A stretch of DNA of 39,955 nt, taken from a virus. Both the position numbers and the translations under genes were made by a program. The DNA lies in the IMG/VR virus record IMGVR_UViG_3300032291_001784, positions 1 through 39,955 of that record; one strand, 5' to 3'. Below the pieces are notes generated by a model. The model saw nothing but the letters and a program-made list of their open reading frames with translations. It had not been told where the DNA came from and did no database searches. Below are positions 1 through 39,955 of the stretch, one piece after another (within the stretch, counting starts at the first letter, position 1; each line of letters starts with the position of its first letter).

Positions 1-123
1 AACCCGTGCCACCATGCCCCCGCCAAGCACTGGCACAACTTGTGCCATCTGAACACCCCTCAACGCGCCACGGAGCGCCCCGATAATCGCAGGGGGGTAC
101 ATACACCCTACCCCGCCCGTTTC
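1..123. repeat. 123-bp terminal direct repeat, left copy
   Basis: Bases 1-123 are identical to 39833-39955. This marks either a circular molecule with an assembly overlap or a short direct terminal repeat; the sequence alone cannot separate the two. The repeat contains one palindromic iteron (31-47). Confidence 0.97.
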
Positions 124-151
124 CTCGCCTCTCCGTTGCTCCTAGCCCCAT

Positions 152-163
152 GAACATGTGTTC
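152..163. promoter_or_regulatory. LexA/SOS-type box GAAC-ATGT-GTTC
   Basis: The 12-mer GAACATGTGTTC has the GAAC-N4-GTTC form of LexA operators known from Bacillus and mycobacteria. It lies 47 bp upstream of the -35 of the first rightward promoter, inside gene-free DNA. Eight fixed bases are expected about 0.6 times by chance in 40 kb, but only about 0.01 times in the control region. No phage repressor is recognised, so host LexA is the likely ligand if the site is real. Confidence 0.45.
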
Positions 164-180
164 TATTTGGTATTGTTACA

Positions 181-199
181 TTGTTAAGAAATCTTACAA
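181..199. promoter_or_regulatory. Imperfect inverted repeat near early promoter
   Basis: TTG-T-TAAGA, AA, TCTTA-CAA: 8-bp arms with one bulged base. It shares the TTAAGA-N2-TCTTA core with 39511-39524 and ends 10 bp before the -35 box at 210. Candidate operator. Confidence 0.4.
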
Positions 200-209
200 T
201 AAAAGGGTA

Positions 210-238
210 TTGACAAGCACGAAGAGGCGGGGTATGGT
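210..238 (+). promoter_or_regulatory. Early rightward promoter P1
   Basis: TTGACA (210-215), a 17-bp spacer and TATGGT (233-238). This is a close sigma70-type match just downstream of an AT-rich stretch and 63 bp before the first early start codon. It is the strongest promoter seen for the + strand operon. Confidence 0.75.
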
Positions 239-300
239 GTTCATGTCGGGATCAACTGCACCAGATGCAGGGGGCGAAGACAGACACAAGGAGGCACACA

Positions 301-525
301 ATGGGAAAGAGCAGAAAGACAACGGCAAGGGAGACCCTCGCCATGTTTGAGGCAGAGCGCAAGAGTCTGGCAGACTTGGGGCATGTCATGAGTGCATGGA
401 CGCTCAGGGTTGCAGACTCTTACCCCTCCGCTAAGTGCTACAACTGCTCAGGGGTTGTTCAGAATGAGGGGGTAGTGTTCATGGAGTCCGCTACCCTTCG
501 CGGGCAGTGCCCGCGGGGGTATTGA
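301..525 (+). CDS. Small early protein with CxxC
   Basis: 74 residues. The start at ATG 301 is set by the strong site AAGGAGG eight bases before it; the reading frame is open further upstream but has no comparable site. The N terminus is basic (GKSRKTTARE) and a CYNC pair lies near the C terminus, so one half of a metal site is possible. No family is recognised. It is the first gene of the rightward early operon under P1, a position where small host-directed or regulatory proteins are common, but no function can be assigned. Confidence 0.65.
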   Translation: MGKSRKTTARETLAMFEAERKSLADLGHVMSAWTLRVADSYPSAKCYNCSGVVQNEGVVFMESATLRGQCPRGY

Positions 526-550
526 CACCCCGCCCCGCTAGGGGTAGGGT
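522..550 (+). promoter_or_regulatory. Early rightward promoter P2
   Basis: TTGACA (522-527), 17-bp spacer, TAGGGT (545-550). The -35 overlaps the TGA stop of the preceding gene. The sequence after the -35 (CACCCCGCCC) and the -10 are the same as in P3 at 1426-1454, so this is a repeated promoter cassette. Confidence 0.65.
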
Positions 551-559
551 AGAGGTAGA

Positions 560-584
560 GGGGGGCGGGATCTACCCGCCCCCC
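560..584 (+). other. Leader hairpin H1
   Basis: GGGGGGCGGG, loop ATCTA, CCCGCCCCCC: a perfect 10-bp GC stem in the leader of the gene at 606, ending six bases before AAGGAGG. There is no U tract. It is related in sequence and position to H2 (852-874), H3 (1399-1423) and H4 (1462-1480). Confidence 0.7.
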
Positions 585-605
585 CATAGTAAGGAGGCAC
601 ACAAC

Positions 606-836
606 ATGAGCGAGAAGATGACACCAGCCGAGCGCGAGGCGCAGAATCTGCCCCGATACGCGGGGGAGGCGAAGATCCGCGACGGCAACGCTTGGGCGAT
701 CATGGCGGCGGTAGCCGTTGCGATCAAGAAGCAGGGCGCAACGGCGGAGGAGGTAGAAGCCTACCGCGCCGACGCTATGAGCGGAGACTATGACCATCTA
801 CTCCGCGCGAGCGGGCGCATGATTGACCTCGGCTAG
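606..836 (+). CDS. Conserved small phage protein (DGNAxAI type)
   Basis: 76 residues, starting at ATG 606 behind AAGGAGGCACACAAC. The pattern RDGNAWAIMAAVAVAIKK followed by SGDYDHLL resembles a small protein of unknown function common in phages of many hosts (RDGNAFAI...SGDYDHLL). It looks mainly helical, with no transmembrane segment or cysteine. It has its own promoter (P2) and hairpin leader, so it is probably well expressed early. Function unknown. Confidence 0.8.
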   Translation: MSEKMTPAEREAQNLPRYAGEAKIRDGNAWAIMAAVAVAIKKQGATAEEVEAYRADAMSGDYDHLLRASGRMIDLG

Positions 837-851
837 AGCAGAGGGGGCAGA

Positions 852-874
852 GGGGGCGGGATTTACCCGCCCCC
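852..874 (+). other. Leader hairpin H2
   Basis: GGGGGCGGG, loop ATTTA, CCCGCCCCC: a 9-bp perfect stem 14 bp upstream of the AAGGAGG site for the gene at 903. The stem is the same as in H1 and H3. Confidence 0.7.
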
Positions 875-902
875 CTAGCCCATAGCGAAGGAGGCACACA
901 AC

Positions 903-1109
903 ATGACGCGCAAAGATTTTGAGCTTATCGCCGACGCGCTAGGCTTGGCGATCCATAGGGAAGGGGTGCACGAGGAGGGGAGCACGCTCTCCGCGTGGCG
1001 GGTAGCGGAGGAGGTAGCCGACGCTCTGCGCGGCTCTAACCCTAACTATGACCGCGCCCGATTCATGGCGGCCATAGCCGCTACCGTAGAGAAGGAGGGC
1101 GCACGATGA
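903..1109 (+). CDS. Conserved small phage protein (MTRKDFELIA type)
   Basis: 68 residues from ATG 903, with the same AAGGAGGCACACAAC leader as the gene at 606. The N-terminal MTRKDFELIADAL and C-terminal NPNYDRARFMAAI match the pattern of a widespread small phage protein of unknown function. It lacks the SGDYDHLL motif of the gene at 606 and is not an obvious duplicate of it. The end overlaps the next start by 4 bp (ATGA), so the two are probably translated together. Confidence 0.8.
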   Translation: MTRKDFELIADALGLAIHREGVHEEGSTLSAWRVAEEVADALRGSNPNYDRARFMAAIAATVEKEGAR

Positions 1110-1390
1110 GCGCAACGGCGACGGGGTACGGCGTGCGGGGATGCACGGAGGAGGGATGCGGCGCGGTGCTAGTCTACCCCGACGAGGGGAGCACCTGCGC
1201 CGAACATACCTGCGAGGGATGCGGGGCGGGGGTAGACAATCTCTCCCGCTTCTCGCTCCCGTGGCGGGATGAGCGCGGCACCGTGCACCTAGACAATAGC
1301 GCAACGGCGTGCGTAGACTGCTACGCCGCAACGATGGAAGCCCTACCGCTAGGGCGCATGCTACGGGTTGAGTATAAGCGGCGCGGATAG
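1106..1390 (+). CDS. Cysteine-rich zinc-ribbon-like protein
   Basis: 94 residues. Cysteines occur as C-x4-C (CTEEGC), C-x4-CEGC and a later CVDC, consistent with one or two zinc-binding ribbons. There is no recognisable enzyme motif and no signal peptide. It is coupled to the gene before it by an ATGA overlap and followed by hairpin H3 and promoter P3. Zinc-ribbon early proteins often bind nucleic acid or host proteins; here that is inference only. Confidence 0.75.
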   Translation: MSATATGYGVRGCTEEGCGAVLVYPDEGSTCAEHTCEGCGAGVDNLSRFSLPWRDERGTVHLDNSATACVDCYAATMEALPLGRMLRVEYKRRG

Positions 1391-1398
1391 CCGCAACG

Positions 1399-1423
1399 GG
1401 GGGCGGGTATGTTGCCCGCCCCC
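1399..1423 (+). other. Hairpin H3 between genes, terminator-like without U tract
   Basis: GGGGGCGGG, loop TATGTTG, CCCGCCCCC, directly before the TTGACA of promoter P3. It could attenuate transcription from upstream, so that the next genes depend on P3, or protect the 3' end of the upstream message. Confidence 0.55.
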
Positions 1424-1425
1424 TA

Positions 1426-1454
1426 TTGACACCCCGCCCGATAGGGCGTAGGGT
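1426..1454 (+). promoter_or_regulatory. Early rightward promoter P3
   Basis: TTGACA (1426-1431), 17-bp spacer, TAGGGT (1449-1454), a copy of the P2 cassette. The start codon of the next gene is at 1501. Confidence 0.65.
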
Positions 1455-1461
1455 ATAGGCA

Positions 1462-1480
1462 GGCGGGGACAATCCCCGCC
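1462..1480 (+). other. Leader hairpin H4
   Basis: GGCGGGG, loop ACAAT, CCCCGCC: a 7-bp stem, followed by GATAGTAAGGAGG. It has the same arrangement (hairpin, short spacer, strong ribosome site) as H1. Confidence 0.6.
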
Positions 1481-1500
1481 GATAGTAAGGAGGGAACACA

Positions 1501-1902
1501 ATGGCGACACGATACACGGAAAAAGACATTGCGGGAGCCGTGCGAGGGCTAAACATTACGGCAGGATTTACGGCGGCGGAGGCAGATGCTCCGCTATGGT
1601 ACACGGATACAGACGGCGAGCGCCGCGCTATGGTAGGGCGCTACTACGTGCAGGGCGCCTACGGCGGCTGGCAACTGGTGCAGGTTGTGAACGAGGGCGG
1701 CGGCGTGCGCTCCATCACGTCGGGCTATAGCCCGCGTCGGGAGTTGTACGCCCTGATTCATGCCTACCGCGAGGGTATGGGCGCGGCGAGCGCAGAGGAT
1801 CGCTACACCGTGGCGGCTATCCGCGCACGGGTGCCAGAGTACCGCGCGGAGCGGGAGACATACGCGGCGGCGGTAGCTTCGGCGCGGGAGGGGGTACGAT
1901 GA
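1501..1902 (+). CDS. Conserved phage protein of unknown function
   Basis: 133 residues, starting at ATG 1501 behind AAGGAGGGAACACA. The stretch with YYVQGAYGGWQL, a GGGV turn and RRELYALIHAYREGM resembles a conserved phage protein of unknown function (aygg.q...n..GGv...s...s.rEly). The N-terminal half is mixed and the C-terminal 50 residues are helical and arginine-rich. It is driven by P3 and coupled by ATGA to the next gene. Confidence 0.8.
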   Translation: MATRYTEKDIAGAVRGLNITAGFTAAEADAPLWYTDTDGERRAMVGRYYVQGAYGGWQLVQVVNEGGGVRSITSGYSPRRELYALIHAYREGMGAASAEDRYTVAAIRARVPEYRAERETYAAAVASAREGVR

Positions 1903-2159
1903 CAGGCGAAAAAATCGGGCAATGCGCATGCGGTAAGGGCGGCGCATGGTACGCAGACAATAACGGCACACGCTCGGCGCAATGGTATTGCGAAGGGTGC
2001 GAAGACACCCGCGCTAATAGGTACGGGTGCGCGTTGATTATTGCCGAGGGGGTAATGTGCGACGATGGCGCATGCGGATGCGATGGAACGGGGATTATAG
2101 GGGGGAATGATTATATGGTGGCGGAATGGAAGAAAGACAATGAGGAGGTGGCACGATGA
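1899..2159 (+). CDS. Cysteine-rich small protein
   Basis: 86 residues. CAC near residue 9, CEGC near 32, then CDDGACGC: seven or more cysteines that could bind one or two metal ions. Lower GC than the genes before it. It is translationally coupled on both sides by ATGA overlaps (1899-1902 and 2156-2159). No family recognised. Confidence 0.7.
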   Translation: MTGEKIGQCACGKGGAWYADNNGTRSAQWYCEGCEDTRANRYGCALIIAEGVMCDDGACGCDGTGIIGGNDYMVAEWKKDNEEVAR

Positions 2160-2314
2160 TGCCAGAGGACGTAGGCTATATGCCGTGCAGTAAGTGCGGC
2201 ACAGAGTGGGCGGAGACTATGGACATCGCAGGGTTCCCGCTCTGCGAGCAGTGCTACAACACGTGGAAGTGTGGATGCGGCACGGGCTGCGAGAGTTGTA
2301 AGGAGGCAGAATGA
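2156..2314 (+). CDS. 52-residue zinc-ribbon-like protein
   Basis: 52 residues. It begins MMPEDVGYMPCSKCG and has CSKC, CEQC and a C-terminal CGCGTGCESC, ten cysteines in all. The first two CxxC pairs make a typical zinc ribbon. The start overlaps the upstream stop (ATGA) after GAGGTGGCACG, and the end carries AAGGAGG for the next gene. Too short for a confident family call. Confidence 0.65.
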   Translation: MMPEDVGYMPCSKCGTEWAETMDIAGFPLCEQCYNTWKCGCGTGCESCKEAE

Positions 2315-2442
2315 TTGAGACATATGGAGAGCGACGGCGCAGAGAGCGCGAAGAGTTGGAGCGATACCATACGGATACGGTGCGCATGGTCATCGTCGGC
2401 TTCTTGTTTATTGTGGCACTGCTAGCAGGAGGGTTGGCATAA
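2311..2442 (+). CDS. 43-residue single-pass membrane protein
   Basis: 43 residues behind AAGGAGGCAGA. The N-terminal half is highly charged (GERRRRERE, then a second acidic-basic stretch). Residues 26-43 (MVIVGFLFIVALLAGGLA) form a hydrophobic helix ending at the C terminus. This suggests a tail-anchored inner-membrane protein with its charged part inside the cell. It overlaps both neighbours (ATGA and TAATG). Function unknown. Confidence 0.6.
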   Translation: MIETYGERRRREREELERYHTDTVRMVIVGFLFIVALLAGGLA

Positions 2443-2732
2443 TGGCATACGAGAAGGAAGACGGAACACCAGTTCGCACGGGTACGTGGGACGTGTATGC
2501 GGTCTATGAGTTCATCGTCAAGCACGACGACGGGATAGTGTATCAAGCTTACGAAACGCCAGAGGAGGCGGTAGAGTCGGCTCGCGCGTGGCTCATTGAG
2601 GAGATGGGCGGCACGGATGCCGAGGTGTTAGCGGTAAGGGGTATGTCGGACGAGCAGGTGCACGACGCGATCCTAGACTACGACTATGTGTCGTTCTCTG
2701 ATGTGGCTCACCGTAGGGTGCTCTTCGGATGA
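2442..2732 (+). CDS. Hypothetical acidic protein
   Basis: 96 residues, acidic overall. It starts at ATG 2442, which shares its A with the TAA of the previous gene. It has aromatic-rich beta-like segments (TWDVYAVYEFIV) and a central helix (EEAVESARAWLIEEM). There are no cysteines and no membrane segment. The ATGA overlap with the next gene keeps it in the same translational chain. No family recognised. Confidence 0.7.
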   Translation: MAYEKEDGTPVRTGTWDVYAVYEFIVKHDDGIVYQAYETPEEAVESARAWLIEEMGGTDAEVLAVRGMSDEQVHDAILDYDYVSFSDVAHRRVLFG

Positions 2733-3184
2733 TCGCGGCAATCTTGGCAGCGTCGTTGGTGATGCAGCCGACGCCGCCGCTCACGCCACACGGAATACCG
2801 ACGAGCGGCGTAGCTACATGGTATGGCGCACGATGCCCTAGCGGGGTGTCGGTGTACGGCAGGACGGATACCTGCACTCCCTATAAGAGTGTCAAGGACG
2901 GCGGCAGGGGCGGGGAACTGGTGCTCTATGCAGCAGTCGGCTCGTTCACCTACTACGCCAAGCCCTATAAGGTGCGCGTATGCCTACGGGGTAGCAGCAG
3001 GTGCGTCATCGCTACCGTGCGCGACTATTGCCACGGAGCATGGCGTGCGCTGCACAAGCCGTGGAATAGTGCGAGCAGGGCAATAGACCTCAGTCCCGCG
3101 CTGTTCAGACAACTTGCCCCGCTCTCGCTCGGCATAGTCTATGTCGAGATCACAGAGTTAGGAGGTGTGCGCAGGGGTCGTTGA
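2729..3184 (+). CDS. RlpA-like double-psi beta-barrel protein, possibly secreted
   Basis: 151 residues. Residues 1-12 form a short hydrophobic leader, then a proline-rich stretch. Residues 27-33 read GVATWYG and 118-132 read AIDLSPALFRQLAPL, with VRDYC at 97-101: the order and wording of RlpA/expansin-type double-psi beta-barrels. RlpA family members act on peptidoglycan, mostly on denuded glycan strands. Six cysteines could form disulfides outside the cell. The leader is short, so export is not certain. It is unusual for such a protein to lie in an early operon rather than the lysis cassette. It could act in wall loosening, in blocking superinfection, or as a virion component. Confidence 0.7.
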   Translation: MIAAILAASLVMQPTPPLTPHGIPTSGVATWYGARCPSGVSVYGRTDTCTPYKSVKDGGRGGELVLYAAVGSFTYYAKPYKVRVCLRGSSRCVIATVRDYCHGAWRALHKPWNSASRAIDLSPALFRQLAPLSLGIVYVEITELGGVRRGR

Positions 3185-3210
3185 CAAAAACAATAGGAGT
3201 GTTTTAGGAT
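3181..3210 (+). promoter_or_regulatory. Early rightward promoter P4
   Basis: TTGACA (3181-3186) overlapping the preceding TGA stop, 18-bp spacer, TAGGAT (3205-3210). The AT-rich spacer differs from P2 and P3. It precedes the gene at 3253, whose ribosome site is TTAGGAGGAGAACACA. Confidence 0.6.
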
Positions 3211-3252
3211 TGTATTACTGGCACTTGCCAGCATAGTTAGGAGGAGAACACA

Positions 3253-3450
3253 ATGAACAGGGAAACAGTATTCGTATACGCAATCGCTACGGGGTGTGGC
3301 TTGGCATGGCTATGGGTTAGTCTCAGTGTCGGAGAGGCGTTGGTCGCAGGGCTTGCGGCGCTTGGTCTGGCAGTCATCGCTTGGCACGCCATTGACACGA
3401 TTGATGGTGTGGCACGCAGCCACTACTCGCCAAAGAATAAGGGGGAATAA
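3253..3450 (+). CDS. Two-helix small membrane protein
   Basis: 65 residues. Residues 7-24 and 28-47 are hydrophobic and separated by a short SVGEA turn, so two membrane helices are likely. The C-terminal tail is polar (HYSPKNKGE). The start at ATG 3253 follows AGGAGGAGAACACA. It is the first gene after promoter P4. Size and topology would suit a holin, but it is far from the lysis cassette, so an early membrane function is as likely. Confidence 0.65.
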   Translation: MNRETVFVYAIATGCGLAWLWVSLSVGEALVAGLAALGLAVIAWHAIDTIDGVARSHYSPKNKGE

Positions 3451-3451
3451 C

Positions 3452-3616
3452 ATGGCACAGACAGGTAGTAAGCTACGATCGTCGCTCCTAACACGGGCGG
3501 CGAGGGACTATCAGGACTGGGAGAGGCAGCGCAGGTTCTGGCGGCGAGTGTCAATCACCTGCGCAATCCTCTCCGTCTTCTTCGCGGGCGTAGCAGTAGG
3601 GGGTGCACTATCATGA
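3452..3616 (+). CDS. 54-residue single-pass membrane protein
   Basis: 54 residues from ATG 3452, after GGGGGAATAAC. A basic N-terminal half (LLTRAARDYQDWERQRRFWRR) is followed by one hydrophobic segment (residues 34-53). The positive residues before the helix predict the N terminus inside. The end overlaps the next start (ATGA). It lies two bases after a two-helix protein, so the two may act together. Function unknown. Confidence 0.6.
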   Translation: MAQTGSKLRSSLLTRAARDYQDWERQRRFWRRVSITCAILSVFFAGVAVGGALS

Positions 3617-3966
3617 GCGCATCAGCAGAGGTGTACATCAGCGTTGCGATGGGAGTCAAGTCCCGCGATAAGGCTGAGACAAAGATCGAGAGGGCGCTGT
3701 ATAACTTTGGATTTGACACGGCAAACAAAGAGCGTTATTCCGTTAGCCGATACCAGTCTGGGATGATCGTTGAGGCTAAGAGTTATGGCTGTGCATGGGA
3801 GATCTTTGAGAGCCAGTGGGCAGAAAAGTTAGTGCGAGAACTCCATGCCATTGACGAAACCTCTGATGCCGAGTTGTATGTTTACAACCTAGACCGAGAG
3901 GCTGATGTGTCAGTCCTCACGAGGGATTTATTCAGCGAGAACTACATGGAACGAGCGCCAATATGA
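3613..3966 (+). CDS. Hypothetical protein
   Basis: 117 residues, mixed alpha/beta, soluble, slightly acidic. There are no obvious motifs beyond an aromatic-rich centre (YGCAWEIFESQWAEKLVREL). From about here the local GC content falls and codon use looks less extreme than in the 600-2000 segment. ATGA overlaps join it to both neighbours. No family recognised. Confidence 0.7.
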   Translation: MSASAEVYISVAMGVKSRDKAETKIERALYNFGFDTANKERYSVSRYQSGMIVEAKSYGCAWEIFESQWAEKLVRELHAIDETSDAELYVYNLDREADVSVLTRDLFSENYMERAPI

Positions 3967-4145
3967 GCGACCAGTTGATGTGCGACTGGTGCGGTGCTCC
4001 GATTGAGATTCGAGAGCCATACGCACCACTAGATTGGGGAAACTTTCACGTCGGCACCTGCGTTGATGAGGCTGCGGCAGATGCTGCATCCTCTACGCAG
4101 GAAGAGATTGGCGTGGAGCAAGCACGAGAGGAGGGGAAACTATGA
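3963..4145 (+). CDS. Small protein with CDWC knuckle
   Basis: 60 residues. CDWC at residues 7-10 and H-x4-C in the middle (FHVGTC) could make a Cys3His zinc site. The C-terminal third is acidic and alanine-rich, probably helical. It overlaps both neighbours by 4 bp. One of at least seven small proteins with CxxC pairs in this operon. Function unknown. Confidence 0.65.
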   Translation: MSDQLMCDWCGAPIEIREPYAPLDWGNFHVGTCVDEAAADAASSTQEEIGVEQAREEGKL

Positions 4146-4531
4146 AGCTCACGACGGACTACCGATGCCACAACTGCGGCAAGATCTTTGAGGCTGCCGC
4201 CTATTACCCTAACGACGCAGCGCCGCGCTGCCCAGATGAGGAGCATCACGACAACCGCATCAGCAAGGATGCGTTCTTGGACAAGGTGAAGCGGTCTATG
4301 GGTAGATTCTTTACCGTCGTGTTCACGAAGAGAAGCACGGGCGAGAAGCGCACGATGACCTGCCGCTTGGGTGTCAAGAAGCATCTCAAGGGAGGCGATC
4401 GTGCATACAACCCAGAGGAACTAGGGTTGATGATTGTATGGGAGCCGAAGTCGGCAACCTACAAGTCAATCCCAACTGATGCTGTGCTCGAAGTGAGGAT
4501 GGCAGGAAAGGTGTATCAGGTGGTCAAGTGA
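4142..4531 (+). CDS. Zinc ribbon fused to phage SH3-like small domain
   Basis: 129 residues. Residues 9-12 (CHNC) and a CPDEEHH stretch around 30-36 look like a zinc-binding ribbon. From about residue 54 to the end, with LGVKKHLKGG and a C-terminal MAGKVYQVVK, it follows the pattern of a small phage protein of unknown function usually seen alone or after a different N terminus (F.V.F.K..G..R.m..r.GV.KhlkGG). The composite looks like a fusion of a metal-binding module with this domain. ATGA and GTGA overlaps join it to its neighbours. Confidence 0.75.
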   Translation: MKLTTDYRCHNCGKIFEAAAYYPNDAAPRCPDEEHHDNRISKDAFLDKVKRSMGRFFTVVFTKRSTGEKRTMTCRLGVKKHLKGGDRAYNPEELGLMIVWEPKSATYKSIPTDAVLEVRMAGKVYQVVK

Positions 4532-4713
4532 GCAGCGACTTTGATGATTTTATTATTGTGAGCAGCAGCAACAAGAAGGTTGCCGCGTCCGTGAAGAAGG
4601 CACTCCTCAAGAAGATTGAGGAAGAAGAGGAGTACAACCCGCAAGACTGCGCCCACTGCACGATGGTCGGCGCACACATCTGCGAGCCGTGCGAGGGGAA
4701 GTGGCACTCATGA
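4528..4713 (+). CDS. Small acidic protein with C-terminal zinc knuckle
   Basis: 61 residues, GTG start overlapping the previous TGA (GTGA). A charged helix (KKALLKKIEEEEEY) is followed by CAHC, H-x-CEPC and a C-terminal H, a plausible zinc site. No family recognised. The end overlaps the next short frame by 4 bp. Confidence 0.6.
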   Translation: MSSDFDDFIIVSSSNKKVAASVKKALLKKIEEEEEYNPQDCAHCTMVGAHICEPCEGKWHS

Positions 4714-4781
4714 AAGACGACTTATGGTTTCTTGCCAAGCTGATGATCCTGCTCATGGCGATGGGCTTGGCTACCAGGTGA
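4710..4781 (+). CDS. 23-residue hydrophobic peptide
   Basis: ATG 4710 overlaps the upstream TGA (ATGA), and its own TGA overlaps the next start (TGATG). The peptide MKDDLWFLAKLMILLMAMGL ends ATR and could be a single membrane helix. It fills the only gap in an otherwise fully overlapping chain, which argues that it is translated. It is very short, so it may serve mainly to couple translation. It is too short to be listed by most gene finders. Confidence 0.45.
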   Translation: MKDDLWFLAKLMILLMAMGLATR

Positions 4782-5356
4782 TGACGGAACAGGATGCACT
4801 CAATCTAGTAATGGAGGCGATGAACTCGCCGTACACAAAGGTAAACGATGGCGGCGAGCTCCACCCAAACAAGGACGATGGCTACGTGCTAGACGAAATG
4901 CCAGAGGGTGTCGTATGGATTGCCTCACGTCCAAACGCAGTGTTGATTGGCAAGGAGAAGTATTCTTACCATCCGTGGGTCGAGATCGTCCTTGAGGCGC
5001 AGGATCGTGTATACTCACTTGTCCAACGGGGACACGCTAAGGCTCGTGCGGTCGTAGACCAGCACTACGAGATGGCTCTAACTTGTGATGACTGTGGGCT
5101 ATGGTCTGCCATAGGACACAGGTCGACGAGAGATAAGTTCTCTAGCGAGTACGAGTCTGGTGCGCTGACTGCTGCGGAGTCATGTGATCCGCAATCGGTA
5201 CACAAACTCTTTGGCAAGCCGTTTGATCCTGAGTCAGCATTTGATCGGGGCGAGCAAACAGATTACGGGGACAAAGAGCGACAGCAAAATGGTCTAAGCC
5301 AAATCTGGAATACAAAGCGGAGGGAAAAAAATGCGGCAGCCGCCAAGAAGCGTTGA
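4781..5356 (+). CDS. Hypothetical protein upstream of helicase
   Basis: 191 residues from ATG 4781. The frame is open further upstream, but that part lies over other genes and lacks a ribosome site; TGATG coupling fixes this start. It contains one CDDC pair and a lysine/arginine-rich C terminus (NTKRREKNAAAAKKR). The last 26 bp overlap the helicase start. Its position next to a helicase would suit a replication accessory, but no loader-type ATPase motif is present. No family recognised. Confidence 0.7.
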   Translation: MTEQDALNLVMEAMNSPYTKVNDGGELHPNKDDGYVLDEMPEGVVWIASRPNAVLIGKEKYSYHPWVEIVLEAQDRVYSLVQRGHAKARAVVDQHYEMALTCDDCGLWSAIGHRSTRDKFSSEYESGALTAAESCDPQSVHKLFGKPFDPESAFDRGEQTDYGDKERQQNGLSQIWNTKRREKNAAAAKKR

Positions 5357-6641
5357 GGCAGAGGTAGGACTGATCGGGTCATGCCTCATTGACGCGGACG
5401 CTGCGTCATTAGCATCGGACATCACACCAGCGGACTTCTCCAAGCCAAGCAATGGCTACGTATGGAAGGCAATCCTTGCCTTGCAGCAGCGTGGAGATGT
5501 ACTTGACGTGGTGTCGGTCGGGGAGGAGCTCGCCCGCAGTGGGCACCTCGAAGATGTCGGTGGCTATGCGTGCCTCTCCGACTTCATGGCGATGACCCCG
5601 ACGAGCGCCAACGCCAGCCAGTATGCGGACTCCGTTCGCACGAAGGCGACGCTGCGCCGCATCCTTGCTGCGGCAAGCCGCATCTCGGAGATTGCGTACG
5701 CTGACCCAGCCGATGCGAACGAGGCACTTGACAAGGCAGAGGCTGAGATCTATGCCGTCGCTCGCTCAGTCAAGAAGTCTGACTTCGCTGGCATGTCGTC
5801 GCTGGTACAGGATGCAGTCTCAAAGCTGGATTGGATTCGGCACAACAAGGGTGGCGGCAGGGGCGTAGGCTCTGGCCTTGCCGCCCTTGACGAGATGACA
5901 GGCGGCTGGCAGCAGTCCGACCTCACCATCTTGGCGGCTCGACCGAGCGTTGGTAAGACGGCGATGGCACTCAACATCGCGCAGCACGCCGCCATCAAGG
6001 AAGGCAAGCGCGTAGCGATCTTCTCGCTGGAGATGAGCAAGGATCAGTTGGCGACCCGCCTCATGGCTGGGGTCTCTGGCGTAGACATCTTCCGTATCCG
6101 ACGCGGCGACGTTGAGGGTATGGACTTGGCTCGCATCGCAGCAGCCGTGTACCACTTGGAGACAGCAAGCATCTTCATCGACGACAGCCCAGTCGCCTCA
6201 CCTGTAGACCTGCGCTCAAAGGCGCGTCGTCTTGCGGCAGATGGTGGACTTGACCTCATCGTCGTGGACTACCTGCAACTCATGATGCCCACGAAGCAGA
6301 CGAAGGAGGGCAACCGCGTAGTCGAGACCTCCGATATCAGCCGTGGGCTAAAGGCAATGGCGCGTGAACTCAACGTGCCAGTCATCGCCTTGTCGCAGCT
6401 CAGTCGAGCAGCCGAGCATAGAGAAGGAGGCCAGCCACGATTGGCTGACCTCAGAGACTCTGGTGCAATTGAACAGGACGCTGACCTAGTGATGCTGCTC
6501 TGGCGCCCGAACGGACAGGAGCATGGGCAGGCACGGGAGCGAGTCAAGTTGTCGCTGTCGAAGCATCGCAATGGTCCGACTGGAGAGATTGATTTGGTCT
6601 TCGTCAAGGCGACGACGACCTTTAGCGAAGGAGACTTGTAA
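5331..6641 (+). CDS. dnaB: Replicative DNA helicase, DnaB type
   Basis: 436 residues, close to usual DnaB length. Residues 4-120 are the DnaB N-terminal domain (SVEAEVGLIGSCLID). The RecA-like domain has Walker A ARPSVGKTA at 203-211, the catalytic FSLEMS at 231-236, Walker B IVVDYLQL at 310-317, ALSQLSR at 353-359, and the arginine finger region LRDSGAIEQDAD around 374-385. All key residues are present. It forms a hexamer that unwinds DNA 5' to 3' at the fork. No phage primase, polymerase or loader was found, so it probably recruits host replication proteins. Start ATG 5331 follows GGAGG; it overlaps the gene before it by 26 bp. Confidence 0.97.
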   Translation: MRQPPRSVEAEVGLIGSCLIDADAASLASDITPADFSKPSNGYVWKAILALQQRGDVLDVVSVGEELARSGHLEDVGGYACLSDFMAMTPTSANASQYADSVRTKATLRRILAAASRISEIAYADPADANEALDKAEAEIYAVARSVKKSDFAGMSSLVQDAVSKLDWIRHNKGGGRGVGSGLAALDEMTGGWQQSDLTILAARPSVGKTAMALNIAQHAAIKEGKRVAIFSLEMSKDQLATRLMAGVSGVDIFRIRRGDVEGMDLARIAAAVYHLETASIFIDDSPVASPVDLRSKARRLAADGGLDLIVVDYLQLMMPTKQTKEGNRVVETSDISRGLKAMARELNVPVIALSQLSRAAEHREGGQPRLADLRDSGAIEQDADLVMLLWRPNGQEHGQARERVKLSLSKHRNGPTGEIDLVFVKATTTFSEGDL

Positions 6642-6642
6642 G

Positions 6643-6927
6643 ATGTTTGAGGGATTGAAGGCAGACGGATTCGATGACTGCGTGGTCGGCGTTGGGCGCC
6701 AGTTCAACAATGACGTCGTGGTCTATGATCAGGACAGGATCATCAAGAAGTTAGCCGATGACTTCACTGAAGGCTGTGAGGATGCCCACGATAACGACTC
6801 GGGGTGCGACCACTATTCAGAGGCAGAGGAGTACTTCGAGTTCAACATTGTGGGCGGGTACGTTGGTGTGAACACTCCTGTGTTCATCCGACTCGGTTCA
6901 CTTGACGAGCTGATTCAAGAAGAGTAA
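6643..6927 (+). CDS. Conserved small acidic phage protein
   Basis: 94 residues, ATG 6643 after AAGGAGACTTGTAAG; the TAA of the helicase gene ends one base before it. It starts MFEGLKADGFDDCVVGVGRQ and has AEEYFEFNIVGGYVG, a pattern seen in a short conserved phage protein of unknown function. Acidic, soluble, probably beta-rich. It is the last gene of the rightward operon, just before the terminator at 6965. Confidence 0.8.
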   Translation: MFEGLKADGFDDCVVGVGRQFNNDVVVYDQDRIIKKLADDFTEGCEDAHDNDSGCDHYSEAEEYFEFNIVGGYVGVNTPVFIRLGSLDELIQEE

Positions 6928-6964
6928 TATATCTTAGATCGGGTGGCCCTCCTACCCGACTTCC

Positions 6965-7005
6965 GACCCCTACCTGTGTTGTGTCAGGTAGGGGTCACTC
7001 TTTTT
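6965..7005 (+). terminator. Strong intrinsic terminator of the rightward operon
   Basis: GACCCCTACCTG, 8-base loop, CAGGTAGGGGTC: a perfect 12-bp stem followed by ACTCTTTTT. On the + strand this is a classical rho-independent terminator. Read leftward it has the stem but no U tract. The 3' arm overlaps the stop of the last leftward gene (6995-6997), so the two operons converge on it. Confidence 0.92.
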
Positions 7006-7201
7006 CGCAGGCTGGGCAGCTACCAAAATACTTACCAGCGTGGTCGTGCATGGCGGACAGCGGCAGGTCAGAGGGAATCTCTCGCCCGACGAGGGTTTCG
7101 TAGATGATGCCGTTATCTCGGCACCACTGGCGCAGGGACTTACCTTCCGCGATGGCCTTAGCGCGGAATAGTTCCCTGATCTGTTCGTCCTGCTCGCTCA
7201 C
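6995..7201 (-). CDS. Small HTH-like protein with CxxC tail
   Basis: 68 residues, GTG start (7201). Residues about 15-35 (AIAEGKSLRQWCRDNGIIYETL) look like a helix-turn-helix. A CPAC pair lies at the C terminus. The first 44 bp overlap the upstream gene, more than usual here, so the start could lie further inside. Last gene of the leftward unit. A role in gene regulation is possible but not shown. Confidence 0.6.
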   Translation of the reverse strand: MSEQDEQIRELFRAKAIAEGKSLRQWCRDNGIIYETLVGREIPSDLPLSAMHDHAGKYFGSCPACEKE

Positions 7202-7376
7202 GGCGGATCAACTCCAATGCAAGGTGAACCCCGACAGCGGCGATCTGCCGCTCGTGTGGGGATAATAGGGGTAGGATACTACCCATCGTAGCAATCGCGC
7301 TCTCCGTGGCTCCGAGATCCCTCTGGAGCGATCCTAGCGCCTGCTCCAGAGAGTCTAGATCAATACCCCGCGTCAT
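7158..7376 (-). CDS. Small helical protein
   Basis: 72 residues from ATG 7376, which overlaps the preceding gene by 17 bp. An earlier start in the same frame would overlap it by 62 bp and has no better ribosome site. Predicted fully helical with a leucine/alanine-rich middle (SLEQALGSLQRDLGATES, later GVHLALELIRRERAG). No motif or family recognised. Confidence 0.55.
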   Translation of the reverse strand: MTRGIDLDSLEQALGSLQRDLGATESAIATMGSILPLLSPHERQIAAVGVHLALELIRRERAGRTDQGTIPR

Positions 7377-7731
7377 CGTTGGGGTTGTCGTAGTCGATCT
7401 GAAGATGCGACCACTGCCCATCGATGAGGCTCAAGAGGATCAGCGCGTAGTTAGCGGAGTCAATGAGGGCATCCCGTACCGACGGGTGCTGGAGTTCTGC
7501 AAGGGACGCATCGGAGAGGACGACGCGCCCCTTGACTACCGAACCGTTGAGAGCTTTCTTGACGCGACTCATCTTGTCGTCGCTCATGCGGGAGAACACA
7601 CCTGGTACGCCAAGCGACTCAATGTTCGCTGGCCCGTACTGTCGCTGTCGCTCTACAAGGATGCCCTTGGCTTCGTCATACAGCGTGCTGAAGTATCTCT
7701 CAAAGTCCTGGGTCTTCGGTGTGCTCTTCAT
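7360..7731 (-). CDS. DUF1599 / nucleotide-modification-associated domain 1 protein
   Basis: 123 residues from ATG 7731; an earlier in-frame start would overlap the upstream gene more. Residues about 20-110 carry ERQRQYG, then GVFSRMSDDKMSRVKKAL, then SVRDALIDSANYALILLSL. This is the pattern of the DUF1599 family, also named nucleotide modification associated domain 1 because members often lie beside phage genes for modified nucleotides. The biochemical activity is not established. Sugar-nucleotide genes lie about 0.5 kb (8263) and 3.7 kb (11448) upstream in the same transcription unit, which makes a link to base or nucleotide modification worth considering. Confidence 0.75.
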   Translation of the reverse strand: MKSTPKTQDFERYFSTLYDEAKGILVERQRQYGPANIESLGVPGVFSRMSDDKMSRVKKALNGSVVKGRVVLSDASLAELQHPSVRDALIDSANYALILLSLIDGQWSHLQIDYDNPNDDAGY

Positions 7732-7909
7732 AAATCCTCTCAATCCATTTGGCTTTGTTCTTGCCGACAACAAACGATGCCACTGCCATACGCTTGCCGC
7801 ACTTCAGGCATTCGTACAACCGAAGGCTGTACTCTTGCAGTCGATACGGAGCTTTCCTTGTCGGCTTGATGTCGCCTTTGCAGGCTAGGCACTCAAGCCC
7901 AGAGTTCAC
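7700..7909 (-). CDS. Zinc-ribbon-like small protein
   Basis: 69 residues, ATG 7909. CLAC at 7-10 and CLKC at 34-37 form a two-knuckle zinc ribbon of usual spacing. The rest is basic and ends acidic (EEHTEDPGL). It overlaps the next upstream stop (ATGA) and the downstream DUF1599 start by 32 bp. Zinc ribbons of this form bind nucleic acid or stabilise small folds; the partner is unknown. Confidence 0.7.
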   Translation of the reverse strand: MNSGLECLACKGDIKPTRKAPYRLQEYSLRLYECLKCGKRMAVASFVVGKNKAKWIERIYEEHTEDPGL

Positions 7910-8109
7910 TTCTTGCGGTCAGCAGCGAGAATCGCCACCGAGCAGGCAGCCAGTGCGCCGAATGGGAATGGTGCCAGTGAGCCAAGCGCAGCAGCCGCGC
8001 CGTACAGCAGCGTCGTCCGTGCCGATGGGCTAGTGGCTGGCGATGTCACGAACTGACGGATCACCTGAGTGGTAGTGTACTCTTCCTTTTCCAATGGTTC
8101 AGTCGCCAA
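7906..8109 (-). CDS. Small membrane protein
   Basis: 67 residues, TTG start (8109) with AAGGAG seven bases before it. The N-terminal half is polar (TEPLEKEEYTTTQVIRQF). Residues about 33-63 are hydrophobic and glycine/alanine-rich (LYGAAAALGSLAPFPFGALAACSVAILA), enough for one long or two short helices; the C terminus is DRKK. It overlaps the gene at 8099-8266 by 11 bp. No family recognised. Confidence 0.6.
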   Translation of the reverse strand: MATEPLEKEEYTTTQVIRQFVTSPATSPSARTTLLYGAAAALGSLAPFPFGALAACSVAILAADRKK

Positions 8110-8266
8110 GATCGATCTCCTTTACGATTGCATTGGCCGCGTTAGCGGCTATTGATTCCTTGTTCGGCGTGTTCTCTAGTGCCGACAAGATGATGGAATA
8201 GATCTGAAGCCAAACCTGAGATACGCTCAGGGCGTCGGGCTTCTTCTTCTTGTACGAGACGCTCAC
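8099..8266 (-). CDS. 55-residue helical protein, GTG start
   Basis: The GTG at 8266-8264 overlaps the TGA of the RmlC-like gene (GTGA). The frame reads (M)SVSYKKKKPDALSVSQVW and continues to a stop at 8099-8101; residues 17-50 look like an amphipathic helix pair. Without it there would be a 153-bp gap in an otherwise gapless chain. A competing frame here (8142-8345) is rejected because it lies inside the epimerase gene. The ribosome site is weak, so translation probably depends on coupling. Confidence 0.6.
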   Translation of the reverse strand: MSVSYKKKKPDALSVSQVWLQIYSIILSALENTPNKESIAANAANAIVKEIDLGD

Positions 8267-8808
8267 TCTTCGTCGAACGCAATCTCATCGCCAACACGCT
8301 TCCACTCTTGGAGCGCCTTGATGGTGTCCACGATGCCAAAGACATTCGCTGACTGATCCTTCTCGCTCACGATAAGGTTCAGTGAGGTTGCCTTTACGAT
8401 TGCATCAACCTCTGGGATTGAGGTGTAGCGAACGGCAATCTCATGCTCTGGTCTGTAGACATCCGTCGTGGCGTAGACCACGCTGGTATCTTCGTGGGCG
8501 ATGAAGCCGCGACCCCACCACCACGGAGCGAAGAAGACCTTGCCATCTCCAGCCACCATCTCCTCGGCAATCGTCTTGCCGAAAAGCGCCGACGCTGGAT
8601 CAAGGTTGACTGCGAAGATGGTTGCCTTGCCAGATGATAGCCACATAGCCTTGCCCATCTGACGTTGGGCGTGGATGCCGCGCACCGTTCCCTTCTTTGA
8701 CCAACTCATGTTGATCTGTCGGAATCCAAAGTCCTTGAGGACTTCGGTAAAGAACCCGCGTGCATCCGTATGAACGCTTCCCTTAATGATCGACGGTTCA
8801 AAGCTCAC
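8263..8808 (-). CDS. RmlC-like sugar-nucleotide 3,5-epimerase family protein
   Basis: 181 residues from GTG 8808, behind AGGTGGAATCAA; a TTG start 18 bp upstream is possible. It matches RmlC (dTDP-4-dehydrorhamnose 3,5-epimerase) in length and motifs: DARGFFTEVLKD, VRGIHAQ with the catalytic His, FAVNLDPASALFGKT, then a YRPEHE region. The usual HGF motif reads RGF here, so substrate or activity may differ. Cupin fold, acting on a nucleotide-linked keto-sugar. With the RmlD-like and epimerase genes at 11448-13249 it suggests synthesis of a deoxysugar. No RmlA or RmlB homologue was recognised, so the precursor would come from the host. Confidence 0.8.
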   Translation of the reverse strand: MSFEPSIIKGSVHTDARGFFTEVLKDFGFRQINMSWSKKGTVRGIHAQRQMGKAMWLSSGKATIFAVNLDPASALFGKTIAEEMVAGDGKVFFAPWWWGRGFIAHEDTSVVYATTDVYRPEHEIAVRYTSIPEVDAIVKATSLNLIVSEKDQSANVFGIVDTIKALQEWKRVGDEIAFDEE

Positions 8809-9169
8809 TTGATTCCACCTTTCCAAACCATGCTACAAAGTCGTCGAAGTCAACGACTGCCAATGCCCTGCGCCGTGTGCCAGCGCCAGGGGAATCTCCC
8901 ACCACAAGGATAGGCAACTGCCCAGCCTTGGGCTTTAGTTCTCGGAGCCACTTATCCAGACGCTCTGGATAGGAGAGGCCCACCTTACACTGCACCACAA
9001 ACACCCCAGCCTGCACGTCGTCCTTGCCGCCGTACATCCCAGTGCGCTTACCGTTCAGTCGAGTGGCAACCTCACGCTCAAAGGCATTGCCGCGTTGCCG
9101 CGCACGTTTGCCACGGAGCGACCGCTCCTTGTTGGCCTCATCAATGGCCAGGTCTTTGAACTTACCCAC
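8798..9169 (-). CDS. PD-(D/E)XK nuclease, Holliday-junction-resolvase-like
   Basis: 123 residues from GTG 9169 (GAGG eight bases before it); an ATG at 9202 would add 11 residues. The motif GNAFEREVATRLNGKRT, then GGKDDVQAG and FVVQCKVG, gives the E...D...(Q)xK pattern of archaeal-type Hjc and related phage resolvases; Q replaces the usual E before xK. Such enzymes cut branched DNA during recombination or before packaging. It lies in the same unit as the Cas4-like, ERF and SSB-like genes, which supports a recombination role. Confidence 0.7.
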   Translation of the reverse strand: MGKFKDLAIDEANKERSLRGKRARQRGNAFEREVATRLNGKRTGMYGGKDDVQAGVFVVQCKVGLSYPERLDKWLRELKPKAGQLPILVVGDSPGAGTRRRALAVVDFDDFVAWFGKVESSEL

Positions 9170-9458
9170 GGAGTAACCTCGCTGTCTGTGCCTTGCGACC
9201 ATCGCCTAGGTTGACCTTCTCGCCCAACTCAATGGCTCCAGCCTCAAGCAACTGCTTGTTGAGAACCCTGTTCTCGATTGTCTCTCTCAGGAAGAACCAG
9301 CCCTCTGGCGGTTTGATACCTTCGTCTAGGTAGCGCCGCGAGAGGAATGCCCAGACGCGGAACATCTTGGTATCCGCAGCCCAACAGACATCCTCTTTCT
9401 GGATCAACTCAAGGTTGTCATCCAGGAAGCGACCGTCGCGTCTTACTTCTTCGGACAT
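9162..9458 (-). CDS. Hypothetical protein
   Basis: 98 residues, ATG 9458, overlapping the upstream gene by 16 bp. Helical centre with FRVWAFLSRRYLDEGIKPP, then a basic C terminus (DGRKAQTARLLRG). The stretch RETIENRVLNKQLLEAGAIEL could be part of a winged helix, but this is not clear. No cysteine cluster or membrane segment. Lies between SSB-like and resolvase-like genes, so a role in DNA metabolism is possible. Confidence 0.65.
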   Translation of the reverse strand: MSEEVRRDGRFLDDNLELIQKEDVCWAADTKMFRVWAFLSRRYLDEGIKPPEGWFFLRETIENRVLNKQLLEAGAIELGEKVNLGDGRKAQTARLLRG

Positions 9459-9631
9459 ACTCGATGCTGCCAGCGCCAGCCTGTGCGCCTGCCTTCTGGT
9501 ACCCAGAAGATCAGCTTGACTTTCATCGCATCGCCCTCATTGGCAATGTCGGTAGCGCACTCAGAGCAGACAGGACGCAGCCATGCTGCGGCCTTCTTCC
9601 CCTCTGCCTTGGCGACCTTCTTTACTGCCAC
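9443..9631 (-). CDS. Small basic protein with CxxC
   Basis: 62 residues, GTG start 9631, overlapping the upstream gene by 10 bp. Lysine/alanine-rich N terminus (VKKVAKAEGKKAAA), then CSEC and a final C near the end with a preceding H (WQHRVC): a possible Cys3His zinc site with a basic tail. Could bind nucleic acid; no family recognised. Confidence 0.6.
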   Translation of the reverse strand: MAVKKVAKAEGKKAAAWLRPVCSECATDIANEGDAMKVKLIFWVPEGRRTGWRWQHRVCPKK

Positions 9632-9852
9632 ATTGACTCCATCAGTTTCTGTGACGTGCTGTTTTCGTAGAGCCGAATGGCAGCCGTGTTCGCAGAGTTG
9701 TCCATGAACTCGGCCACCATTCGGCAGAGGTCTCGCGGGTCAATCTTGCAGAACGAGCAGCCTTCGCCATGCTGACCCTGAGACTTGAATGTCGAGATAC
9801 GCGCCAGCGCACAGGTAGCGGCTGCTACTGCGCCCTCTGGCGTGGTGATCAC
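9622..9852 (-). CDS. Hypothetical protein with C/H residues
   Basis: 76 residues, GTG start overlapping the TGA of the SSB-like gene (GTGA). A middle segment HGEGCSFCKIDPRDLC could bind a metal. The rest is helical (AVAAATCALARI; MVAEFMDNSANTAAIRLY). No family recognised. Follows the SSB-like gene directly. Confidence 0.6.
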   Translation of the reverse strand: MITTPEGAVAAATCALARISTFKSQGQHGEGCSFCKIDPRDLCRMVAEFMDNSANTAAIRLYENSTSQKLMESMWQ

Positions 9853-10265
9853 GCCTGCTCCGCAGGAGTCCAGATGAGTGGCGAGCAGTCGCGGACAGTG
9901 ATGTCCTCATACGACTTGCCCTCATAGATGCGAGCATTGCGCAGCTCGCCCGTGACGTGCAGGTTCGGGCGCTTCTCGTTCGGGTTCTTTGCGCGAGCCT
10001 CCTGCACCTTGTAGTAAATCTTGTACAGATGCTCCTGCGTCTTCTTGTCAAAGACGGTGAGCGTCACGTAGACATACTTGTTTGCTGGAGCCTCTGGCTT
10101 GCCTTCGCGTGGAAGCGCACGCCACGTGGTGTACTCCTCCGTGCTGCGGCTGGCGAAGAACTCGATGGCAGACGTGCCGCTCTGGAACGTCTTCTCCTTT
10201 GGCTCCTTCTTGTCAGAAAGCCATACGTCAACTGCGACCTGTGGGCCGCGCTTGTTCTCAGTCAT
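9849..10265 (-). CDS. Candidate single-stranded DNA-binding protein
   Basis: 138 residues from ATG 10265, which shares its A with the stop of the ERF gene (TAATG). Beta-rich centre with KYVYVTLTVFDKKTQ, then NLHVTGELRNARIYEGKSYED and ITVRDCSPLIW, reminiscent of the OB-fold strands of SSB proteins (v.G.l.....y.gk....i.v). It lacks a classical acidic SSB tail. Next to ERF, as is frequent for phage SSBs. Assigned by pattern and neighbourhood, not by a full domain match. Confidence 0.55.
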   Translation of the reverse strand: MTENKRGPQVAVDVWLSDKKEPKEKTFQSGTSAIEFFASRSTEEYTTWRALPREGKPEAPANKYVYVTLTVFDKKTQEHLYKIYYKVQEARAKNPNEKRPNLHVTGELRNARIYEGKSYEDITVRDCSPLIWTPAEQA

Positions 10266-10780
10266 TAGAAATCAAACTCCCCTACTTCAACCTTCTTCGC
10301 TGGGGCGGGAGCCACTCGCTCCTGATCCCCGAACAACGCCTTCGCCGCCGACGATACCTTGTCGGTTGCAATGTCGGACTCTGGATCATCACCTGTTGGG
10401 ATGAGGAACCCAGTGAGCAGCGCGTACTTCAGTGCGCCAGTAGCAGCCTTGTATGCCGCCTTGTCGCCTGAGTCTGCGCCCGTGCCGATAGACTGGAACG
10501 AGAGGGTCTCGCCCGTCTCGCCATCCGTCAGCGTCCATGTGAAGCGCAAGGTAAGGAGCGCCTGCTTGCCGCTCGGCGTCAGTCCTTCGCTGATCACATC
10601 GATGTTGGTCGGTGTCATCGAGACACTGAGCTTTGACAACTGCTCGCGCACCTTGTCGGCAACTGCCGATGCTTGCACGAACTTGTACCCCTGTGCCGAG
10701 TTCGTTCCCGTCTTGGCAACGTACCCGACCTCTTCCATAACCTTGGCGATCTTCGCCGCGAGTTTGATTGGCTGCGTCAT
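10265..10780 (-). CDS. erf: ERF-family single-strand annealing protein
   Basis: 171 residues from ATG 10780, which overlaps the upstream TGA (ATGA); the open frame 14 codons further upstream lies in the Cas4-like gene. Residues about 1-45 include KIMEEVGYVAKTG-type and YKFVQASAVADKVREQL motifs, and GTGADSGDKAAYKA followed by TGALKYAL and IPTGDDPE is diagnostic of ERF proteins (P22 Erf family). They anneal complementary single strands during phage recombination or circularisation. The C terminus (EVGEFDF) is acidic and aromatic, like tails that contact SSB or other partners. Confidence 0.92.
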   Translation of the reverse strand: MTQPIKLAAKIAKVMEEVGYVAKTGTNSAQGYKFVQASAVADKVREQLSKLSVSMTPTNIDVISEGLTPSGKQALLTLRFTWTLTDGETGETLSFQSIGTGADSGDKAAYKAATGALKYALLTGFLIPTGDDPESDIATDKVSSAAKALFGDQERVAPAPAKKVEVGEFDF

Positions 10781-11451
10781 CCTCTGCACTCCTTCAACCA
10801 CTGGCAGCCCTTGCAGGGCCACTCCGCCTTCATATCCTTTCCCTTACGGGACGGCAAACGGGGCGGCTTCCGCTTGTCAAAGTATTGTAGCACACGAAGA
10901 ACCCTCATAGCTCTATCGCGCCACGCCCTGTCCAACATGTACTCTACAATCTGGAAGTTGTCAGCGGCGACATAGACCACACGGGCTTCGTGCGGATCAC
11001 CCGTCTGCAACTCCAGGATATGTGCGTAGATGGATGCCTGGATTGCGTGCTCTGGCTTGACGCCCTTGAGGTACTGCATCCCACGGCTGTTGATCGACTT
11101 GTACTCCCAGACCTCATTGATGCCATCCTTCCGTAGGACTACTGCGTCGGCGTTGCCAGAGAAGTTGTACTCGTCCCAGACCAGCGGCACTTCCTCTCGG
11201 AAGGACTCCAGCAGACCAAGCCGCTCGGCTTCACGCCCAGCTCGGTTGAGGACTTCGGCAACAACGTGGCCGCGCTCAAAGACGCGGTACAGGCTGTCGG
11301 GGAATGGGTTGCTTGGCTCTACCTTCTCGGCGTTGTACCACTGCTGGCGGACACACGCCCCAAGGAGTGAGCCGCGCCAACGGCGAGCCGATGGTCGACC
11401 GACCTCAGCCTTCGCCTTCAGCGCGACATCAAGAACCTGCGAGACGTTCAT
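10777..11451 (-). CDS. Cas4/RecB-like PD-(D/E)XK exonuclease with Fe-S cysteines
   Basis: 224 residues. One cysteine at 33 and three at 213, 216 and 222 (CKGC...C) are spaced as in the Fe-S cluster of Cas4 and AddB-type nucleases. The nuclease core has H62, GNAD with D102, EYK (E116, K118) and Q138. All catalytic residues are present. Such enzymes resect DNA ends, giving the single strands that the adjacent ERF protein anneals. It is not near a CRISPR array, and none is seen in the window, so a role in phage recombination is the simplest reading. ATGA overlaps on both sides. Confidence 0.88.
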   Translation of the reverse strand: MNVSQVLDVALKAKAEVGRPSARRWRGSLLGACVRQQWYNAEKVEPSNPFPDSLYRVFERGHVVAEVLNRAGREAERLGLLESFREEVPLVWDEYNFSGNADAVVLRKDGINEVWEYKSINSRGMQYLKGVKPEHAIQASIYAHILELQTGDPHEARVVYVAADNFQIVEYMLDRAWRDRAMRVLRVLQYFDKRKPPRLPSRKGKDMKAEWPCKGCQWLKECRG

Positions 11452-12407
11452 TCGCCCAGCAACTTCTTGTACATATCCGTGCGAGTTGGTAGGTACCCGC
11501 TATACGTTCGCAGGCACTGGTCTACGCGCCAGAGATTGTCTGGATTGTGCGTGGTCTTCAACTCGCCCTCCCTAATCTCCAAGTTGTACAACGCTCGTGC
11601 GTTGTCCATGTGGTAGTCACGGCGGTCGCCGTCGCCACTACCGTACTCTACACGAACGCCAAGCGCATCACCAACTCGACTGGCTAGGTCATAGACCGTG
11701 ATGTTCTCGGCGCAGACGTTGAGGATACCACGAACGGCTGGGCTAAGGGCGGCAAGGGCGATGCACCACGCGGCATCGTCCACGTTGAGGATCGGTCGTC
11801 GGGCATCCGACGCTGGCTTGATCACGCCGTTGTGGATGGCCTCCCAAACAAAGGCGTTGACCACAAGGTCGCGGCGCATATTGGGCGACTCACCCCAGAG
11901 CGTGCCAAGACGCAAGGACACCCAAGGGTGGTGTTCCTGCCCTAGTAGCCACGCATCCATCGCCGCCTTGGTGCGACCGTAGGCGGAGAGTGGGTTGACT
12001 GGCGACAACTCCGTAGAGGGCTGGCTTTCACCAGCTCCGTAGACGGATGCCGACGAGATGTAGATGAATTTGCCCGATGGGTTCTCGTGCCAGAATCTCT
12101 TGGCTTGGAGCATCGGCTGCTCGTAGTTAGACCACTGCGTGTCTAGGACATTGAGTTCGCCCAGCGGGTCGTTGGAGACGGCAGCCAGCCAGACGATCAC
12201 ATCGTAGGAGCCAAGCGGGTCAAGATCGACCAGCCGAGCATCCAGCCCGTTGCGCTCGCTGTGCGGCACGTGCTCGCCCTTCAGCCCGTTAAGGGTCTCG
12301 GTGTACCAGTCCTCGTCTAGCCCGTGGACGGTAACACCACCGCGCTTGAGGTGCTTAACAACCAGTGGCCCTAGGTAGCCACGGTGTCCAACGATCAGTG
12401 CTTTCAT
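11448..12407 (-). CDS. NAD-dependent sugar epimerase/dehydratase (extended SDR)
   Basis: 319 residues. The N-terminal Rossmann motif GHRGYLG lies at 7-13, the catalytic SAYGRTK (YxxxK) near residue 140, and ISSASVYG with the active serine before it: a complete extended SDR of the UDP-glucose 4-epimerase/dehydratase group. Substrate cannot be told. It acts in the cytoplasm on nucleotide-linked sugars. ATGA overlaps join it to the RmlD-like gene before it and the nuclease after it. Confidence 0.88.
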   Translation of the reverse strand: MKALIVGHRGYLGPLVVKHLKRGGVTVHGLDEDWYTETLNGLKGEHVPHSERNGLDARLVDLDPLGSYDVIVWLAAVSNDPLGELNVLDTQWSNYEQPMLQAKRFWHENPSGKFIYISSASVYGAGESQPSTELSPVNPLSAYGRTKAAMDAWLLGQEHHPWVSLRLGTLWGESPNMRRDLVVNAFVWEAIHNGVIKPASDARRPILNVDDAAWCIALAALSPAVRGILNVCAENITVYDLASRVGDALGVRVEYGSGDGDRRDYHMDNARALYNLEIREGELKTTHNPDNLWRVDQCLRTYSGYLPTRTDMYKKLLGE

Positions 12408-13249
12408 CGCTTGATCCTTTCTTCAGCCAACTGGCCTCTGCAATATTCTTCCAACGAAATCATCCAATGTCGGAATGGAAGGAGTCGAGTGTTGACCAGC
12501 GCCCCGTGCTTCGGTCGAGTCTTGTCATTGCGGGCGGAGCCAGTCACCTTCTGCTTGTTCTTGCGGAACTTGCGAGCGACCTGCGCCAGAAGCGCCCAGT
12601 CAGCCCTGCCACTGCCAACAAGGTGGTAGATACCTTCGTACTTGGTATCCAGTGCCATGTCTACAATCGTTCCCACCACGTCTGGCAGGTACGTTGGATG
12701 GAAGTTCTGGTCGGTCGGAAGGTCTAGCGGGTTCGGACTCATGATGGCAAAGTCCACAAAGCTTGCCTTGAACGGTGATGGATAGATACCGAACGGACTG
12801 CTGATGCGGACGACCACGCCATTATTTGCCAGCACCATCTGCTCGCCCTTCAACTTGGTCGTGCCGTAAATGCTGAGTGCGCCTTTACTTTCGGCGTTCT
12901 CGTCCAGCGGTCGATCCTCTTCGTTGAGGTCAAACACGTAGTCTGTGCTGATGTACACCTGCCGAACGTGCTGTCCAATCGTGGAGGGCAGTACGACATT
13001 GGCGGTCACAGCAGCGCCAGGATCTTTCTCGCAGGCAACGATGTCCCGCTGTGCCGCGCAGTTGATGACGCTCGTCACCTTGTGCTCGCGGATAAGATCT
13101 GGGATGGTATCTACGGTATAAGAAACAGAAACGCCCGACTCGCCAATAGGCGCAGCCGAGCGTGAGAATACAATATATGGCAGCGCCCGACGGCGCAGCT
13201 CTGCAAGAACGTGTTGGGCTACCTGCCCAGTACCTACGACCCCAATCAT
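12404..13249 (-). CDS. RmlD-like NAD(P)-dependent sugar reductase
   Basis: 281 residues, typical for RmlD. N-terminal GVVGTGQVAQHV is a Rossmann loop, YISTDYVFD and IYGTTKLKGEQ (YxxxK) follow the pattern of dTDP-4-dehydrorhamnose reductase, and the middle has RISSPFGIYP. With the RmlC-like protein at 8263 it could finish a deoxysugar nucleotide. The start is ATG 13249 preceded by AAAGGGTCGAA, a leader seen before two other leftward genes that follow a gap. Confidence 0.85.
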   Translation of the reverse strand: MIGVVGTGQVAQHVLAELRRRALPYIVFSRSAAPIGESGVSVSYTVDTIPDLIREHKVTSVINCAAQRDIVACEKDPGAAVTANVVLPSTIGQHVRQVYISTDYVFDLNEEDRPLDENAESKGALSIYGTTKLKGEQMVLANNGVVVRISSPFGIYPSPFKASFVDFAIMSPNPLDLPTDQNFHPTYLPDVVGTIVDMALDTKYEGIYHLVGSGRADWALLAQVARKFRKNKQKVTGSARNDKTRPKHGALVNTRLLPFRHWMISLEEYCRGQLAEERIKR

Positions 13250-13279
13250 TTCGACCCTTTCGTTACGGATTTATTGTGA
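13250..13279 (-). promoter_or_regulatory. Short leader with GGGTCGA ribosome site
   Basis: A 30-bp gap. AAAGGGTCGA lies one base before ATG 13249. The same GGGTCGA-(N)-ATG arrangement precedes the genes starting at 19621 and 38177, the other leftward genes that follow a gap. No clear promoter hexamers were found here. Confidence 0.4.
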
Positions 13280-14431
13280 TTACTTTACCACACTTTTAGG
13301 CTGGTAGCGTTTTCCACGCCAGACCAGTTCCGAACCTGTCCATGAAGCGAAGTCAGGCTGCCACTGGCCAGCCTCTTCCCCCCAGAGTTCAATGACGGCA
13401 AAGCCAGCAGCCCAGCGGCTGACCTGGTGCTGAGCAAGGTAGCCTAACTCCGTCCGTCGGCACATCATCCCCGTGGAGATGGCAGCGGTGCGACGTTGCT
13501 CAATGCCAGCAAACCCGCCGATAGTCTTGAAGGCGATGCCCTGTGAGTGGTCGTGACCACCAACAACAGAGACACCAGCCGCGTCCACAATCGGCATGAT
13601 GCTTGCCCCGCCGCCCGTGCTACGGGAGTATGTCCCGTGCGTGGCGATGAGGTCTGGAGCGATCTGGTAGTACGAGCGGAAGTGCTCTGGTCCAGCGAAC
13701 GCCAAGCCATCGGTGAGGCACGGCGTAATGTCCAGCGCATCCAGTCGAAGCAAATTTGCCAGCGAGAGAATCTCTCGCCCTTCGGAGTCGGTCATGCCAA
13801 CCAACTCAGGCGCACGCTTCGCCAGCCACTTCGAGAGGCGAGCTTCGTGGTTTCCGTACAAGAAAAAGATCTGCGCCTCTGGCCCAGCCGATGCGCGGAT
13901 CTCTGCTAGGCGACGATGTGCGTGTGCGAGTTCTTCTTGCACTGGCATCCCCAGACGTGGGTCTCGGTCATACGCCGACACCGCCGTGAGGTCTAGGATG
14001 TCACCTGTCAGCACGATGCGATCTGGCCGCTCTGCTGCAAGGAACGTAAGGAAGGATGCGTAGACCTCTGGGTCTTCAAAGGGGAACTGGAAGTCCCCCG
14101 CTGCAACAACCAGTTCGTTTGTCGTTTCCTCACGAGAGCCAATCCTTGGAATGTAATCTAGTTGCACTGGCTCTACTGGTGTGATAAGATCCTCGACCTT
14201 GGGGGGGTAAGGGGGGGTTACTCTCTTAACCTGACCCCCTCTAAAAGACCGATCCCCCTCTAAAGAAGACCAGTCCCCCTCTGGGGAGGGGGTGTGGGGG
14301 AGGGGGTTCTCAAGAAGGAATCTTTGGTATCGCTTCTGGGCTTGGTCTTTGGAAAGACCGACACGACTGCCGATGATCGAGAACGAAAGGCCCAGTTGCC
14401 GAAGCTCGTGGATGTCCTGTTCTAGACTCAT
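13280..14431 (-). CDS. Calcineurin-like metallophosphoesterase with N-terminal HTH
   Basis: 383 residues. Residues 1-40 look like a helix-turn-helix (LGLSFSIIGSRVGLSKDQAQ). Residues 41-80 are a low-complexity linker. The phosphoesterase core has GDFQFPF (112-118), GDILDL (143-148), GNHEARL (193-199), ATHG (263-266) and GGHDHSQ (291-297), the metal ligands of the family, with Q for the usual H in the first DxH motif. Family members cleave phosphodiesters or phosphomonoesters. The HTH suggests DNA targeting, so a phage nuclease or nucleotide-processing role is possible. Two C7 runs encode part of the linker. Confidence 0.85.
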   Translation of the reverse strand: MSLEQDIHELRQLGLSFSIIGSRVGLSKDQAQKRYQRFLLENPLPHTPSPEGDWSSLEGDRSFRGGQVKRVTPPYPPKVEDLITPVEPVQLDYIPRIGSREETTNELVVAAGDFQFPFEDPEVYASFLTFLAAERPDRIVLTGDILDLTAVSAYDRDPRLGMPVQEELAHAHRRLAEIRASAGPEAQIFFLYGNHEARLSKWLAKRAPELVGMTDSEGREILSLANLLRLDALDITPCLTDGLAFAGPEHFRSYYQIAPDLIATHGTYSRSTGGGASIMPIVDAAGVSVVGGHDHSQGIAFKTIGGFAGIEQRRTAAISTGMMCRRTELGYLAQHQVSRWAAGFAVIELWGEEAGQWQPDFASWTGSELVWRGKRYQPKSVVK

Positions 14432-14444
14432 GTATACTCCCAGC

Positions 14445-14681
14445 CTATGGTAATAGGCTTACGATCAGGGTTGCTACCACGCCCACAGCGGACACGGCAA
14501 TCCCTATCTTCCATTGTACACCAATGGTGCGCTCATTGTCGTTTTCCACAACGGCAGACGCCCTCGCCTGATCTACCTCCACCGTGCGGAGCCGCTCTTC
14601 AATGGTGTCCAACTTGGCGGACAGGTCGCTGCGGACGCCCTCAATGGCGTTGAGGAGTGTGGTAAACTGGCTACCTGTCAT
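14445..14681 (-). CDS. Coiled-coil protein with C-terminal membrane helix
   Basis: 78 residues. Residues 8-45 form a heptad-like helix (LLNAIEGVRSDLSAKLDTIE and onward), and residues 56-77 are a membrane helix (IGIAVSAVGVVATLIVSLLP). The form resembles XhlA/hemolysin-type holin partners and other small phage membrane proteins that follow tail genes. It overlaps the Tal-like gene by 4 bp (ATGA). A lysis role is possible, but the main cassette is at 33051-35185. Confidence 0.65.
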   Translation of the reverse strand: MTGSQFTTLLNAIEGVRSDLSAKLDTIEERLRTVEVDQARASAVVENDNERTIGVQWKIGIAVSAVGVVATLIVSLLP

Positions 14682-16852
14682 TTTCCACCCCTGCTATCGA
14701 TGGATCTCATTGGAAGGTTAGTGGCAGGAGTCGTTGCGGTTCTTCGGGATGTCCCAGGTCTTCGAGATCGTGGTTGGGCAGCACCGCCAAACGATGATGC
14801 GCCTACGGCTGATGGAGCTCCCGTATCCCCGCTACCTGGCGTGATGGCTGAAAGGTTGTAGGATGCAGCGAACGAAGAACCCTGAACGAGATCCATTTCT
14901 AGCCGCTCGTGTCCGTCGCTCTCGCCGTACCATCGGTATCCTGCAATCACGAATGGCTCATTGATGTCCACCAGCCCATGCTTGATTTGCACGTTGATGG
15001 AGTCACCCACATCCCAGCTACTGTTAACGTAGAGTCCGTCTACGGCAATCTTCAATCCAACCTGCTTGGTGTTTTTAGGTACGACAGTGGAATTTAGGAT
15101 GGACGTATTGGTGTTGGCCCTTACTGTTCCGTATAGCTCAATCATTCGAGAAGCCTCATTGTTGGCAGACTGAGCGTTCACAAATCCACCCTTTGCCACG
15201 ATCATGGGAATGCGACCGAACTGGGCAATGGAGGAAGAATTGGACGCCGTTGCGCCAATGATGCTTGCCCCAGTGCCTTGGCCACTAGATCCAGAGAGAT
15301 ACTTCTCTGTTGGAATGACGGTCACATCGTTCCTAACTTTTGCGTAGCCAGGGGCATAAGAGTAGGATTTGATTGTCTCTGGATACCTTAATGCTGGACC
15401 AGTTGAAATAGGGCTACTAGAAACGTTGACCTTCAACTCAAAGTTCCCCCCGTAAGAGTCTCCAGGAGTAGGCTTTGCAATTCCAAAAACAACTTTACCG
15501 CCGTCCGTTCTTGCACCCATCTCAATGTCGCAAACATCACCAATGTGATCCAATGACGGCTCGCCCGCACTGTAGACGGTATGGGTCGTTGCGGTGCTGC
15601 CGCTGTTAATGACGGACATCGTGGCGTACCGAAGTCGACCGCTGGTTGCGCCAGTGGTAACATTGTTGAAAATTCTTTGCACGACGTCCACAACGTTATT
15701 GGTACCCTGCCCAAGGGTCACCTCTGCGCTAGATTTTGCCTTTGATCCCGTTGATACAAACCACTTATTGTCTGCCGTACTGTACGCGGCATAAATTCCA
15801 GCGTAGAGATCTAGGCTGTACGTCAATCCGTTTCTAAATGCGTAAACTGTCTGTGTTCCAGTTTTGCTTGCAGACCCAGTTGGGGTCTCAATGAGCGTGG
15901 AGGCAACAGTTGCCGAGGCAGCGCCCTGTGAAACAAGTGCTGAATAGAGTTCCTCACGTGCCGAGAACGGCAAGACATCAACCACTCGGTTCTGAGCCTT
16001 AAATCGGTTTACGCCAGACGACGAGTCGGCGTTGATATTGAACTCTGCAATTCGTCCAGTTGACCCTACTGGTGGATCTCCAAGATCCTGAGCTGCTGGC
16101 GGAGAAGCAAAGATTGCAACTCGCATTATTGGGGTATTAGGCCATCCGCCAGTAAACGTAAGACCGCCAATGGTACCAGTGAATCCACCCGAGAGCGTTG
16201 TGGCGCCAGTCCACTCAATGCTGTATGTTAGTGCTAAATATGGGGTCTGCACTGATGCCGTGTACGTGGATGTTCCAGAGGTAATGCTAATAGTTTTGGT
16301 AGTGTTTGCGTAAGCAACAACGCTTGCCGTGGATACCTGGATCGATTCAGTAACATCATATTCAACCATACCGTCGACATCGTAAGAGGAACCATACACC
16401 TGGTCTGTTGCAACTACGCCGTCGGTGGAGTTAAAGGTAGTTGTCTTTTGAACCGTAGCAAGATTTGGATTGATTGGGCTGACGTTTGCAAATGTGATCT
16501 GGCTCAATGGAGTCGTTACCTGATTCATCACTGCCTTGTAGTCAATGCCCGCAAAGACGGTTTCATACTCCGTGGCGTTGAAGTCGTTGATTATTCCCGC
16601 TCCAACAAACTCCCATCGTGGAGTTGAGGCGGCATCATTCCATCGAGCAATCTCATAGTGTCGCTCAAGGGGTACAAACTCAGAGATCTGTGGGTGGTCG
16701 TTCTTCATCGTCCAGAACGCAGAGCCAACATCGTTTGCGTGCTCTTCTACGCCGATGTCCGATGCGTCGTAGACAACTGCCTTCTGCGTTCCACGCCAAC
16801 CACTAATCGAAAAGTCCCAAATTGTAATTCGGAACTTTTTCTGGTCACTCAC
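14678..16852 (-). CDS. Tail hub protein, Gp37/Tal-like
   Basis: 724 residues from GTG 16852 (GTGA overlap with the Dit-like gene, GAGG seven bases before); a GTG two codons upstream is possible. The N-terminal 110 residues (FRITIWDFSISGW, then ERHYEIARWND, WEFVGAGIINDF) look like the hub domain of siphovirus-type tail proteins of actinophages (ReqiPepy6 Gp37-like). The middle is Ser/Thr/Gly-rich and beta-structured; the C terminus has GLVDINEPFVIAGYRWYG typical of hub domains. It follows a Dit-like protein, the usual order at a tail tip. Confidence 0.7.
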   Translation of the reverse strand: MSDQKKFRITIWDFSISGWRGTQKAVVYDASDIGVEEHANDVGSAFWTMKNDHPQISEFVPLERHYEIARWNDAASTPRWEFVGAGIINDFNATEYETVFAGIDYKAVMNQVTTPLSQITFANVSPINPNLATVQKTTTFNSTDGVVATDQVYGSSYDVDGMVEYDVTESIQVSTASVVAYANTTKTISITSGTSTYTASVQTPYLALTYSIEWTGATTLSGGFTGTIGGLTFTGGWPNTPIMRVAIFASPPAAQDLGDPPVGSTGRIAEFNINADSSSGVNRFKAQNRVVDVLPFSAREELYSALVSQGAASATVASTLIETPTGSASKTGTQTVYAFRNGLTYSLDLYAGIYAAYSTADNKWFVSTGSKAKSSAEVTLGQGTNNVVDVVQRIFNNVTTGATSGRLRYATMSVINSGSTATTHTVYSAGEPSLDHIGDVCDIEMGARTDGGKVVFGIAKPTPGDSYGGNFELKVNVSSSPISTGPALRYPETIKSYSYAPGYAKVRNDVTVIPTEKYLSGSSGQGTGASIIGATASNSSSIAQFGRIPMIVAKGGFVNAQSANNEASRMIELYGTVRANTNTSILNSTVVPKNTKQVGLKIAVDGLYVNSSWDVGDSINVQIKHGLVDINEPFVIAGYRWYGESDGHERLEMDLVQGSSFAASYNLSAITPGSGDTGAPSAVGASSFGGAAQPRSRRPGTSRRTATTPATNLPMRSIDSRGGK

Positions 16853-17745
16853 AGCCACGCCTCATTGAAACTGAATGTCCCAGTGACCGAGGCCATTGCG
16901 GATACGGTAATGACCGTTGCCCCAGCAAAGAGGTAGGGCATACTGGTCGTTCCAGTGGTAACCAAATCCATTCGCAGGGTAGTTCCAATCTTGACCGTCC
17001 GAGCGTCGGCATCAACCGTAATGGTTGAGGACGCTGGGAGTGTAATCACGCTTGTCCATGCGCTGGTGCTGATGGTTGCCGTTCGGCTGTCCGTCGCAGC
17101 ATTCACAAAGACAAAGGTTGGGTACGCCACATAGTTGCCGTTGTTCGTCAGCGTTGTCGTCGTTGCCGAAGATGAAGAAACGTTAATAGTTCCCGTAGTC
17201 GCCGTTTGGTTTGTCTTTCGTGGGTCTTTAGCCATCAGGGAGATAGCAGCCTTGGTAGAGATACCACGGTCGGTTGTCCGTGGGGTCACCAGGTCATTGT
17301 TCAGGTTATAGGTCGGGATGCTCGTTGGTCGAACCTTCATCCGCATATTGATGAACCCGCTCGTGTAGGAGCCAGTGCTCACCGTTGCCTGATCAAAGTC
17401 CAAAGCACGAAACCCATCATCGCTTGTGGCGAATGACGGGTATGGTTGCAGCGACGAATTGAGCGCGTTGAGTTTGTCAAAGAAGTCGGCAGACGACGAC
17501 CCGTACACCTGCACGATCAACTGGACCTGCCGAGTGCCGAGCAGGGCAATGTTCGCCTCTGCTCCGTCACGCTGGGCGATAGAGTCCATGAACCCGCTGA
17601 TGCCAGCATTGGCATAGGCAACACTCTCAACGACATAGCCACTGAATGGCGTACCGACCGTAGGTGCGGTCGTGATGCTGTTGAGATTGAGATACGCTGA
17701 GGTCGCCGACCCAGTGGCGATCTTGATTTCCCTGTTGAAATCCAC
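16849..17745 (-). CDS. Distal tail (Dit)-like protein
   Basis: 298 residues, GTG start 17745 behind GGGAGGCTGATC. The N-terminal 160 residues, with RDGAEANIALLGTRQVQLIVQVYG, FFDKLNALNSSL and FRALDF, match the outline of the siphovirus tail component family. The C-terminal part is a Ser/Thr-rich beta domain (from about 185) like galectin-type Dit domains. It would form the ring joining tail tube and hub. Directly after the connector gene. Confidence 0.65.
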   Translation of the reverse strand: MDFNREIKIATGSATSAYLNLNSITTAPTVGTPFSGYVVESVAYANAGISGFMDSIAQRDGAEANIALLGTRQVQLIVQVYGSSSADFFDKLNALNSSLQPYPSFATSDDGFRALDFDQATVSTGSYTSGFINMRMKVRPTSIPTYNLNNDLVTPRTTDRGISTKAAISLMAKDPRKTNQTATTGTINVSSSSATTTTLTNNGNYVAYPTFVFVNAATDSRTATISTSAWTSVITLPASSTITVDADARTVKIGTTLRMDLVTTGTTSMPYLFAGATVITVSAMASVTGTFSFNEAWL

Positions 17746-17747
17746 GA

Positions 17748-18392
17748 TCAGCCTCCCTTACGGAATCTTCGAATACGGTTCTTCTCTTGGCGCCATCGCT
17801 GCTGGGCAGCAAGGGCAAGGTTGTTCATCCCAAGGGCAGAGATGTCTGACGAGCCAGACGAGACCTGCCACTGCTGGTACTGCGCTCGGTCAAAGGTCAG
17901 CATCGTGAGTGCCTCAGCCTCAACGTAGACCTTCACCGCGTTCTGCGCGGTCGTGTCAAGGTTGGTGACGGAGCTGGTCTGCGCAGTATTGATCTGCGTC
18001 CACGGACCATAGCCGACGATGTTAAGCGTACCCTCTGAGACCGCAAGGACGTAGCGGGTTGGGAGATACAGGATTCCTCCATGCGTCTCCCAACCCGAAT
18101 CGGGACCATCGCCAGACGAGGGTCGAACCGTCTCACGATATTTCCCGCTGTTGTCATAGACATCAACGCGGACTGGCCAGGTCACCGTCGTTAGGGCAAC
18201 AGAGAAGGCAGAGCCGCTCACAGGCTGTGTAAACGCAGTAGCCTGGATTGCCTCTGATTGATAGACATCACCGATGGCATCAATGCCACGGTTGATGAGT
18301 TCACCGAGTTGGCCATCTGACCACGTGGTCCCATTAGGGTCACGTAGGGAGAGCCGCAGCGAAGTGAGTAGGCTGGAAAATGTCGTGCTCAT
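17748..18392 (-). CDS. Head-tail connector/adaptor protein
   Basis: 214 residues. The N terminus (FSSLLTSLRLSLRDPNGTTW, then WSDGQLGELINRGIDAI) is like adaptor proteins that attach below the portal ring. The middle has beta strands (YDNSGKYRETV, GGILYLPTRYVL), and the last 50 residues are helical and basic (RWRQEKNRIRRFRKGG). Its place between capsid genes and tail genes supports the call. The start overlaps the glycosyltransferase stop (ATGA). Confidence 0.6.
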   Translation of the reverse strand: MSTTFSSLLTSLRLSLRDPNGTTWSDGQLGELINRGIDAIGDVYQSEAIQATAFTQPVSGSAFSVALTTVTWPVRVDVYDNSGKYRETVRPSSGDGPDSGWETHGGILYLPTRYVLAVSEGTLNIVGYGPWTQINTAQTSSVTNLDTTAQNAVKVYVEAEALTMLTFDRAQYQQWQVSSGSSDISALGMNNLALAAQQRWRQEKNRIRRFRKGG

Positions 18393-19621
18393 GCGATCTT
18401 GGCTCCTTTGCCTTTATTCTCGGCTGCCCATTTGAAGGCGTCAGCCCATTCCTTTGCTCGATCTTTGTAGTGATATTCCTTTAGCACACGCTCACGCGCC
18501 GCACCTGCGAGTTGTTCTCGCAGATCCTTGCTGCGTGTGAGCTTTTTCATTGCGTCGTACCATTCGCCGCGACCACGGGCAAGCAGCCCGTCCACGCCTT
18601 CGCGGACCATCTGGTATGGACCATCTCCACGGAAACGCTCGCCGATGAAGGCGGCGCCTGTCAGGGCGTACTCAAGCCAGTGGAGTTCGGACTTGGCTTG
18701 ATCAAAGTCATCGCCCATGAGCGGCGCAATGCCGATGTCTGGGTGGGTGTTGGCGAGGGTCTCGCAGAACTTCTGGATGCCCTCAACGTAGCCATACTGC
18801 TCCTGGAAGAACTGAGCGACGACTGACTCTGTTCCAGGATTTGTGCCAAGAAAGACGGTGCGGAGTTCTTCACGGAGATCCGTGACAGCCTTGCCAGCGT
18901 ACCCGCCAGCGATCTTCCCGCGCGGTCCCTCTGGGTATCCAGCGTAGTCTCGCAGTCGAGCGGTGCTGCCGTAGTAGACAACCCGTGGCTTGTCCCCTGC
19001 TGGGCGTTCCACCGTTGGCTTGTACAACTCTGGGTCAATGGCATTCCGAATGACACGGATGTTGTCATTGAATCGTGCATAGCGCCGAGCAATGGTGTTG
19101 GTGGAGGTAGTGACCAGATCGGCACGCTTTGCCATCTGCTCAATCATCTCGTACTCTGGGATAACGTCTTTGATATATCCATTCCACGGACGGATGTTGA
19201 AGTGGTCATCGTCGGTCTCGTAGACGATAGCCTTGCCGTGGTTGGCATACTGGAAGGTGGGCCAGAGGAGCCGCGTAATAAGATCGCGCTCTTTCCAGCC
19301 GTGCTCATGCTTGATTGCTTCGGCATAGGAGAAGGTGACGAATGGGCACGCTTCGTCCTTGCAAGAGATCGTAGTGTTGTAGTAGCGTCGGAAGACGACG
19401 ACATCTGCCCAGTCCACGTCGGAGGTGTCGAAGTCCACAAGACCCTTAGCCATTGCTTCGGGAAGGAGCAGGTTCTCCCCGCCCTCTTTGATCTTCATTC
19501 CGACTTTGTTCAGACCGCGATATTCAACGCCGAGTTTCTTCAGTTCTTCGGTAAACTGGTGACCACGGAAGTAGGCGCATGGGCCTTCCTCAACGTGTCC
19601 CCAAACTAGGACTTTCAGCAT
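18389..19621 (-). CDS. GT-B-type glycosyltransferase
   Basis: 410 residues from ATG 19621 (AGAGGGTCGAT leader); a GTG nine codons upstream lies inside a hairpin and has a poorer site. Two Rossmann-like halves: residues 1-190 with LKVLVWGHVEEGP and VVFRRYY, and from about 200 with RVIRNAIDPELYKP and RVVYYGST, then IGIAPLMGDDFDQAKSELHWLEYAL and a final EYHYKDRAKEW. This is the layout of GT4-like enzymes; the ETDDDHF motif occurs in phage and polysaccharide GTs. It lies inside the virion module between capsid and connector, so its acceptor may be the virion or a cell-surface glycan. Confidence 0.82.
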   Translation of the reverse strand: MLKVLVWGHVEEGPCAYFRGHQFTEELKKLGVEYRGLNKVGMKIKEGGENLLLPEAMAKGLVDFDTSDVDWADVVVFRRYYNTTISCKDEACPFVTFSYAEAIKHEHGWKERDLITRLLWPTFQYANHGKAIVYETDDDHFNIRPWNGYIKDVIPEYEMIEQMAKRADLVTTSTNTIARRYARFNDNIRVIRNAIDPELYKPTVERPAGDKPRVVYYGSTARLRDYAGYPEGPRGKIAGGYAGKAVTDLREELRTVFLGTNPGTESVVAQFFQEQYGYVEGIQKFCETLANTHPDIGIAPLMGDDFDQAKSELHWLEYALTGAAFIGERFRGDGPYQMVREGVDGLLARGRGEWYDAMKKLTRSKDLREQLAGAARERVLKEYHYKDRAKEWADAFKWAAENKGKGAKIA

Positions 19622-19633
19622 ATCGACCCTCTT

Positions 19634-19648
19634 GTGGCTAAGTGCCAC
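19634..19648 (-). other. Small hairpin before the glycosyltransferase start
   Basis: GTGGC-N5-GCCAC, a perfect 5-bp stem, 12 bases before ATG 19621 and just upstream of the AGAGGG ribosome site. It contains the alternative GTG start. Could modulate translation. Confidence 0.35.
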
Positions 19649-19676
19649 CTTGACCCTTTTTGTGGCTCCTAGTGGC

Positions 19677-19699
19677 TCCTAGGTGCCTCTACGTTGATT
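19677..19699. repeat. 23-bp exact repeat, spacer copy
   Basis: The 23 bases are identical to 33464-33486 and in the same orientation. This copy is non-coding; the other encodes part of the linker of the peptidase-holin protein. Confidence 0.9.
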
Positions 19700-19710
19700 C
19701 TAGTGGGACT

Positions 19711-19739
19711 CCCCCACCCAGTCTAGGACTGAGTGGGGG
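19711..19739 (-). terminator. Terminator-like stem-loop after capsid gene
   Basis: CCCCCAC and CAGTC pair with GACTG and GTGGGGG around a 3-base loop with one mismatch: 12 base pairs. It begins 18 bases after the capsid stop codon. No U run follows on the - strand, so it may be a partial terminator or a protector of the capsid message. Confidence 0.45.
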
Positions 19740-19757
19740 TATCGTTGTCCCGAACGA

Positions 19758-20729
19758 TTAGACTCCGACCGTGGCCTGGGTCTTGACGACGCGGTAGCGT
19801 GCGCCTGCCTCATCGAGGAGGAGCGAGCCGAAACGCATCTTGTAACCCAACAGCGCCTTCTGTGCGAGTGGGTCGGTGTGGTCGCCACCAGGGGCTACGA
19901 AGTAGCTCTGGAGGGTCTGGCTGTCGCCAATTGCGTAGGCGTCAGGGCCAAGGAACAGGGCGGCGTACACGTTGCCAGCCGAAGCGCCAGCGGTCTGATA
20001 GACCTTGGCGTCCGAAGACACAATGAAGCGCACGCCAGCGAACATACCAATTTCACCCGTGAGGATGCCCGTTGGATCGGTGTACTTGCGCGACTCGATC
20101 CAGCCGTTCACAGCGGTGTCGGACACAAGGTCAAACTCCTGTGAAGGGTGGATGATAGCACGGTACGTGCCGTCAGCGAAGGCTGGAACGTTGGAACCCT
20201 TAAGTCGGGCAACGATCTCCTTAACCGTACGGCCATTGAGAACACCAGCAGCAGCGACGGCGCTGTTCGCGGCACCAGCCGTGAGCGTTGCCGAAGCGGT
20301 TGCACCAAAGACAGCACTCGTGAGAGCGTTGCTATGGAGGTTGTCGCGGACCAACTGGTCCATCGAGCGAACTGCCTGATACGCCACGCGCTCAGCAGCA
20401 ATGCTGATGAGGTCATGTGGCGAGTCAATGTTGGCAAGGTCTGAGATTGCAATCGTCGAACCGTACTGCGTTGCAGTAAAGAACTCGGACGAAATCGTCA
20501 GGGCCTGGTCAACTGGTGGGGCGCCTTCCGTAAGCGGGGTCGTGTTGACACCAAGGTCAGCATAACGAGCGTATCGGAGGGTGTTCGTGCCCTTGATAAA
20601 GCGAGCTGGGACATACATCCCTGGCATCGCGTGAACAGCACGTGCGCGCAGTTCCTCTAGAGCGCGTGCAGAAACAAGTTCCTGTACGAGATCAGCGAAA
20701 CCCGACGTGCTGGTAAGTGTGGTAGCCAT
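19758..20729 (-). CDS. Major capsid protein, N4-gp56-like
   Basis: 323 residues, ATG 20729 behind AAGGAG. Features of the N4 gp56 group of HK97-fold capsid proteins: RFIKGTNTLRYARYADLG, then a central FFTATQYGSTIAISDLANID, SMDQLVRDNLHSNA, and a C-terminal GVRFIVSSDAKVY with a receptor-like LLGYKMRFGSLLLDEA. Length is usual. It is preceded by a scaffold-like gene and followed by a stem-loop. Forms the icosahedral shell. Confidence 0.82.
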   Translation of the reverse strand: MATTLTSTSGFADLVQELVSARALEELRARAVHAMPGMYVPARFIKGTNTLRYARYADLGVNTTPLTEGAPPVDQALTISSEFFTATQYGSTIAISDLANIDSPHDLISIAAERVAYQAVRSMDQLVRDNLHSNALTSAVFGATASATLTAGAANSAVAAAGVLNGRTVKEIVARLKGSNVPAFADGTYRAIIHPSQEFDLVSDTAVNGWIESRKYTDPTGILTGEIGMFAGVRFIVSSDAKVYQTAGASAGNVYAALFLGPDAYAIGDSQTLQSYFVAPGGDHTDPLAQKALLGYKMRFGSLLLDEAGARYRVVKTQATVGV

Positions 20730-20743
20730 GAAGCTACTCCTTC

Positions 20744-21301
20744 CTAATCAGCGAATGGATTACCCAGTCCCTTGAGCTTTTCAGTAATGCTCTTGGAATC
20801 TGGCTTAGTAGTTGGCGCAGCGGTTGCCCGACGCGCATTGTTTGGATCAACGATGGCGGGTGCCGTCTCGACCTGTTCCTTGGATGATGCAGCATCTCGG
20901 ATGAACTTCTCTAGCGCAGCAGCGCGAGAGGTCTCATCAAGACCACTGGTATCCTTGTTGAACTGGTAAGCGAGAGGGAATTCCCGCGCTAATCGCTCCT
21001 CCTTTGCGGACTGCTCGGCAGCGGCGGCCTTTGACTCCAGTTCTCGAATCTTGGCTTGCGCCTTCTCGAACTCTGTCATCTGAGCCTGCTCCTGCTCCGC
21101 CTTCCAGCGAGAGAGTTCCTCTGCCTTGGACTTGACATCATCAAGTTCCTTCTTAGCAGCGGTGAGCGCCTGATCCTTGCCTGCTAGACGCTTCTTCCAA
21201 GTGGCGACATCACCGTCGTTCTCAGTGGGCACAGTAGCTACCTCTGGGGCAACTACCTCAGCCGACTGTTCCACGACGCTGTTCACGACTTCTTCAGCCA
21301 C
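20744..21301 (-). CDS. Capsid scaffold protein
   Basis: 185 residues from GTG 21301, eight bases after AAGGAG; an in-frame GTG 27 bp upstream has no site. Acidic N terminus, then a long helix rich in Lys, Glu, Ala and Gln (about 30-110: LAGKDQALTAAKKELDDVKS; QAKIRELESKAAAAEQSAKEE), then a basic C terminus (KSITEKLKGLGNPFAD). This composition and place directly before the capsid gene are usual for scaffolds. The protein helps capsid assembly and leaves the mature head. Confidence 0.8.
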   Translation of the reverse strand: MAEEVVNSVVEQSAEVVAPEVATVPTENDGDVATWKKRLAGKDQALTAAKKELDDVKSKAEELSRWKAEQEQAQMTEFEKAQAKIRELESKAAAAEQSAKEERLAREFPLAYQFNKDTSGLDETSRAAALEKFIRDAASSKEQVETAPAIVDPNNARRATAAPTTKPDSKSITEKLKGLGNPFAD

Positions 21302-21352
21302 AGCATTTTCTCCTTCTTTACAACCCACCCCAACACAGTGTCAGGGGTTTAT

Positions 21353-24300
21353 TTATTCATTTCCTCTAATACCAGAGACCGCGTTTTGGATCTCTTCTGC
21401 GGTTGGAATGTTCGTTTGGATAAATTCAGTAATATTCTGGTTAGCTTGTGTAATATCCTGAGCAGATTGAACTCCCTCAAGGATCGTAGAACTTTGCCCA
21501 AGGATTGTTCCCTGACCAATTTGTTCAATGAGTCGAGAAGGAATGTTTGCAAGCTCACCAGCGTTTAGATCTGTTCCCTTAAGGCCTGGCTGAATGACAC
21601 CACGTCGCAACCATGCTGGCATATTGAATCCCATGCCATCTGGGGTTACTGGGAGGAGCGTGGTCAACACGTACATCAGGGCATCATTCGTTACGATATC
21701 GCTGATCAATCCCCTGTCGCTGTTGAGGGAGTTGTTCACCTCTTCAACAACCTTATCCCAGGTGTAGTACCCAAGTGCTGGCGCATACACGTTCTTACCG
21801 ACTGGCGTCTTGAACATGATCTTAAGCAATCCTGGGATTGCCTTCTGTGTCATATAGGAATACGGATACAGGGCAAGGAACGGGTGGTTGATGCTTCGCT
21901 CAAACCATGTTCTGTGGCTTGCAAAATACTGGGCCTTGTCTGCTGCTCTACTTCCGCGAAGCAACGCCGTCTCGTATGCTGCAATGGTTGAAGCAGCGAT
22001 ATCAAGGGCAGCATCTCTACCTACGCCAACCTCCATGAGCGCCTTCTCTGCAAGGGTTCGCGCCATCCTTCCCTCTCTCTTTACCACCTCTGCAAACCGA
22101 ATAGGATCTGCCTGAAGTAGGAAATCGGCAATAAGTCTCTCAACAACCTGGTCCGCGCTAGTGACACCGTAATGCCCAGCAAGTTCTTCAAGTTTTCCTG
22201 GTCCCATTCGGTTAATATTATCAAGGACTTCACGAGTGGCAAACTGATCAGACGTTACGTCACGGGCAACTTCTTTTGCCGCCTTAACGCTATCAATAGA
22301 GAATGCATTTTTCACGCCTCCCCTGGTAATAATGCCATCTGTTGCAGCCTTAACTCCGCCAGTCTTGAGGGCAAGGATTCTACTAGCAACTCGTTCCTTA
22401 AACGTAGGTGATGCTTCAATGGCAGCCACCATGTTTTTTGCCGCACGTGCGCGCCTATTCATCATGCCGTCATTGATTTCTCGGTTGACATTCCGTGGGT
22501 CAAGGTGAGCTTTACGAAGATATCCACCACGAACATCAGCAAGGCCCTCAATGGCAACTTCTTTACGGATATTGTGGACAACATTCATAATGTTGGTTTC
22601 CGCACGTTCAAGAGCAAGGTTGAAAAATGGGTTAAGCCGACCAAACCGTACATCTGGGTAAAGTCGATCAGTAACGACCGTAATCTCTGGGAAGATTGCC
22701 TTGATCCTACCAGTAAATCCAGAGGTAAGACCAGCCGCAGAATAGTCACCAGCGGCGGCATCTACAATCATCTTGATAGGGTTAGTTCCGCTTTTTGCCA
22801 GTCTACCATAAGCATCCTTCATCTCGTCTCGGAAAATCTCTTCAACTGCGGCCTTGTCAAGGAACAGTGCCCTTGGCTGAACTCCCTTCTCTGCGGCCAA
22901 CGAGGTAACGCGAGACATAATTCTGCGAGAGGTGTTAACCGAGACCCCAGTCTTTGAAACCATGTCCGTGACGAACCGTTCAATGATGTTGTTCTTGGTA
23001 ATCTCTGATCCGTATTCCCTGGTAAATGAATTCCAAACCCTATCTAGTCCTGTCGGTCGTAGGGTCTCATTGGCAATTGCCTTGTCAAAGTCACCAGTAC
23101 CCTTAAGGTTTGTATCTACGTTGTCGATCATGTCCGAGAACGGAGTCAGGACTTCTGCCATCTTATCTCGACCGTGGTGGTCAGTTACGAGTGACCTAAT
23201 AGTAGCCAATCCATCTTTTGGAGGAAGCCCTAGTCGATACCCCATGGCGAGCAGGCGCTTTTCAACATTTGCAATCTGGGCAAAACTCTGGTCCTTTGCT
23301 GCCGCAGTTGCGATAGCTGATCGCTCTTTCTCGCTCAGCTCTCGGACCGTCCGATCCTTAATCTTTTCAAGGTATTCAAAGACGCTATCTCTCGTGTGAG
23401 TCCCGCCAGATCCAGCAAAGACGCCAAACTCATCATAGTTTGCAACAAGTCCATCGGAAATGTTGTTTAGTTCTTTCTTTGCGGCATCCGCGGCACTCCC
23501 ACCTGCGCGAGCAATTACCTTGAGTTCATCAATGCGGGCAAGGATTCTCTTGGCATCACTCTGGGTAATGCTACGGCTTGAGGTAATGGTAATTCGGGAA
23601 AGATCAATATCCTTATCTCCAACTCGAAGGACCTTACCCTTGAGCAGATTTCGAAGGCTACCGAGTTCTCGCATCGCCTGCCCAAGGTTGGCGCTTCTGG
23701 CAAACGCAAGTACGTCTGTAAGTGCGGCAACATCACCCTTGTGCTTGGCAAAAAGGGAGCGAGCAAGGTTTGCTGCGTCCGATTCCTTCATACCAAACCC
23801 AGCAGCAAGATCTTGCGTCAACTCTTGGATTCCAACCGCTGGATTGCTTGCGGCTGGGACACGATCAAGCTTTGCCTCATAGATAACTCGGATGCCATCT
23901 TCGGTGGCAAGTCGGGAATCAAGTCCAACCTTATACTGGGCAACCCTGGTAATAAGGTCCTTCTGCCTACGAACCTGGGCGTTGGTAACGAATGACTGTA
24001 CTTGGTTTCTCTGTTCAATCAGCATTAGGCGAAGTTCATCGCCACGAACCTCTCGACTTAGCCCATCTGATACCTTTTCAAAAAGATCATCTACAACATT
24101 TTGGGGCACATCGAGATCAATAAAGATTTTACCGAGGGTATCTCCATCCCTACCAGCGGTAGTAGCAAGAATCTGCTCCTTTGTCTTTCCTTCAGATAGA
24201 AGTCTGACAGCATCACTAATAACGTTGTCAGAGAAATCACGAGCAACAGATCCAACCATGGCGGTTTTCGCACGGACGGCACCAGACTTTACTGCATTCA

Positions 24301-25333
24301 TAAAGGTTGCAGCGTGGTTAGTAAGGCCCCTGTTTGCCAACTCTCGACCGCCGATGGCGGTAACGTCGTTGAGGAATCCATCGATCACCTTGGGTCGATA
24401 CGCCTGAAGTGCACCAGTGGCAACTTCCTTTACGAGATTTGAGCTTAGTCGACGTGCAGATCCATTGACCTGACCAAGGGTAGCCTTGTAGATTCCGCCA
24501 GCCCAGTCCCACTTTTTTAGGAACGCCGCCTGCGCAAGGTATCCCTCGGCAATATCCTTGCTTCCCTCTTTGGCAGCCTGCTTCGCCAGCCCAAGAAGCT
24601 TTGATTCGCCCATTGCGTTCAGGAGCATGGCTTCCTTACCGATGGAGGCAAACTTACCAACCCCAGGTAGGATAAAGTTTGTTGGATCGAGAAGCATTTC
24701 GTAGATGAAGTTCATGGCGCCGTCCTCCGAGAACGCCTTGCCATCCTTCACAAGTTGTCGAGCAGCATCCTCAATGGAGCCACCAGCCTTTACGGAATTG
24801 ATAGCAGCCTGTGGTGCATCCCCATATAGTGTTGATGCAAAACCCCTAGTACCACTGACACCCTCTTTAATTCTTGAACTAGCAACCTGTTCCCCAACAA
24901 ATCGCACAGGAGCGCCAAGTGCAGTGAGGCCAAACTCAAGGGCACCGCCAACGATGTCTAGCGGGACCCCAGCAACCTCTGCAAGGTTTTTCTTTCCACC
25001 GACGTCTACTCGGACGCCCTCTAGGGCGCGAACCCCAGTTCCAATAGTCGCATCCGCAATAGTTCCGATTCCGCCAATGATCGGCTTGGTGACGCCACCA
25101 AGAATTGGAATATTTTCAATGACGGAAACAAGACCCTTCCCCAGGCCAACGATGGCGTTGTTTGTATTGCCGATGGAACTCTTGATTGTTCCTGATGGGT
25201 CGGCAATGCTTACCGCAATCTTACCCGCTGAAGTAACGGTCTTTTGGATGTTTGGCTTAAAGAACGGACTATTCTGGGCGCGTAAAGATCCGCCTCCAGT
25301 TGCGCCGTTCTTCGGCCCGAGAACCCCGCCCAT
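21353..25333 (-). CDS. Giant internal virion/ejection-type protein (1326 residues)
   Basis: 1326 residues, largely helical. The N-terminal part is glycine/isoleucine-rich (IENIPILGGVTKPIIGGIG) and suited to membrane contact; the middle has many charged helices; the C-terminal 180 residues contain ASHRTWFERSINHPFLALYP and aromatic segments. No lysozyme, protease or kinase motif was seen. It lies between portal and scaffold, starts by TAATG coupling to the 903-residue protein, and both are unknown. Large helical proteins in this position fit internal proteins that leave the head with the DNA (compare T7 gp15/gp16 or P22 gp16/gp20). A tape measure is less likely because of the location. Confidence 0.55.
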   Translation of the reverse strand: MGGVLGPKNGATGGGSLRAQNSPFFKPNIQKTVTSAGKIAVSIADPSGTIKSSIGNTNNAIVGLGKGLVSVIENIPILGGVTKPIIGGIGTIADATIGTGVRALEGVRVDVGGKKNLAEVAGVPLDIVGGALEFGLTALGAPVRFVGEQVASSRIKEGVSGTRGFASTLYGDAPQAAINSVKAGGSIEDAARQLVKDGKAFSEDGAMNFIYEMLLDPTNFILPGVGKFASIGKEAMLLNAMGESKLLGLAKQAAKEGSKDIAEGYLAQAAFLKKWDWAGGIYKATLGQVNGSARRLSSNLVKEVATGALQAYRPKVIDGFLNDVTAIGGRELANRGLTNHAATFMNAVKSGAVRAKTAMVGSVARDFSDNVISDAVRLLSEGKTKEQILATTAGRDGDTLGKIFIDLDVPQNVVDDLFEKVSDGLSREVRGDELRLMLIEQRNQVQSFVTNAQVRRQKDLITRVAQYKVGLDSRLATEDGIRVIYEAKLDRVPAASNPAVGIQELTQDLAAGFGMKESDAANLARSLFAKHKGDVAALTDVLAFARSANLGQAMRELGSLRNLLKGKVLRVGDKDIDLSRITITSSRSITQSDAKRILARIDELKVIARAGGSAADAAKKELNNISDGLVANYDEFGVFAGSGGTHTRDSVFEYLEKIKDRTVRELSEKERSAIATAAAKDQSFAQIANVEKRLLAMGYRLGLPPKDGLATIRSLVTDHHGRDKMAEVLTPFSDMIDNVDTNLKGTGDFDKAIANETLRPTGLDRVWNSFTREYGSEITKNNIIERFVTDMVSKTGVSVNTSRRIMSRVTSLAAEKGVQPRALFLDKAAVEEIFRDEMKDAYGRLAKSGTNPIKMIVDAAAGDYSAAGLTSGFTGRIKAIFPEITVVTDRLYPDVRFGRLNPFFNLALERAETNIMNVVHNIRKEVAIEGLADVRGGYLRKAHLDPRNVNREINDGMMNRRARAAKNMVAAIEASPTFKERVASRILALKTGGVKAATDGIITRGGVKNAFSIDSVKAAKEVARDVTSDQFATREVLDNINRMGPGKLEELAGHYGVTSADQVVERLIADFLLQADPIRFAEVVKREGRMARTLAEKALMEVGVGRDAALDIAASTIAAYETALLRGSRAADKAQYFASHRTWFERSINHPFLALYPYSYMTQKAIPGLLKIMFKTPVGKNVYAPALGYYTWDKVVEEVNNSLNSDRGLISDIVTNDALMYVLTTLLPVTPDGMGFNMPAWLRRGVIQPGLKGTDLNAGELANIPSRLIEQIGQGTILGQSSTILEGVQSAQDITQANQNITEFIQTNIPTAEEIQNAVSGIRGNE

Positions 25334-28044
25334 TACTTACCACCCAGTCTTTCAGGTGGTTGAACTGGGACAACTGGCGGCGTTGCCTGGAACGTAGGGG
25401 ATCCGTACTTCTGTGTCATCGGGTTAACTGGTTGAACAGTAGGACTATATTTTTGATCCATCGGATTTACTACTACTGGATTGAGCTTAGCAACAGATTC
25501 ATACTTTTTTGTCATCGGGTCAATGTTTCTAAAGAAAAGGCTTCCTGGATCTGTTTTTTTCTTTGCCGCGCTAGTATCTGGAAACATTCCAATCATTTTA
25601 TTTTGATAATAATATTGAGTCCTTTGAGCATCCATTGATGGATCATTGTTAAGGATTTGCCTATTAATGTCATTAATCAAATCAGTAGGGCTCTGGCGAT
25701 AGTTCAGGGCGCCCTGTACGAATCCACCAATACCACCAGCGATTGCCCCTGGGATTGCCCCGACACCAGCGACTGGCGCTCCAGCAATAGCTCCAAGGCC
25801 AACGCCAACAAGGGCATTACCAAATGGGTTTGTTCCTTCCTGTGTGGACTCCTGAGTACCAGCCTTCCATCTCCAGCCACCGTTGAAGACTTCTAGTTTA
25901 GACTGGTTGGCGGCAATGAATAGCCATGCTTTTTCTAGTTCTGTATTTCCACTAAGTCGTGCAATCTCTGCTCGTCCTGCTGGTGTAGTTGCAGATGGAC
26001 TCGCGCTAATCTGACCAATTCGAATTTTGTCTGCCTCAGCAGCAATGTTGCTTGCAATGTTTGCTCCAGCGGAGGCATCTCCACCAAGGGCTGGTAGAAC
26101 ATTGGCAACTAAGCCAGATGCAGTCAATAGATCATCTGGGGAAATAGTTGATTCAGTTTGGACAATGCCAGATCGAATAAGACCAAGTTCATTTCTACTA
26201 TTTGCGCCAAACGTCACTGGCGTCTGTGTGGCAAGTCCAGCCGTGCTGTAAAGAGGTACTGACTTATCGCTAGTAGTAAGTGCCACACCATCTGGGACGA
26301 CAAATCCAGTCTTTACATCTCCATTTAGTCCAGCTTCTGGGGTCTCAATAAGTTGACCAGTCAGGTTTACAACAATGGGAGCAGATCCGTCCTGTCGATC
26401 ATATACCCAACCAAGCTGTTTTCCGTCCTTGTCAGACACCTTTGTTCCCTGAACTGACGTTACGTAAGAGATGACCTCACCATTAACCTTTGCAAACTCA
26501 ACAAACTGGTAACTACCAGTCGCTGTTCGACCAGCAGGCCTGCCAGAAACAAACTCAAATTCCTGGTTCTTTTCATTCCACTGCTGGTACCCATTTCCAG
26601 ACCTCATTGCGATAAGGTTGTCGGTATTTTGCTGAACCGTTGTAAAGTCAAGCGGAATGTTTGCATTGACGGTGCCGCTTAGCGTTGGCAATGATCCATC
26701 TGATCGACCAGTCATGGCATTAAACTCATTCTGCGCTAGTGGAAGGAAATCTCCAAGTTTGGTTGCATCAAGCGATCCGTACTTTGAATCCCCACCAGAA
26801 AGATACTTTGTCCACTCTTCATTTAGTGACTGAATACTAGCAACATTACCATTTGCCCCTGCAATATCTTTCAGCCACTGGGTGCTCTGGAAGTCAAATT
26901 TAGCAACTTCGCTTAGAGCGCCAGCAGCAACGTTTCCGTTGTACCATGCCTGAGTGTTGTTGGCTCCGCCATTTGATGCAAGCAAATATGCGTCAGCATA
27001 TCCGCTGGTAAGCCTATCGTTAAAATAAATATTAAGGCTAGAACTATCGGTAATCCCAAGAGCGGAAAGCGTTGGGAAGGAATTTGGATTTTCGTCCAAT
27101 GCCTGGCCAAGCAAGAGAATAAGTGCTGGATTATCCGTAATTGCCCCAAGGCTATCTTTTCCGCCGTCAAGAATTTGCGAAACGGACCTAGGTTTTGTGG
27201 ATGGATTGAGGGATAGCGCAACATCAACAATAGCGTCAATCTCGCTAAGGGTAGTGGCAATCCTTTGACCCACGACCGAACCAGAGCCAACTCCTCCACC
27301 GCTGTCCGCCGTTACCTGTGCGGCAACCGCAGTGGTGTAGAGCACGCTGTCCTTCTTGATTCCAGCAGCGAGAAGTGCGTTCTGGAATCCCTTTGCCCAG
27401 TTAGCATACTGATTTGCATTAATCGTTCCAGCGCGTAGTCGGTTGTCCCACTTGGTCTTCTCTGCATTCCACTCGTAAGTGTAGGCATTGACAATGGTCT
27501 CGTAACGCTTTGGATCTTCTGGGTCCATCTGCGAAATGATATCGGCAGCGAGTGCTCGATATTCACTGGCAGTAATCTCGCCTCGGCTAAGAGCCTCACC
27601 CTGATACCCGATGTACGACTTATTGATGTCGCTCATTGAGCTTCTATACGTTTCAAGATCCTGTGGATCGCTTGATTGATTCGCCCTAGTTTCTAGGAAG
27701 TTTACGATGTCGTCGTAGTTTGCTCCGCCACTGTTGTTGAAGTCGGAAATTAACGTGTTGTATTGCTTCTTGATATCGTAATTGTTAAGGTCAGACTTCT
27801 TCTGAACGATGGCTTGGTACTCTAGGGTTCCAGGGGCGTATCCAGCATTTGATGCCCACTGATCGTAAAACGCCTGAATGTCGTCTGCCGTTGGGACAGA
27901 ACCATTGTAGGCAGTTCCAGTTTGATAGGCATTGAGCAGCGCCTGCTCCTCTGCGGAGTTTCGCTCACGCAGAAGGCTGGCGATCAACGCGGTAAGGTTC
28001 TGTCCGCCCGAGTTCGGGTTTGTGAATCGTCCTCGTCGTGCCAT
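25333..28044 (-). CDS. Large internal virion-type protein with glycine zipper (903 residues)
   Basis: 903 residues. N-terminal 260 residues are helical repeats (YDIKKQYNTLISDFN; SRGEITASEYRALAADII). The middle 350-720 is mixed. Residues 741-780 are a glycine/alanine-rich hydrophobic segment (GLGAIAGAPVAGVGAIPGAI) of glycine-zipper type that could enter a membrane. Three copies of a (I/V)(N/D)PM(T/D)(K/Q)KY motif lie near the C terminus (841, 859, 873). TAATG couplings join it to portal and the 1326-residue protein. Probably an ejection or internal head protein; not a recognised family. Confidence 0.55.
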   Translation of the reverse strand: MARRGRFTNPNSGGQNLTALIASLLRERNSAEEQALLNAYQTGTAYNGSVPTADDIQAFYDQWASNAGYAPGTLEYQAIVQKKSDLNNYDIKKQYNTLISDFNNSGGANYDDIVNFLETRANQSSDPQDLETYRSSMSDINKSYIGYQGEALSRGEITASEYRALAADIISQMDPEDPKRYETIVNAYTYEWNAEKTKWDNRLRAGTINANQYANWAKGFQNALLAAGIKKDSVLYTTAVAAQVTADSGGGVGSGSVVGQRIATTLSEIDAIVDVALSLNPSTKPRSVSQILDGGKDSLGAITDNPALILLLGQALDENPNSFPTLSALGITDSSSLNIYFNDRLTSGYADAYLLASNGGANNTQAWYNGNVAAGALSEVAKFDFQSTQWLKDIAGANGNVASIQSLNEEWTKYLSGGDSKYGSLDATKLGDFLPLAQNEFNAMTGRSDGSLPTLSGTVNANIPLDFTTVQQNTDNLIAMRSGNGYQQWNEKNQEFEFVSGRPAGRTATGSYQFVEFAKVNGEVISYVTSVQGTKVSDKDGKQLGWVYDRQDGSAPIVVNLTGQLIETPEAGLNGDVKTGFVVPDGVALTTSDKSVPLYSTAGLATQTPVTFGANSRNELGLIRSGIVQTESTISPDDLLTASGLVANVLPALGGDASAGANIASNIAAEADKIRIGQISASPSATTPAGRAEIARLSGNTELEKAWLFIAANQSKLEVFNGGWRWKAGTQESTQEGTNPFGNALVGVGLGAIAGAPVAGVGAIPGAIAGGIGGFVQGALNYRQSPTDLINDINRQILNNDPSMDAQRTQYYYQNKMIGMFPDTSAAKKKTDPGSLFFRNIDPMTKKYESVAKLNPVVVNPMDQKYSPTVQPVNPMTQKYGSPTFQATPPVVPVQPPERLGGK

Positions 28045-30293
28045 TATGCAGGTACCTCATTGGTGCCAGTCGGCGCTGGGAGAAGGTTCTCTTCCCCTGG
28101 CGCTGCGGCGTTTTCTGGCAGAGCTTCAGGCGGCAACTGCGCCTGGTTCTCTGGCTGGTTTAGGGACTGGCTTCCAGGAACACCCTGCTGCATCGTGCGT
28201 TGGGCATTTTCAGCCTGCTGCTGGGTGAGCATTGCCTGCTCCTGGACCTGGGCCTGCCCCTGCATCTGCATCTGCTGCATCTGCTGCATGACCTGTGCCA
28301 TCGTTGCGACGGATGCAGGGTTCAGCGTGGCGTCAGTCTGCTCATCACGGATGAGGTCCTTCTCGCCAATCGGATCTTCCACACCCACACGATCCATGGC
28401 ACGCTCGGCGCTCCACAGTCGGTTCTGGACAAGGTTGATCGCAGTGCTGGCAAGTTCCAGCGTGTCTCGTGGTGTCAGTTCTGGGGCAACGACATCAATG
28501 CGGTATTCTCCGCCAATGATCTCTGCGACGGCTGGGTTCTTAATCTCCCAGATACGTGCGCACATCTCCCAGACCTGTCTCATCCACTGGTAGAACACCT
28601 TGCGCTTAGGGGCAAGGCGTGCTTCGTAGTTGGCGATGAGCGCAGCGATGGCTCGGGATGAACCAAGTACCTGCGCGGGCGCGAGACCAAGGAGCAGGTC
28701 ATTCAAGCCCGTTGCCACAGCAAGTTCTCGGTCGATACGACCGATGTACTGCTCAATCTGGAACGAAGGAATGAACGGCTGGATGGCACGGAGTTCGTTG
28801 CCAGGTCCAGGGGTTGCAACGCGACCTGGCTTTGGCAGCGCGTTTGGCGGTACCTCATCAGGAGCCTCTGGTCCAACGAGCTGCCACATCTGCCCACCGA
28901 CGATGGACTGAATCATCTGCGCCATGGCGGTGACTCGTTCGTCCTTCTCTCGGAGCAACTGCTCGGCATCGTAGAGTGCTGGCTTACCGTATGGGCTACC
29001 AGGGATCTTGCCGTTTGGTAGGTGAACATACGGGATCTGTCCCTGATACTCAGGGTGCGCTTCGTTCTTTACCAGTGAGTTACCGACAAAGATTGCGTTG
29101 TAGACAAGCGGAGCCTTACCAGGCTTGGTTGGCACCTTGTACCAGTAGTCATAGACCTCAACCTGCATCTGCTCGTAGGCAGTCTCACGTCGAAGTGGGT
29201 TGCGCTCAAAGGTGTTGGACCACACGTTGCCGATTGGGTCATCGTGTGTGCCACGGGTTGTATATGGGAAATACCTGTCACCCTGCTTAACAGGGATGAC
29301 GTCCACGCCGTAGTCCTCCTGGACCGACTGTGGGGACATGCCGTAGCAGTAGAGCGCCCAGTCTAGGCGGTTGAAGTCGCTGTCGCCAAACCCAAGGTAA
29401 AGGTTCTCTGGTCGCTCAATGACGGTAACCCGTGGCAACTCAGCAACTGGATCCCAGAAGATCTTGGCTGCGGTGTGGCCGTAGAGTTCCTTGAGGAGGG
29501 CAGCGTGCTCATGCAGAAGGTCCATCTCGTTGGCATCCCACCAACGGAAGTAGAGACGCTCGCGCATCTGGGCGGCTTCTCTATCTACTGACTCTGAGCC
29601 AGTCGGAACGTAGTTGATGACTGGTCGCACAGCCTGGATAGAGGCTGGGATTTGCACGTAGGCGTGGTGGATGTTTACTGAGACGTGTGCTCGACCAGCA
29701 AGACGTGCGCTTGGATCATCTGCCCAGTGATCGGCACCACCAAGGGTAATTGTCTCTGGATGGTAGAGGTTGTCCATGCGGCGGAAGAGTGAGCGAAGTC
29801 GGTTCTGCTCTGGCTCAACCAACTGCTTGCGACCAAGGATCTCCTGAAGCAGAAGGTGCGACTCGTCCTGGTTCGGATCAATGCCCTGTCCGCTGAGTGA
29901 GGTCTCGGACATCTTGACGGAAGCCTGCTCGCCAAGGGTAAGCTTCTCAAAGTTTGGCTTGATGCGCGAAGAGGCGCGGTTTCGTGCCGTGATGGATGGA
30001 TCGTTGATGCCAATGCCAGCACCGCCAGAGACTGGTCGGTTAGCCTGACCCTTGACTGAACCCTGCTTGTTGACGGTGATGTTGTTGAAGACTGGTGCGG
30101 TGGCAATCGGCTTGCCAGCAGCGGCAGACTCGACGATACGCTGACCCTTAGCAAGTTTGCGTGCCTTGTCGGTGGCAGTGCCAATAGAGGCGATCTGCTC
30201 AGGCGTGGCGATATCAGGGTCAGTCGTGTACTGCGCTGGAATCGCTCGCGTTCCCTCGAACGCTCCAGGAATCTTTCGTACCTTGTCAGCCAT
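28044..30293 (-). CDS. Portal protein
   Basis: 749 residues, about P22 portal size (725). It has the stem-and-clip outline: long N-terminal extension, then RLRSLFRRMDNLYHPETITL, WDANEMDLLHEHAALLKELYGHTA and AAKIFWDPV, VNYV-type segments, and later QIEQYIGRIDRELAVATGLND with GSSRAIAALIANYEARL, typical of portals. The C-terminal tail is Gln/Met/Ala-rich (QVMQQMQQMQMQGQAQVQEQ) and proline-rich. It forms the dodecameric vertex that TerL docks to. Immediately downstream of TerL with a TGATG overlap. Confidence 0.9.
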   Translation of the reverse strand: MADKVRKIPGAFEGTRAIPAQYTTDPDIATPEQIASIGTATDKARKLAKGQRIVESAAAGKPIATAPVFNNITVNKQGSVKGQANRPVSGGAGIGINDPSITARNRASSRIKPNFEKLTLGEQASVKMSETSLSGQGIDPNQDESHLLLQEILGRKQLVEPEQNRLRSLFRRMDNLYHPETITLGGADHWADDPSARLAGRAHVSVNIHHAYVQIPASIQAVRPVINYVPTGSESVDREAAQMRERLYFRWWDANEMDLLHEHAALLKELYGHTAAKIFWDPVAELPRVTVIERPENLYLGFGDSDFNRLDWALYCYGMSPQSVQEDYGVDVIPVKQGDRYFPYTTRGTHDDPIGNVWSNTFERNPLRRETAYEQMQVEVYDYWYKVPTKPGKAPLVYNAIFVGNSLVKNEAHPEYQGQIPYVHLPNGKIPGSPYGKPALYDAEQLLREKDERVTAMAQMIQSIVGGQMWQLVGPEAPDEVPPNALPKPGRVATPGPGNELRAIQPFIPSFQIEQYIGRIDRELAVATGLNDLLLGLAPAQVLGSSRAIAALIANYEARLAPKRKVFYQWMRQVWEMCARIWEIKNPAVAEIIGGEYRIDVVAPELTPRDTLELASTAINLVQNRLWSAERAMDRVGVEDPIGEKDLIRDEQTDATLNPASVATMAQVMQQMQQMQMQGQAQVQEQAMLTQQQAENAQRTMQQGVPGSQSLNQPENQAQLPPEALPENAAAPGEENLLPAPTGTNEVPA

Positions 30294-31792
30294 CAGTCAC
30301 TCACTCCAAAATATGTGAACACTGGGTCGTTCACGGGCTTCTCTGGGTTTCGCAAAGCGTGTCGCACAGCAATGGCCAGTGCCATCACTGCATCTTGCTC
30401 CAGCTTCTTATCATCCAATTTATAGGTGAGGAGTTGCCTTCGCATCTCATCCCACGCACCGCCAGTTGGCAGTTCGATTTGTCCTTTGTCTAGGACCGCT
30501 TTCAAGTCATTAAGGAGTTCCACCTTCTTCGCCTTAGTGCCACCGAAGTCAAACCCTCGGAGCGGGCGGATGATGCTGAACTCCTGTTGAAATAGTCGTC
30601 CACCGAGTCCTGTGGAGTCGACGATGGTGGTGCAGTACGCACCGTCTTGCTGGTAGAGGAGGTGTCCTTCGCGGACCATGTTCACAACGGCAGAGATACT
30701 CTGCTTGCCGCCACGCTTTCTAATCCGCGTACCGCGAAGGCACTTTCTGTCAGTGATGTCGAGTGTAATCGCCCACGTTGCGTCATGTGAAATCCCTGGG
30801 TCTACACCCTGGACATACTTATGGTGACGTGTCGGGCCTGACTCTGCGACTCCTGATTTAAATACTGCTTGAATGGACTGAGACCAGAAGAATGCGTCTC
30901 GCGCCTCAATGAAGAATCCGTCAATGTTCTGCGGGATGAGGTACTCAGCCTGCTGCCGAACAACATCATCAAAGTTCTCCTGAGTTAGTCCGTAGCCGAT
31001 GTTGTCCCGTGTGGACAATCGGAACGAGATGAACTTTGAGTCGCGCTCTGGGTTGTCGGGGTTACCCTTCTCCCACAGATCTGCGTATTCGTTGAAGCCC
31101 TCAGTCGGCGTTCCAATGAAGTGGAGTGGTCCGCCAGTGGAGAGTCGCCGTAAGTTTAGCACTTCTTGGTAAATCATGAGCAAATGGGGTTCAAACGCCG
31201 CCTCGTCAAACGAGATGCCGTTCATGTCCTTACCAAGGAGAGCCTTCGCTCGATCCTGTGTGGTTCGGAAGTGAATGCTCGCCCCACCGACGATGGGATT
31301 GAACTTGATCCACGGATACTCACCACGATACTTCTTGGTGGTCTCTACGATCTTACCAAGTTCGGTGACCATTGGGCAACCGCGACCCTTCTGGGCGGGA
31401 TGCTGGCCAGTGAGGATAGTCTCAATTTCTCGGAAGACTAGCTCAGCAGTCTCCTGCTGGATGCCGATGTGAAACCAGTCGTAGGGTGAATCTAGCCACG
31501 TAAGGTGGGACTTGGGATCACCATATTTCGGGTTTGGAAGTCCCAGTTTGTACAAGGCGTGGTGGAAACAGACCACCGCCATTGCCATCGTTTTGCCCGC
31601 ACGGTTGCCAGCGGATACGACGGTTGTGATGTATTTCGGTCGATATCCAGACTCATCACGCTCGGAGCAGGACTTCCACCATGCAACCTGCCCAGGATTC
31701 CCCTGGATGCCAAGCCACCTGCGAGCAAAGAACTCGATGTCAGAGCGACCACGAGCCAGATCGACCGCAACTTCATTCGCTAGTTGCTTCAA
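30293..31792 (-). CDS. terL: Terminase large subunit
   Basis: 499 residues. ATPase: Walker A AGNRAGKT at 61-68, Walker B NGISFDEA at 191-198, then the coupling motif FIGTPTEGFNEY. Nuclease domain: GVDPGISHDATWAI near 329-342 (first catalytic Asp) and TIVDSTGLGG further on. All motor and nuclease residues are present and length is normal. The enzyme cuts and pumps phage DNA into the head through the portal. The start overlaps the DUF6321-like gene by 4 bp. Confidence 0.96.
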   Translation of the reverse strand: MKQLANEVAVDLARGRSDIEFFARRWLGIQGNPGQVAWWKSCSERDESGYRPKYITTVVSAGNRAGKTMAMAVVCFHHALYKLGLPNPKYGDPKSHLTWLDSPYDWFHIGIQQETAELVFREIETILTGQHPAQKGRGCPMVTELGKIVETTKKYRGEYPWIKFNPIVGGASIHFRTTQDRAKALLGKDMNGISFDEAAFEPHLLMIYQEVLNLRRLSTGGPLHFIGTPTEGFNEYADLWEKGNPDNPERDSKFISFRLSTRDNIGYGLTQENFDDVVRQQAEYLIPQNIDGFFIEARDAFFWSQSIQAVFKSGVAESGPTRHHKYVQGVDPGISHDATWAITLDITDRKCLRGTRIRKRGGKQSISAVVNMVREGHLLYQQDGAYCTTIVDSTGLGGRLFQQEFSIIRPLRGFDFGGTKAKKVELLNDLKAVLDKGQIELPTGGAWDEMRRQLLTYKLDDKKLEQDAVMALAIAVRHALRNPEKPVNDPVFTYFGVSD

Positions 31793-32088
31793 GCCTTGTT
31801 GCGCTTACTGATCGCGGCTGCCTTCGCACGGGCATCCGTCTTGCTGCTGGCACCCCAAGCCTTGAGACTAAGGAGTAAGCGTGTCGGTTGACCCTTCGCG
31901 TCACGCTCTGGACCAGGCATACCGCCCATTCGGGCGAGGAATGAGGCTCGTCGCGGATTGTCGCCGCTCTTGACAGGAGCCTTCAATGTGCCACCAGTTG
32001 CAGCCTTATAGGACGCACGACCCTTGGCATTCAATCCGCCCTGCGGATTCTTGCCTTCCTTGCGTTGCCATGCAGCACTCTTGGGCAT
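31789..32088 (-). CDS. DUF6321-like basic protein before terminase
   Basis: 99 residues, basic. The order RKEGKNPQGGLNAKGRASYK, ATGGTLKAPV, NPRRASFLARMGGMPGP, then TRLLLSLKAWGASSKTDA follows a conserved small phage protein (DUF6321) found in marine and freshwater phages, of unknown function. Its place directly upstream of TerL may point to packaging. It starts in a TAATG overlap. Confidence 0.7.
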   Translation of the reverse strand: MPKSAAWQRKEGKNPQGGLNAKGRASYKAATGGTLKAPVKSGDNPRRASFLARMGGMPGPERDAKGQPTRLLLSLKAWGASSKTDARAKAAAISKRNKA

Positions 32089-32627
32089 TACTTCACCTCA
32101 TTATGGAAATATAGGACTTTAGGTAGGAATTCAATCTTGCCGCTAAGTGCAGCCAGTCGATTGATGAAGGTGCCGTCCGCTTCGTAGTGGCGGTCGGTGT
32201 AGCCAGCTTTGCGAGCGTAGCTAGTCTTGGCAATATAGTTGCCAGAAGTGGATTGACCCAGAGCAAAGGACGGGGTGGGGTTCTTGCTCCAACCACAGTA
32301 TATCACATCTGCACCACTAGATGCAAGTTCCATCATCTCTTGGATGAAGGTCTGGTCGTAGGAGTCGTCGTGGTTGAACCACGCGGTGTATTCAGATGTC
32401 GCCAGGTCAAGCCCCTTGGCCCTCTTGTCGTGACCCCAGTCGTTGAGGTTTGGCTCTTCGTAGAACCTGACCCACGGAAACTGCTGCCAAATGCCTTCAA
32501 GGTTGATCTCAGAGCAGAGAGCAATGATCTCATCGGGCTTGTGGGTCTGCTCCCTCAATGCGCCCAGGATACGAACAAGGTTCTCCGAGTCCGCATGAGC
32601 AGTTACCACTACGGTGATACTCGCCAT
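32088..32627 (-). CDS. GT2-family glycosyltransferase (short)
   Basis: 179 residues, ATG 32627 behind AGGGAGAATCA. GT-A fold: SITVVVTAHADSENL, then WFNHDDSYD in place of the DxD (HDD), then ADGTFINRLAAL near the end. It is shorter than most GT2 enzymes (about 220-300), so it is a minimal catalytic domain, cytoplasmic, without a membrane helix. The first 98 bp overlap the upstream nucleotidyltransferase gene in another frame. Together they suggest a two-step activation and transfer of a sugar or polyol phosphate. Confidence 0.82.
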   Translation of the reverse strand: MASITVVVTAHADSENLVRILGALREQTHKPDEIIALCSEINLEGIWQQFPWVRFYEEPNLNDWGHDKRAKGLDLATSEYTAWFNHDDSYDQTFIQEMMELASSGADVIYCGWSKNPTPSFALGQSTSGNYIAKTSYARKAGYTDRHYEADGTFINRLAALSGKIEFLPKVLYFHNEVK

Positions 32628-33051
32628 TGATTCTCCCTATGATGTCGCTGGTAGAGATTCCAGCAGTGTACGGGATGTACAGCATCTTAATGCCCTTGTT
32701 GTCCAGCCACGCTTGGCTGATGTTGAGCTGGGTCAGGAGGCTTTCGCCAGTCCAGTCATCTCCGTGGGCGATGTACTTGACTTCGCAGTCAATCGGCATC
32801 GTATTGACGGTCAGCCAACTGTCTTCGTTGCCGATGTTTACGACAACCTTGTCCACGAATCGACACGCCTCAACTGCATCGTATCGCTCGGTGAGTGAGA
32901 GGATTGGTCGCCGCTTATACCGAGCAGCAAACTCGTCCGTGTTTAATGCAACGACAACCTTGCCGTACTCAGCACACAGGCTGAGGAAATTGATATGCCC
33001 TGCGTGAAAGAGGTCGAATGTCCCGCCGACATAGACCCACTTGTCGGACAT
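32530..33051 (-). CDS. Glycerol-3-phosphate cytidylyltransferase-like nucleotidyltransferase
   Basis: 173 residues. GGTFDLFHAGH at 9-19 gives the HxGH active site, RYKRRPILSLTERYDAV follows, and ISTSDI at 132-137 is the second nucleotide-binding motif; GDDW lies at 97-100. These fit TagD-like cytidylyltransferases and HldE-type enzymes. Product: a CDP- or ADP-activated polyol or sugar. The catalytic fold ends near residue 142; the last 31 residues (with CSCGLGEPC) lie over the GT2 gene start. ATG 33051 shares its A with the preceding stop. Confidence 0.85.
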   Translation of the reverse strand: MSDKWVYVGGTFDLFHAGHINFLSLCAEYGKVVVALNTDEFAARYKRRPILSLTERYDAVEACRFVDKVVVNIGNEDSWLTVNTMPIDCEVKYIAHGDDWTGESLLTQLNISQAWLDNKGIKMLYIPYTAGISTSDIIGRINGEYHRSGNCSCGLGEPCSYPGRIEGADPQAR

Positions 33052-34196
33052 TACTTCTTCTTCTGAACCCCATACTCGGTGGAGTTAGGATCAAGAGCCT
33101 TGACGACGATCTGGAGTGCAGACGCTAGGCCTGCGCTAATGATCGTGCGGAAGTCTCCGCCGTTGATGTCCAGAAGCGGGATGCCCAATCCAAGGGCAAC
33201 CGAGATGCTGACGGTAAGGAATGTCCGAACCGCGTCCAAAGCCATCTCGTCAATCTTGCTGTTATCAATAATGTACTTGAACCATGCGCCAATCTTACCC
33301 ATAGTGGTCTTCTCCTTCTTAGCAGCCTCAGCCGCGTTTCCTGCCAGAGCCAGACCCTTTGCTCCGATTGATGCCCAGTCGACCTTTTCCAGGGCTTTTA
33401 CAGCCACATCCAACTCGGATGGTGTCTTAGTATCAGATTCTACTTTTCGAGCCTCTACGGGCTTCCTAGGTGCCTCTACGTTGATTGTAGGAGCCACTGG
33501 CGCGACCACTGGAGCAGGGGCAACCACTGGCGCAGCGACTGGCGCTGGAGCGGCGACCTTGCCAGGGTGCGTGACGATGAGCAGGCACTTGTAGTCGACT
33601 GCGACCTTCTTCGCCTTGACCTTGCTATTGGCGATCTGGCGCAGTTGTGCTTCCGTCACTGGGACGCCGAACTTCTCCGCAGCGACCTTCTCGTCGCGCG
33701 TCGGACACGCCCACTGCCAGCCGTGATCGGCGCACCAACCTGCGGAGGTCATATGGCCGTAGCCAGCCTTCAGGTGTGCAGGGTCTTTCTTGGTCCACCA
33801 CTTCTTCCAGACATCGTGCCACTTGGAGATCCGCACATCTGGGTAGCCGACTGGCTGCTGCACCCAGACCATAAGAGCAGCGCCCTGCTTCGCGGCTTGC
33901 ATCGCGTCATCCCACGACTTAGCGTAGCGAGCCTTGCCGCCGAGTACGGCGATGGTCTGCGCGGCTTCCTTCAGCGAGCCGCCTGCGTCGTTCTTGCCCT
34001 GAACATCCTTGCGCCCTGTCGCCTTCTCGAATGCGGCGACGCCTTGGGCGGCGCTGTAGTCCACGGTGTAGCCAGAAGCCCACGAGACTGCGGCGGCAGC
34101 AGATGACCAGGTGCAGTCATCAAGGATCTGATTGGCTGCGCCTTTGACCTGCGCTTCAGCGTCAGCGTAGAGCTGCGACTTGACCCGATATTGCAT
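33051..34196 (-). CDS. Cysteine-peptidase-like endolysin fused to a holin-like C terminus
   Basis: 381 residues. Residues 1-210 look like a C39/papain-like cysteine hydrolase: DDCTWSSAAAAVSW with Cys28, and AGYGHMTSAGW with His148. Residues 213-250 are a Pro/Ala/Val linker. The C-terminal 80 residues hold two hydrophobic segments (about 324-345 and 350-368; FLTVSISVALGLGIPLL, ISAGLASALQIVVKAL) followed by LDPNSTEYG, like the end of r1t-type actinophage holins. The chain would join a wall hydrolase to a membrane part. No signal peptide. It follows a two-helix protein and a secreted protein, all overlapping. A structural peptidase is the alternative. Confidence 0.65.
   Translation of the reverse strand: MQYRVKSQLYADAEAQVKGAANQILDDCTWSSAAAAVSWASGYTVDYSAAQGVAAFEKATGRKDVQGKNDAGGSLKEAAQTIAVLGGKARYAKSWDDAMQAAKQGAALMVWVQQPVGYPDVRISKWHDVWKKWWTKKDPAHLKAGYGHMTSAGWCADHGWQWACPTRDEKVAAEKFGVPVTEAQLRQIANSKVKAKKVAVDYKCLLIVTHPGKVAAPAPVAAPVVAPAPVVAPVAPTINVEAPRKPVEARKVESDTKTPSELDVAVKALEKVDWASIGAKGLALAGNAAEAAKKEKTTMGKIGAWFKYIIDNSKIDEMALDAVRTFLTVSISVALGLGIPLLDINGGDFRTIISAGLASALQIVVKALDPNSTEYGVQKKK
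33464..33486. repeat. 23-bp exact repeat, coding copy
   Basis: Identical to 19677-19699. It encodes about residues 237-244 (TINVEAPR) of the peptidase-holin protein linker. A shorter related piece, GCCTCTACGG, lies just before it (33451-33460). Confidence 0.9.
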
Positions 34197-34199
34197 TCG

Positions 34200-34370
34200 T
34201 TAATCCTTCCAGCGTAGTGGTCCAGTAAGGAACCAGACTAGTGTCAAACCCGTAAAGATTGATGCCATTGTGTCGCGTGTGGCTCCCTCTGGTAGCACCA
34301 CAACTGCGAAGAGAAGTCCGAGGATCGTCCAGGACCCACCGACTAGATCGTTAATAATTCTTGTAATCAC
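34200..34370 (-). CDS. 56-residue two-helix membrane protein, candidate holin
   Basis: GTG 34370 overlaps the TGA of the secreted protein gene (GTGA); TAA at 34200-34202 lies 3 bp before the ATG of the peptidase gene. Residues 12-27 (GSWTILGLLFAVVVLP) and 34-49 (TMASIFTGLTLVWFLT) are hydrophobic helices joined by EGATRD; the C terminus is GPLRWKD. Two-helix proteins of this size next to an endolysin are usually holins. The ribosome site AAGAAGTG is weak, so translation probably depends on coupling. The non-ATG start and short length make it easy to miss. Confidence 0.7.
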   Translation of the reverse strand: MITRIINDLVGGSWTILGLLFAVVVLPEGATRDTMASIFTGLTLVWFLTGPLRWKD

Positions 34371-35185
34371 TTCTTATTTCTCCCTGTGTTGGAGGCTGCG
34401 ACAGCAGCCGCTGCTGCTTGGGCTACCTGGCCTACGATGATTGCCACCGCAACTGGTTGAGCCTGCTTCTTCTCCTCGACCGAGAGATCTTTGCCTAGGG
34501 TGGTTACCGCAGTAATCGCTTCCCCAATGCTTTCTGAGATTGCTTCGACCGCTTCGCCAACAGCTTCTGCTACTGCGTCCGCTGGCCCTTCAGGAGCCAC
34601 GCTAGGACTTGGAACTGGTTCAGGACTCGGAGTGACTTCTTCGCTTGGCGTCGGGCCTGGAGTCGGCGTTCCGCTTTGTTCTGGACTAGGATCTGGAGTT
34701 CGCGTTGGAGTTGGTGATGGTCGCTCACTAGGAATTACAACTGGAGTTCTGGTAGGATCTGGCGTAATTTCTGGAGTTGGTTGTAGCGTTTCGTCTGGAG
34801 TCGGACTTGGAGTCGGATCTGGCGTAGGGCTTGGCGTCGGCTCTTCAGTCGGAGTCGGAGTCGGCTCTGGTGTAGGTTCTGGCGTCGGCTCAGGCGTCGG
34901 GCTGGGTGTAGGCTCTGGCGTCGGCTCAAGGCTAGGCTCCACACTCTCGCTCGGCGATGGGATCGGTTCCCAAGGAATCGGGTCCCACGGTCGATTTGGT
35001 AGGCACAACCTCACCCACAGTTCGTTTTGTGGTTCGTCCGCCCACCAGAATGGACCCCATAGTTTCCATTCTCCCGTGTACGGGTTCGTTCCCCCGCACC
35101 AGATCTCCTGCTGGTTTGCGCGAGTGATTCCTGGGAGAATAAGACTTAGTGCTAGAAGAAAACCCAATACGGCTGCGGATCGCAA
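34367..35185 (-). CDS. Secreted protein with Pro/Thr/Glu repeat stalk and C-terminal hydrophobic segment
   Basis: 272 residues, TTG start 35185 directly after the upstream stop, with GGAG before it. Residues 1-23 form a signal peptide (VLGFLLALSLILPGITRA). Residues 24-80 hold tryptophans and two cysteines (WCGGTNPYTGEWKLWGPFWW). Residues about 80-190 are PT/PS/PE repeats (PTPEPTPSPTPEP type), then an alanine-rich end with a hydrophobic run (PVAVAIIVGQVAQAAAAAVAA) and a basic tail. The layout suits an envelope-spanning protein: exported, with a stiff stalk and an anchor. Placed in the lysis cassette; possibly spanin-like, or a surface decoy. Confidence 0.65.
   Translation of the reverse strand: MRSAAVLGFLLALSLILPGITRANQQEIWCGGTNPYTGEWKLWGPFWWADEPQNELWVRLCLPNRPWDPIPWEPIPSPSESVEPSLEPTPEPTPSPTPEPTPEPTPEPTPTPTEEPTPSPTPDPTPSPTPDETLQPTPEITPDPTRTPVVIPSERPSPTPTRTPDPSPEQSGTPTPGPTPSEEVTPSPEPVPSPSVAPEGPADAVAEAVGEAVEAISESIGEAITAVTTLGKDLSVEEKKQAQPVAVAIIVGQVAQAAAAAVAASNTGRNKK
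34600..34970 (-). repeat. Tandem hexanucleotide-like repeat (Pro-Thr stalk coding)
   Basis: Degenerate direct repeats of GGAGTC/GGCGTC type with a 6- to 12-bp period encode the PTPEP stalk. Such arrays change length by slippage. The opposite strand shows a long open Gly/Val/Ser frame that is only a shadow. Confidence 0.8.
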
Positions 35186-35674
35186 TCATGACTCCGATTC
35201 TCCGACCCCTAGTGGTTTGATTTCTGTTGCCTCAATGATCTGGTAGGTGGCGCCGCCGCCCAAGATGCCTGCAAGTTGCAGTGCAACCTCTCGGTCTGCG
35301 CCCTTCTCTTGGCGTCGGTCAATCATTTCCTGTGCGCGAAGGCCTTCTGCAAGCGATGGGGTCAAATCCCCATCCTGTACTGCGCTATGTACGTAGTCCC
35401 GAACCAGCATGGCTAGGTCGCCCGTCGCTTTGATGGTCTTCTTCTGCTTCTGGAGGTGCTTTACTGCGGAGATACGCTTGTGTTCGTGGTCTTCGGTGAG
35501 GTGATCACGCTTGTGCTTGCCGAGAGTAATGCGGGAGATGTAGTGTCCAGCGTCTGCAAGCCACTTGGAGAGCTGCACATCCGACATTCCGTCGCGCATC
35601 TTCTTGTTGATCGCCTCAACAAGGGGGCTTCGGCAGACGTGGCAGCCCGTGAGGACTGGTGCTAGGTCAGTCAT
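35186..35674 (-). CDS. HTH protein, candidate small terminase subunit
   Basis: 162 residues from ATG 35674, which overlaps the upstream stop (ATGA). Residues about 8-60 (CHVCRSPLVEAINKKM, DVQLSKWLADAG, ISRITLGKHKRDHL) form a zinc-knuckle plus helix-turn-helix of the kind seen in phage DNA-recognition subunits. The middle is helical (AVKHLQKQKKTIKATGDLA) and the C terminus acidic. Position upstream of the lysis genes and TerL makes a small terminase plausible, but the distance to TerL (about 3.4 kb) is larger than usual. A regulator is the alternative. Confidence 0.5.
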   Translation of the reverse strand: MTDLAPVLTGCHVCRSPLVEAINKKMRDGMSDVQLSKWLADAGHYISRITLGKHKRDHLTEDHEHKRISAVKHLQKQKKTIKATGDLAMLVRDYVHSAVQDGDLTPSLAEGLRAQEMIDRRQEKGADREVALQLAGILGGGATYQIIEATEIKPLGVGESES

Positions 35675-35852
35675 TGCTCTCGATTGTCGGGTTTGGATTT
35701 GGAATAATATCCACTTGGCAAACCCCGCAAACAAACCAAGGAAGATCTCCTACTTCGGTCAACTTAAGGGTGGTATGCATTTCGCCAAGTTCGGCATTTG
35801 GGCAACCATCTGTGTCGCATTGGAAATTGATGCTTACAAATTCTAGTGGCAT
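35667..35852 (-). CDS. Small zinc-ribbon protein
   Basis: 61 residues, ATG 35852 behind GAGGTTAGA. Cysteines in CDTDGC and CGVC, with a DLPWFVCGVCQVD turn, form a probable zinc ribbon. The end overlaps the HTH gene by 8 bp. Similar small ribbons occur near structural genes in phages; function unknown. Confidence 0.65.
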   Translation of the reverse strand: MPLEFVSINFQCDTDGCPNAELGEMHTTLKLTEVGDLPWFVCGVCQVDIIPNPNPTIESND

Positions 35853-35859
35853 TCTAACC

Positions 35860-37575
35860 TCAAGACTTGATGATAAAGTTTAGGAGCGCCGCCTTTGGCA
35901 ACAGGCTCCCGTTAGAGGATGTGACGGATGTTGCTCCAAGGCTGGTAACACCACCAGTGACGGTGTGGGTAAGATTGGTGTTTTCTGCGCCAGAAGCTGT
36001 TGCGGCAACGTTGATTGAGTGAGTATGGGAAGTATTCGTCGCGACCATTGTTGCGCCAGCCAATCCCGTGATCGTGTTGGCGGATGCGACGGCGGAGGTA
36101 AACGCGGCGGGGTCGGTGGTGTGTGTATGGTCTCCGTGTGTGGAAACGGCAATGGTGTCCGCATGGGCGTGGGCGATGTCTGTGGTATGTGTATGAATAT
36201 TTGCCGTATTGGGGGCAAAGGTACCAGTATTGTTAGATGCCGCGCTAATGGTAGCGGAGCCAGAAATGAATCGATCACGAAGGTCTGGAACGGTGAATGT
36301 TCCGCCAGGCGTTCCACCAAGCAATGCCCCTAATTCTGGGTAGGTGCTGTACGAATATGCAGAACCATCGCAGAAGAGCCAGTCAGATGGGGCAGCGGTT
36401 GTGGTCCACATGACGATAGAGCCAGTTGGCGGCAACGAGTGGGTGTGCGTTGAGCTAGAGTACGTTGCCGTTAGGGAAACTGAGACAATACCAGCGGTAT
36501 CGGTTGATGCGGCGATTGGGGCAGTTCCATTAACTGCGGTAACGTAGGTTCCAGCAGGCTGGTAGGCGTGGGTGTGGACAGAGGCGGCAATACCAGCATT
36601 GGTAATTGATGCGCCAGTCCACAGCGCGCTAGACGTTTTGTATTGGATGATGTCCCCGTCAGACGGGCTTGCCGCAGAGACATCGTGGAGTTCGTCTAGT
36701 TCGTAGCCGTTCTGCACCTTGACAAGGATCTCTCCATTGTTGGACTGTACCCGCGTCACAACACCAAGGTAGACGGAGTGGGACGGCTCTGCTGGTGGGG
36801 AGCCAAAAACAAATGATCCAGGAGTGTTGCCAAGCCAAACAGCCTGACCAGCCGTGGCTGCACTGGTGTCAATGTCAACCAGGAGGCCGTTCTCAATAAC
36901 GTATCCGTGCTGTCCAGTTGTCAGCGTCTGGGCTAGGATGCCAAGTGTCTTGGAGGAGCCAGCCTCAGTGGAGGCAGTAGAGAGGCTAATGAGCGCATTC
37001 GCACCGTCGGAGCCGCTAATGTAGACGACCTGCCCCTTGGTGAGCGTCGTGCCAGTGCTGTTCTTCACATAGGCGCGAAGCACGCTGGCATTGGTTGCCG
37101 AGTTTGCGGTAATGGCAGTCTGGTCAATGCCAACGGTGATTGCCGTGGTGCCAGATGAGGTGATGGGGGCGGTGCCAGCAACCGAGGTGACGTAGGTGCC
37201 GAACGGCTGGTAGGTACCATCGTGAAGGTGGCTGGTTGTGGAGTAGCTGGCATTGAGGCTGATAGTCGAGGTGCCAGCAGCGGTTGCCACGCTAATGGGC
37301 GATGTGCCGATGATTGCTGCGCCACCAGCGCCAAAGTTGCCAGTTGCCGTGCCAGTGAGGACAATATCCCCAACCGTAAGGCTGGCCATCTGGATGACAC
37401 CAGTCGTTGGGGTTTCCGTAATGATGATCGTACCATCGGAGATCTGCAACGCCCAGTCCACAAGGAACTCCTCATGGAACGCATCTGGGAACGTGTGGGT
37501 AGAACCAGCCGCGCCGACGAAATCATTGTTTCGCCAGCGAGTGTTGATTACCCTAGTTGAGGTAAAGCGGGACAA
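35860..37575 (-). CDS. Tail fibre with collar domain
   Basis: 571 residues, TTG start 37575 with a weak ribosome site. Residues 60-370 are Thr/Ser/Ala/Gly-rich beta repeats (ITSSGTTAITVGI, APIAASTDTAGIVSV). Around residue 380 the phage tail collar motif appears: GSIVMWTTTAAPSDWLFCDGS, then YPELGALLGG and FTVPDLRDRFISG. The C-terminal 130 residues carry repeated HTH/HxH motifs (HTHTTDIAHAHAD, HGDHTHTTD), which bind iron along the fibre tip in phages of this kind. Receptor binding is expected. Phage tip domains vary fast, so host range probably lies here. Confidence 0.88.
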   Translation of the reverse strand: MSRFTSTRVINTRWRNNDFVGAAGSTHTFPDAFHEEFLVDWALQISDGTIIITETPTTGVIQMASLTVGDIVLTGTATGNFGAGGAAIIGTSPISVATAAGTSTISLNASYSTTSHLHDGTYQPFGTYVTSVAGTAPITSSGTTAITVGIDQTAITANSATNASVLRAYVKNSTGTTLTKGQVVYISGSDGANALISLSTASTEAGSSKTLGILAQTLTTGQHGYVIENGLLVDIDTSAATAGQAVWLGNTPGSFVFGSPPAEPSHSVYLGVVTRVQSNNGEILVKVQNGYELDELHDVSAASPSDGDIIQYKTSSALWTGASITNAGIAASVHTHAYQPAGTYVTAVNGTAPIAASTDTAGIVSVSLTATYSSSTHTHSLPPTGSIVMWTTTAAPSDWLFCDGSAYSYSTYPELGALLGGTPGGTFTVPDLRDRFISGSATISAASNNTGTFAPNTANIHTHTTDIAHAHADTIAVSTHGDHTHTTDPAAFTSAVASANTITGLAGATMVATNTSHTHSINVAATASGAENTNLTHTVTGGVTSLGATSVTSSNGSLLPKAALLNFIIKS

Positions 37576-37578
37576 GGG

Positions 37579-37788
37579 TTACTTGCCCCTTGCGGTCTTG
37601 GCTGAGTCCTTGAATGCCTTGGCGGTCGGAGCGCCCTTAGCGCCTACCTTTCGCATCTTCTCGCCAGAACCAGCGGCAATGCGCTTCCTCTTGGCGTTAA
37701 TGTTGGCGTAGAGGCCCTTCTCGGCTTTCTCCGCCGCAGCCTTACCAGCCTTTGTGTATGGGAACTTCTTCCCTCCGACCATTGGCAT
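37579..37788 (-). CDS. Small basic phage protein (GGKKFPYTKAG type)
   Basis: 69 residues, strongly basic, lysine/alanine-rich. MPMVGGKKFPYTKAGKAAA is the usual start of a short protein seen in many environmental phages, next to structural genes; its role is unknown. The start shares the A of the preceding stop (TAATG). It may bind DNA or be a minor head component. Confidence 0.7.
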   Translation of the reverse strand: MPMVGGKKFPYTKAGKAAAEKAEKGLYANINAKRKRIAAGSGEKMRKVGAKGAPTAKAFKDSAKTARGK

Positions 37789-38177
37789 TAGTCTTCTCCT
37801 AAACTCGGCATCGGCAAGAGCCGAGCCAGGGGGACGGAAAGCGAGTCAGCCGCTCGCTCCGTTTCAACATCCCATACGTGGCTGAGGATGCTATGGGCCG
37901 CTGATCCCAGCGACTCCTCCAACGCCTCAACAAGGCGCTCCACCCCTGCCTGGTGCAGGTGGATTAGTTCGTGCGCTACCACCCGTCGGATCTCGTCCTT
38001 CTTCTGCTTCCAGAGATCTGGAGAGAAGCGGATGGTGGCGTTATATAGGTTCGTGCTGACTTCTACGTCAGCCCAGGAATCGTCAGGCGGAGCGCCAGCC
38101 CCCACCGTGACCGTCCAATGACCAAGACCAAGGATGTCCTTGCAGCGATTGACGTACTGTGAAACCGCCTTGGACAT
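37788..38177 (-). CDS. HELIH zinc-peptidase-like protein
   Basis: 129 residues, ATG 38177 behind AGGGGGTCGA. AHELIHLHQ near residue 68 has the HExxH zinc motif with a third ligand probably in the later acidic part (WDVETERAAD). Beta strands before it (WTVTVGAG, ATIRFSPDLWKQ) fit a small SprT/zincin-like domain. Similar proteins of phages are often annotated as putative metallopeptidase. Substrate unknown; position among structural genes may point to virion maturation. Confidence 0.7.
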   Translation of the reverse strand: MSKAVSQYVNRCKDILGLGHWTVTVGAGAPPDDSWADVEVSTNLYNATIRFSPDLWKQKKDEIRRVVAHELIHLHQAGVERLVEALEESLGSAAHSILSHVWDVETERAADSLSVPLARLLPMPSLGED

Positions 38178-38210
38178 TCGACCCCCTCTTAATCGGTAGC
38201 GTTGTAACTA
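38178..38210 (-). promoter_or_regulatory. Short leader with GGGGTCGA ribosome site
   Basis: A 33-bp gap. AAGAGGGGGTCGA lies directly before ATG 38177, the same pattern as at 13250 and 19622. No clear promoter seen. Confidence 0.4.
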
Positions 38211-38537
38211 TTAATACTCCATCATGTTCTTAAGCGGCTTGCGATTCTTCGCAAGCTTTCCAATGGCAGTACCAGCAGTCTTGCCAGGTCGTGCCTTTGG
38301 ATGTGCAGTGACTGAGTTCTTGCGCTTTGGCACAGCCTTCATCATGTCCTGCGGAACACGGTACTTACCACCATTCTTAATGGGGGCGTTCTTGTTCACG
38401 ATGCCCGAAAGCGCCGTGAATGGGGAGAAGATGAAATCCAGCCCCTCATCCAGTGCGCTCTTACCCGTTCGCTTTGGACCGTTGAACTCCATCATCGATG
38501 GGAACTTTGGCTTTGGGTTAATTGGCTTTGGCTTCAT
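38211..38537 (-). CDS. Lys/Pro-rich basic protein A
   Basis: 108 residues, very basic. KPKPINPKPKFPSM at the start, a middle helix with DFIFSPFTALSGIVN, and a basic C terminus (KRKNSVTAHPKARPGK; KNRKPLKNM). The three proteins encoded from 39375 to 38211 share Lys/Pro/Gly richness and TAATCATGAA-type starts but little motif. Could be DNA-condensing or minor structural proteins. No family recognised. Confidence 0.65.
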   Translation of the reverse strand: MKPKPINPKPKFPSMMEFNGPKRTGKSALDEGLDFIFSPFTALSGIVNKNAPIKNGGKYRVPQDMMKAVPKRKNSVTAHPKARPGKTAGTAIGKLAKNRKPLKNMMEY

Positions 38538-38539
38538 GA

Positions 38540-38866
38540 TTATCGCCCTCCTCGGCGTGGAGGCATTACTGGCTTGGTCTTACCAGACTTCTGGTTGACG
38601 CCAGCCTGCTTTGCCTTCATTAGTTCTGGGCTAACCTTCCTGCGGTTCCTGTCCGCTGGGCTGCCCTTAGGTCCGAATGGTCCAACCTTAGGTCCAACCT
38701 TATCTGGGCCAGTCGGTCGTGGGCGCTTTGGGCCTGGAACTGGCTTCTTCGGACCAGGGCCTGGCTTTGGCTTCAGCTTCGGATTCTTAACAGGTTCATT
38801 GGTAAGATACGATTCGTATCTCGCATCCTTCATTTTCTGGGTCGTATTAATCTTGGCAATTTTCAT
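38540..38866 (-). CDS. Lys/Pro/Gly-rich basic protein B
   Basis: 108 residues. A short N-terminal part (KIAKINTTQKMKDARYESYL) is followed by a low-complexity PGPGPKKPVPGPKRPRP run and a basic C terminus (KQAGVNQKSGKTKPVMPP). The proline/glycine/lysine repeat is unlikely to fold. Expected to be flexible and to bind DNA or acidic protein. Two bases separate it from protein A. Confidence 0.65.
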   Translation of the reverse strand: MKIAKINTTQKMKDARYESYLTNEPVKNPKLKPKPGPGPKKPVPGPKRPRPTGPDKVGPKVGPFGPKGSPADRNRRKVSPELMKAKQAGVNQKSGKTKPVMPPRRGGR

Positions 38867-38868
38867 GA

Positions 38869-39375
38869 TTACTTACCACCTGATCGCTTGTACGTCTGGT
38901 TTCGGTCACCAAAATAGCTAGTTCGGTCGACACTACCAGAGGTCATCGTCACTCGACCCCTACGCTTATTCCTGTCAATATTGGCTGGATTGTTTTCGTA
39001 TGCGTATTCAGCGTTCCGCTTGTCCGCTTCCTTACCTGAGACCGTGTAGTTCTTAATCTTTTTGAATGTGTAAACACCAATTTTAGGATCTACCGCGGAG
39101 TAGGTACTAGTGTACTTTCCCTTTGAGGTGCCCTCTCCTGGACCCATCTTGTCCAACTGTGGACGGCGTGCGGTCGTGGTTGTCGTCTTCTTTGGCTTTT
39201 GCATTTGGGTCTTTCCGCCTGGCTCTGCGCCAAAGCCCTTCTGCGAGTTGTCCTCAATCTTTCGATTGACGGCCTGCTTACCGCCCCTTGGCGTTGGCTT
39301 CACTGGACCTGGCTTGGGGCGCTTCCCCATAAGAATCTTGCCCTTTGGCATTTTAAACTCCTTGGGTTTCCCCAT
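38869..39375 (-). CDS. Lys-rich basic protein C, first gene of the leftward unit
   Basis: 168 residues, ATG 39375. MGKPKEFKMPKGKILMGKRP starts a basic, Gly/Pro-rich N-terminal half; later YTSTYSAVDPKIGVYTFKKI and KNYTVSGKEADKRNAEYAYE suggest a small folded part, and the end (RTSYFGDRNQTYKRSGGK) is basic again. Being first behind the control region, it may be strongly expressed. The ribosome site is poor and a hairpin precedes it. No family recognised. Confidence 0.65.
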   Translation of the reverse strand: MGKPKEFKMPKGKILMGKRPKPGPVKPTPRGGKQAVNRKIEDNSQKGFGAEPGGKTQMQKPKKTTTTTARRPQLDKMGPGEGTSKGKYTSTYSAVDPKIGVYTFKKIKNYTVSGKEADKRNAEYAYENNPANIDRNKRRGRVTMTSGSVDRTSYFGDRNQTYKRSGGK

Positions 39376-39382
39376 TCTTAAT

Positions 39383-39398
39383 CTGGCCTAGCGGCCAG
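39383..39398 (-). other. Hairpin just before the first leftward gene
   Basis: CTGGCC-N4-GGCCAG, a perfect 6-bp stem, ends 7 bases upstream of the start codon at 39375. In leftward mRNA it would sit over or next to the ribosome site, which itself looks weak, so it could affect translation. Confidence 0.35.
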
Positions 39399-39510
39399 AG
39401 CGAACTCTATTGAGTGAGAGACCAATCTTGTGGAGGGTGAGTTCGTTGCCCCCTCTGTGTCTCCCCCATATAACCAGAAAAAGGGGGTGTTTTTGACAAA
39501 AATAACATGG

Positions 39511-39524
39511 TTAAGATGTCTTAA
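39511..39524. promoter_or_regulatory. Inverted repeat TTAAGA-TG-TCTTAA, candidate operator
   Basis: Perfect 6-bp arms around a 2-bp centre. A related element with the same TTAAGA-N2-TCTTA core lies at 181-199, beside the rightward early promoter. The pair lies on the two sides of the divergent control region, which fits operators for one regulator; this is inference. Confidence 0.4.
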
Positions 39525-39568
39525 TCTTTCTAAGGGAGGCTGTTGAGCACAACTTAACAGGGTTGCGT

Positions 39569-39597
39569 TAACAACTAGGGGTGAAACCCTAGTCAAA
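39569..39597 (-). promoter_or_regulatory. Weak candidate leftward promoter
   Basis: On the - strand TTGACT (39597-39592) is followed after 17 bases by TGTTAA (39574-39569). The -35 matches five of six consensus bases but the -10 is poor. It is the best leftward candidate seen upstream of the gene starting at 39375, and a promoter for the long - strand operon is expected about here. Confidence 0.25.
39574..39593. other. 7-bp perfect hairpin
   Basis: ACTAGGG, a 6-base loop GTGAAA, then CCCTAGT. There is no U tract on either strand, so this is not a standard intrinsic terminator. It lies between the iteron/G-rich segment and the first leftward gene and overlaps the weak candidate leftward promoter. 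Confidence 0.5.
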
Positions 39598-39680
39598 AGG
39601 GGGGTGGCCTTATCAGAAGGGGTGTTCATTGCGGGGTTGGGTGTTCCTTACTTAAACGCGCACCCCCTCAGACATGCTAC

Positions 39681-39781
39681 GGGGGGAGGGGGGATGTTAA
39701 GAATCCGCAACCTGCACGACAAGGGGGGTTGTCCTGTTAGACAAGGGCGCTTGTCGAGGGGGGAGGGGGGAGAAGGTGGGG
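39681..39781. repeat. G-rich tracts with quadruplex potential
   Basis: The 13-mer made of six G, one A and six G occurs at 39681-39693 and 39758-39770. The second is followed by AGAAGGT and four more G (39778-39781). Between them a 6-bp hairpin, GACAAG-GGCG-CTTGTC, lies at 39740-39755. The tracts have enough G runs to form a quadruplex on the + strand; whether they do is untested. Confidence 0.5.
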
Positions 39782-39795
39782 CGATACCCCCTCTC

Positions 39796-39879
39796 TGGCA
39801 CAACCCGTGCCATCCCTAGCATAGACTGGCACAACCCGTGCCACCATGCCCCCGCCAAGCACTGGCACAACTTGTGCCA
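39796..39879. repeat. Three palindromic iterons
   Basis: Three 17-bp elements with perfect 6-bp arms, TGGCAC-N5-GTGCCA, lie at 39796-39812, 39827-39843 and 39863-39879, with start-to-start distances of 31 and 36 bp. The first two share the core AACCC; the third has AACTT. The third recurs at 31-47 in the left terminal repeat. Spaced palindromes in a gene-free region fit binding sites for an initiator, repressor or packaging protein. Which protein binds is not visible. Confidence 0.85.
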
Positions 39880-39955
39880 TCTGAACACCCCTCAACGCGC
39901 CACGGAGCGCCCCGATAATCGCAGGGGGGTACATACACCCTACCCCGCCCGTTTC
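39833..39955. repeat. 123-bp terminal direct repeat, right copy
   Basis: Exact copy of bases 1-123, ending at the last base of the window. With the left copy it gives a unit length of 39,832 bp if the molecule is circular. Confidence 0.97.

Follow-up and report, generated by a model that had tools for sequence, protein, structure and literature searches.

A conserved LexA-box-like dyad in the divergent control region of uncultured freshwater-type tailed phages

The genome studied is an IMG/VR record of an uncultured tailed phage, and the window, by which we mean the whole stretch of DNA analysed, comprises 39,955 bases. Bases 1-123 are identical to bases 39833-39955, forming a 123-bp terminal direct repeat, and because the ends are identical the record probably represents an essentially complete genome, about 39.8 kb long and either circularly assembled or terminally redundant. 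The genome ends meet within a divergent control region. Small early genes extend rightwards from about position 301 up to a DnaB-like helicase gene (5331-6641), and the leftward genes include those for terminase, portal, major head protein and tail proteins, as well as ERF recombinase, a Cas4-like exonuclease, RmlC/RmlD/epimerase and glycosyltransferase genes. Sugar genes occur at several sites in this 40-kb phage (8263-8826, 11448-12407, 12404-13249, 18389-19648, 32088-32627 and 32530-33051), and the set consists of an RmlC-like epimerase, an NAD-dependent epimerase, an RmlD-like reductase, two glycosyltransferases and a cytidylyltransferase-like gene. The phage group presumably inhabits freshwater, judging from the record series. 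The features of the divergent region are as follows:

152..163, no strand: dyad GAAC-ATGT-GTTC, GAACATGTGTTC, a candidate LexA operator with a palindromic core and an R-N-R-Y spacer
160..167, + strand: right arm and flank GTTCTATT, invariant in a six-genome alignment; opposite-strand half-site AATAGAAC
173..200, + strand: promoter-like TTGTTA-N16-TACAAT in an AT-rich stretch, a consensus match only (9/12)
184..195, no strand: second dyad TAAGAAATCTTA (TAAGA-NN-TCTTA), in a stretch also kept in L005 and L025, both of which lack the GAAC box there
210..238, + strand: P1, early promoter-like TTGACA-N17-TATGGT, sigma-70-like, 10/12 consensus matches
301..525, + strand: first likely early ORF, 3' of P1, with its start preceded by AAGGAGG
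39378..39629, - strand: first leftward ORF (or a conserved leader), across the divergent region from P1

The leftward ORF at 39378..39629 yielded no family match and served as the anchor for locating the divergent regions of related genomes.

The element at 152-163, GAACATGTGTTC, is a perfect 12-base GAAC-N4-GTTC dyad lying in the divergent intergenic region, exactly as given in the initial annotation, which had also placed it 47 bp before the -35 hexamer of P1. The upstream position stands, with TTGACA at 210, and the gap is 46 bp, leaving box and P1 without overlap. The corresponding gap to the early -35-like hexamer is about 38 bp in L006 and about 59 bp in L008 and, since the box does not cover P1 and this gap varies, occlusion of P1 is not supported. 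The promoter-like sequence at 173..200, weaker than P1, begins only 9 bp 3' of the box and could be the target of the candidate operator; all promoters in the phage are consensus matches only.

Other repeated elements occur around the box. Dyads of the type GTTAAGA-NN-TCTTAAC recur across the divergent region at 39512-39527, 39697-39712 and 183-198, one copy being the hybrid GTTAAGAATCCGCAAC, and they are candidate sites for another regulator. Upstream of the box, the palindrome TGGCACAACCCGTGCCA / TGGCACAACTTGTGCCA is present in three copies, at 39796-39812, 39827-39843 and 39863-39879 (the last is also 31-47), similar palindromes recur in L008, L025, L188 and L013, and they may constitute an operator or iteron. 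Moreover, the early promoter-like block TATTGACACCCCGCCC.. is repeated at 520-551 and 1424-1455, before early genes, and it is found also in the relatives L004, L006, L018 and L023.

An exact match within the window is, by itself, weak evidence for an operator. Three exact GAAC-N4-GTTC dyads occur there, at 152, 2464 and 25030, versus 0.6 expected from dinucleotide shuffles, and at least three were found in 1.7% of the shuffled windows. The dyads at 2464 and 25030 were rejected as operators and attributed to chance or coding, since each sits within an ORF and has no R..Y spacer. What exceeds chance is the comparative evidence. Relatives, all of them metagenomic in the tables examined, were gathered from scans with the helicase, an SprT-like metalloprotease and the large terminase, and 11 of 19 related genomes carry the dyad in their divergent region, compared with 0.24 expected and a maximum of two in 1000 shuffles; one of the 19, L195, was included after its site had been seen, and excluding it gives 10/18. 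Six genomes aligned at the orthologous position (the window, L008, L006, L018, L004 and L100) show no change in GAAC or GTTCTATT, but differ in the four bases of the spacer and in the left flank. A second box position near the leftward leader is occupied in L006, L111, L012 and L013; L195 also has a box, two relatives (L025 and L188) carry tandem boxes 25 bp apart, and degraded boxes occur at or near the main position in L109, L111 and L116. No box was found at the divergent region of L005, L108, L114, L122, L123 or L011; L108 and L114 have, in its place, direct AATAGAAC half-sites which LexA would not obviously use. Sites in L090, L091, L094, L095, L099 and L102 were not counted as the same element, as they lie in another context and occur near the chance level estimated for the pattern. 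Conservation in relatives, which the initial annotation had named as a check, is real, although several relatives lack the box, and the dyad is a strong phylogenetic footprint with the character of a conserved operator-like element.

The form of the site points to a particular class of regulator. Gram-positive LexA boxes, as exemplified by the Bacillus subtilis consensus, carry an RNRY spacer. Among the phage boxes, 15 sites with 10 distinct spacers, the pattern R-N-N-Y is followed without exception (10/10), the window's spacer being ATGT, and it holds for 39 of the 44 GAAC-N4-GTTC sites that lie before or close to actinobacterial lexA genes, compared with only 3 of 15 distinct other matches to GAAC-N4-GTTC in these phages. 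Tandem boxes, spaced 26-34 bp apart, are common near actinobacterial lexA genes, and the variant GTAC-N4-GTTC, which is seen in degraded phage boxes, also precedes lexA in L415. Core, spacer signature and the tandem arrangement in two relatives support assignment to the Gram-positive or actinobacterial type of LexA box.

The flank is the weak point of the LexA reading. The SOS box of Streptomyces venezuelae LexA is tCGAAC-N4-GNNCGa (PMC9380542). The phage sites, as candidate LexA operators, resemble the actinobacterial and Gram-positive SOS box in the GAAC-N4-GTTC core, the R-N-N-Y spacer, the intergenic location and the tandems of two relatives, but they differ in lying upstream of the best promoter rather than over it, and in their outer bases: the actinobacterial box is CGAAC..GTTCG whereas the phages have AGAAC..GTTCT (TGAAC..GTTCT in the window). 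Most actinobacterial boxes conform to CGAAC..GTTYG, a consensus that may not be that of the host, and of the 30 phage half-sites 23 are AGAAC; in the window, the left half has T. When 396 actinobacterial genomes were surveyed for TAGAAC-N4-GTTCTA, a few small ones proved to have three to four sites each, with no kinship to the phage's host implied. The sequence precedes ruvC and nadK-recN in G397 and G339, and sites at ruvC, nadK-recN and other genes for repair or chromosome maintenance are contained in loci L391-L404 (G397, G219, G283 and G339). Degenerate boxes with AATAGAAC precede lexA in G397 (L415), a chromosome of 1,543,805 bp that would fit Atopobium (Lancefieldella) parvulum, and in which ruvC, ruvA, the NAD kinase gene and recN were named by NCBIfam. 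The occurrence of A-flanked boxes at ruvC, nadK-recN and lexA indicates that an A-flanked SOS box exists within the actinobacterial phylum. The reading of the site as a LexA box in the initial annotation is partly supported: the fit to a Gram-positive LexA operator extends to core, spacer and tandems but not to the C flank of most actinobacterial boxes.

The phage also lacks a recognisable integrase or repressor of its own, as the initial annotation had noted. Tyrosine integrase (PF00589), HTH_3 (PF01381) and S24 LexA/CI peptidase (PF00717) domains were all absent from 17 phage records (the window and 16 others), which include two of the L084/L092 type and several fragments. Bacillus thuringiensis phage GIL01 provides a precedent, as a non-integrating temperate phage controlled by host LexA (PMC4551915, PMC6182141). 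The logic proposed here is comparable to that of GIL01: no integration, LexA boxes in an early control region and the host damage response as the switch. GIL01 differs in having a small linear genome, the co-repressor gp7 and a phage LexA homologue, whereas the present phage is tailed; the 17 records share with GIL01 the combination of no integrase and no CI-like repressor but yielded no LexA homologue, the window itself having no match to TIGR00498. A small gp7-like partner is of a kind not recognisable by sequence. The GIL01 boxes lie downstream of the P1 start, and here the box is upstream of P1. Phages bearing sites for host CtrA or Spo0A show lytic deferment (PMC9437464), and they too carry host-regulator sites in a phage control region that time lysis, a role for which the present site is a candidate only. 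There the cue is the cell cycle or sporulation and, for CtrA, binding has been measured; here the regulator is another one, the proposed cue is DNA damage and binding is predicted.

In the strongest competing explanation, a regulator encoded by the phage itself uses the dyad as its operator, recognises the half-site AATAGAAC and controls divergent transcription; it would be a small early or late protein unseen by Pfam and PHROGs. In favour of this, a TATT is conserved behind the right arm and L108 and L114 carry direct half-sites, features that exceed a standard LexA box; many early proteins belong to no family and one ORF, 6995-7201, gives a weak HTH match. However, the record of L005, which lacks the box, encodes nearly all of those conserved proteins of the present phage that fall within the 19.7 kb it spans, and carries ORF 6995-7201 at 100% identity, and the R-N-N-Y spacer rule fits the boxes upstream of lexA genes. 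Among the records, several of them fragments, no conserved phage protein was found to track the presence of the box. We consider a phage-encoded regulator unlikely, though worth keeping in mind.

A role for the dyad as part of a replication origin, or as a DNA-structural element bound by an initiator, appears improbable. An AT-rich island adjoins the box in a region of 62% G+C, partial DnaA-like sequences (TTATCCAAA) are present in L008, L004 and L111, a phage DnaB is encoded downstream and iterated TGGCACAAN..TTGTGCCA-like palindromes occur nearby, but a dyad with an N4 spacer obeying the R..Y rule is the signature of a repressor site, the window itself has retained no DnaA-like site and no gene for an initiator was recognised. 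A chance palindrome, or one retained by descent without function, is very improbable: although the window would be expected to hold 0.6 exact dyads, its other two matches lie in ORFs, whole-genome counts do not exceed the reversed control and several relatives have no box, the arms stay invariant while spacers and flanks change and 11 of 19 regions carry the dyad against 0.24 expected. A sigma-factor site, with GAAC followed by GTT some 18-19 bases on, was set aside, given that L084/L092 have about 25 bases there and that such a site would not require the GTTC arm to be retained.

The core of the dyad is also seen in another phage type. The L084 and L092 families, belonging to another freshwater-type group, carry in intergenic DNA the GAAC dyad core followed by TATTT, and their likeness is partly by construction since the search pattern required GTTCTATT and a nearby TTRTT. 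These two related families have in common a 42-bp block that includes the GAAC dyad (1257-1297 in L084 and 2556-2597 in L092), but its orientation with respect to the rest of their shared sequence is opposite in the two. L092 also encodes a weak homologue (34% identity) of the small early ORF 903-1109. Its terminase shares 42-45% identity with those of Streptomyces phages, a hint of actinobacterial hosts. The terminase of the present phage gave no match to a host among genome contigs, and among the 396 actinobacterial genomes it found a single weak match (E 4.7e-7), a terminase-like ORF of G344 that gives no useful link to a host. Comparison of capsid, DnaB, terminase, early, Cas4-like and glycosyltransferase proteins with those of cultured phages gave distant matches or none.

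On balance, we infer that the dyad probably serves as an operator for host LexA. The rightward early genes and the leftward structural genes are separated by the control region in which it sits, where LexA bound in an undamaged host would dampen or delay transcription from the divergent region. Such action would probably not involve covering P1, but would operate via the AT-rich segment and promoter-like sequence just 3' of the box or affect leftward transcription; alternatively, LexA could affect access to a possible origin. On DNA damage, RecA-triggered cleavage of LexA would release the brake and favour lysis. We infer both the sign of the regulation and its link to DNA damage.

More tentatively, and with somewhat less than even confidence, we propose that in these uncultured freshwater-type tailed phages, which have no recognisable integrase or repressor, host LexA is the only switch and defers lysis until damage occurs, with the same operator present also in the L084/L092 type from the same habitat. 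If this is true, phages that seem strictly lytic would sense damage to host DNA, for example by UV in sunlight, through a repressor owned by the host, and UV exposure would be tied to viral lysis in surface waters. Metagenomes could then be searched for such phages by a sequence signature, and their host groups might be guessed from the bases that flank the box.
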